From Candidatus Bathyarchaeota archaeon (lineage in GTDB: Archaea > Thermoproteota > Bathyarchaeia > Bathyarchaeales > Bathycorpusculaceae): 32,963 nt of DNA. The number at the start of each line of letters is the position of its first letter. Position 1 is the first letter of the stretch. The position numbers were made by a program, and so were the translations under genes. The notes below the pieces were generated by a model that searched no databases, was not told the origin of the DNA, and was given only the letters and a program-made list of their open reading frames with translations. Below, piece by piece: positions 1 to 32,963 of the stretch. The stretch covers positions 1-32,963 of the forward strand of contig PLNS01000016.1 in assembly GCA_003141855.1 (NCBI GenBank), in the 5' to 3' direction.

Positions 1-209
1 TCTCAGTCATTCGACACAGCACCCTTGCGCTAAATTAGCTACTTGCCCGAAGAGACCGCCCCCTCCCTTATATAAAGCAAGATTAAGGCGAACCCACGAC
101 GCATAAAAATGCTTCAGCATAAAAAAGAAATCAACTGCTTTTCTAGGCTAAGGTTTGGATAACAGAGAAATGGGGGAACGTAATAGTAGTAGACAGGATT
201 TAACCTGAA

Positions 210-1622
210 ATGCCCGAAGATAAAGAGTTGAGGCTTCAATGCGTACATTGCGGAGCAAAATTTCCTATTTATCCACTCAGAAGCAACTGCGAAATATGCG
301 GTGGAATATTAGAATACAAAGCAAACTTGCCTGAGAAACACGCGGTCAAGTTTTCTGGAACGCTTCGGTTCTGGAGGTACAAACAGTTGCTTCCCCCAGT
401 GCGTAACATGGTTAGTTTAGGTGAAGGCGGAACACCCCTGCACAAAGCTGATAGACTCGCAAAAAGCATGGGGTTAACAAAACTTTACTTGAAAGATGAA
501 ACAAGAAACCCAACAAACTCCTACAGAGACCGCGCTGCAGCGCTTTTAACGTCAAATGCTATTGACCTGCAATCAGACACGCTGGTATGCGCCACTAACG
601 GCAACATGGGCGCCTCTCTGGCTGCGTACTCAGCAAAAGCTGGATTAAACTGCCACGTAATTGTTCCCAAAGAAGTTGACGTAGGAAAACTCGCCCAGAT
701 GCTTGCCTACGATGCAATAATCGAGGAGTACGGTGAAATAATCGACGGCTCAATTTGCAAGGCAGATGCATTGGCAAAAGAAACAGGCTGGTACCAAGCA
801 ACCGCTGAACTCAACCCCCTCGTGGTGGAAGCTCAAAAAACCATCGCCTATGAAATCTTTGAACAAAGTGAAATCCCAGAATGGGTGCTAGTTTCTATGG
901 GAAGCGGCGGCACCATTTACTCCATTTGGAAAGGATTCAAAGAGCTAAAAGAGCTCGGCTTGACGAGAACAGCCCCAAAAATGGTCGGAGTTCAACCTGA
1001 AGGATGCGCTTCCATAGTGAACGCTGCTAAAGGCTCTGAACCGAGAAAAGCCTGCAGTCATTCCACCCGCGCCCTTGCCATCCTTGTAGGCAACCCACTG
1101 CAAAGCGAACTGGCAATTAAAGCGATAAATGATTCAGAAGGTTTAGCCTTAACCGTGTCGGATCAGGACATTCTGGCTGCCGAGCTTCAGATTGCAAAAC
1201 TAGAAGGAGTTTTCGCGGAACCAGCCAGCGCAATAACGGTGGCAGCGTTGAAAAAACTATTAGAAGAAAACAGAATCGCAAGAGACAGTAGCGTCGTATG
1301 TCTAATCACGGGAAGCGGACTTAAAGCCACTGACGTGCTGCAAGCATTGAATAAGAAGCAGAAAACCGCAGGTTTAGGGTTGGAGATAACCACTAAAGAG
1401 AAAATTCTTCGAATTCTAAACGAAAAAGAAACGTACGGTTATGATTTGTGGAAACAACTTGGCAAAATCATGACTCGTGCGGCGGTGTATCAGCACTTGA
1501 ATGAGTTGTCACAAAAAGGGCTAATTGTGGGGTATGAGGAAGGGGGGAAGAGATTCTTCAGAATAACCGAGCATGGCAGGAAGGCTTTGGCAGCTTTTGA
1601 TGAGTTAAAACTTCTTATGTAA
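210..1622 (+). CDS. Threonine-synthase-like protein (PLP lysine replaced by Arg) fused to a PadR-like winged helix
   Basis: Fold-type II PLP-enzyme architecture. An N-terminal zinc ribbon (C11, C14, C27, C30) is followed by a threonine-synthase-like domain (about 60-375) with EGGTPL (72-77), KDE (95-97), a phosphate-loop-like ATNGNMGAS (128-136), GSGGT (231-235), a VFAEPASA segment and TGSGLK near 370. In active threonine synthases the PLP Schiff-base lysine lies in NPTGSFKDR. Here the same position reads NPTNSYRDR, so Lys is Arg106 (codon AGA at 525-527). Residues about 393-470 form a PadR-type winged helix (YGYDLWKQL, AVYQHLNELSQKGLI, then a wing rich in K/R). Loss of the lysine plus a DNA-binding domain argues for a ligand-sensing regulator rather than an enzyme (inference). 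It lies 52 bp upstream of an ECF transporter gene whose promoter holds a 9-bp palindrome, a plausible target. Alternative: an enzyme with altered chemistry. No strong ribosome binding site precedes the ATG. Confidence 0.85.
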   Translation: MPEDKELRLQCVHCGAKFPIYPLRSNCEICGGILEYKANLPEKHAVKFSGTLRFWRYKQLLPPVRNMVSLGEGGTPLHKADRLAKSMGLTKLYLKDETRNPTNSYRDRAAALLTSNAIDLQSDTLVCATNGNMGASLAAYSAKAGLNCHVIVPKEVDVGKLAQMLAYDAIIEEYGEIIDGSICKADALAKETGWYQATAELNPLVVEAQKTIAYEIFEQSEIPEWVLVSMGSGGTIYSIWKGFKELKELGLTRTAPKMVGVQPEGCASIVNAAKGSEPRKACSHSTRALAILVGNPLQSELAIKAINDSEGLALTVSDQDILAAELQIAKLEGVFAEPASAITVAALKKLLEENRIARDSSVVCLITGSGLKATDVLQALNKKQKTAGLGLEITTKEKILRILNEKETYGYDLWKQLGKIMTRAAVYQHLNELSQKGLIVGYEEGGKRFFRITEHGRKALAAFDELKLLM

Positions 1623-1634
1623 CTTCAGGCAAGG

Positions 1635-1665
1635 TTTAATAAATAGTATAGTCACAACTATACTA
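1635..1665 (+). promoter_or_regulatory. Promoter and candidate operator of the ECF transporter operon
   Basis: A TATA-like element, TTTAATAAAT (1635-1644), runs directly into a perfect inverted repeat: TAGTATAGT (1644-1652), spacer CACA, ACTATACTA (1657-1665). With TATA at 1635-1644 transcription should start near 1665, so a protein on the palindrome would sit between TATA and start site and repress. The adjacent upstream gene encodes a PadR-like winged helix, a family that binds such AT-rich palindromes as dimers. The match of regulator to site is inference. Confidence 0.6.
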
Positions 1666-1674
1666 AGTGATTTA

Positions 1675-2292
1675 GTGATGACCAACCTAAAAACACAAGA
1701 AGCTAATGCACCAAAAGACGAAAAAAACCAAAAATATTCCCCAATAGAACACGAAACTCCTATGAATAATAATTCTCAGGGAACCGCATTCAAAATCGCA
1801 ACAGCCGCAATCTTTGCAGCACTCGTCGCGGCCGCCACGCTCTTGTTTGTGATTCCTATTCCCGCTACCAGCGGATACTTCAACCTTGGCGAGACACTCA
1901 TCTACATTGCAGCATTACTGTTTGGGCCACTTGTGGGTGCAATAGCAGGCGCAGGAGCAACAATAGCTGATGTTCTTGTAGCTGCCCAGTTTGCGCCAGG
2001 AACCTTCACAATCAAAGGAATAGAAGGCTTCCTTGTTGGCTTCTTAACCAAGAAATTAAACCAAAAAACCAAAAGCATCACTTTGAGCGCCACGATAGCG
2101 ATTGTGATTGGTGGGTTTGAGATGGTTTTAGGATACTTCCTCTACGAACAACTCGTTTTAGGTTACCCGTTCGCTTTAGCACTCGTCGAAGTCCCATTCA
2201 ACATCATACAAATGCTCATAGGCTTAATCATAGCTGTACCTATAATGCACGCGGTACTGCGTATTTTCCCACAACTTAAAAGCCAGTTTTAA
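1675..2292 (+). CDS. ECF transporter S component (substrate-binding membrane subunit)
   Basis: Integral membrane protein of 205 aa with a polar N-terminal stretch of about 40 residues and then five to six hydrophobic segments. The GYFNLGETLIYIAALLFGP segment followed by a glycine/alanine-rich helix is typical of the ECF_ribofla_trS-like S components (PF07155), which capture a vitamin or precursor and pair with shared EcfT and EcfA units. None of those partners is in the window. Substrate cannot be read from sequence; riboflavin, a thiamine precursor or a B6 vitamer are all possible. The reading begins GTG-ATG (1675 or 1678), a few bases after the palindromic promoter, so the message is nearly leaderless; M30 is a more distant alternative start. 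It ends 13 bp before the AIR-synthase-like gene, suggesting an operon. Confidence 0.8.
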   Translation: MMTNLKTQEANAPKDEKNQKYSPIEHETPMNNNSQGTAFKIATAAIFAALVAAATLLFVIPIPATSGYFNLGETLIYIAALLFGPLVGAIAGAGATIADVLVAAQFAPGTFTIKGIEGFLVGFLTKKLNQKTKSITLSATIAIVIGGFEMVLGYFLYEQLVLGYPFALALVEVPFNIIQMLIGLIIAVPIMHAVLRIFPQLKSQF

Positions 2293-2305
2293 CAGAGGAT
2301 AAAGC

Positions 2306-3313
2306 ATGAAGCTTCCGCCTGGAAAAATTCCAATAGACATCCTAAAAGAAGTAGTTTTCAAAAACCTCGGCGCCACCCGCAGCGAAGTCACCTTGGGACC
2401 AGCCGCAGGAGTCGACGGCGCAGTCTTGGATTTTGGAAACAAAAACGCCATAGTCTCCATGGACCCCATCACGGGCGCCGTTGAACGCATCGGCTGGTTA
2501 GCCATAAACGTAAACGCCAACGACGTCGCCACCTTCGGCGTGGAACCAGCGTTCTTCTTCTCATGCCTGCTCTTGCCCGAGAACGCGGACAGCAAAATCG
2601 TTGAAACCATAAGCGCCCAAATGCATACCGCGGCAAAGGAACTGGGCATAGCCATCGTGGGCGGACACTGCGAATCAACACCTGGCTTAGCTAACCCGAT
2701 TGTTGTGGGCTGCATCATGGGCTTAACTGAAAAAGGCAAATACGTTACCGCTGCAGGCGCCAAAGCAGGCGACAAACTCATTTTAACTAAGAGCGCGGGT
2801 ATCGAGGGCACAGCCATCTTAGCTTCCGACCGCGAAGCGCAACTGGGAAAAATCTTTAATCCTGAAATTCTTGAGAGCGCTAAAGGCTTCTACAAACAAA
2901 TCAGCGTCGTAAAAGACGCCTTAACCGCTTACAGAGCAGGCGGAGTCCATGCTATGCATGACCCAACCGAAGGCGGCATCCTAAACGGCATCCACGAAAT
3001 GGCCGACGCTGCAGGCTTAGGCGCAAGAGTTTTTGAGGAGAAAATCACGGTTGAGCCTGAAACGGCTAAAATCTGCAGGTTCTACGAGATTGACCCCTTA
3101 CAACTTATCAGTTCAGGTGCACTGCTTATCGCCGCCGACCCACAAGCAGCAGACAAAATAATCGATGCCTTATGCCAGGAGCACATTTACGCTGACGTCA
3201 TCGGCGAATTCAACCCAAACCCCAACAAACGCATACTCATGCACAAAGACGATTCGGCGGAGATGCTGCCAAGACCCGTCTCAGACCACCTGTGGATTGC
3301 ATTAACACGTTAA
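2306..3313 (+). CDS. AIR synthase-related protein (HypE/ThiL/SelD/PurM superfamily)
   Basis: 335 aa with the two-domain PurM fold. An N-terminal ATP-binding half has GPAAGVDGAVLDFG (the usual acidic pair is reduced to one Asp), then INVNANDVATFGVEPAFF (the NDV...GA.P motif of HypE-like proteins) and GGHCES. The C-terminal half has HDPTEGGILNGIHEMA, the counterpart of DPTRGG in HypE. It lacks the C-terminal PRIC tail that carries the thiocarboxamide in true HypE, which is present on the gene at 28080, so it is not the hydrogenase factor. Being cotranscribed with an ECF S component suggests handling of the imported compound, for example a small-molecule kinase-like step as in ThiL (inference). 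Start ATG 2306 lies 13 bp after the preceding stop, with AGAGGA upstream. Confidence 0.75.
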   Translation: MKLPPGKIPIDILKEVVFKNLGATRSEVTLGPAAGVDGAVLDFGNKNAIVSMDPITGAVERIGWLAINVNANDVATFGVEPAFFFSCLLLPENADSKIVETISAQMHTAAKELGIAIVGGHCESTPGLANPIVVGCIMGLTEKGKYVTAAGAKAGDKLILTKSAGIEGTAILASDREAQLGKIFNPEILESAKGFYKQISVVKDALTAYRAGGVHAMHDPTEGGILNGIHEMADAAGLGARVFEEKITVEPETAKICRFYEIDPLQLISSGALLIAADPQAADKIIDALCQEHIYADVIGEFNPNPNKRILMHKDDSAEMLPRPVSDHLWIALTR

Positions 3314-3346
3314 ACATCCACCTCAAATAAAGAATGACTGTTTGTG

Positions 3347-3754
3347 TTATATCCAAATTGTATCAGGCAAGAACTTGAAATGCTCATCCCCAGTCAGAAT
3401 CTTTGCCTTAAGCACCCTGCCTGTAGCTAAAACGATTGCATCAAAGAGGCTGGGTGCATTTAGCTTAGTTTTTCGCGCGTTTTCTGCAAGTTCCAGGTAG
3501 CATTTGGCGGATTGCAAAGATAGTTTGGCATCCAAGTAAGTAATGTTTGAAGCGACAACTATTTGCTCCAACCGGGTATTGACTATTCTTTCCTCAATGC
3601 CTTCTCGGACGTATTTGCGGGCAATCTCTGCTAAAACGGTGTCAGGGGTATAGACTTCATCGGCGTCTTCCAGTATTTCTTTAACTTTGCCGCCTTTTGC
3701 GCTTCCCATGAACAGTTCAATCCAAGCGTAGGAATCAATTACGATCTTCACCAC
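3347..3754 (-). CDS. vapC: VapC-type PIN-domain ribonuclease toxin
   Basis: 135-aa PIN domain. The N-terminal acidic residue is in IVIDSYAWIE (catalytic Asp about position 7), a second acidic residue is in TVLAEIARK, and the C-terminal acidic cluster is in FDAIVLATG and KILTGDEHF. VapC toxins of this family cleave tRNA or rRNA with Mg2+. It starts with GTG at 3754 (the following codon is also GTG) and overlaps the 3' end of the antitoxin gene by 20 nt, the usual translationally coupled VapBC arrangement. The target RNA cannot be inferred. It is convergent with the AIR-synthase-like gene. Confidence 0.85.
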   Translation of the reverse strand: MVKIVIDSYAWIELFMGSAKGGKVKEILEDADEVYTPDTVLAEIARKYVREGIEERIVNTRLEQIVVASNITYLDAKLSLQSAKCYLELAENARKTKLNAPSLFDAIVLATGRVLKAKILTGDEHFKFLPDTIWI

Positions 3755-3944
3755 GGTCTTTCTCCGAAAAAGGCTTAATCCTGTCGCGATCTGCTCCGAA
3801 GGCTTTTTCTAAAACAGTCTTGCGTTGCTTTTTTATTAGTGATTGGATGGCTTCGTCGAGGCTCTCCGCGTCTAGCTTTTCTCTCAGGTGCTCTAGCGCT
3901 TCTGCTGTTTTCTTTGATACTCTGATTGTTGTCGTCTCGTTCAA
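3735..3944 (-). CDS. vapB: VapB-type antitoxin (ribbon-helix-helix)
   Basis: About 69 aa: ETTTIRVSKKTAEALEHLRE is a ribbon-helix-helix strand and first helix, followed by DEAIQSLIKK as second helix and a charged C-terminal tail that would wrap the toxin. The open frame runs further up to a GTG at 3992, but a good minus-strand TATA box (TATATTTAT, 3982-3990) overlaps that codon, so it would lie outside the transcript. A TTG at 3944 (or TTG 3959) is the more likely start and gives the length usual for VapB. Dimers probably autorepress the promoter. Family assignment is firm, the exact start less so. Confidence 0.72.
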   Translation of the reverse strand: MNETTTIRVSKKTAEALEHLREKLDAESLDEAIQSLIKKQRKTVLEKAFGADRDRIKPFSEKDRGEDRN

Positions 3945-3981
3945 AGTCGAACACCACAATCTAACTATGTATACAAGTAGA

Positions 3982-3990
3982 TAAATATAC
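3982..3990 (-). promoter_or_regulatory. vapB: TATA box of the first vapBC operon
   Basis: On the minus strand TATATTTAT lies roughly 25 nt before a likely transcription start near 3960, immediately upstream of the TTG start codons considered for vapB. Nearby GTATAC (3968-3973) is palindromic and could be part of an autoregulatory site. Confidence 0.45.
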
Positions 3991-4034
3991 ACTTAACAAG
4001 TGCAAAGTACTGCTCCTTTTCGATGTGTTAAGCG

Positions 4035-4802
4035 CTAAACGTTTCCTCTAAAACCGCTGAGCGGTAGCTGCAGGCACCAGTAAAGTATGAATACGGGGTA
4101 GAAAATCATGTATTCAAACAAGTGCGAATAAACAAGTCCACATCTGAACTCGACGATGGCTTGTGCGATGCCGTTTTGCAGGCGCCAGTTATTCGGCGGC
4201 TTATAATGCAAACAGTAAACGTCACTACCGACAACTGCTTTGTAACCGTGGTCTTCAACCCAACGCACTATGTAAGCGTCTTCGTAAGCGTGCAACTGCT
4301 CAGGAATCCGTATGCCTTCAACTGCTTTGTGCAAAATTAGGGTGTCATGCATTCCGCCGCGCAGTTTGAAGCATTGGCGGGCAATCAAGCTTTGAAATTT
4401 AAGAATACGCTTATCCGTCACGTTAGGGAGGACGTCGACGTTTAAGCCCCAAACAGCGCCCACACCATCCGCCAAATCTGCCTGCGCTTTTTTGAACCAG
4501 TCCTTGCAAAGCAACACGTCGCTGTCAACAAACATAAACCACTCCGTGGACACGCGCCGTATGCCTTCGGTTCGGGCTTTAGCCCTTGAACCATGCATTT
4601 GAACCAAAAAAACATTGCCAAATTTGCGATTGAACTTTTCCAAAATTTCAACTGTGCGGTCAGTTGAGAAGCCGTCGATTACAATTAGGTTTTTGATGGG
4701 CACGTTTTGGTAGACGGAAGTTAAGCATTTGCAGAGCAGGTGTTCACTGTTTTTTGTCAGCAGTACGACGTCGACTTGCATAGGTGCCCTCGGATTAATC
4801 AT
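4035..4802 (-). CDS. Family 2 glycosyltransferase
   Basis: 255-aa GT-A fold transferase of the GT2 family. DVVLLTKNSEHLL (11-23) is the nucleotide-sugar entry strand, VIDGFSTDRT (41-50) holds the UDP/GDP-binding Asp43, and VDSDV (92-96) is the DxD metal motif. A later YEDAYIVRWVEDHG segment resembles the ED acceptor/base motif. The C-terminus has one hydrophobic segment that could anchor it at the membrane. It lacks the QxxRW of processive synthases, so it probably adds single sugars. An in-frame ATG at 4781 preceded by GAGG is an alternative start. Just upstream lies a decayed relative, and next to that a methyltransferase, so this is probably a glycan-modifying locus. Confidence 0.85.
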   Translation of the reverse strand: MINPRAPMQVDVVLLTKNSEHLLCKCLTSVYQNVPIKNLIVIDGFSTDRTVEILEKFNRKFGNVFLVQMHGSRAKARTEGIRRVSTEWFMFVDSDVLLCKDWFKKAQADLADGVGAVWGLNVDVLPNVTDKRILKFQSLIARQCFKLRGGMHDTLILHKAVEGIRIPEQLHAYEDAYIVRWVEDHGYKAVVGSDVYCLHYKPPNNWRLQNGIAQAIVEFRCGLVYSHLFEYMIFYPVFILYWCLQLPLSGFRGNV

Positions 4803-4865
4803 TGAATCTTATAGGTTAGCTATAGCTTAAAAACCTAAACCTCAAAAATCCCTAATCTGTCTTGT

Positions 4866-5071
4866 TTAACTTGCAAGCAGCTGGTAAATAGAGTAGGCAG
4901 TGTAGAAGCCGTATGCCAAAAGCAACTTGCTAATCAAGCGTGGATGCCCAAACTTGAAGGCTTCGCCGACAGTTGCCCGACGGGAATGTTTTGGTAGATT
5001 GATTCAACGCATGCCCGCAGAACCCTCTGGCTGTCTTTCGTCAACAGCACAACGTCAACAGAGCCATCCAT
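4866..5071 (-). pseudogene. Relic of a second GT2 glycosyltransferase (internal deletion and frameshift)
   Basis: Read on the minus strand from the ATG at 5071, the first 31 codons give VDVVLLTKDSQRVLRACVES and then IYQNIPV, closely matching VDVVLLTKNSEHLL...VYQNVP of the intact GT2 gene next door. The frame then loses homology and soon stops. In another frame the remainder reads GEAFKFGHPRLISK followed by LLLAYGFYTAYSIYQLLAS and a stop at 4866-4868, which looks like the end of a membrane-anchored GT2. The nucleotide-binding and DxD parts (roughly 500-600 bp) are missing. It is a duplicated gene that lost its centre, probably non-functional. Confidence 0.7.
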
Positions 5072-5081
5072 GACAACACCG

Positions 5082-5735
5082 CTATTTCCCAACTACTATC
5101 CTAACCGTCAAACCATAGGTTGGAATGTTAAACGACTTAAAAAACAGCTTGCCCCTGAACTTTACGGCTAAATCATAAAACGCTTCAACCTTGAGCGCTT
5201 TGCAGTCCAAGTTGCTATTGACGCATTTTTGCCATTGCCGCGGCAACTTAACACTGATGTGGGTTTCATCGTAATCCCGCATAAACTTTCGGATTGGTTT
5301 CTCAACTTTCTTGTTCGGCGTCGTGCAGACAAGAGTGCCCTTGCAAACGTTAAACATGCTTACCAGCGCCTTTTCGGGGAATGGCAAATGTTCCAATACG
5401 TCAAAGCAAGTCACTAAATCAAACGTTTCAGCCTTGAAAGGCATGTTTGTTTGGGCGTCGCATACCAGAAATTGGCTGCCGCTTAGGTTTTTGGCTTGCT
5501 TTGTTCCATATGTTGATATGTCAACGCCGAAGGTTTCATAGCCTAAATCAGCCAGAACACGGGAAGTGTAACCGTACGCGCAGCCAACATCCAACGCTCT
5601 TTTGCCTTGCCCGTTTAAGAGGTCTTCATTCATTGCCTTCGAAGCCCACCGCAAGACACCCAAAACATGCCGCTTAACCAGTTCCTCCTTAAGCGAATAC
5701 TTTCTATCGTTGAAGTAGTCTTGCTCAAACGCCAT
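5082..5735 (-). CDS. Class I SAM-dependent methyltransferase
   Basis: 217 aa, Methyltransf_11/UbiE-like Rossmann fold. Motif I is ALDVGCAYG (47-55), the acidic residue after strand 2 is D72 in FGVDIS, the adenine-contact region is CDAQ (92-95), and motif IV is FDLVTCFDVLEHLPFP (105-120). Small molecules, sugars and quinones are all substrates in this family, so specificity is unknown; the flanking glycosyltransferases suggest a sugar or lipid-linked glycan. It ends 11 bp upstream of the GT2 relic and shares its orientation. The start is the ATG at 5735, only about 80 nt downstream of an A/T-rich stretch. Confidence 0.85.
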   Translation of the reverse strand: MAFEQDYFNDRKYSLKEELVKRHVLGVLRWASKAMNEDLLNGQGKRALDVGCAYGYTSRVLADLGYETFGVDISTYGTKQAKNLSGSQFLVCDAQTNMPFKAETFDLVTCFDVLEHLPFPEKALVSMFNVCKGTLVCTTPNKKVEKPIRKFMRDYDETHISVKLPRQWQKCVNSNLDCKALKVEAFYDLAVKFRGKLFFKSFNIPTYGLTVRIVVGK

Positions 5736-6118
5736 GCCAGTCGCCTGTGTCTTAGAGAGTAGTGTTGTTTGCTTTTATAATCAAGCCTGAAATAACTTTT
5801 AGTTTACGGTATCTAAAATTACTTTTTCGGCGTATTTGGAGCCTAATAGAAATACGTTGCAGAATCCTATAGGGGGTAGGTCACAATCGCGATTTCCTCA
5901 ATCATTAGCATATTAAAACCGTAAAAATGCTAAGCGGGGTAGATCGCTAATAAAGCACTTTCAAGCTAATAACATGTTGAAGAGAATGAACCGAAAAGGT
6001 TTTAAAAAAATAAGAACCCCAATCCATCAATCAACAGACAAAGCCAAAGTCTAATAATGGTTTTTATAGTTCCAACATGTGATAAGGTAATATCAATTAA
6101 TCGGCTAGTGACATTTAT
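5736..6118. other. Intergenic region with one copy of a dispersed repeat
   Basis: 383 bp between divergent genes with no supported coding sequence. It holds one inverted copy of the 60-bp repeat found in tandem near 13.4-13.6 kb (5831-5882) and a TATA-like TTTTTATAG (6061-6069) placed suitably for the radical SAM gene. The rest is A/T-rich with no RNA gene that I recognise. Confidence 0.6.
5831..5882 (-). repeat. Solitary inverted copy of the 60-bp repeat family
   Basis: Read on the minus strand this segment contains, in order, TGACCTACCCC, CTATAGGATTCTGCA and TTTCTATTAGGCTCCAAATA. The same three blocks occur in the same order and spacing in the tandem copies at 13406-13580. It therefore belongs to one repeat family despite lying 7.5 kb away in opposite orientation. 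Confidence 0.75.
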
Positions 6119-7156
6119 TTGACTTCAGGTTTCAAAAAAGCGGCATCTATAGCGGCACGTTCACTTGCTCACGGCAAGCCTCATCATGCTCAATGGTTGG
6201 TCACAAGAAAATGCAACTACCGTTGTGTAGGTTGCAACGTCTGGAAAGAACAAGACCAAAGAGAACTCTCAACCGACGAAATAAAGAAAGGCTTAGACAT
6301 CCTAAAAAAACTCGGCATAGTTGAACTCGTACTTTCAGGCGGAGACCCGCTACTCCGAGAAGATATCGGCGAAATAATTGATTATGCCTCAAAACTTTTT
6401 GTCACAACGGTTTACGATAATGGAAGTATGGCTGCAAAGAAACTTGACGCGCTTCGAAAAGCGGATTTCGTGGCAATTTCAATCGACAGCCTAGATGAAG
6501 CAAAGAACGATTACATCAAATCTGTGCCGGGCGCTTGGAAAAACGCCACGCAAGCAGTAGAAACCCTCCACAATGAAGGAATAAAAGTTAGTGTTACCCC
6601 GACGATTTCGCAAAAGAACCTCTATGAAATCGTGGATATAACTAATCATTTTACTGGAAAAGGAATTCCAGTTTGGTATTGCCTCTACTCGTATGATACT
6701 TCTGTTGATAGTAACCAGTTGTTTAGGATTGGCAAAGCAAACGATGAGTTCGTTATTACGGATAAGCAAGCAATGGTTAACCTTTGCAATTCGCTCATTG
6801 AGATGAAGAAGAAAAATAAGAAAATTCTCATGACCGATAAACTGTTAGAAGCACTGCGAAGCATCTATGAGGAAGACAGTAAGAGAACATGGAAATGCCA
6901 AGCACTAAACCAGTTTCTAGTGGTTGACCACTTGGGCAGGGTTGCAGGCTGCCACAGCCACAACTTTGCTGGCTCAATCTTTGATTTACCTAAGAAATGG
7001 AAAAGCCCAGAATTCAACGAACTACGAGAAACATACCATGAATGTACCCAATGCAACTACCTCTGCTACGTGTTCTATTCGCTTCACGGAAGCCCCTGCG
7101 GCCACCTATCACTTGCCAGAGACCAATGGAAAAACGCAAAGTTACTGTTCAAATAA
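6119..7156 (+). CDS. Radical SAM protein with C-terminal cysteine-rich auxiliary cluster region
   Basis: 345 aa. The CxxxCxxC motif binding the SAM [4Fe-4S] cluster is CNYRCVGC (C32, C36, C39), followed by the SGGDP motif (73-77) that contacts the SAM amino group, and IDSLDEA in the barrel. The last 90 residues hold WKCQAL, VAGCHSH, CTQCNYLC and SPCGH, a SPASM/twitch-like set of ligands for an extra cluster. Such proteins modify peptides, cofactors or lipids; the reaction cannot be named. It begins with TTG at 6119 about 50 nt downstream of a TATA-like sequence, with no better ATG upstream. Its setting among glycosyltransferases and a methyltransferase is suggestive of envelope modification (inference). 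Confidence 0.82.
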   Translation: MTSGFKKAASIAARSLAHGKPHHAQWLVTRKCNYRCVGCNVWKEQDQRELSTDEIKKGLDILKKLGIVELVLSGGDPLLREDIGEIIDYASKLFVTTVYDNGSMAAKKLDALRKADFVAISIDSLDEAKNDYIKSVPGAWKNATQAVETLHNEGIKVSVTPTISQKNLYEIVDITNHFTGKGIPVWYCLYSYDTSVDSNQLFRIGKANDEFVITDKQAMVNLCNSLIEMKKKNKKILMTDKLLEALRSIYEEDSKRTWKCQALNQFLVVDHLGRVAGCHSHNFAGSIFDLPKKWKSPEFNELRETYHECTQCNYLCYVFYSLHGSPCGHLSLARDQWKNAKLLFK

Positions 7157-7158
7157 AC

Positions 7159-7422
7159 TTAAGCTTCCAAGTTCGGAATAAAACCAAGAAAACTCCCAAT
7201 TTTACTGACTAATTGACTGTCGAATTTTAACTCTTCTTCAATATTTAATAAAGCAGTTTTTAGAGCGCTTAACCGAATTTGTGCAAAAGAATCAGTTATT
7301 AACCTGGGTCCTGCATCTTTGGGTTTTTTTAATTCAATAATTGCTGGTAAAAATAGAAGTGCTACGGATAGGATTGTTGTCGTTGCCAAGGCAACTATCA
7401 AAGTTTCTATACTCTGAATCAT
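7159..7422 (-). CDS. Small single-pass membrane protein, unknown function
   Basis: 87 aa. Residues about 7-30 form one hydrophobic helix (LIVALATTTILSVALLFLPA), followed by a basic stretch and an amphipathic C-terminal half. No recognised family. It is the last gene of a probable minus-strand operon behind the membrane glycosyltransferase (21-bp gap) and is convergent with the radical SAM gene, with which it nearly abuts. It could be a helper subunit of the transferase. Confidence 0.55.
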   Translation of the reverse strand: MIQSIETLIVALATTTILSVALLFLPAIIELKKPKDAGPRLITDSFAQIRLSALKTALLNIEEELKFDSQLVSKIGSFLGFIPNLEA

Positions 7423-7443
7423 TAGTATCGATACAAATTAGCC

Positions 7444-8718
7444 TTAACTCTCAATATAACAATTTCCATTTCCAGAATGGGTGGTTTTAACCCAGACATT
7501 CTTGTCTTTCCCAAGAATTTTCGAACCCAGCACGTCGAAAAAAGCTTTAAGGCAAAGTGGGATGTTGAAGAAGAAAGTGAATATTAGAAGAGGAATCAGC
7601 CATTGCGTTCTAGTTCGACCATCGAGGTATAGTCCTACTCCAACCTCGAAGAAGGGGGCAAAATTGCCTACAAAACTGTACAGCGAAATAGGAACGGAAA
7701 CCCATAACGCGCCAACAAGGGGTGAACCTAAAAATATTAGCGGCAAGCCAACGAGCAACGAAAGCAACGCCAAGATAGGCATAAAATAAACACTCAAAAG
7801 CATCAACCCGTCAATTTTCTCTTTCGCATTGAGGTTTTCGCTTTTTAAAACGCTCCATGAATGCTTAAAGAAACATTGCATGTGCCCTTTTGCCCAACGG
7901 TACCTTTGCCGCCAATAGGACTTCCAATTATCCACCGCTTCCTCATAACATTCCGCATCAACGCAGTACCGAATTTTGTGGCCTGCGAGGTAAACTCTAA
8001 AAGTCAAATCGGTATCTTCAGCTAAGACCGATGCATCCCAACCATGCAAACTCTTAAGGACACTGCTTCTAAAGCCGCCCACTGTTCCGCCGAACTGCGC
8101 AATTAACCCCAAAATATCCCGCGCTTCCTGGTCAACACGGTACCCACCTATCCGTTCCAACGCAACGAGCCGAGTAACGATGTTTTGGGGTTCATTTAAA
8201 ACAACGACTCTTCCCTGCACCGCACCAACTTTGGGGTCAACAAACTCTTTGACAAGCCTTTCAACAATATCTTTCTGCGGATAATAATCAGCATCAAAAC
8301 AAAGCAGTATTTCACCCGTGCATTTACTAAAACCATGGTTCATCGCTGAGGCTTTTCCTCGTCTGCCATTACTTCTGTCGCGATTCAGGACATCAATGAA
8401 TGGATAGGTATTCTTGTATTCATCTATAATTTTGCCTGTTTGGTCGCTTGAAGCATCGTTGATTACTATTACTTGCAGTTTTTCTTTCGGATAAGTAAAA
8501 TTGGCTATTCGCGAAAGTAGTCGCCCGATGACTTTTTCCTCGTTAAAAGCGGGAACGAGTATGGAAACCGTAGGTTCAAACGTCAAATCCGCTGGGGACG
8601 ACGGCTTTTTGTTTGCTGATCTTAGAACAGTGAGGGTAAAAACGTAATGCCTCACAAGATAAGCTATCATTATTGCTGTTAAGAAAAGAAAAAGGATTTC
8701 TAAGGCTTCAATAATCAC
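7444..8718 (-). CDS. Membrane-embedded processive GT2 glycosyltransferase (BcsA/IcaA/HasA-like)
   Basis: 424 aa. One N-terminal transmembrane helix (3-25) precedes a cytoplasmic GT2 domain with VPAFNE (55-60), NDASSD containing D88, DAD (142-144), the TED-like AEDTD (233-237) and QRYRW (271-275), the complete D,D,D,QxxRW set of processive synthases. Three or four C-terminal transmembrane helices (about 295-400) form the export channel. The family includes cellulose, hyaluronan and poly-GlcNAc synthases; sugar specificity is unknown. Its start overlaps the stop of the upstream membrane-protein gene (ATGA at 8715-8718), so the two are translationally coupled. Probably makes or extends an extracellular polysaccharide or a lipid-linked glycan. 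Confidence 0.88.
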   Translation of the reverse strand: MIIEALEILFLFLTAIMIAYLVRHYVFTLTVLRSANKKPSSPADLTFEPTVSILVPAFNEEKVIGRLLSRIANFTYPKEKLQVIVINDASSDQTGKIIDEYKNTYPFIDVLNRDRSNGRRGKASAMNHGFSKCTGEILLCFDADYYPQKDIVERLVKEFVDPKVGAVQGRVVVLNEPQNIVTRLVALERIGGYRVDQEARDILGLIAQFGGTVGGFRSSVLKSLHGWDASVLAEDTDLTFRVYLAGHKIRYCVDAECYEEAVDNWKSYWRQRYRWAKGHMQCFFKHSWSVLKSENLNAKEKIDGLMLLSVYFMPILALLSLLVGLPLIFLGSPLVGALWVSVPISLYSFVGNFAPFFEVGVGLYLDGRTRTQWLIPLLIFTFFFNIPLCLKAFFDVLGSKILGKDKNVWVKTTHSGNGNCYIES

Positions 8719-9146
8719 AGGTTAAACTTCCTGTGGACGCTACTGTCATGATGGAGAATTGTTAGGCTTAGAGACCAGAAGGATACTATCCAAAGTGAAC
8801 TGAGAAACGGAAAGAAAACCATGTAGAGAATATTGAAGTTTTCACCAAAGGAAATGGTACCAGCAACATCGAAATAGTTGAAGATAAAGTTCCAACATAA
8901 CCCTATCACGTTGCCCAAAGTTAGAAGGCAAAGTTTTCGGTTTAATGATCCATTTAACTGAAACATCAGAGAGACGAAAAGCACGTTGAAGATTACAAGT
9001 GTAGCAGTGGATTGAATGTTAGCGAAAGAATGTGAGTTGTTGATTAGAAGATAAGAAGCTATGAGGCAGAGAATTGTTGACTCTACTAAGAGAACTGACG
9101 CTATTCGATTTAAGGTCTTTACTTCTGCCCATCCCCCTTCCTGCAA
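8715..9146 (-). CDS. Four-helix membrane protein, GtrA-like in size, unknown function
   Basis: 143 aa with four hydrophobic segments (about 13-33, 44-62, 71-92 and 103-132), short loops and a conserved-looking N-F-x-F-N-Y-F motif before the third loop. Size and topology resemble GtrA-like flippase accessory proteins, which help deliver lipid-linked sugars, and GNxIGLCWNFIFNYF resembles their GxxxNFxxxRxW-type region, but I am not certain. It overlaps the start of the processive GT2 by 4 nt, so the pair works together. First ATG used; no better start seen. Confidence 0.65.
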   Translation of the reverse strand: MQEGGWAEVKTLNRIASVLLVESTILCLIASYLLINNSHSFANIQSTATLVIFNVLFVSLMFQLNGSLNRKLCLLTLGNVIGLCWNFIFNYFDVAGTISFGENFNILYMVFFPFLSSLWIVSFWSLSLTILHHDSSVHRKFNL

Positions 9147-9245
9147 GTTTCTGTTTCTGAGAGAGGGCTTATTTGTTGTTTAGTAGTTTTTAAGTCGTCT
9201 GTAACTAAGTTATAGAGGAAAGTTCTATTCGCCGAAAACTAACCG

Positions 9246-9851
9246 CTAGGAACCTGAAAGAAACACATTATCGATTACTTTGCATAGAACCACAAAAACT
9301 TCATCAGCACTCAAGTTATCAGTGTCTAAAACGAAATCAAACGGCTTAAAATCTTCACCTAAAACAAAACCATACAATGCCTTGTAAATGGCTTTAGTAC
9401 GCGCCTCTTTTTCCTCCAACACCCCAAACGCTTCAGCAACATTCATTTTATCTCTTTCAGCAACTCTTGCCGCTCTTTTCTCAAATGACGCTTCAAGCCA
9501 GATTTTGAAACCATCCTTAAACAGCCAAGGCATGGTCCAACTGTCCAAAAGAACGTTTCCTTGCTGGGCGTATTGTAAGAGTTTATCGTCGACCGCCTTG
9601 TCAAATTTAGGGTCGTTTACTCTTTCGTTGAGAAATTTTAATCCTTCAGGACTCTCCCACCAACCCTGAATAGACACATCATAACCTTCGTGTTTTGCCA
9701 GGTCTTTTAAAACGTCGCCGCCAGAAAAGTATCTCAGGCTATATTTTTTGGCGAGTTTTTTGGATAGCGTGCTTTTTCCTGTTCCCGCCATTCCTGAAAT
9801 GCATATTACTGTTTTTTTGGCGGTACCGCAGTTTTTCTCTTGTTTGGCCAT
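9246..9851 (-). CDS. cmk: Cytidylate kinase, archaeal type
   Basis: 201 aa. P-loop GMAGTGKST (20-28), the archaeal CMP-binding region RYFSGGDVLKDLA, and a lid-like segment with RAARVAERDKM. It phosphorylates CMP/dCMP using ATP. The length is close to the roughly 180-200 aa of archaeal Cmk, with a slightly longer N-terminus. It follows DUF106 and SecY as in many archaeal spc-operon ends, where truB or eL14 often come next; neither is here, and transcription appears to end at 9245-9147. Confidence 0.85.
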   Translation of the reverse strand: MAKQEKNCGTAKKTVICISGMAGTGKSTLSKKLAKKYSLRYFSGGDVLKDLAKHEGYDVSIQGWWESPEGLKFLNERVNDPKFDKAVDDKLLQYAQQGNVLLDSWTMPWLFKDGFKIWLEASFEKRAARVAERDKMNVAEAFGVLEEKEARTKAIYKALYGFVLGEDFKPFDFVLDTDNLSADEVFVVLCKVIDNVFLSGS

Positions 9852-9875
9852 TTGGCGTTCATCCGGTTTTCGGCA

Positions 9876-10409
9876 TTATATTGCGCCTTGTTCAATGGGC
9901 ATTATGCCTATTATGCGTGAGGACAGCAGTCCGAAGAATAGCGAGCAGATGGGGTACCAGTAGAACACTGGAATCGCATTAGGAATTGCAGATCCAACAG
10001 CAACTCCATTAACAATATGTTGTGCATTAGCAATTGTACCAATGCCAGGTATGAAAGCCATCGGGGCGTTGTGAAAACTAGGCGTTAACACTAAAAACCA
10101 AACTATGAGGTATACGAAAGATATTCCGAACTGGACAAGTTGAGGCTTCATCATTTTTGCCTGCATGTTTTTTATTTGCGAATCTTTCTTTTTGAGTTTC
10201 TCAACTTGTTTTTTATCGTTTGCACGCATGGCCGCCATAGTTTCTGAGCGGTATTCAGCCATTTCTTTCTGCATGACTCGGTATTGTTCCCAGCCGACGA
10301 AGTAGTTGATTAAAACTCTGTTTATTCCAGAGTTTAAGAAAGCAATTCCAGCTGCTATAGCCATAATTATTAATGTTGCCACAGGCAACGAAGTGACTAC
10401 TTCAGACAT
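9876..10409 (-). CDS. DUF106 (EMC3/TMCO1/Get1-like) membrane insertase
   Basis: 177 aa of the archaeal YidC-like/DUF106 family (Oxa1 superfamily). The first helix is at 8-30, then a charged coiled coil (about 45-85, rich in K, E, M and Q with MAEYRSETM and KKDSQIKNMQAKMM), and two more hydrophobic segments (about 93-112 and 148-168). The coiled coil between helices 1 and 2 is the hallmark. These proteins insert membrane proteins next to the ribosome exit. Placement behind secY is conserved in archaea. The 24-bp gap to cmk suggests cotranscription. Confidence 0.85.
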   Translation of the reverse strand: MSEVVTSLPVATLIIMAIAAGIAFLNSGINRVLINYFVGWEQYRVMQKEMAEYRSETMAAMRANDKKQVEKLKKKDSQIKNMQAKMMKPQLVQFGISFVYLIVWFLVLTPSFHNAPMAFIPGIGTIANAQHIVNGVAVGSAIPNAIPVFYWYPICSLFFGLLSSRIIGIMPIEQGAI

Positions 10410-10873
10410 CGCGTTTTTCCTCTTACCGCTCTAAGTCTATGCCTACATGTCTCTTGTTAATAACCATTTTCACTTATTTACGCATTAAATTGGTTAATGA
10501 AATCCTTTTTCTAATTGGAGAAAACAATTTGGAGGCTTGCTGAGGCTCTGGAGGCAAGGGTTTGGGAGAAAAGAGAAAAATTATCATTATGTATAAATCA
10601 TTTCAGCCAAGTTTTCAGTACACCCGTTTCAGAGCGCATTTTTGGCAACTTCACGTGCCCAATCATCTATAATATTCCAATCGCTCGTATCCCACACTTT
10701 GCGGTATCCAAACCATTTTTACGCAAACTTTTCCTGCGAACCTTCGAAATTGAGCAAAAGTAGTAAGCAATGAAGCTTTACTATAAAAGGCAGAAATAAG
10801 GCTAAGATGCAGCTGATTGAATAAAATGGGTTAAGTTTCCAGAGCTCTATGGTTTTTTAGGGGAAACTTTAGG
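10410..10873. other. Intergenic gap between secY and DUF106; adk absent
   Basis: 464 bp. In many archaea adenylate kinase (adkA) lies between secY and DUF106; no P-loop or adk-like frame is visible here on either strand. A plus-strand frame from TTG 10515 to 10763 encodes 82 residues beginning LEKTIWRLAEALEARVWEKR; it has no family match I know and no clear ribosome binding site, so I do not call it a gene. No RNA gene recognised. Confidence 0.5.
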
Positions 10874-12292
10874 CTATTCGCCTAGTATTCGCCTAAACGC
10901 TGGGAACATTTCTGCGGCGCGCTCACGCATCAGCAACTCGTAGTACTGGTAGATGATGCCTACTGACAGCAAGATACCTGTGCCCGAACCGAAAGCGCCA
11001 AAGAAGTCTGAAAGCCCAGCGACGAGTCCAACGATTATGCCTCCTAACACCGTGACTACTGGAATGTAGCGTTTGAGGATGGCTTCGATGGGTCTTCCTG
11101 ATCGTCGGTAGCCTGGAATTTGCATGCCGCTGTCCATGAGTTGTTGTGCAACTTTTGAGGGTCCTAAACCGCCGACTTCAAGCCAAATCAGTGAGAAGAC
11201 GGCGCAGAATACTATGATAATGCCTAGGTAAGCAGCTGCTTGAAGTGGTGCAGCGATGACGCTGTGTATGTTGCGTGGTGCAGTAACGTAATATGCTAAG
11301 CCGCCTACAGTCGAGACAGCGCCTGAAGTTGCGTTTTGGCTGTAGTCGCCTATTATTTGGAATAGCAAGTTTGTTCCTGGTGCGGGGCGTCCAAATTGGC
11401 TCCATAATAGTTGGCTAAAGAAGTAGACGTTTGCGAATAGGGCTGAGGCGAAGATGACTGGCAGGTTTGAGACGTACAGGAGTTTGATTGGGTATCTGCT
11501 GCGGAAGCCTTTGTATCCTGCGTAGCTCATTGGAAGTTCTATTCTTATCCCCTGTAAGTAGATGACTACTAGGAAGACGACGATGGTTGCTATGAAGCCC
11601 AGTAGTGATGGGTAGATGCCTTGTATTGAGCCGAACGCCCATTGCACTAACGTTTGTTGACCGCCTAAGTAAGCGGAGAGTGAACCGACGAACAGTCCTG
11701 TCGGCGGCGAAAATGTTGACCATAGGATGTTCTGCGCAACGCCAGCCATGATGAACAGGCTGATTCCGCTGCCTAGTCCCCAGCCTTTTTGGACAAGTTC
11801 ATCCATGAGCATGACGACTATACCTGTAATTAGCAATTGCATGAAAATTACAAGTACCGTCGGTCCAGCAAGGGTTGTTCCATACATGCCGCTTAGGATG
11901 TATGCTCCAGCTTGGATACCGGTAAGTACGATGGTGAAGACTTTGCTTGCGGAGGTAAAGAGTCCTCTGTCTTCAGAGTTGGACATGTCACATTGAATGA
12001 TTGAGGAGCCAGCGAGTAACTGCAGGATTAATCCAGCCGTGACGATGGGACCGATGCCCAGTTCCATTAAGGTGCCGCGGTTGGAGGCGAAAATTACTCT
12101 TAAGGATCCAAAATTGTCGGAAGCTGCTTTTGAAACCCCGAAAAGTGGGATTTCAGTCATGACTAGGAAAATAATTAGGACGAGTGCGGTCCAGAAGATT
12201 TTTTCGTTAAAGCTGACTTTGCGCTCAGGCTTTTTTATTTCAGGCAGGACTCTTCCGATGGGTTTGAAGAGGCTGAGGAATCTTCCGGCCAT
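10874..12292 (-). CDS. secY: Preprotein translocase subunit SecY
   Basis: 472 aa with ten predicted transmembrane helices, the normal size for archaeal SecY (Sec61alpha). The N-terminus carries the cytosolic PIGRVLPEIKKPERKVSFNEK segment; the plug region after helix 1 has IPLFGVSKAASDNFGSL; the loop after helix 6 (YLQGIRIELPMSYAGYKGFRSRYPIKLLY) has the basic residues contacting the ribosome, and RRSGRPIEAILKRYIP is the second cytosolic loop. It forms the protein-conducting channel with SecE and SecG. It follows uL15 by 9 bp, the usual end of the spc operon. Confidence 0.97.
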   Translation of the reverse strand: MAGRFLSLFKPIGRVLPEIKKPERKVSFNEKIFWTALVLIIFLVMTEIPLFGVSKAASDNFGSLRVIFASNRGTLMELGIGPIVTAGLILQLLAGSSIIQCDMSNSEDRGLFTSASKVFTIVLTGIQAGAYILSGMYGTTLAGPTVLVIFMQLLITGIVVMLMDELVQKGWGLGSGISLFIMAGVAQNILWSTFSPPTGLFVGSLSAYLGGQQTLVQWAFGSIQGIYPSLLGFIATIVVFLVVIYLQGIRIELPMSYAGYKGFRSRYPIKLLYVSNLPVIFASALFANVYFFSQLLWSQFGRPAPGTNLLFQIIGDYSQNATSGAVSTVGGLAYYVTAPRNIHSVIAAPLQAAAYLGIIIVFCAVFSLIWLEVGGLGPSKVAQQLMDSGMQIPGYRRSGRPIEAILKRYIPVVTVLGGIIVGLVAGLSDFFGAFGSGTGILLSVGIIYQYYELLMRERAAEMFPAFRRILGE

Positions 12293-12301
12293 TTAGCAGC
12301 T

Positions 12302-12712
12302 TTACTCTCCGTGGGTTTGGGAGGTTATGATTTTTCCGCCTGCTTGTGTGACTTTTTCTTGGGCGGTTTTTGAGCAGGTTGCTACTTGTATGGTTAGAGG
12401 TTTGGTTATTTTTCCTGTGCCTAAAAGTTTGGTGTAGCCGAGTTCGGTTAGGTTGATTTGTGGTCCTTGTGCGAGTTGGTCTAGTTTGATTAGGTTGATT
12501 GCGTTTACTTTGGTGTGTAGGCTTTGGGGTGAGGTGAAGCCGTGTTTTCCGAAGTAGTTGGGTTCAGATGTGACGACTAGGCTCCAGAGGTGTTTGTGGC
12601 GTCCGACTTTTCTGTGGCCTTTGCTGCCTGAGTCTCGATGTTGGCCTATTCTTCCGTAACCTTGTGTTCTTGAGCCTCTTGTTTTTCTGATTTTTCTTAG
12701 TTTATGTGGCAT
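12302..12712 (-). CDS. rpl15: Large ribosomal subunit protein uL15
   Basis: 136 aa. The typical archaeal N-terminus KLRKIRKTRGSRTQGYGRIGQHRDSG is followed by a basic GHRKVGRHKHLW stretch and a globular domain. It binds 23S rRNA in the late-assembling core. It overlaps the 3' end of the Hsp20 gene by 11 nt, so its translation is probably coupled to that gene rather than to uL30, which normally precedes it but lies 4.4 kb upstream. Confidence 0.95.
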   Translation of the reverse strand: MPHKLRKIRKTRGSRTQGYGRIGQHRDSGSKGHRKVGRHKHLWSLVVTSEPNYFGKHGFTSPQSLHTKVNAINLIKLDQLAQGPQINLTELGYTKLLGTGKITKPLTIQVATCSKTAQEKVTQAGGKIITSQTHGE

Positions 12713-13145
12713 TTTGGTCCGCTTCTTTATCTAATGTTTCTGCCTTTTTTAGTTTGATTTCGAGCACGCCGTTCTTGAATTTGGTGTGCATTGCGTTTGG
12801 AATCACTACCGTCGGAAGATTTAAACTTTTATAGTATCTTCGGTCTTTTGATTTTGCCGACAGCGTAATTTTCTGGTCTTTCACACTAATCTTGAGGGTT
12901 TCCTTATTAAAGCCTACTATTTCGGCTACGATGGTGATGTAGTTGTTTTCTTGGAAGATGTCGATTAATGGTTTGGGGTCTTCGAATTTGCGTTTGGCAA
13001 AGCTTTTGGACGGGCGAAAACTTTGGTGCGTGGGCATTGATTTCAACCGTTGAGTTTTCTGGGGTGTTCTGGGTTTAATAGTTCTTAATCCGTTAAAATC
13101 TAGCCATTTACGGTTCTTACTGGTTCTTCTCCATCTTGCACTCAT
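12702..13145 (-). CDS. Small heat-shock protein with Hsp20/alpha-crystallin domain
   Basis: 147 aa. The first 57 residues are basic and probably disordered (KNRKW, KPRTPQKTQRLK, RPSKSFAKRKF). Residues about 58-135 form the alpha-crystallin domain: PLIDIFQENNYITIVAEIVG is the first strands, LKISVKDQKITLSA follows, and FKNGVLEIKLKK is the family's GVL motif near the end. No C-terminal IxI motif is seen, so oligomerisation may differ. sHSPs hold unfolding proteins without ATP. The gene has its own TATA box (13189-13196) and a strong GGAGGGG ribosome binding site, and leads an operon with uL15 and secY. The very basic N-terminus is unusual and could bind RNA or ribosomes (inference). Confidence 0.85.
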   Translation of the reverse strand: MSARWRRTSKNRKWLDFNGLRTIKPRTPQKTQRLKSMPTHQSFRPSKSFAKRKFEDPKPLIDIFQENNYITIVAEIVGFNKETLKISVKDQKITLSAKSKDRRYYKSLNLPTVVIPNAMHTKFKNGVLEIKLKKAETLDKEADQNAT

Positions 13146-13153
13146 GTGTCTTT

Positions 13154-13196
13154 CCCCTCCAATTAACTAACGCATCTCTCTGATGACATTATAAAA
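13154..13196 (-). promoter_or_regulatory. Promoter and ribosome binding site of the Hsp20-uL15-secY operon
   Basis: On the minus strand TTTTATAA (13189-13196) would start transcription near 13165. GGAGGGG (13154-13160) follows, with 8 nt to the Hsp20 ATG at 13145, the best Shine-Dalgarno site in this part of the window. Confidence 0.6.
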
Positions 13197-13381
13197 TGTA
13201 TCGCACATAAAGGGTGACAAATTACCTGAACAGCAGGAAGCAAATTATCCATGAAAATGGCGATTGTGTGGTGGTTTGGCGGCGTGGGGCGGGGGTTTGG
13301 TGGAGATTTGAAGATAAGCGGTGGTTTGCTATGGGTTTTTTGTTTTAACATGCTAATGACTGCAGTGAACGCCAATACGGA

Positions 13382-13580
13382 CCTACCCCTCTTAGGGATT
13401 TTTGACCTACCACCTATAGGTTTCTGCATAGAGTTTCTATTAGGCTCCAAATATGTTCGTGCTAGCCTACCCCTCTATCGTTTCTGCAATGAACCTCTAT
13501 TAGGTTCCAAATATACTCGCACCCTCTACCCCTCTATAGGTTTTCTGCAATGATTGACTATTAGGATCCAAATATGATGG
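13382..13580 (+). repeat. 60-bp tandem repeat, three full copies and one partial
   Basis: Full copies begin at about 13406, 13466 and 13525 with a period of 60 (59-60) bp; a partial copy with CCTACCCCTCTTAGGG starts at 13382. The shared order is CTACCCCTCTATAGG, TTTCTGCAATGA, CTATTAGGTTCCAAATAT. Conservation runs through the whole unit with scattered changes, so this is a diverged tandem repeat and not a CRISPR array with unrelated spacers. Units contain short palindromes (CCTATAGG; AACCT-CTATT-AGGTT in the second copy). Confidence 0.8.
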
Positions 13581-13834
13581 CGCTGGTCAGCTTGCGTAAT
13601 TGCCAATGAATTGGGGCTCAAAAGAATAACCCTACACTAAAACACCTACCTCCCCAAGTCCACCGCCCACTAAACAAAAAACCACAAGCCCCCTTGCCTA
13701 TATGAACCCTAACGAAATTCACCAATTTACCAACAAATTTACAACTATACCTCCATCGACCCAACATGGAATAAACTGATAGTAAACAAAATGTTTTTTA
13801 ATTATCAAACAAAATAGAATACAGGATGTAAACA

Positions 13835-14056
13835 ATGTCAACGACATTCAGTATCCGCATACCTCGCGAACTCAAAGAAAAAATCGAGCAAAACCCCGCA
13901 GATTGGAGCCAAGAAGTCCGAGACTTCCTTGCCGAGCGAATCAAACAAATAGAATTAATGAAGACCCTTCAAGAAATAGAATCAAGGGCAGAAAAAAGAA
14001 AAACAAAAATCGACTCCACCACCCTCATCAGGGAGGACAGAGAACGCCAAAACTAA
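13835..14056 (+). CDS. vapB: VapB-type antitoxin
   Basis: 73 aa. TFSIRIPRELKEKIEQNPADW is a ribbon-helix-helix-like start, followed by SQEVRDFLAERIKQIELMK and a long charged tail (EIESRAEKRKTK, LIREDRERQN) suited to wrapping a PIN toxin. This N-terminal pattern is common in archaeal VapB. ATG 13835 is preceded by AGGATG, with a TATA-like element 30-40 nt further upstream. It runs into the downstream PIN gene. Its plus-strand orientation is opposite to the flanking ribosomal genes. Confidence 0.78.
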   Translation: MSTTFSIRIPRELKEKIEQNPADWSQEVRDFLAERIKQIELMKTLQEIESRAEKRKTKIDSTTLIREDRERQN

Positions 14057-14478
14057 TCTTAGACTCCAACATAATAGCGAAACTTGTCCTAAACGAACCA
14101 GGCTCAAAAGAAGCCAGAGCCAACGTTACCGGTTTTTTAAAAAAAGGCTACACCCTCTACACAGTTGACCTTGCGTTAGCTGAATGCTTAAACGTTATAT
14201 GGAAACACGCAAATCTGCTATCTGACCTAAAAGCTGAAGACGCCAAGTCAGCCGTTGAAGACCTCGTAAAAGTATACGATGGCTTGAACATAATTACAAC
14301 ACGGGAAATCACAACGGAAACAATCAACACAGCCTTAACCCAAAACATAACCGCGTACGATGCACTCTACATAGCGACAGCACAAAAAGTAAACGGCACA
14401 CTCTACACCGCCGACCAAAAACTCTGCACCACAGCAAACACAACAACCAACACAAAACTACTAAAACCACCAAATTAA
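14044..14478 (+). CDS. vapC: VapC-type PIN-domain toxin lacking a canonical start codon
   Basis: About 144 aa from the ACG at 14044. PKLILDSNIIAKLVLNE has the first catalytic Asp, ALAECLNVIWKH the second acidic residue, and ITAYDALYIATAQKVNGTLYTADQKL the C-terminal acidic cluster. The match to PIN/VapC is clear. In frame there is no ATG, GTG or TTG between the TTG at 13903, deep inside vapB, and the catalytic Asp. The codon exactly where a start is expected (xPKLILDSN) is ACG, one base from ATG, overlapping the vapB 3' end by 13 nt. Translation from ACG, coupling to vapB, or silencing by mutation are all possible. The last 25 residues are Asn/Thr-rich. Confidence 0.72.
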   Translation, partial: TPKLILDSNIIAKLVLNEPGSKEARANVTGFLKKGYTLYTVDLALAECLNVIWKHANLLSDLKAEDAKSAVEDLVKVYDGLNIITTREITTETINTALTQNITAYDALYIATAQKVNGTLYTADQKLCTTANTTTNTKLLKPPN

Positions 14479-14554
14479 GTGCAAGAAATTTACAACTAAG
14501 CCATATCTTACGTCACACAAGAAACAGTACAAGCAAAGGAGTTAAGGACTCCCT

Positions 14555-14562
14555 TTAAATAG
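14555..14562 (+). promoter_or_regulatory. TATA-like element upstream of the 14.6-15.2 kb frames
   Basis: TTTAAATA matches the archaeal TATA consensus and would start transcription near 14585. It lies just after a small hairpin (GGAGT-TAAGG-ACTCC, 14539-14553), so it could also mark the end of vapBC transcription. Confidence 0.35.
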
Positions 14563-14650
14563 TGCTTGCAAGGGTTCTGTTGCATCCAAGGGTCACGGCT
14601 CAATTTTTTCTTCGTGGTGCGCATCGGGTTCACAAGGTGGATGCTTCTGA

Positions 14651-15031
14651 ATGAATAATTTTTCTTTTAACCATTCAGGAGAGGAGGGATTGTTAAGTTG
14701 GGTCGTCGTTTCCTCGGTCAACCGCCATGCCGAAAACCAAAAGCAAGACCATCCTAACGCACTTTGCTCAAACTTGATTAGCCAAAGTCTTTTTTCCCTT
14801 TTTTCTAATCAACTGTTTAGTTATTTAGAAAAAGTTGAGGCGTTCGGGCATATTTCTTTAAAAGAAGTAGATAGGGCATTCGGGCTCACTTATTTTAAGA
14901 GCAAAAGAACAGGGGTGTTCGGGCATTTGGCATCGAGTAAAGAAAAAGGATGTGAGACGAGCTATCTGAGTTCTGACGTAAATATTAAGAGTTATTTTGT
15001 TTCAACAGTTCTAAGGGGGTGTGAATTTTGA
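14651..15031 (+). CDS. Doubtful ORF, unknown function
   Basis: 126 aa with no recognised domain and an odd composition (Ser, Phe and Asn rich, no clear secondary pattern). A GGTGG sits 10 nt before the ATG, and a TATA-like TTTAAATA lies about 90 nt upstream. It overlaps the next small membrane protein by 4 nt, as in an operon. The coding strand contains three TTCGGGC words at 36-39 bp spacing. It may be a fast-evolving gene, or the region may encode an RNA. Confidence 0.25.
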   Translation: MNNFSFNHSGEEGLLSWVVVSSVNRHAENQKQDHPNALCSNLISQSLFSLFSNQLFSYLEKVEAFGHISLKEVDRAFGLTYFKSKRTGVFGHLASSKEKGCETSYLSSDVNIKSYFVSTVLRGCEF

Positions 15032-15240
15032 GAATTTCAATATTCCTTTTTTTAACTGCTATACTTTTTGTAATACTTGGTTTAATTCCAATGTTCTATG
15101 TAATCACATTGCCCCTAAACTCTAACACAGCACATACTCAACGGATATTTGATTTCGGGCAAGACCTATGCTTTATTGGAATTACTATCATCTTTATCTG
15201 GATAGCAACGAGGATTATCGAAGAATCGCATAAGCATTGA
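15028..15240 (+). CDS. Small two-helix membrane protein, unknown function
   Basis: 70 aa with helices at about 3-27 (ISIFLFLTAILFVILGLIPM) and 46-62 (LCFIGITIIFIWIATRI), a short polar loop and a basic tail. It starts at TTG 15028, preceded by AAGGGGG about 10 nt upstream, a strong ribosome binding site that supports translation. No family recognised. It ends one base before the convergent membrane protein gene. Confidence 0.55.
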   Translation: MRISIFLFLTAILFVILGLIPMFYVITLPLNSNTAHTQRIFDFGQDLCFIGITIIFIWIATRIIEESHKH

Positions 15241-15241
15241 G

Positions 15242-16102
15242 CTATTCTTCTTTATTTCGTCTTTTTCTTAACTCTTCAAAACAAAGCCCACCAAAGCTAA
15301 ACCCAAAAACAATCGTTAAAATTGTCCCTGTAGTTGATAATATATTACCTGTGGCTATTTTTTCGTTTGCGCTGGCAAAAACATTATTCACAGGGTAACC
15401 TTCAGAGTTCTTTAACTCACCCAAGCAATCGGTGCTTGGATATTTAAACAAAGTTGAAGAATGGATTGTGGCATAGTCATCATGTGTAACTCCTAATTTT
15501 GTTCCATTCAATCCAAAATAATAAGGTATTCCTTGCGCAAGTAGAGTAAACCCAATTTCAATTTTGTTTTGCTGACCCATTAAGACTTGAAGCACAGGTA
15601 AATCATTTTCGTCTTTTAACTCGAAGGCATATGAATTATAGTTTCTATCCCAAATTGAAGGATTATATTCAGAATTAGCACTCCACCAATCATTATCCCT
15701 TATCTTGCCAATTATCTGACCATTACTATCAGTAATCGTAGCGTTAACGTGAATTATATTATTCTCAAAAGTGATTTGAATCGGTAACGTTACATTCTCT
15801 ATATGAATAACCTTATCCACTAAATCTATTCCAGAGGATAATTCTTGAGCAGTAAATCCATATGTTATTGTTCCCACAGAAACATCGAAAGGTTTTGATA
15901 AATCGATAGAAAATGCAGGTGTAAGAGTGCCCCTATAGGTTGATGATATTTGCTCTTTTTCTTTTTGCCCTTCTGGAACTAAGATGTTATTGCCCCAAGT
16001 GATTAGTCCTGCCCCAAGTACCGTTATAAAAATTAGAATTGCGCCTATTATTATCAAAAACTTGTCGTGTTTGTGTTTTTTTATTTGTTTTTTCTTTGGC
16101 AT
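15242..16102 (-). CDS. Bitopic membrane protein with a large extracytoplasmic domain, unknown function
   Basis: 286 aa. A highly basic N-terminus (KKKQIKKHKHDK) precedes a first transmembrane helix (about 14-37) and a second lies at about 255-277, with a basic end. Between them is a domain of some 210 residues rich in beta-type sequence, with several N-x-S/T sites, two tryptophans in DNDWWSANSEYNPSIWDRNY and AFELKDENDLPVLQV. No family recognised. Positive residues at both ends place the termini inside and the domain outside. GC is lower than the ribosomal genes, consistent with an inserted segment. Confidence 0.6.
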   Translation of the reverse strand: MPKKKQIKKHKHDKFLIIIGAILIFITVLGAGLITWGNNILVPEGQKEKEQISSTYRGTLTPAFSIDLSKPFDVSVGTITYGFTAQELSSGIDLVDKVIHIENVTLPIQITFENNIIHVNATITDSNGQIIGKIRDNDWWSANSEYNPSIWDRNYNSYAFELKDENDLPVLQVLMGQQNKIEIGFTLLAQGIPYYFGLNGTKLGVTHDDYATIHSSTLFKYPSTDCLGELKNSEGYPVNNVFASANEKIATGNILSTTGTILTIVFGFSFGGLCFEELRKRRNKEE

Positions 16103-16385
16103 TGGCTACTGTTTTTGATTAAGAGAACTTATAACTTGTGGTTGTTAGCGTTTTTAGTTGCATTTTGTATCAGTGTTTTCCATTTGTTTTGTCCTTCAAT
16201 GGTTATTCCGCATGCTTCGCTTGGAGTTTTGCCGTCTAAGCTTTCATGTGGTCAATCAAAGGAAACAATTGTTGTTGCTTTGCCCTGTGATCTCCTTTGT
16301 GGTGGTGCCCTGAAATTTTTAGTCCGTGTCAGAAATGTTTAACAATGATGGTCATAGGTCAATGGTTTGGGAAGGGAGAAATTAG

Positions 16386-17015
16386 TTGAGGGGGCATATA
16401 GCCTTATGGATAATGCTCATTGTGGGCGTTATTCTGCTATTCTACAGTGTTGGCGTTGGGGTTATGATTGGTTCTGAATGGTTTGGAAGCCACGCTTCTT
16501 TTCCATGGCACATGAACAATTACATCGTCATAGAAGCCAGGTACGCTTACAGCTACTTCGGGTTGGCTACGCTGGCAATCGGCGGCTTAGCAACGGGACT
16601 GGCAATGTCAGCATTTTTTGCCTTCGCAAAATCAAGGAAGCACAGGCTTGTTTTAGCCTGCAGTTTTTTTGTAGCCATAGTTCTAACCGGTTTAGGATTT
16701 AACACACTCGATTTCATGCTTGGGTCCTTTTACTGGACTAACATGAATTATCCGCCACCAGTGCATGTTGCGGTTTTGGGTTCTGTGGATGTGTGGAATT
16801 TCTATTTCTTCTTCTTCGTTGCACCCTTGTGGTTTGGAGGATTCATAATGGGTTTGGCAGCATCATACTACGCCTTCAGTTACCGACCCAAACATTCAGC
16901 CGCAGCCTACCTTGTAAAGAAAAACCTTGCAGGATTACTAAGCCAAACTGCACAAGCCAAAGAATACGTTGCCGAATCAACAGTGCTCTCTAGAAACCGC
17001 AAAATAATCAAATAA
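16386..17015 (+). CDS. Four-helix membrane protein, unknown function
   Basis: 209 aa with four hydrophobic segments (about 6-28, 57-80, 88-110 and 133-165) and a basic cytosolic C-terminus. An extracytoplasmic stretch carries HASFPWHMNNYIVIEARY and a second NMNYPPPVHV. No recognised domain. TTG at 16386 is the best placed start; the in-frame ATG at 16413 is the alternative and would shorten the first helix. It converges on the ribosomal operon with a 98-bp gap. Confidence 0.55.
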   Translation: MRGHIALWIMLIVGVILLFYSVGVGVMIGSEWFGSHASFPWHMNNYIVIEARYAYSYFGLATLAIGGLATGLAMSAFFAFAKSRKHRLVLACSFFVAIVLTGLGFNTLDFMLGSFYWTNMNYPPPVHVAVLGSVDVWNFYFFFFVAPLWFGGFIMGLAASYYAFSYRPKHSAAAYLVKKNLAGLLSQTAQAKEYVAESTVLSRNRKIIK

Positions 17016-17064
17016 TCTTTTGAAAACACGAACTAGCATTCTTTAACGAAATAACTAGTCTAAA

Positions 17065-17100
17065 CCAATTAAAAAGTTAAATAAAACAAAAAATGATGGA
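17065..17100 (-). terminator. T-rich terminator after uL30
   Basis: On the minus strand, just past the uL30 stop, there are runs of T (CATTTTTTGTTTTATTTAAC then CTTTTTAATT). Archaeal RNA polymerase terminates at such runs. It suggests that the uL22-uL30 transcript ends here and does not continue to uL15. Confidence 0.5.
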
Positions 17101-17113
17101 AAAACGCTGGTTT

Positions 17114-17602
17114 TTAGACCATGCGTTGTACTAGTTTGTTTATTGCTTCTCCGCGGTAGCCTGCTTCGCCGCCTGCATTGTAGCCTTTTTTGGTTTTGCC
17201 CTTGTAGCCTTTGCTTGGTGGATGCAAGCGGAAGCGTGCTTGTACGCCTGGCAATTTACTGAATTGCACTTTGCAGCTAATTATGGCTTCTGCGAGGTCA
17301 TCGATGGATTTGTAGCCTATTTTCTGGACGAATTCTTCGGTTAGTTTTTTGTCGCCTTCTAAGCGTGCCCGTTTCTGCAGCATCATAACTACGGTTTCTT
17401 TTGTGGGTTCGCCATAAGTGACGTAGCTGTTTATGCGTTGCAGCATGCCCTTGTAAGAGGGGCGGTTGTCGATGATGACTGCGTGGTTGGTGTGGCCTAA
17501 ATATAGTAAGTCAAGGGTTTCTCTGGCTTCACGCTGTGCACTAACTGTTCCTCGAACTTTAACTACGACAAGAGGCTTGCATTCTACTGTTTTCTGCGCC
17601 AT
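17114..17602 (-). CDS. rpl30: Large ribosomal subunit protein uL30
   Basis: 162 aa, the long archaeal/eukaryotic form. LVVVKVRGTVSAQREARETLDLL is the ferredoxin-like uL30 core, followed by HTNHAVIIDNRPSYKGMLQRINSYVTYGE, and a C-terminal extension with FRLHPPSKGYKGKTKKGY. It contacts 5S and 23S rRNA. It follows uS5 by 1 bp and is the last gene of this operon, followed by a T-rich stretch. Confidence 0.95.
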   Translation of the reverse strand: MAQKTVECKPLVVVKVRGTVSAQREARETLDLLYLGHTNHAVIIDNRPSYKGMLQRINSYVTYGEPTKETVVMMLQKRARLEGDKKLTEEFVQKIGYKSIDDLAEAIISCKVQFSKLPGVQARFRLHPPSKGYKGKTKKGYNAGGEAGYRGEAINKLVQRMV

Positions 17603-17603
17603 T

Positions 17604-18251
17604 TTACTTCACCCAGTCCACTGTGGTGATTAAATTATAAGTCTTCCGCAGTCCATCAAAGATTGCGTATGCATAAGAGGGCACTGTCCTTGTTGAACCG
17701 AAGCTTCGCATCCAAAGGTCCTTCACGCCAGCTAAGCCTAAGATGACTTTGGCGACTTCGCTTGAAACTAAGCCTAAGCCTCTGGGACCTGGAACGATGA
17801 TTACTCGGACGCCGCCGCATTTGCCTTCTACTTCGAATGGTACTGAATGTGGTTTACCGCATCCGCATTCCCAACTTCCGCATCCGCGTTTAACGGGGAT
17901 GATGTTTAGGCGGGCGTTTACGGCTGCTTTTTCGATGGCGTTTCTTACTTGGCTGGCTTTTCCGCTGCCTAAGCCGATGTAGCCGTCTCGGTTGCCGACT
18001 GCAACGATGGCTTTGAAGCGTGATTTTTCGCCTGCGTCAGTTTGTTTCTGTACTAGGTTAACGTTTATGACTTCTTCTTGCAGGTCAGGAATCAAGGAGT
18101 CGACTATTTGGGATTCAGATATTTTTATGCCGCTTAGGAATACGTCTTCGATGCTGGTTATTTTGCCTGCCTGAATCATCTTGCCCAACCTGGTTTTTGG
18201 AATCCAGGCTTCTAAGTTAACTGTGCGTTTTTCTCTTGGGTTTCTACTCAT
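17604..18251 (-). CDS. rps5: Small ribosomal subunit protein uS5
   Basis: 215 aa. The N-terminal S5 double-stranded-RNA-binding domain has [23 protein letters not shown], and the C-terminal half has [21 protein letters not shown] (archaeal cysteine-rich insertion) and [21 protein letters not shown]. Functions in decoding fidelity and mRNA entry. The start overlaps the uL18 stop by 4 nt (ATGA). Confidence 0.96.
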
Positions 18252-19153
18252 GCTTTCTTTCCACCTTTCTTAGCGACCTTTTCTTTTGGCTCCTTTTCTT
18301 TAGGTGCTTTGGGTTCAGCTTCTGTTGCGGCCTCGGGAACTTTTTCTTTCACTGCTTTTTCTTTTGGTGCTGTTTCTTTGGGAGCGGCTTTTTCCTTTGG
18401 CACCTTCGCTTTAGGGGCTTTCTCTTTGGGTGCTTTGGCTGCAACTTTTTCTTTAACAGGTGTTACTTCTACTGGTTTTTCTTCTTTAACCTTAGCCGGA
18501 GCCTTTTCTTTTGCGGCAACTTTCGGTGCAGCAACCTCTTCAGCAACTTCTTCGGGTAATTTTTCGCCCTTAGATACAGCTATGATATTAGCTTTAACTT
18601 TAGTGAAGTGCTCAGCGATTTTTTCTGGAGCAACACCTTGCGCGGTGTACTGTGAGAATTTGGCTGTGTATTCCTCTGAGCCTGTGCCTAAACTTTTAGC
18701 GTACTTGGCAATATGTTCGCCTTTCATGCGTTCTTTAACGATTTTTTCTTCACTATGAGGAACCGCCACGCCAGCATCCACGACTCCGCTTAAGACAGCG
18801 AAAATTTTTGAGCCTTTAGTGGGAGAAACCAAGCCGATGTCTAGGATTGCTTCTTTGATGCCTGCTGCTTTCGCCTTTAAACCGCATAGTAAGCCTGTTA
18901 GGTAGGCGGCTGGTATGTTGCCTGTGGGAGCTTTCCAACGGTAGGTCTTTATGAGTTCTCGGCTGTTGGCTGCTGCTAAAACCAAATCACCATGGGGCTT
19001 AGCGATTATTATTTGAACTTCAACATTCTTGAGGGATGCCCTTGTGACAAGTCGTGGCTTTCTGGAAGTAACCAGAGCCTTACGTGCTTGGTAATCAGTT
19101 TTTCCTTCGCGTCTGCGTCTTAATTTTACTCGGTAACTGCTATTTTTTGCCAT
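18248..19153 (-). CDS. rpl18: Large ribosomal subunit protein uL18 with long Lys/Glu/Ala/Pro tail
   Basis: 301 aa; archaeal uL18 is usually about 190-200. Residues 1-195 are the normal 5S-rRNA-binding protein ([51 protein letters not shown]). From about residue 200 onward there is a low-complexity tail of repeated KEKAP / PKEKA / APKE units, ending KKGGKKA. Part of the tail ([15 protein letters not shown]) recurs in the uL24 tail, including a 37-bp identical DNA stretch (18454-18490). Such tails may bind RNA or neighbours; function unknown. Confidence 0.95.
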
Positions 19154-19609
19154 CTAACGTTTCCTCCATAAATCATGAGCTTTCAAATTGCGCTCTAAAT
19201 CTGCAATAGACTCAAACCTGCCGCTGCCTGCCATCCTGTAGTATTGGGTGTAGGTGGTTTCAGCTATGACTTTTCTTGCTTTCAACTCGCGGAGCTTGCG
19301 TCGTAGAGAACGGATTTTTATCATCCAAGCTTCTTTCTGGGTAACCTTTGCGTGGGCTGCACCTTTTATGCTTCCGGGACCACTGCGTCTGCCCTTGAGT
19401 TTTTTGGCTCGGATAACCTTTGCTCGGGACCTGCTTACGCCTTGTTCAGGCTTTGAAACGATGATTTTCTCGTGAATCAGCTTTCGGACTTCTTCACGTG
19501 TAATCGCGCTTTCAACATCATCCATGCGCTCAGGATTAATCCAAACACGGTTTTTCCCAATCTTTAAGATTCGAGCAGCTAAACGTCTTTGTCCAGCTAA
19601 GTCAGTCAT
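19154..19609 (-). CDS. rpl19e: Large ribosomal subunit protein eL19
   Basis: 151 aa, an archaeal/eukaryotic-only family. TDLAGQRRLAARILKIGKNR and VWINPERMDDVESAITREEV are followed by the basic RAKVIRAKKLKGRRSGPGSIKG linker and a long C-terminal helix (KIRSLRRKLRELKARKVI). It forms an intersubunit bridge. The length is normal. It overlaps the eL32 stop by 4 nt and abuts uL18. Confidence 0.96.
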   Translation of the reverse strand: MTDLAGQRRLAARILKIGKNRVWINPERMDDVESAITREEVRKLIHEKIIVSKPEQGVSRSRAKVIRAKKLKGRRSGPGSIKGAAHAKVTQKEAWMIKIRSLRRKLRELKARKVIAETTYTQYYRMAGSGRFESIADLERNLKAHDLWRKR

Positions 19610-20166
19610 TGTTTCTTGTCTCCCTTCTTTGGTTTAGGTTTGGTTTGTTTGGGTGCTTTCTTTTTGGTTTCTTTCTTCGGCTTCTTCTCTGCTTTCTCGA
19701 CTTTCTGCTCTTCCGCCGCTACTTCTGGCGCTTCGCCCTCAGCTTCCTCGGTTTTCTTTTGAGTTTCTTTTGAAACTTTGAGGTTTAAGATTTTGATGCT
19801 AAGGTTCTTGGCTTCTGCAATGATTAGGGCGCGTTTTCGTTTGCCGACGGTGTGAGAGATGCGTGCAGCTTGAGTGTTAGGGTCGATGAGGGATAAGCCT
19901 TGTACGTTGAAAACCATGACTTCGCGGTATCCTGATGGGTGTAGGAATCGGGCAATTTTCGGTCCCTTGTAACCCATGCTGGGTCCTGATGGCCAACCCT
20001 TGATTTTTCGGCGGATCTTGTTGTCTAATCCGCGGGGTTTGCGCCAGCTTAGGCTGAATCGTGAGTAGCGCCAGCTCTCTGACCTTATGAAGCTAGGTTT
20101 TTTGTTTCTGGCGCGCGCTCTAAGTTTAAGTGCTTCGCGTGATAGGGAGGGTTTCTTTTCGGTCAT
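19606..20166 (-). CDS. rpl32e: Large ribosomal subunit protein eL32 with charged C-terminal tail
   Basis: 186 aa versus about 130 in many archaea. The core has PSFIRSESWRYSRFSLSWRKP, GLDNKIRRKIKGWPSGPSMGY and FLHPSGYREVMVFNVQGL (residues about 20-140). The last 50 residues are an acidic then lysine-rich tail (EEAEGEAPEVAAEEQKVEK, KKETKKKAPKQTK). It is one of several ribosomal proteins in the operon with such tails. Start overlaps the uL6 stop. Confidence 0.95.
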   Translation of the reverse strand: MTEKKPSLSREALKLRARARNKKPSFIRSESWRYSRFSLSWRKPRGLDNKIRRKIKGWPSGPSMGYKGPKIARFLHPSGYREVMVFNVQGLSLIDPNTQAARISHTVGKRKRALIIAEAKNLSIKILNLKVSKETQKKTEEAEGEAPEVAAEEQKVEKAEKKPKKETKKKAPKQTKPKPKKGDKKQ

Positions 20167-20711
20167 TATGCCATTCCTTCGTTTCTTTCATAAACGTATA
20201 TGCCGTCAAGGAAAACACGGGGGTCCTTATTTCGGACGCGTGTAGACTGTTCAATGTTGGCGGCGGTTTGGCTGACTTCTTCCAAGTTTGCGCCTTCAAC
20301 AACGATGTCTTCAGGTTCAATTTTCACTTTGACGCTGCCGATTATTTTTATTTTGCGTGGTCTGCGTTCGCCTGTAAAGTTTTCAATCAAGACTGATTTG
20401 TCTTGGAGTTTTACTGAGATTGGGAAGTGGGAGAAGACGATTTTGAGTTTGTATTGGTAGCCTTTTGTTACGCCAGTAATCATGTTTTGAATGTGCGAGT
20501 AGATTGTGCCTACGAGAGCAGCTTCCTTTTTGCGGGGCCACTTTGCTGAGATGCGGACGTTTTTGCCTTCGCCTTCTATTGCGATGGGAGCAAACGAGAA
20601 GTCGCGTGATAATGATCCTTTGGCGCCTTTAACGCTGATTTTTTTGCCGTCTAGACTTAGGTTTACGTCGTCTGGAACTTGGATGGTTTTAGATATTTCT
20701 GGAAGCCGCAT
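20166..20711 (-). CDS. rpl6: Large ribosomal subunit protein uL6
   Basis: 181 aa, normal archaeal length. Two uL6 repeats: the N-terminal IQVPDDVNLSLDGKKISVKG and KGSLSRDFSFAPIAIEGEGK, and the C-terminal YQYKLKIVFSHFPISVKLQD, with NKDPRVFLDGIYVYERNE at the end. It binds the sarcin-ricin loop region and supports GTPase factor function. It follows uS8 with a 13-bp gap. Confidence 0.96.
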   Translation of the reverse strand: MRLPEISKTIQVPDDVNLSLDGKKISVKGAKGSLSRDFSFAPIAIEGEGKNVRISAKWPRKKEAALVGTIYSHIQNMITGVTKGYQYKLKIVFSHFPISVKLQDKSVLIENFTGERRPRKIKIIGSVKVKIEPEDIVVEGANLEEVSQTAANIEQSTRVRNKDPRVFLDGIYVYERNEGMA

Positions 20712-20724
20712 ATGTTACACTCCT

Positions 20725-21108
20725 TTAATATACGAAGGCTAAGAGCCTTCCTCCAAGGTTTTTTGCTTCAGCGTCTTTATGAGCTATAACGCCTTTGGAA
20801 GTTGAAACAACCATTAAGCCAACATCTCTGGACGGCAGGAACTTCTTTTCCCAATCTTCAAATTCGCCGACTTTTACTGCAAATCTTGGTTTGACTGGAC
20901 CGCACTTGTTTATTCTGCCCAGTAGTTGAACCTTGAATTTTCCTTGGCGTCCATCGTCGATGAATTCGAATTCTCCGATGTAACCGTTAAGTTGCATAAT
21001 GCGCAGGACGCGTCCCAAAAGTTTAGAGGCAGGGCTAATTATGCATTCGCGTTTGTTGCGTGTTTCATTGTTTTTGATGGTTATCAAACCATTTGTTAAA
21101 GTGTCCAT
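20725..21108 (-). CDS. rps8: Small ribosomal subunit protein uS8
   Basis: 127 aa. DTLTNGLITIKNNETRNKRE is the typical archaeal N-terminus, and SRDVGLMVVSTSKGVIAHKDA is the conserved C-terminal rRNA-binding block. It binds helix 21 of 16S rRNA early in assembly. In bacteria and archaea it can autoregulate the spc operon, but I cannot point to a site. It lies 16 bp after uS14. Confidence 0.96.
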   Translation of the reverse strand: MDTLTNGLITIKNNETRNKRECIISPASKLLGRVLRIMQLNGYIGEFEFIDDGRQGKFKVQLLGRINKCGPVKPRFAVKVGEFEDWEKKFLPSRDVGLMVVSTSKGVIAHKDAEAKNLGGRLLAFVY

Positions 21109-21124
21109 TGTTTTTCTTTAGCTC

Positions 21125-21289
21125 CTACTCATATTTTTTGAACCCTAATTTTGGGGCTGCTTCTCTAAAACAGCATCTACACAGATATAAATTGTAACGT
21201 CGGATGACTGGTCCATACCCGCCACATCTAACACATGGACGTGAACCTTTGCCGTATTTTCGTACTTTCTTAACTTGCTCTTTTCCCAT
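21125..21289 (-). CDS. rps14: Small ribosomal subunit protein uS14, zinc-binding type
   Basis: 54 aa from ATG 21289 to TAG 21125-21127: [20 protein letters not shown] then [21 protein letters not shown] zinc site is formed by C19, C22, C37 and C40. It is the normal short archaeal form, placed between uL5 and uS8 as expected. It binds the 3' major (head) domain of 16S rRNA. Confidence 0.95.
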
Positions 21290-21305
21290 ACATTCACGCT
21301 CTAGT

Positions 21306-21845
21306 TTAGACGATTTCGACTCCTAAGGTTTGTTTTATGAAGACAATTGATTCTTCAGGTGTTAACAGGTGCTTTGGACCAACTGGCTGGTTTCGTTTTC
21401 TTCGGATTTTGATTCTTTGTCCAGGGCGGTTCACGGAGACGCAGACATCCATTCCGAAGATGCCTATTTCAGGGTCGTATTTTACGCCTGGAATTTCAAT
21501 GTGCTCTTTAAGACCGAAGGCAAAGTTACCGCGTACATCGAAGGAAGACTTTGAAACCTTGTTATCCACCACAGGCAACACTTTTTTGAGGAAGTCAACG
21601 GCTTTTTGCTTTCGCAAAGTTACGACAACAGCGATTGATTCGCCCTCGCGTATGCCAAAGTCCCTGATAGTTTTTTTAGCTTTCCTCTTTACGGGTGTTT
21701 GACCGGTGATTTCTTTGAGGACTGTGTTGGCTTTTTCGAGTGGTTCGCCTGATTTTCCAACGTTTAGGTTTACAACGACTTTCTCGATTCGGGGCCTTAG
21801 CATTGGATGTTGTTCCCAATTTTTAATTAGTGCTTCTTCAGACAA
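21306..21845 (-). CDS. rpl5: Large ribosomal subunit protein uL5
   Basis: 179 aa. [20 protein letters not shown] and [26 protein letters not shown] match the uL5 core, with [20 protein letters not shown] and [20 protein letters not shown] later. It attaches the 5S RNP to the central protuberance. The start overlaps the eS4 3' end by 8 nt. Normal length. Confidence 0.96.
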
Positions 21846-22602
21846 CTGCTGGTACCTCCAGTGATGTTATGAGTGGTTCGGTTTCTCCTATGGAGAAAAT
21901 GAAGTCTAAGATTGTTTGGTAGCGTTTGCCTTCTGAGTCTTCGATGACTACTAGGGCTTGGCGACGTTTTTTAGCTTCTGTTTTTTCGATTTCAACTATC
22001 TTGCCTTGTTTGCCGATGTTTTTTCCACCAGTAATTATTGCCAAGTTTCCTTCCTTAGTTTTCAAGCTTTGGACGACTTGTTTTTCTGGGTAGGTTACTT
22101 TTAGGATGTCGAATGTTTCGTAGGTTACTTCTTTGGGGTGTTTGGGGTCTGCGACTTTTATGAGCATGTTTGTGCCGTCGTGGAATGCGATTTGAACGCC
22201 GTTGTGGACGGTTGCTTTGTCTTCAACTCTAACCAGTTTGGTGCTGGATTGTTCTTTGCTGATTGGAGTTAAAACCAATCCTTTGTGTGATGGCATTATG
22301 CGGTAGTATTTGTCCGCGTCAGGCATTGAGATAACATCCATTAAGCCAACTGGGAAATCATCTTTTTTCCTGACTTTGCCGTCAACTAGAACTTTGCCTT
22401 GTGCGAGGATTAATTTGCCTTCTTTTCGTGTTTGTGCTACACCCAAGATGTCTCTTAGAACTAACGTTAAAGGTAGACACTTCTCTAGTGAATGTGTACC
22501 TGATGAGGGCTTTGCTACCCACGGTAATTCTTTTCTGTGAATTGGCCAGAATGCTGGAGCTGGCTTACGTTTCAGCCTTGCAGTTTTTCCTTTTTTACCC
22601 AA
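21838..22602 (-). CDS. rps4e: Small ribosomal subunit protein eS4
   Basis: 254 aa from TTG 22602: GKKGKTARLKRKPAPAFWPI is the normal archaeal/eukaryotic N-terminus. An S4 RNA-binding domain (PLTLVLRDILGVAQTRKEGK), central domain and KOW-type C-terminus (LAIITGGKNIGKQGKIVEIE) follow. The frame extends to ATG 22647, adding 15 residues, but AAGGAGGA lies 6 nt upstream of the TTG and the added residues overlap the end of uL24, so TTG is the better start. Confidence 0.9.
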   Translation of the reverse strand: MGKKGKTARLKRKPAPAFWPIHRKELPWVAKPSSGTHSLEKCLPLTLVLRDILGVAQTRKEGKLILAQGKVLVDGKVRKKDDFPVGLMDVISMPDADKYYRIMPSHKGLVLTPISKEQSSTKLVRVEDKATVHNGVQIAFHDGTNMLIKVADPKHPKEVTYETFDILKVTYPEKQVVQSLKTKEGNLAIITGGKNIGKQGKIVEIEKTEAKKRRQALVVIEDSEGKRYQTILDFIFSIGETEPLITSLEVPAVV

Positions 22603-22603
22603 T

Positions 22604-23377
22604 TTATTGTCCTCCTTGAGTTTTTTCAGAGGTTTTTGATTTTGCACGCGGTTTAGGCGTGGCTTCTTTTTCCTCTGTCTTTTTTGCGGCTGGAGCCTTC
22701 TTTGCCGCCGCCTTTGGCTTTGCTACTGCTTTTTTGGCAACAGGAGCTTTTTCTTCTTTTGCTGGAGCTTCTTGTTTCTTTGCTGGGGCAACTTTTTTAG
22801 CGGCAGGTTTCTTTGCTACTGCTTTCTTTGGTGCTGTTGCTTCTTCTTTTGTCATCTCTGGTGCTTGTTCTTTTGCAACTTCAGGCGCCACTTTTTCTAT
22901 AACAGGTGTTACTTCTACTGGTTTTTCTTCTTTAACTTCTTCAACCTTAGCTGGAGCCTTTTCGACTTTCTTCGCGGGCTTAGCTTTTGGTTTTTCTGGC
23001 TTTGCTGTTCCCTTCTTTCGTTCAAGGATATCTTTTCGCCATTTATCGTCAAGGTTGAGGTTTCGTATCTCAACTTTGGATGGATGAATAGGGATGAAGA
23101 TGTTTGTTCCATCGACTTTTTCGCGTGTTAATCCTTCAACGTAAATGCGGTATGCTTTTAGGTCAACGCGTGAAACTTTGCCTTCAAAGCCCTTGTTATC
23201 TCCGCGTTTAATGAGAATTGTGTCGCCTCTTCTTACTGGAAGAGTCTTTGCGCCTCTTGAAGCAGTTAGCTCATGGGATAGTGGTGCTGACATGAGCTTG
23301 TGGCGTATGTGAGCGGGAGCGTTAAAGAGTCTTTTTCTTTGTTTACCAGGGTTCTTTACTCGTTTTGTATCTTGCAT
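22604..23377 (-). CDS. rpl24: Large ribosomal subunit protein uL24 with very long Lys/Ala/Glu/Pro tail
   Basis: 257 aa from ATG 23377 (a longer frame to 23428 runs into uL14 and is unlikely). The core is about 125 residues: RKRLFNAPAHIRHKLMSAPL and the KOW segment RRGDTILIKRGDNKGFEGKV, typical archaeal uL24. The remaining 125-130 residues are low complexity (repeats such as KKAVAKKPAAKK, EEKAPVAKKAV, KKAPAAKKTEEKE). [15 protein letters not shown] matches the uL18 tail, with 37 identical bases at 22900-22936. The core initiates 50S assembly near the tunnel exit; the tail's role is unknown. Confidence 0.93.
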   Translation of the reverse strand: MQDTKRVKNPGKQRKRLFNAPAHIRHKLMSAPLSHELTASRGAKTLPVRRGDTILIKRGDNKGFEGKVSRVDLKAYRIYVEGLTREKVDGTNIFIPIHPSKVEIRNLNLDDKWRKDILERKKGTAKPEKPKAKPAKKVEKAPAKVEEVKEEKPVEVTPVIEKVAPEVAKEQAPEMTKEEATAPKKAVAKKPAAKKVAPAKKQEAPAKEEKAPVAKKAVAKPKAAAKKAPAAKKTEEKEATPKPRAKSKTSEKTQGGQ

Positions 23378-23388
23378 TATCTTTACAC

Positions 23389-23829
23389 CTACACTATTAT
23401 GCTGGAGGCACTTGCGATTCTTGGCCATCTCTCGGCTGCCTCTCTTGCTACTGGACCGCGTATTTCTGAACCCTTCATTTCGCCGTCAGGAGTGATGATC
23501 ACTGCGGCGTTATCTTCAAATTGAACCCAAACACCGTCAACGCGTCTGAAGGTTTTTCTTTGGCGGACGATTACGGCTTGGAAAATCTTTTTGCGCATGT
23601 CGGGCGATCCTTGACGTACAGAAACTGTTACTTTGTCGCCGACAGTTGCTGATGGGTAACGTCTTAGTCTTCCTTTATAACCCATAGCTTGAATCAAGCG
23701 CAATACTCGTGCGCCTGTGTTATCGGTACATCGCAGTTCGGAACCTGCTAAGAGTCCACGGCTGATTTTTTGTCCGTGTGAAAGCATTCCTTTTGCTACG
23801 AGGGCTCTCTGTTTCGCTTTAGCCGCCAT
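23389..23829 (-). CDS. rpl14: Large ribosomal subunit protein uL14
   Basis: 146 aa. GSELRCTDNTGARVLRLIQA, RLRRYPSATVGDKVTVSVRQ and AVIVRQRKTFRRVDGVWVQF are characteristic; ending EIRGPVAREAAERWPRIASA. It has an archaeal N-terminal extension of about 20 residues. It forms an intersubunit bridge with 16S rRNA. Begins 1 bp after uS17. Confidence 0.96.
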   Translation of the reverse strand: MAAKAKQRALVAKGMLSHGQKISRGLLAGSELRCTDNTGARVLRLIQAMGYKGRLRRYPSATVGDKVTVSVRQGSPDMRKKIFQAVIVRQRKTFRRVDGVWVQFEDNAAVIITPDGEMKGSEIRGPVAREAAERWPRIASASSIIV

Positions 23830-23830
23830 T

Positions 23831-24151
23831 CTACTTTTCCTCTCCTAATTTCTCCACAACAACAAATGATACTGTTTTGCTAACGGGTCGGCACTCTGCG
23901 ATTTTCACTCGGTCGCCTTCCTTAACGTCAATGCATGGTGGATTGTGTGAGGGGATGTGTCCGTGTCGTCTTTCGTAGCGTACGAATTTTGATGAGAATT
24001 CTAGGAACTTTCTGTCAACGATAACGGTCTTATCCATTTTTGCGGTGTGAACGATGCCTTCCAGTACACGTCCTCTTACGGCTAGTGTTCCGTGGAATGG
24101 ACAATTTCGGTCGTCACATGTCTTTTTTGGTTTCTTGAAAGTCATCGACAT
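23831..24151 (-). CDS. rps17: Small ribosomal subunit protein uS17
   Basis: 106 aa. The N-terminal CDDRNCPFHGTLAVRGRVLEG is the archaeal type, followed by the OB-fold TVIVDRKFLEFSSKFVRYER and HNPPCIDVKEGDRVKIAECR. It is an early binder of the 16S 5' domain. It follows rnp1 by 1 bp. Confidence 0.96.
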   Translation of the reverse strand: MSMTFKKPKKTCDDRNCPFHGTLAVRGRVLEGIVHTAKMDKTVIVDRKFLEFSSKFVRYERRHGHIPSHNPPCIDVKEGDRVKIAECRPVSKTVSFVVVEKLGEEK

Positions 24152-24152
24152 A

Positions 24153-24434
24153 TTACCATAACCTCTTTATGCTTTTCTTTAGCCTGTCTTCAGATCTGCC
24201 GACTAATAGTTTACCGTCAATTTCTACTGTTGTGCCATCGTTAAAACTGAAGTCGAAGGTTGCCAAGTCTTTTATTACACTTTTAGGTTGACCCTGATGA
24301 ATTAGAGTTAGTGTGTTTTTTGTTTCTGCTATCACTGGACCAGCTAATCCAAGGTAACCTGCATGAGCACTTTGAGCGATTTTTGCTTGAGTGCCAATAA
24401 ACTCATAACGGATGATATCGGGAGTTACTTTCAT
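24153..24434 (-). CDS. rnp1: RNase P protein component 1 (Rpp29/Pop4)
   Basis: 93 aa, the usual size. PDIIRYEFIGTQAKIAQSAH and YLGLAGPVIAETKNTLTLIH are the Sm-like barrel of Rpp29, which binds Rpp21 and the specificity domain of RNase P RNA in tRNA 5' processing. Its location between uL29 and uS17 is conserved in archaea; the SUI1/eIF1 gene often between uL29 and rnp1 is absent here. Start overlaps the uL29 stop by 4 nt. Confidence 0.9.
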   Translation of the reverse strand: MKVTPDIIRYEFIGTQAKIAQSAHAGYLGLAGPVIAETKNTLTLIHQGQPKSVIKDLATFDFSFNDGTTVEIDGKLLVGRSEDRLKKSIKRLW

Positions 24435-24730
24435 TGGGAAACGGTCTCCTTAGCTTCTTTTTTAGCCTTGGGTGCTTTGGCGGGTTTTTCTGCTTTCTTT
24501 TCTTGTTTTTCCTCTTTTTCTTCCGCTACTTGCCTGATTCCCAGTTTCTTCTCGTTTTGGATGGTTAGTATTTGAGCAATGGTTCTGCGCAGTTCCCTTA
24601 TTCGTGTTGGGTTCTCTACGGCGCCGCCTGCGTTAACCATGGTTCTCATGCGTGCTAGTTCTACGCGTAAATCAGCAAGTTTGTTTGCTCTATCCTCAGT
24701 GGACAGGGCATTGATTTCTTTTACTCGCAT
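24431..24730 (-). CDS. rpl29: Large ribosomal subunit protein uL29 with charged tail
   Basis: 99 aa against about 65-70 normally. RVKEINALSTEDRANKLADL and LRELRRTIAQILTIQNEKKL form the two-helix uL29 hairpin; a Lys/Glu/Ala tail of 30 residues (EEKEEKQEKKAEKPAKAPKA) is added. It sits by the tunnel exit, where signal recognition particle binds. Overlaps the uS3 stop by one base. Confidence 0.94.
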   Translation of the reverse strand: MRVKEINALSTEDRANKLADLRVELARMRTMVNAGGAVENPTRIRELRRTIAQILTIQNEKKLGIRQVAEEKEEKQEKKAEKPAKAPKAKKEAKETVSQ

Positions 24731-25473
24731 TACTGTTTTGTCTCCTCAGGTTTTGGTTCATCTGCAACTTCTTTTGCTTGCACTTCTGGTTCTGGCTCTG
24801 CTTCAGCTTCTGGCTCGACTGGTGCTGGTGTTGGTGGAGCCTGTGTTTGTGGAACGGTTATTTGTGCTTCTTCGGGAGCTGGTTCAATGATTGTTACTTT
24901 GTCAGGGAAGTATGCGTCCGGAGGCATGATTTTTACTCGTACGCCGATGATGCCTGGTTTTAGTTGGACGTGGGCTTCGGCTGTTTTCATGGCTCTTAGT
25001 GCTGGTTCTCCGACTATTGGGAAGTGACCTGCTTTGAATTTTTCGAAGCGTGCTCGTTCGGTTGTGAGTTTGCCGCTGATTACTATTTCAGCGCCTAATG
25101 CGCCTGCTTCCATAACTTGGTTTAGTGCCCAGAAACCTGCGCGTCTAAAGTGAACGCCTCGCTCAAGGGCTGAGGCAACGCGGTTTGCAACTACATGGGC
25201 GTTGAATTCTGGAACTTCGATTTCTGAAACTGAAATTTGAGGATTGGAAACTTTGAAGTTTCGCTCTAATGCTGAGGCGAGTTCTTTGATGGTTTCTCCG
25301 CCTCTGCCGATAACTAAGCCTGGACGCATAGCGTAGATAACTACGTGTGTGCCTAGGGGTGTTTTGGATAGGTTTACTCCGCCGTATCCTGCGCGTTCAA
25401 GCTTTTTCTGTAAAAACTCGTCTATTTCTGTTCTTTTGATTGATTCTGTGATGAAACGTTTGACTATGCTCAT
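24730..25473 (-). CDS. rps3: Small ribosomal subunit protein uS3 with acidic Pro/Glu tail
   Basis: 247 aa. KH domain with RPGLVIGRGGETIKELASAL (GxxG = GRGG) and C-terminal RRAGFWALNQVMEAGALGAE. After about residue 190 comes a tail rich in Pro, Glu and Ala (APEEAQITVPQTQAPPTPAP, EPEAEAEPEPEVQAKE). It lines the mRNA entry. ATG immediately follows the uL22 stop. Confidence 0.96.
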   Translation of the reverse strand: MSIVKRFITESIKRTEIDEFLQKKLERAGYGGVNLSKTPLGTHVVIYAMRPGLVIGRGGETIKELASALERNFKVSNPQISVSEIEVPEFNAHVVANRVASALERGVHFRRAGFWALNQVMEAGALGAEIVISGKLTTERARFEKFKAGHFPIVGEPALRAMKTAEAHVQLKPGIIGVRVKIMPPDAYFPDKVTIIEPAPEEAQITVPQTQAPPTPAPVEPEAEAEPEPEVQAKEVADEPKPEETKQ

Positions 25474-25959
25474 TTATTGCTCTCCTTGGGTCGGTTTCTC
25501 TTCTAGGACGATTTCGACGTGTGTGGTTGTATCGAATTTTGGTGAGGCTCTGCCGTGTGCTCTCGGCATGAAACGTTTGAGTTTGATGCCTTGGTATGCT
25601 GCTGCGTGCATGATGCGGAGGCGGTCTACGTCTAAGCCTTTGTTTTCTGCGTTGGCTTGTGCTGCTTCGATGACGTGGAGGATTTTTTCAGCGGTTTTTA
25701 TGGGGAATCTGCCAACGAAGAATTTCGGCATTCCGCCTTTGTGTCCTAGCTTTTTAATGTACCTTGTATAAGGAACAGGTTTTTTCTTGACCATTACGTC
25801 ACGCAAAAACTCTTTGGATTGAGAAAGATTCATGCCTTTAACAGCTTTGCAGACTTCTCGTGCGGCTTTATGGGATACTTTTAGTTCTCTTCCGCTTGCT
25901 TTCGCTGTTTTTTCTGGATTAAGCATTTCTTCAATTATTGAGTATCCCCATTTTGGCAT
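25474..25959 (-). CDS. rpl22: Large ribosomal subunit protein uL22
   Basis: 161 aa from ATG 25959 (PKWGYSIIEEMLNPEKTAKA), the typical archaeal N-terminus; contains SQSKEFLRDVMVKKKPVPYT and RIMHAAAYQGIKLKRFMPRA, whose hairpin lines the exit tunnel. A further ATG at 25980 is in frame, but the TATA box (25998-26006) puts the transcript start near 25977, and GGAG lies just before 25959, so the inner start is preferred. uS19, uL2, uL23, uL4 and uL3, which normally precede it, are absent; the operon begins here. Confidence 0.93.
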   Translation of the reverse strand: MPKWGYSIIEEMLNPEKTAKASGRELKVSHKAAREVCKAVKGMNLSQSKEFLRDVMVKKKPVPYTRYIKKLGHKGGMPKFFVGRFPIKTAEKILHVIEAAQANAENKGLDVDRLRIMHAAAYQGIKLKRFMPRAHGRASPKFDTTTHVEIVLEEKPTQGEQ

Positions 25960-25997
25960 TATAATTTCTCCAGTGCGCATTCAAACACGTAAAAGCA

Positions 25998-26006
25998 ATT
26001 TATATG
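25998..26006 (-). promoter_or_regulatory. Promoter of the ribosomal operon uL22-uL30
   Basis: On the minus strand CATATAAATTG is a good TATA box about 45 nt before the uL22 ATG at 25959, with GGAG ahead of that start. This is the only promoter I can see for the 14 genes from uL22 to uL30. Confidence 0.6.
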
Positions 26007-26210
26007 GCTTTCCGTATCACAACTAACATTTTACTCTAAACTGACAGTTAAGTTCCTGCGAGGGAACAATTCGAACGCGTGAGGTGTACACTTTTGGGAT
26101 TGCGTTTAAGCATTTATAGTTTACCCAAAAAACGGTTTAAATAAATTTAGCGTTCATATAAAGAGCAAGAATAGTTACCATAACTTACTCTTGGATGTAT
26201 CTAATTTTAA

Positions 26211-26250
26211 AGATAAAAAAAAAAGAAAAAGAAGAAGAAAAGAGAATAGA
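26211..26250 (-). terminator. T-rich terminator after ftsZ
   Basis: Directly after the ftsZ stop, the minus strand is nearly pure pyrimidine (TTCTTCTTCTTTTTC then a run of ten T). This fits archaeal intrinsic termination. Confidence 0.55.
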
Positions 26251-26251
26251 A

Positions 26252-27331
26252 TTACCGACTAAGTCTTATAGGCCCTAGATGTTTATTGTTTTTCCGTAAG
26301 AATGCACTTTCTACGCCGGTTACGACAGCCATAACTGAGACTGATCCCTGTAGCTCCTGATCGACTCTTGCGCCCCAGATGATCTTTGCTTTTGGTGGCA
26401 ATGAACGTTTCATAATTTCAGCGGCTCGGTTGACTTCGCCAAGCGTCAGGTCTTCTCCGCCTGAGACATGGATGAGTAAGCCTCGGGCTTTTGTCACGTC
26501 TTCTATGTCAAGTAGACGACCGTTTAATGCTTTATCTACTGCAGTTTCGACTCTGTTTTCGCCGGTACCTTCCCCGATGCCTATTGAAGCTAAGCCTGAT
26601 CCAGCCATGATTGCTTTGAGGTCTGCATAGTCTAAGTTGATTAGGCTTGCAGTGGTTATGGTTTCAGTTACGCCTTTTACGAATTTGCCGATGGTGGTGT
26701 TAGCTACGCCTAAAGCTTCTCGGAAGGGTAAGTTTCCAGCCACTTTTACGAGTCGGTTGTTGTCAATCACTACGACGGTATCGCATATTCCCTTTAGTCG
26801 ATTTAGTCCCTTCTTCGCTGCCGCCATTCTGGCGGTTTCAACTTCGAACGGAAGAGTAACTACGCCCACTAGTAGAGGTGCCATTGAATTTCCTGCACAT
26901 TTTTTACGTAAAGCATCTGCTAAGCCGACAATTGCTCCGGTTCCTGTTCCTCCGCCTAAGCCAGCTATCATGAATATAATGTTAGCTCTGGATAATTCAT
27001 GGATGACTTCGCCGGCGGTCTCGATTAGGGCTTTTTCTCCTACGTCTGGGTAGCCTCCGCTGCCGAGGCCTCGAGTTAGTTTTTCGCCTATCAAGATTCT
27101 TTTGTCTGCTTTGACGGTCATAAGATGGGTAGCGTCAGTGTTTACTGCTACTAGTTTGCCGCCTGTGATTCCTTTGTCCTTGACCCATGATATTACGTTG
27201 CATCCTGCTCCGCCGAGTCCAACAGCGATTACTGTTGGTGCTGCCATTCTTGCGAATTTTTCTATTTTTTCTTCTTGAGTTTCTGAATAAGGTTTTTCAA
27301 CAAATTGTTCTGTTTCTTGTCCAGTTTGCAT
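26252..27331 (-). CDS. ftsZ: Cell-division GTPase FtsZ
   Basis: 359 aa tubulin/FtsZ GTPase. GLGGAGCNV (38-46) and the tubulin signature GGGTGTGAI (126-134) bind GTP; NLDYADLKAIM (232-242) is the T7 loop whose D234 and D237 complete GTP hydrolysis across the protofilament. The N-terminal 30 residues are a variable extension. The end is short (LGPIRLSR) with no long linker or C-terminal tail, so membrane attachment presumably uses another partner. GAGGA precedes the ATG. It polymerises into the division ring. Next to a ribosomal operon, in the same orientation but with its own promoter and terminator. Confidence 0.95.
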   Translation of the reverse strand: MQTGQETEQFVEKPYSETQEEKIEKFARMAAPTVIAVGLGGAGCNVISWVKDKGITGGKLVAVNTDATHLMTVKADKRILIGEKLTRGLGSGGYPDVGEKALIETAGEVIHELSRANIIFMIAGLGGGTGTGAIVGLADALRKKCAGNSMAPLLVGVVTLPFEVETARMAAAKKGLNRLKGICDTVVVIDNNRLVKVAGNLPFREALGVANTTIGKFVKGVTETITTASLINLDYADLKAIMAGSGLASIGIGEGTGENRVETAVDKALNGRLLDIEDVTKARGLLIHVSGGEDLTLGEVNRAAEIMKRSLPPKAKIIWGARVDQELQGSVSVMAVVTGVESAFLRKNNKHLGPIRLSR

Positions 27332-27350
27332 TTTTTATTTCCTCTGACAT

Positions 27351-27386
27351 TATCGTAAGATATACGATACATGATATCATATTTAA
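27351..27386 (-). promoter_or_regulatory. ftsZ: ftsZ promoter with two palindromes
   Basis: Minus-strand TATA box TTAAATAT (27379-27386). Immediately downstream are the perfect palindrome ATGATATCAT (27371-27380) and an inverted repeat with 7-bp arms, TATCGTA-AGATA-TACGATA (27351-27369). The predicted start site (near 27356) lies in the second one. Both are well placed for a repressor. Confidence 0.5.
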
Positions 27387-27461
27387 GGTTTTTGTATCAA
27401 TGCTCCACATTAATACTACAGAAAAACTTGGGCAGTTTTGTATTACGGTTTCATAATATTC

Positions 27462-27496
27462 CTTATATACAACATTTACCCTAAAAAAATAGGAGA
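27462..27496 (+). promoter_or_regulatory. TATA box and ribosome binding site of the 27.5-kb gene
   Basis: CTTATATAC (27462-27470) is a TATA-like element, and AGGAGA (27491-27496) lies 7 nt before the ATG at 27504. Together they decide the start of that gene and exclude the longer frame from 27438. Confidence 0.55.
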
Positions 27497-27503
27497 AAGC
27501 TCA

Positions 27504-27902
27504 ATGAAAAAAATCAATCTCATGAAAAAATTCATGAAAAACTTCGTTGGAAAACGCGTTCATTTAATAATTAAAGAAAAAAACGAAACCTTAAAAGTAC
27601 ACACCATCGAAATTATGCAAAAAACAGATAACACATGTCCAGTTAAAGAAGTTCCAATAGGCGAGTATTTTTTACATTTAGTAGCCACTAACCCACAGGG
27701 AAACGAAGCCTCCATAGTTTGCAACTGGACAGATGAGCTTCTAAAAGACCTTATGGCAAGCTACAAAGATGCAAAGGACGCAGAATTTTCCCAAATAACG
27801 ATGCTCAAAGACCCGTTATCCAACGAATCGGACAAGTGGCTTCTAACATGGGGCGATAATATAGAAGAGCAAAAGAAGGACCCAATACGCTATATTAGCT
27901 AG
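27504..27902 (+). CDS. Conserved-looking hypothetical protein, cytoplasmic
   Basis: 132 aa from ATG 27504, preceded by AGGAGA. No membrane segment and no motif that I recognise: a lysine-rich start (MKKINLMKKFMKNFVGKRVH), a beta-rich middle (LIIKEKNETLKVHTIEIMQK) with two cysteines, and an acidic end. It is divergent from ftsZ, with its promoter inside the shared 170-bp gap. Lower GC and A-rich codons than the neighbours suggest a recently acquired or fast-evolving gene. A possible 7-bp-stem terminator follows. Confidence 0.65.
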   Translation: MKKINLMKKFMKNFVGKRVHLIIKEKNETLKVHTIEIMQKTDNTCPVKEVPIGEYFLHLVATNPQGNEASIVCNWTDELLKDLMASYKDAKDAEFSQITMLKDPLSNESDKWLLTWGDNIEEQKKDPIRYIS

Positions 27903-27945
27903 GAAACCTAGCTCATTAGTTAGAAAAAGAAGCAGATTTTATTTT
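27897..27945 (+). terminator. Hairpin and T-rich terminator
   Basis: AGCTAGG-AAA-CCTAGCT (27897-27913) forms a perfect 7-bp stem that overlaps the stop codon of the hypothetical gene, and a T-rich stretch (TTTTATTTTATTATTT) follows. It probably ends transcription before hypE. Confidence 0.45.
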
Positions 27946-28079
27946 ATTATTTCAATTCTTTGAAAACACTTTTTCTTCTTCCCTCGGTTTATTGTCAAAA
28001 TGACTTTTGAAGTGCGATTTGTTTATGTCTTACATCTTGGAGTATTTGCTATTGCATTGTATTTGAAAAAGGGTCCAAA

Positions 28080-29147
28080 ATGTCAACTAATAACGAAAAG
28101 ATCACTATGCTGCATGGCGCGGGCGGCTCAGTCATGCATGACCTCGTTAAAAACTACATCGTAAAGTATTTTGGCGGTCTGGGCAACGCTGCCGAAGTGC
28201 CCCTGGAAGCGATGGATGATGCGGCGGTCATCGGCGATATAGTTTTCAAGAGTGATTCTCACGCGGTTAAACCCATCTTTTTCCCAGGTGGCGACATCGG
28301 GCGCTTGGCGATTTCGGGCACGGTTAACGATATTTCTGCGTTGGGCGCGGAGCCTTATGCGTTGGCTTGCGGCTTCATCTTGGAAGAGGGCTTAGCCATG
28401 AGCGATTTTGAAAGAATCTTGGCGAGTATGCGTCAGACCTGCATCGAAGCGGGCGTGGGTATTGTTACGGGGGATACGAAGGTTGTGGAGAAGGGCAGTT
28501 TAGGCGGCTGCGTCATGAACGTTTCAGGCATTGGCAAGCGCACAGCAGCCCTCGACAGCAACCTCCAAGTTGTCAGGCAATACAGGAACTTAACGTCCCG
28601 CTGGGCGCTGGACTCCAACCTTGCCGCAGGCGACAAAATCATACTGTCAGGCACCATCGGCGACCACGGTTTAGCGGTGCTTTCCGCGCAACAGGGCTTG
28701 AAGTTTGGAAGCGAAATAAAGTCTGATGTGAAACCATTAAACCGCATGATCCAAAACTTGCTCGGCGGTGTAGGCGGCGTTGTCGCCATGAAAGACCCAA
28801 CCCGAGGAGGCTTAGCCGATGCCCTCAACGAATGGACAGAAAAATCAAGAACAGGCATTCTGATCCACGAAAACAAAGTGCCCATTCGAGACGACGTCCA
28901 AACCGCATGCGAAATGCTCGGCTTAGACCCCTTAGAAGTGGGCAACGAAGGCAAAATCATAATCGGCATCGTGCCCCAAAAAGCCGAAGAAGCACTCGAA
29001 TTTCTAAAACAAACTGAAGAGGGCAAGGACGCGCAAATAATCGGCGAAACCACAACCGAGTTCAAGGGCGTAGCCATGCAGACGCTCGTTGGCGGCAAAA
29101 GAATAATCGCAAGACCAGTGGGCGACCCAGTGCCAAGAATCTGCTAA
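28080..29147 (+). CDS. hypE: Hydrogenase maturation protein HypE
   Basis: 355 aa PurM-like fold. MLHGAGGSVMHDLV near the start, MDDAAVIGD (ATP site), GRLAISGTVNDISALGAEP, and DPTRGGLADALNEW. It ends in PVPRIC, whose final cysteine receives the carbamoyl group from HypF and is dehydrated to thiocyanate; the cyanide then goes to iron on HypC-HypD. Complete and full length. It is convergent with hypD; the two stop codons overlap (29144-29147), so the cysteine codon's last base is part of the hypD stop. Confidence 0.96.
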   Translation: MSTNNEKITMLHGAGGSVMHDLVKNYIVKYFGGLGNAAEVPLEAMDDAAVIGDIVFKSDSHAVKPIFFPGGDIGRLAISGTVNDISALGAEPYALACGFILEEGLAMSDFERILASMRQTCIEAGVGIVTGDTKVVEKGSLGGCVMNVSGIGKRTAALDSNLQVVRQYRNLTSRWALDSNLAAGDKIILSGTIGDHGLAVLSAQQGLKFGSEIKSDVKPLNRMIQNLLGGVGGVVAMKDPTRGGLADALNEWTEKSRTGILIHENKVPIRDDVQTACEMLGLDPLEVGNEGKIIIGIVPQKAEEALEFLKQTEEGKDAQIIGETTTEFKGVAMQTLVGGKRIIARPVGDPVPRIC

Positions 29148-30232
29148 CCCTGAACGGCTACGTTTTTTGCCCAGACTCTGCAGGTTCCTTCGCTGCTGAC
29201 CATGCAGGCGCCGACGGGTTTGGCGGGGGTGCAGGCTTTCATGAACATGGGGCATTCTTTAGGCTTAATTTTTCCGATGATTACGAGGTGGCATTCGCAT
29301 CCTAGCAGGATGTCTTTGCCCTGCTCCACATGAACGCCATACTTTAAGCGTGCATCATACCGTGCAAGTGATTCACGCAACTGTAATGCCGAGTCTGGTA
29401 GTCTGCCGATGCCGCGCCAGTTGCCAGCGGTAACTGTGAAAGCTCTCTTCATCATCTCCAACGCTTTCACGTTCCCTTCAGGCTTCACCACACGCGAATA
29501 CTCATTCTCCAGCACAGCGTCGCTTTCGCTAACCTGTTTTAGAATCATGTAAATCGACATCAACACGTCGTTGGGTTCAAAACCCGCCACAACGGTGGGC
29601 ATTCGATAAACTCTTGTAAACAACTCATAGGGCTTCAAACCGATGATGGCGCTCACGTGCCCCGGGGCGATGAACCCGTCAATCTGCAAGTCGCCAACAC
29701 CGAGCAAAAGCTCCATCGCTGGGGGAATCAAACGGTGGGAAACAAGGAAGCTGAAGTTTTTGGGCAAGTCGCCAAGCGCTTCAACCGCTGTGATAGGTGC
29801 GGTGGTTTCGAATCCGACTGCTGAAAACACAAACTCTTTTTCAGGCTCGCGTTTAGCCATTTCGACGGCGTCGGAAACTGCATATACGATTCGGACCTCA
29901 GCGCCAGCAGCTTTAGCTTCTAAAAGCGAAGATTGACTGCCTGGCACACGCAAAACATCCCCAAAACACGTCATCACTATGCCCTTCTGGGCTAATTGCA
30001 CTGCCTCATCGATTTCTGCCGCAGGCACAATGCACACTGGGCATCCGGGTCCAGCGATGACCTCAACATTCTCAGGCAAAAGGCTGCGTAAACCGTAATG
30101 GGTTATTGTCCACTCGTGCGTTCCGCAAACATGACAAATCTTCACCTGCCCCTTTTTGGGCGCTACAGTCTTGATTTTTTCGGCTATGCTATGTGCCAGC
30201 TCGGGGTTTCTGAACCTAAGGTTTTGTGCCAT
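29144..30232 (-). CDS. hypD: Hydrogenase maturation protein HypD
   Basis: 362 aa. The iron/thiol motif CHVCGTHE (C33, C36) and GPGCPVC (C64, C67) are intact; GFETTAP is the third conserved motif; the C-terminal region GCECHLVIIGKIKPKECPMF with later C-x-n-C supplies the [4Fe-4S] ligands. With HypC it is the scaffold on which Fe(CN)2CO is built. Follows hypC with a 17-bp gap in a minus-strand hypF-hypC-hypD operon. Confidence 0.96.
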   Translation of the reverse strand: MAQNLRFRNPELAHSIAEKIKTVAPKKGQVKICHVCGTHEWTITHYGLRSLLPENVEVIAGPGCPVCIVPAAEIDEAVQLAQKGIVMTCFGDVLRVPGSQSSLLEAKAAGAEVRIVYAVSDAVEMAKREPEKEFVFSAVGFETTAPITAVEALGDLPKNFSFLVSHRLIPPAMELLLGVGDLQIDGFIAPGHVSAIIGLKPYELFTRVYRMPTVVAGFEPNDVLMSIYMILKQVSESDAVLENEYSRVVKPEGNVKALEMMKRAFTVTAGNWRGIGRLPDSALQLRESLARYDARLKYGVHVEQGKDILLGCECHLVIIGKIKPKECPMFMKACTPAKPVGACMVSSEGTCRVWAKNVAVQG

Positions 30233-30249
30233 GTTCTCAACTTGCCGCT

Positions 30250-30474
30250 TTATTCCTGCCCAGCTGCTAAAATGTCATTCCATAAACTCAGGGTTTCTAA
30301 GGCTTCCTTTTCCTCCAAAACCTGAATCGCATAACCAGCGTGAACCAGCACGTACTCGCCTACTTTAGCCTCAACAAGCGACACGTTAACCTCTCGCAAA
30401 ACGCCCTGTCCGAAATCCACGTGGGCTTTTGTGCCTTCAAGGCTCATTATTTTGGCTGGAATTGCTAAACACAT
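30250..30474 (-). CDS. hypC: Hydrogenase maturation chaperone HypC
   Basis: 74 aa. MCLAIPAKI has the invariant Cys2 that binds iron and the hydrogenase large subunit; GEYVLVHAGYAIQVL is the second family motif. Normal length. It lies between hypF and hypD in one operon. Confidence 0.95.
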   Translation of the reverse strand: MCLAIPAKIMSLEGTKAHVDFGQGVLREVNVSLVEAKVGEYVLVHAGYAIQVLEEKEALETLSLWNDILAAGQE

Positions 30475-30524
30475 AATTATCAGTCTATTAAAGACGCATT
30501 AAACGGCGATAAAAACAGATTGGT

Positions 30525-32882
30525 CTAAAACCGCGAAAATCCAGCCACAACTACCTGACCAAACGAGACTCCTCCGTCGCCTGCTGGAACCACTTCGTGA
30601 ACAAAAAACCGCAAACCCGCAGATTCAACAGTCTCACGCATTAGGTCTGCAAGTATTTGGTTGCATGCGGCGCCGCCCGAAAAACCAACCGCTTTAACAC
30701 CCTGACTCAACGCTTTTTGCACTGCTAAAGACGCCAAGCCTTTTGCCAAGTAAGCGTGGGCAGAATAAGCTAAATCTCCTTTTGAAACTTTGCCAATGTC
30801 CTCAAAGACTGCACTTAGCAGAGTCGTCGTATCCAACACGTCACCACGAAGTATGGGTTTAAGATTCAACACATCTTTTCCACCCAGCGCCACAGATTCC
30901 AGTTTCATGGCGGGCTCACCCTCGTAACTGCGCTCAAAACAAACCCCCAAAACCGCTGCGACCGCATCCAAAACCCGCCCGCAACTCGTAGTTTCTACGG
31001 TGCCTGTGCCTTTTCTGAGCTGGTCGAGGATGAGTTTGGCTTCTGTTCCACCATAAGGCAAGTGCTGACTGTTTTTCAAAAGCCATTCTTCAACGTTTAC
31101 TCCAGCTTTAGAGAGGATTCCAGCCGCAACACGCAATGGATAGCGACTAGCCAAATCACCGCCCAGCAGTGGCTGAGCCTCCAAATGCCCAAGACGCTCA
31201 AACTCGGCTGATTCGCGCGTGCAGTAAAGGATTTCGCCGCCCCATGCTTCGCCGTCGGTGCCGTAGCCGTATCCATCACAAACGACGCCGACAACCTCGT
31301 CCAAGCCGTGCTCAGCCATTAAAGCCGCCGCATGCGCATGATGATGCTGCACCTGAACCAGCGGCGAACCATCCGCTTCAGCCATCTCTTTAGCAAGGAT
31401 GGTCGTGGTGAATTTGGGGTGCAAATCGCAAGCAACCGTTTCAGCGTGGCAGTTGGTTAATCGGTGAAGATGACTTGTTGCTTCTTGGAGGAAACTGCGG
31501 GTTTCCACGTTTTCGACGTCGCCGATGTGCTGGCTGATGAAGGCTTTATCGTCGAGTAGGACGCAGGATGTGTTGTTTAGTTCGCCGCCTAAGCTGACGA
31601 CGCAGCGTTTAGATTTCTGTTTAAGCCTGATTGGTGCTGGAGCGTAGCCTCGGCTTCGCCTAAGAAAGACCTGGCGGTTCCCGTGCACCCGCATTACTGA
31701 GTCGTCACAGCGATGCGCAATTCCGCGGTCGTGAAAAAGGAAATAATCCACTGTTCCGCCGAGAATTTTCTGGGCTTCCTCGTTGTCTTTTACGATGGGT
31801 TGGTTTGGCGGGTTCGCGCTGGTCATCACGAACGCTGAGTCGCCTACTTGGTCAAAGAGCATGTAGTGCAAGCCAGTGTAGGGCAACATGACGCCGACGT
31901 TGTGCAGGTTCGGCGCAACCAGCGACGAAAGATTGTAACTGGGGCTTTTTTTTAGCAATACCACTGGGCGTGCGGGGGAAGCCAGTAGTTCTTGCTCCTT
32001 CGAACCCACTTCGGCGAAGTCTTTTGCCGCGTCGAGGCTTTTTGCCATGATGGCGAAAGGTTTCTCGCGCCTATGCTTCGTTAGTCGAAGCGCTTGCAAA
32101 GGTTTTTCTTTGAGCGTTGAGGCTGCAATGTGGAAGCCGCCGTAGCCTTTTATGGCAAGCACACTGCCTTCCGAAAGCAACTTTCCCGCTTCCCGCACGG
32201 GGTCTTTGGCTTGGACATGTTCGCCAGTGTTTGTTGTTAAATATGCTTTGGGTCCGCATGTCGGGCACGCCACGGTTTGCGCATGAAAACGCCTGTTAGC
32301 TGGGTCATTATACTCTTTTTGGCAGAAGCCGCACAGCGGAAACTCACGCATGGTGGTGTTTTCTCGGTCGTAGGGCAGGCGCTCGATGATGGTGAAGCGT
32401 GGCCCGCAGTTGGTGCAGGTGATGAAGAAGTATTCGTAGCGCGGGTCTTTGGGGTCGCGGAGTTCTTTTAGGCATTGGTTGCAGATGGCGATGTCTGGGG
32501 GTATGATTGAGCCTGAGGTTTCCGCTTCTTGGGAACTCTTGTAAATCGTAAAGTTTTCGTATTCGTTTTTGCCAGAAAGTTCTGTAGATTTAACCGCGTC
32601 TATTTGGGCTAGAGGCGGCTTCTCTTTGGTTAAATCACGCATAAAACTCTCGATGCCCTGCACGTCTCCTTCGAGGAGGATTTCTACGCCAGCATCACCC
32701 CTATTGCGAACATACCCCGCCAAGCCATTTCTTACGGCTAAGCGGTAGATGAAGGGGCGGAAACCGACGCCTTGAACAATGCCTGAAACGGTGATTTTGA
32801 CGCGCAAAGACAAAGCCTTAGCTAATTCAAGCTCGAGGTTTTCTCTTATACATTTCCTAACCTTAGCTTTCGCATTTTCCAT
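30525..32882 (-). CDS. hypF: Carbamoyltransferase HypF
   Basis: 785 aa, full length. Acylphosphatase domain (27-115) with VQGVGFRPF (36-44); two zinc fingers (C134, C137, C156, C159 and C184, C187, C206, C209); YrdC-like domain (about 225-410) with KHRREKPFA; Kae1-like carbamoyltransferase domain (about 425-785) with HHHAHA (513-518) and GDGGVSFGQ near the end. It uses carbamoyl phosphate and ATP to carbamoylate HypE. First ATG used; the 26 residues before the acylphosphatase domain may not all be translated. hypA and hypB and the hydrogenase itself are not in the window. Confidence 0.96.
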   Translation of the reverse strand: MENAKAKVRKCIRENLELELAKALSLRVKITVSGIVQGVGFRPFIYRLAVRNGLAGYVRNRGDAGVEILLEGDVQGIESFMRDLTKEKPPLAQIDAVKSTELSGKNEYENFTIYKSSQEAETSGSIIPPDIAICNQCLKELRDPKDPRYEYFFITCTNCGPRFTIIERLPYDRENTTMREFPLCGFCQKEYNDPANRRFHAQTVACPTCGPKAYLTTNTGEHVQAKDPVREAGKLLSEGSVLAIKGYGGFHIAASTLKEKPLQALRLTKHRREKPFAIMAKSLDAAKDFAEVGSKEQELLASPARPVVLLKKSPSYNLSSLVAPNLHNVGVMLPYTGLHYMLFDQVGDSAFVMTSANPPNQPIVKDNEEAQKILGGTVDYFLFHDRGIAHRCDDSVMRVHGNRQVFLRRSRGYAPAPIRLKQKSKRCVVSLGGELNNTSCVLLDDKAFISQHIGDVENVETRSFLQEATSHLHRLTNCHAETVACDLHPKFTTTILAKEMAEADGSPLVQVQHHHAHAAALMAEHGLDEVVGVVCDGYGYGTDGEAWGGEILYCTRESAEFERLGHLEAQPLLGGDLASRYPLRVAAGILSKAGVNVEEWLLKNSQHLPYGGTEAKLILDQLRKGTGTVETTSCGRVLDAVAAVLGVCFERSYEGEPAMKLESVALGGKDVLNLKPILRGDVLDTTTLLSAVFEDIGKVSKGDLAYSAHAYLAKGLASLAVQKALSQGVKAVGFSGGAACNQILADLMRETVESAGLRFFVHEVVPAGDGGVSFGQVVVAGFSRF

Positions 32883-32963
32883 CTTTTTTGAGCAGAAATT
32901 AATCTGTCACGCAAAAGCCAAACCAGAACCAACCCTGAAGTAATCAGGTAAACGTACGCCACT

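Follow-up and report, generated by a model that had tools for sequence, protein, structure and literature searches.

What is the function of a protein that has the fold of a threonine synthase and a C-terminal winged helix, and in which the Schiff-base lysine is lost? Such a protein, 470 aa in length, is encoded on the forward strand at positions 210..1622 of the window, by which we mean the whole 32,963-nucleotide stretch of Candidatus Bathyarchaeota archaeon DNA that was analysed. From its ORF, domain matches, AlphaFold2 model and Foldseek matches, it was assigned as a fold-type II PLP pseudoenzyme fused to a PadR domain and, putatively, as a vitamin B6 regulator. The sections below describe the evidence for this assignment.

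A threonine-synthase fold without its lysine

The protein begins with a zinc ribbon (240..299, + strand; C11-x2-C14...C27-x2-C30, read as CVHCG...CEICG at residues 11-30), the four cysteines of which are all invariant in a 44-row alignment. It continues with a threonine-synthase-like PALP domain of fold type II (411..1313, +), matched by PF00291 over residues 68-368 with an E value of 9.7e-74, and the phosphate-binding loop GSGGT of this domain is identifiable by sequence and alignment at residues 231-235 (900..914, +). A linker at residues 373-392 (1326..1385, +), predicted by AlphaFold2 to be disordered, leads to a PadR-type winged helix at residues 395-469 (1392..1616, +), supported by both Pfam and AlphaFold2; PF03551 matches residues 399-461 with an E value of 3.6e-10 and 40.1 bits, against a curated cut-off of 27. 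The structure prediction for which the first-pass annotation had called yielded a model with a mean pLDDT of 89.6, in which both the enzyme fold and the winged helix at 395-469 are formed, and the best PDB matches of this model found by Foldseek are the threonine synthases 6nmx and 2zsj (E ~1e-31). The kept fold with its zinc ribbon and GSGGT loop, and the attached PadR-like domain, had both been recognised in that annotation and are borne out here. So is its reading of arginine at the Schiff-base lysine position: the codon at 525..527 (+) is AGA, encoding Arg106 within SYRDR. The same genome contains an ordinary threonine synthase elsewhere, with SFKDR and without the winged helix (L068, on contig G000:C8).

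Orthologs sharing 55-79% identity with the protein are present in 44 of the 101 relatives and also in other members of the class Bathyarchaeia. The lysine column was scored over 150 aligned proteins, including 97 scorable fused proteins, in 94 of which the lysine is replaced (R 66, L 16, I 6, M 3, K 3, and V, A and F one each), whereas all 51 unfused threonine synthases have K; one additional R was traced to a contig-edge fragment of a fusion. The difference between fused and unfused proteins is pronounced (Fisher p = 5e-35), although the sequences are related and not independent. Among the 57 intact main-clade orthologs in Bathyarchaeia, 56 have R and one has M, and a strain-specific change or sequencing error at Arg106 can thus be ruled out, since the arginine is conserved in the clade. 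The first-pass annotation had conceded that its reading would fall if most homologs of the fusion kept the lysine; it is kept only in three basal fusions (L219, L220 and the Lokiarchaeota protein L122). By IQ-TREE, the main fusion clade (support 100/97), a second fusion clade (99/97) and the threonine synthases (86/93) each fall on one side of a branch; the support for the fused clades resolves neither the root nor the number of lysine losses.

Further changes are seen in the alignment of the main clade. The substrate-carboxylate loop shows T130N and M/L133, and the phosphate loop shows S232 and T235; the cofactor contacts N132 and T367 and the glycines of the loop are unchanged. Residues N130 and M/L133 are those that we take to correspond to the substrate-carboxylate residues T85 and T88 of the Thermus thermophilus threonine synthase, and the mapping of all fusion residues to catalytic roles presumes this numbering. 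The fusion resembles ThrC (TIGR00260; PRK05638) in its fold, zinc ribbon and cofactor pocket, with 36-42% identity, and differs from it in the absence of the Schiff-base lysine, the altered substrate residues, the added winged helix and a B6-linked operator. Overall, it appears to be a dead copy of threonine synthase that has lost the catalytic lysine; judged by the lysine position it is not a threonine synthase, even though the NCBI model PRK05638 takes it in. Three Thermoproteota proteins with a strong PRK05638 match (L247, L248 and L254) read SFRDR or SVRDR, and to judge from these motifs the name "threonine synthase" is probably wrong for them as well.

The operator and the adjacent transporter gene

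The palindrome noted at first pass downstream of the fusion gene proved to be real. It lies at 1644..1665 (without strand) as the inverted repeat TAGTATAGTC-AC-AACTATACTA, for which no binding data are available, directly after a TATA-like box (TTTAATAAA, 1635..1643, +) that was assigned by position only, without promoter data. With up to 2 mismatches allowed, it has no other match in the 2.39 Mb genome, and genome scans of the relatives showed that the operator usually occurs once per genome. A near-invariant form of the repeat, TAGTATAGTT-NN-AACTATACTA, is found between the fusion and transporter genes, where it immediately follows a TATA-like box; it is present, within 4 mismatches of 20 positions, in 48 of 52 such gaps, and variant sites are largely symmetric (e.g. 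AGTAAAGTTATAACTTTACT). The symmetry suggests binding by a PadR dimer, DNA binding by the fusion being an inference. Two copies of the operator 20 bp apart were observed before the transporter at three loci (L053, L054 and L060), which suggests tandem binding.

The repeat and the fusion occur together. A 16-base pattern with one mismatch was found in 29 of 44 fusion-bearing and in none of 57 fusion-less relatives (p = 1e-14), and a 20-base pattern with at most 3 mismatches in 50 of 57 versus 10 of 57 (p = 2e-14); nearly all of the ten fusion-less matches have three mismatches, and their frequency is similar to that of the reversed-pattern control. The genomes are related, so these p-values overstate independence. 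No convincing site was found upstream of the fusion gene in 59 loci, the best scoring 7.7 at a single locus, and autoregulation by the fusion was set aside on this ground.

The next gene on the same strand after the fusion encodes a PF07155 protein in about 54 of 61 loci. In the window it lies at 1675..2292 (+), matches PF07155 with 106 bits (cut-off 26.7), and is the putative target gene, encoding an ECF S-component of the PdxU/HmpT family. PF07155 also includes PdxU and PdxU2/HmpT, the ECF-type carriers known for B6 (PMC9997740). A profile of 41 transporter genes matched a single PDB chain at E values up to 1, namely HmpT (4hzu_S, E 4.9e-21), in which pyridoxamine was detected by mass spectrometry (PMC4860826). 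Of the conserved HmpT pocket residues E41, H84, Q87, Y120, N140 and Q143 (PMC4860826), four of the six are identical in the archaeal product by alignment (E41/E73, Y120/Y154, N140/N176 and Q143/Q179), whereas His84 and Gln87 align with Lys114 and Glu117. Matches to CbiQ/EcfT (PF02361) are present in the same genome, EcfT genes were found in 101 of 101 genomes, and at one locus (L108) an EcfT gene is found about 2 kb downstream together with two genes for ABC ATPases. The product is, on its family membership and without transport data, a candidate B6 importer.

Other features of these neighbourhoods were observed. At L108, the transporter ORF (L108:9462-9965) is PF07155 joined to a Pcc1 domain, perhaps by a deletion or an assembly joint, and the downstream genes are ecfA, ecfA' and ecfT. 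At L061, thrC lies upstream of the fusion with homoserine dehydrogenase, ACT-domain and ilvD genes. At 37 of 61 loci the transporter is followed by an AIR-synthase/HypE/ThiL-like protein (2306-3313 in the window), which is also present in fusion-less relatives; it is possibly B6-related.

Targets in trans and the identity of the regulon

The part of the evidence for a B6 regulon that we consider decisive, as far as genome comparison can decide, consists of operator sites away from the fusion gene. Four genomes (G064, G071, G434 and G062) have no transporter gene after the fusion, or the contig ends there, and in these an unlinked transporter homolog has the site 3-19 bp ahead of it; G098 and G406 have a further operator site before a PF07155 paralog, making six genomes with transporter sites in trans. 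Where a gene has been inserted between the fusion and the transporter (G083), the operator stays with the transporter.

The biosynthetic gene pdxS was found in only 6 of 101 relatives. In all five of those that carry a main-clade fusion, an operator-like site stands just before it, with PWM scores of 37.4 (G003), 12.3 (G018), 23.9 (G071), 20.1 (G074) and 17.3 (G089); the next best scores at the same loci do not exceed -0.6, and a score of 8 was not reached at any of about a million null positions (P(score>=8) < 1e-6 per position). Four of the five sites are degenerate, with 4-5 mismatches. A pdxT gene follows pdxS in all five, identified through Pfam and NCBIfam in G003 and by sequence in the others. 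No site was seen in the sixth genome (G076), which has only a second-clade fusion, but there the gene is cut by the contig edge; thirteen further fusion-bearing genomes lack pdxS. Three scattered weak extra sites (G003:C96, G074:C88 and G039:C4) that might have indicated a wider regulon were taken as chance, no B6 gene being found among the genes looked at behind the first two, and another at a contig edge (G308:C13) is unresolved.

Natural loss provides the complementary evidence. Twenty relatives without the fusion keep the transporter, several with the same flanking genes, and none of their 20 transporter promoters contains an intact operator; the best score is 15.9 (G004, TAGTATAGTTCTGATTATGCTA), and G099 and G009 show weaker remnants. 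Decayed operator remnants were observed before the transporter gene at the fusion-less loci L307, L309 and L316. The fusion and the operator are thus gained and lost together, a pattern that speaks for the fusion protein as the one that binds the operator, and the placement of operators before PdxU/HmpT-family transporters and pdxST indicates that the regulon is that of vitamin B6.

Could the fusion instead be a threonine or homoserine regulator, a paralog that senses a substrate or product of the pathway and controls thrC and amino-acid uptake? Its fold is that of threonine synthase, and one family has a thrC with the lysine upstream of the fusion, in divergent orientation at most loci and once accompanied by hom, ACT and ilvD genes. 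However, in the thrC-adjacent loci the operators precede the transporter and none precede thrC, and only the one weak site precedes the fusion gene in 59 loci; the transporter belongs to a B6 carrier family, the sites in trans mark pdxST, and the substrate-carboxylate residues are altered. We consider this reading unlikely, and a threonine regulon was set aside because the operator sites do not mark thrC. It is still harder to maintain that the fusion is an active enzyme, in which the arginine or another residue substitutes for the lysine, and that another protein binds the operator. The kept zinc ribbon and fold, and the NCBI model PRK05638, which names such fusions threonine synthase, would agree with it; but PRK05638 members over or near the cut-off also read R, the genome has a normal SFKDR threonine synthase (L068), and the operator is gained and lost jointly with a fusion to which a DNA-binding domain is attached.

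The ligand is less constrained than the regulon. Lysine-less PLP enzymes that hold external aldimines are known, and the cofactor pocket residues are kept here, so that the fusion may sense a PLP-amino-acid aldimine or another B6 vitamer (PMP or pyridoxal), the regulon still being that of vitamin B6. Against this, the substrate-carboxylate residues are replaced, and ligand data are absent; we regard this as a minority possibility that deserves to be kept. A thiamine or riboflavin regulon, in which the S-component carries hydroxymethylpyrimidine or riboflavin, has in its favour that Pfam labels PF07155 a riboflavin family and that HmpT was first proposed, and named, as a hydroxymethylpyrimidine carrier (PMC4860826). 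It seems highly improbable, however, given that pdxST is under the same operator, that the sensor has a PLP-enzyme fold and that HmpT was found with pyridoxamine. The ligands suggested at first pass, threonine and riboflavin/thiamine-type compounds, are thus not favoured; with operators before PdxU/HmpT-family genes and pdxST, and not before thrC, the evidence points to B6 (PLP).

A proposed PLP-sensing regulator and its relatives

The most plausible reading of the fusion is that it does the job of bacterial PdxR, an unrelated MocR factor, with a PadR domain and a pseudoenzyme of fold type II. We think it likely that the protein is a transcription factor controlling vitamin B6 supply as a PLP-sensing repressor; that it binds DNA, that its ligand is PLP and that it represses with PLP as co-repressor are inferred. 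The enzyme half, derived from threonine synthase, would keep the PLP pocket, with arginine for the Schiff-base lysine and altered substrate-carboxylate residues, and should therefore bind PLP reversibly without catalysis. PLP, made or imported, would fill the pocket without a Schiff base, lysine-free binding being assumed, and a dimer of the protein would attach, through the PadR winged helix, to the inverted repeat that lies downstream of the TATA-like box and ahead of the target gene. With plentiful PLP, the PLP-bound dimer most likely blocks transcription of the transporter gene, and of pdxST where present; with scarce PLP, the protein would leave the repeat and free the promoter. The pocket, lysine loss, winged helix, operator, co-occurrence and targets in this scheme are read from the sequences; the ligand, the binding and the sign of regulation are inferred.

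The first-pass suggestion of a ligand-sensing regulator that resembles MocR but uses a fold-type II protein is strongly supported by comparative genomics, through the conserved lysine loss, the winged helix, the co-occurring operator and the targets in trans, with binding of DNA and ligand still inferred. The parallel with MocR/PdxR holds in the fusion of a PLP-enzyme fold to a winged helix and in the B6 regulon: PdxR regulons contain pdxST, pdxK and pdxU (PMC5320631), with pdxST and/or pdxU as the shared element, and here sites precede PF07155 transporters and pdxST. It does not extend to the fold, the HTH family or the domain order. MocR/PdxR proteins have an N-terminal GntR winged helix, a fold-type I aminotransferase as sensor and often direct repeats as sites, whereas the archaeal fusion has a C-terminal PadR domain, a fold-type II PALP domain (PF00291) that has lost its lysine, and a simple inverted repeat. 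MocR factors were moreover reported to be absent from Archaea (PMC5320631). The archaeal fusion is neither a MocR factor nor a threonine synthase.

Among archaeal vitamin regulators, RbkR is a riboflavin kinase fused to an HTH domain (PMC8305020, PMC10746257). It shares with the fusion the combination of a vitamin-enzyme domain and an HTH, but differs in the vitamin, fold and DNA-binding domain, and stays catalytic. ThiR, the archaeal thiamine regulator, has a ThiN-derived sensor and is another precedent for a vitamin-enzyme domain joined to an HTH; again, the vitamin, fold and DNA-binding domain differ from those of the fusion. No published description of a threonine synthase/PadR fusion, a fold-type II regulator or an archaeal B6 regulator was found in the open-access literature, and within that literature the threonine-synthase/PadR B6 regulator is apparently undescribed.

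In the second fusion clade (L207-L236), the lysine is replaced mostly by Leu or Ile. These fusions often adjoin a homolog of the same transporter, mostly divergent, and most of the divergent gaps carry a different inverted repeat, roughly TATATAAGYTTYARCYTATATA (TATATAAG), which is consistent, at the level of sequence, with a regulator family of drifted DNA specificity. On balance, and with less assurance than for the protein itself, we favour a new family of transcription factors that sense PLP and have converged on the principle of bacterial MocR. Its members would be PadR-fused threonine-synthase pseudoenzymes in which the Schiff-base lysine gave way to Arg (one clade) or mostly to Leu/Ile (another) and PLP sensing became non-covalent, and they would control B6 supply across Thermoproteota, and possibly in Asgard archaea.

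What would such a family mean? The analysis suggests that the PRK05638 "threonine synthase" entries for the fusions are wrong, which would distort reconstructions of the threonine pathway. If the proposal is true, it supplies the missing archaeal vitamin B6 regulator, and it points to a candidate B6 importer in archaea that mostly have no detectable pdxS. It would also mean that PLP sensing by a PLP-enzyme domain joined to a winged helix evolved at least twice, with fold type I in bacteria and fold type II in archaea.

Follow-up and report, generated by a model that had tools for sequence, protein, structure and literature searches.

A conserved palindrome at ECF-transporter and pdxS promoters of Bathyarchaeia, probable operator of a vitamin B6 regulator derived from threonine synthase

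ThiR, the archaeal thiamine regulator, joins an HTH to an enzyme-like ThiN domain. The putative regulator described here is alike in being an archaeal vitamin regulator that combines an HTH with a former enzyme domain, but both the vitamin and the enzyme domain are different. In bacteria, the PLP-sensing regulator PdxR, of the MocR subfamily of GntR, likewise joins a winged helix to the fold of a PLP enzyme, and its regulons combine pdxST, pdxK and pdxU; MocR factors are reported to be absent from Archaea (PMC5320631). PdxU has been placed in PF07155/COG4720 (PMC9997740). The targets predicted for the archaeal fusion, a PF07155 transporter and pdxST, coincide with those of PdxR (PMC5320631, PMC9997740). 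A PdxR regulon is marked by the presence of pdxST and/or pdxU, and the candidate operator of the fusion lies at the gene of the ECF S component (ECF-S) in 23 of 24, and at pdxS in five of five, fusion-bearing genomes.

The two proteins are built differently. The winged helix of PdxR is N-terminal and of GntR type; that of the fusion is C-terminal (residues 399-461), finds its best Pfam match in PadR, and has no GntR match. The PdxR sensor is a fold-type I aminotransferase, the sensor of the fusion a PALP fold-type II domain whose best structural matches are threonine synthases. The Schiff-base lysine is missing in most fusion members, in contrast to PdxR, and the predicted operator abuts the TATA box, unlike that of PdxR, which suggests repression. 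Sequences and model are best explained by a protein which works like PdxR yet has a different ancestry, and is not a PdxR/MocR member; it appears to be a widespread regulator convergent with PdxR. Fold and most PLP-pocket motifs are common to the fusion and to threonine synthase (ThrC) or PRK05638 proteins. Unlike ThrC, fusion members mostly feature Arg (or Ile, Leu, Met, Ser) in place of the PLP lysine, carry an added wHTH, and reside among B6 genes. Judged from its sequence, the fusion is a threonine synthase by descent, devoid of the catalytic lysine that defines the enzyme. PadR-family regulators share with it the DNA-binding domain PF03551, to which the fusion adds a PLP-fold sensor domain. 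The cysH-thrC fusion reported in PMC11237513 differs from the wHTH fusion. No description of a threonine-synthase/wHTH regulator of vitamin B6 was found in a search of open-access literature.

The window, i.e. the whole stretch of DNA analyzed, spans 32,963 nucleotides of a Candidatus Bathyarchaeota contig. The features surrounding the palindrome are listed in Table 1.

Table 1. Features of the window around the palindrome
Feature	Position	Strand	Basis
Fusion regulator (putative), 470 aa	210..1622	+	Pfam PF00291 and PF03551 over cut-off; orthologue cysteines; AF2 model
Arg106 codon AGA, where threonine synthases have the PLP Schiff-base lysine	525..527	+	NPTNSYRDR vs. NPTGSFKDR of threonine synthase
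TATA-like box TTTAATAAA, abutting the dyad	1635..1643	+	Sequence reading; AT-rich stretch precedes the dyad in most relatives
Operator dyad (predicted) TAGTATAGT-CACA-ACTATACTA	1644..1665	.	Dyad search and cross-genome conservation; family consensus TAGTATAGTTNNAACTATACTA
ECF-transporter S component, PF07155 (Pfam family of PdxU)	1675..2292 (start GTG 1675 or ATG 1678)	+	E 2.7e-30
AIR-synthase-related (HypE/ThiL/SelD-like) protein	2306..3313	+	Pfam AIRS and AIRS_C

The original prediction had reported a perfect 9-bp inverted repeat, spanning the interval predicted to lead from TATA box to ECF operon start. Both points were confirmed: the halves are at 1644-1652 and 1657-1665, separated by a 4-base spacer, and the range originally indicated (1635-1678) extends from the TATA-like TTTAATAAA through the ATG at 1678, with an in-frame GTG at 1675. 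The dyad begins 21 bp 3' of the stop codon of the fusion gene and ends 9 bp 5' of this GTG, the first possible start of ECF-S. The window has no second match to the dyad at up to 3 mismatches, and matches were found in 0/100 dinucleotide shuffles of it. In the 2.39 Mb of the same genome, a single additional match within 3 mismatches was found (contig C18), mostly inside a 348-aa ORF, with a weight-matrix score below 5. The window site scores 33.0, the runner-up place in the window 4.9; training of the matrix was limited to ECF-S sites, 18 distinct ones taken from 23 genomes, with the window site among the 18. The region upstream of the fusion gene is devoid of the dyad by both motif and matrix scans, and autoregulation through such a site is therefore not indicated. 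Five genomes (G003, G005, G017, G018, G022) have either two dyads that overlap in tandem at a distance of 17 bp or one additional half.

Conservation was monitored in a set of 61 genomes, made up of the genome at hand and 60 relatives. The fusion is present in 25, the 24 other proteins being 55-79% identical to that of the window (the G005 gene is split, that of G056 partial), and the S component in 56. Fifty-five Bathyarchaeia genomes were compared, the weak ECF-S match of G053 (E 4.8e-5) being left out; the best match to TAGTATAGTTNNAACTATACTA within about 280 bp was scored at each of the 55 ECF-S genes, and at least 17/20 was taken as a site. By this measure, the dyad resides upstream of ECF-S in 23/24 fusion-bearing and 1/31 fusion-less genomes (Fisher p 3e-13, a value which ignores kinship and is inflated by it). 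Scores range from 17 to 20 in the 23 fusion-bearing genomes, and from 10 to 14 in 30 fusion-less ones; none of 1100 shuffled regions attained 17/20. The conservation across genomes is the real evidence against a chance origin of the dyad. The original prediction, which had presented the palindrome as the target of the adjacent fusion protein and had pointed to conservation near orthologous genes as one way to verify it, is thus borne out on the latter point, here and in the named loci below, and the operator reading gains support at the level of sequence comparison.

The fusion and the site each undergo 11 changes along the tree of ECF-S. They change jointly in about 3.9 of four well-supported independent pairs, and essentially never in opposite directions (sign test p 0.125, from 4 pairs only). 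In 80 named loci, nearly all from Candidatus Bathyarchaeota and overlapping the genome set, a site (at least 16/20) was found in 55/59 with an ECF-S match vs. 0/21 without one, several of the 21 stretches stopping soon past the fusion; the remaining 4 of the 59 lack the site. The median distance from site to the start of the ECF-S alignment is 21 bp. The site remains at ECF-S when the gene is located on a contig other than that of the fusion (G038, G040, G047), or 0.6-1.1 kb from it (G041, G060, G059). It is therefore an element of the ECF-S promoter, as of that of pdxS, and does not belong to the 3' end of the fusion gene as a terminator would. Two genomes deviate. G046 has the fusion and an ECF-S site of only 13/20, with a differently spaced repeat in that place. 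In G004 (L089/L041) no fusion was found, yet a 17/20 dyad is present upstream of ECF-S; this is possibly a decaying operator, or the gene of the regulator may have escaped assembly. Places with 3 mismatches in fusion-less genomes, G004 excepted, look like chance matches.

The motif scan of G003 revealed a second perfect dyad directly 5' of a gene pair read as PdxS and PdxT, the former confirmed by PF01680, the latter a reading of the ORF. pdxS occurs in 17/256 genomes of the class, and 15 of the 17 loci were scored, G052 and G204 being left out because too little upstream DNA is available. The dyad is found in the pdxS promoter of 5/5 fusion-bearing genomes (matrix scores: G003, 36.2; G047, 24.9; G050, 21.5; G186, 20.2; G018, 15.6) vs. 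0/10 fusion-less genomes (all at or below -5.3). Fusion-less here means without an Arg-type fusion match at E <1e-130, and four of the ten (G090, G091, G096, G097) have a fusion of a second, non-Arg type. Across 1241 control windows (71.6 kb, 330 bp per window), from which the pdxS locus L112 was left out, the matrix score did not exceed 6.1. On contig 96 of G003, a place inside the coding region for a GOLD-domain protein scores 22.5, indicating that single matches of such strength do arise by chance per genome. A TATA-like AT-rich stretch directly precedes the pdxS dyad in 4/5 genomes, as at ECF-S, and is poor in G018.

As the same dyad marks the pdxS-pdxT promoters of fusion-bearing genomes, the regulon is that of vitamin B6, and so, on this sequence evidence, is the pathway of the predicted ligand, a point absent from the original prediction. 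We infer a B6 substrate for the S component from its family (106 bits to PF07155, cut-off 26.7) and from the regulon, the predicted operator being common to pdxS. pdxS is over cut-off in 5/61 genomes of the relatives' set, and this scarcity in the searched relatives fits dependence on B6 uptake.

The fusion protein features zinc-ribbon-like N-terminal Cys pairs (C11, C14, C27 and C30, invariant in 23 orthologues), a degenerate threonine-synthase domain of fold-type II PLP enzymes (residues 68-368), and the PadR-like winged helix, which scores 40.1 bits against PF03551 (cut-off 27) and includes a conserved AVYQHL segment. Against the thrC model TIGR00260 it scores 201.2 bits (cut-off 167.1). 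The match to PRK05638, named 'threonine synthase', is full-length and includes the wHTH, at 397.6 bits under the cut-off of 421. R106, at the place of the lysine of NPTGSFKDR, is Arg in 23/23 aligned orthologues; the PLP-pocket loops GN(M/L)GAS, GSGGT and TGSGLK are otherwise kept. Among 136 distinct protein strings, drawn from the loci as a whole (which overlap, so that some genes are counted repeatedly, L205 and L245 being one gene), the residue is Lys in 19/19 single-domain threonine synthases; in wHTH-bearing proteins it is Arg in 86, Lys in 17, Leu in 8 (four of them, L203-L206, cut by locus ends), Ile in 3, Met in 2, and Ser in 1. The Lys-bearing subclade accounts for 17/80 named loci, and the wHTH was seen in three of its members. 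A separate Lys-bearing threonine synthase is encoded on contig C8 of the same genome. A reading of the fusion as a conventional threonine synthase was rejected, given the invariant Arg106, this separate enzyme, and the Lys of all single-domain enzymes.

The AF2 model of the fusion (mean pLDDT 82.9, pTM 0.76) superimposes on the nearest PDB threonine synthases with Z 43-46 and rmsd 1.7-2.4 A over 311-367 residues (VIA-align 2). The structure matches include Lys-less fold-type II mutants which, by their titles, were crystallised with ligands: 2tys, tryptophan synthase beta K87T, and 1d6s, O-acetylserine sulfhydrylase K41A, in the form of an external aldimine with methionine. The two set a precedent for PLP being held without the Schiff-base lysine.

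We regard it as probable that the palindrome serves a vitamin B6 regulon as its operator, and that the upstream fusion is a PLP-sensing repressor of B6 uptake and, in some relatives, of B6 synthesis. In Archaea, a site at the TATA side or in the start region suits a repressor blocking TBP/TFB or RNA polymerase; the dyad touches or overlaps this TATA side and extends across the region where transcription should start, and its symmetry suits a dimer. A dimer of winged helices would bind the dyad, which is flanked by the TATA box and the predicted start of transcription, and the bound fusion would block assembly of the archaeal preinitiation complex, repression being favored over activation. The threonine-synthase domain, its role in threonine production lost, would sense PLP, or an adduct of PLP and an amino acid, through the kept pocket, the Schiff-base lysine being dispensed with. 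Targets in the PLP pathway and a PLP-type pocket make PLP the most economical ligand, presumably as corepressor. Ample PLP would favor repression of B6 uptake, for which the ECF S component stands, as well as of pdxS-pdxT in the genomes that have it, and PLP scarcity would relieve it. If this holds true, Archaea gain a vitamin B6 regulator convergent with bacterial PdxR and built on another PLP fold, and nature offers an example of an enzyme that became a cofactor sensor on losing its catalytic lysine. A database name would be corrected too, several 'threonine synthase' proteins being probably not such, and a B6 transporter would be indicated in uncultured Bathyarchaeia, mostly lacking pdxS in the searched genomes. 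The 22-bp target would be testable in vitro with one purified protein.

The dyad could be the operator of the fusion and the signal nonetheless be an amino-acid one (threonine, homoserine phosphate), the S component importing something other than B6. This seems unlikely to us. Descent of the sensor from threonine synthase is in its favor, as is the inclusion of riboflavin-type and other S components in PF07155; an amino-acid signal is at odds with the same dyad marking pdxS in five of five fusion-bearing and none of ten fusion-less genomes, with the second-type fusions set divergently from pdxS-pdxT, and with the existence of separate Lys-bearing threonine synthases, one of them in this very genome. 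More doubtful still is the idea that the dyad is bound by some other wHTH protein, the fusion merely co-traveling with the ECF-S gene. The dyad tracks the fusion even when this and ECF-S are on different contigs, both traits shift jointly along the ECF-S tree, and the fusion has a wHTH of its own with the conserved AVYQHL, all of which must be set against the lack of a site in the upstream region of the fusion gene.

Being located 21 bp past the stop codon of the fusion and just 5' of the ECF-S start, the inverted repeat might work as RNA, either as terminator of the fusion gene or as leader hairpin or riboswitch of the ECF operon. We deem this very improbable: the repeat is kept at ECF-S and pdxS promoters distant from any fusion 3' end, lies for the most part 5' of the transcription start that the TATA-like box predicts, and is conserved at the level of primary sequence. 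As the site follows ECF-S across contigs, and no Rfam family matches window positions 1300-2400 at E up to 1, terminator and RNA element were rejected. Palindromes may form by chance in an AT-rich region such as this, but the probability left to chance is negligible, and this origin was rejected on account of the shuffles (0/100), of the genomes (23/24 vs. 1/31) and of the loci (55/59 vs. 0/21), the dyad being conserved at ECF-S and pdxS alike.

The B6 repressor reading may extend beyond Bathyarchaeia. A scan of the phylum detected wHTH-bearing relatives in other Thermoproteota, some beside ECF-S or pdxST, some named 'threonine synthase' (PRK05638). In family f28, which is of Arg type and to which the best PRK05638 matches belong, the fusion is directly 5' of the S component in 6/6 flanked loci (L228-L230, L234-L236), followed by a tandem ABC ATPase in the two loci checked (L228, L229). 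Intergenic dyads are TTAAAGTTTAAACTTTAA in L229, TTAAAGTTTTAACTTTAA in L230, which have the core AGTTNNAACT in common, and a looser CTTAAAGCACAAACTTTAAG in L235; others are weaker. Fusions of the second type, with Leu, Ile or Met at the lysine position, are divergent from ECF-S in L242 and L243, and from pdxS-pdxT in L245 (G091), as in all four family-f15 genomes with pdxS. No ECF-S or pdxS match was found near the fusion relatives of L231 (G269) and L237-L240.

In a quick tree (85 rows from the 136 proteins, the Arg type having been thinned; first 400 residues; quick search), one branch splits all wHTH-bearing proteins from single-domain enzymes (SH-aLRT 100). The Lys subclade is nested among Arg types, and this nesting suggests that the lysine may have been regained; some branches of the tree are long, leaving the order of deep forks unsure. 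The existence of the subclade also means that the label of pseudoenzyme is not valid for the whole family. We lean, with modest confidence, towards a family of B6 repressors spread over Thermoproteota, descended from threonine synthase through acquisition of a winged helix, in which most members would have lost the catalytic lysine and act as noncovalent sensors of PLP or its adducts, an independent fold-type II counterpart of PdxR, one subclade having apparently regained the lysine while keeping operator and target.

Palindromes similar to CCATATATGG or CCTATATATAGG were noticed near some second-type loci, those of CCATATATGG type near the pdxS promoter in L245 (G091), L203, L204 and L206, which feature Leu at the lysine position. 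The 639-aa gene adjacent to the fusion relative in L231 is GatE, and neighboring ORFs of similar size are present in L237, L238 and L240. L208, L209 and L228, of family f28, are over the PRK05638 cut-off, yet have Arg where the PLP lysine would be, and L228 is beside ECF-S; judging from these sequences, the name threonine synthase is probably wrong for all three.

In the window, the AIR-synthase-related gene probably shares an operon with the S component, which it adjoins in many relatives. A strong match to PF08543 (PdxK/ThiD) was found in none of 19 same-genus genomes, the one at hand included (best E 4.3e-7), and the AIR-synthase-related protein may on this ground be regarded, speculatively, as a candidate B6 salvage kinase. 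In the fusion-less G004 (L041), too, an AIR-synthase-related gene, 79% identical, comes after ECF-S. Farther downstream, at 3347-3992 on the minus strand, a PIN-domain protein (PF01850 over cut-off) and a short VapB-like partner, whose antitoxin match is below cut-off, are likely a VapBC pair.
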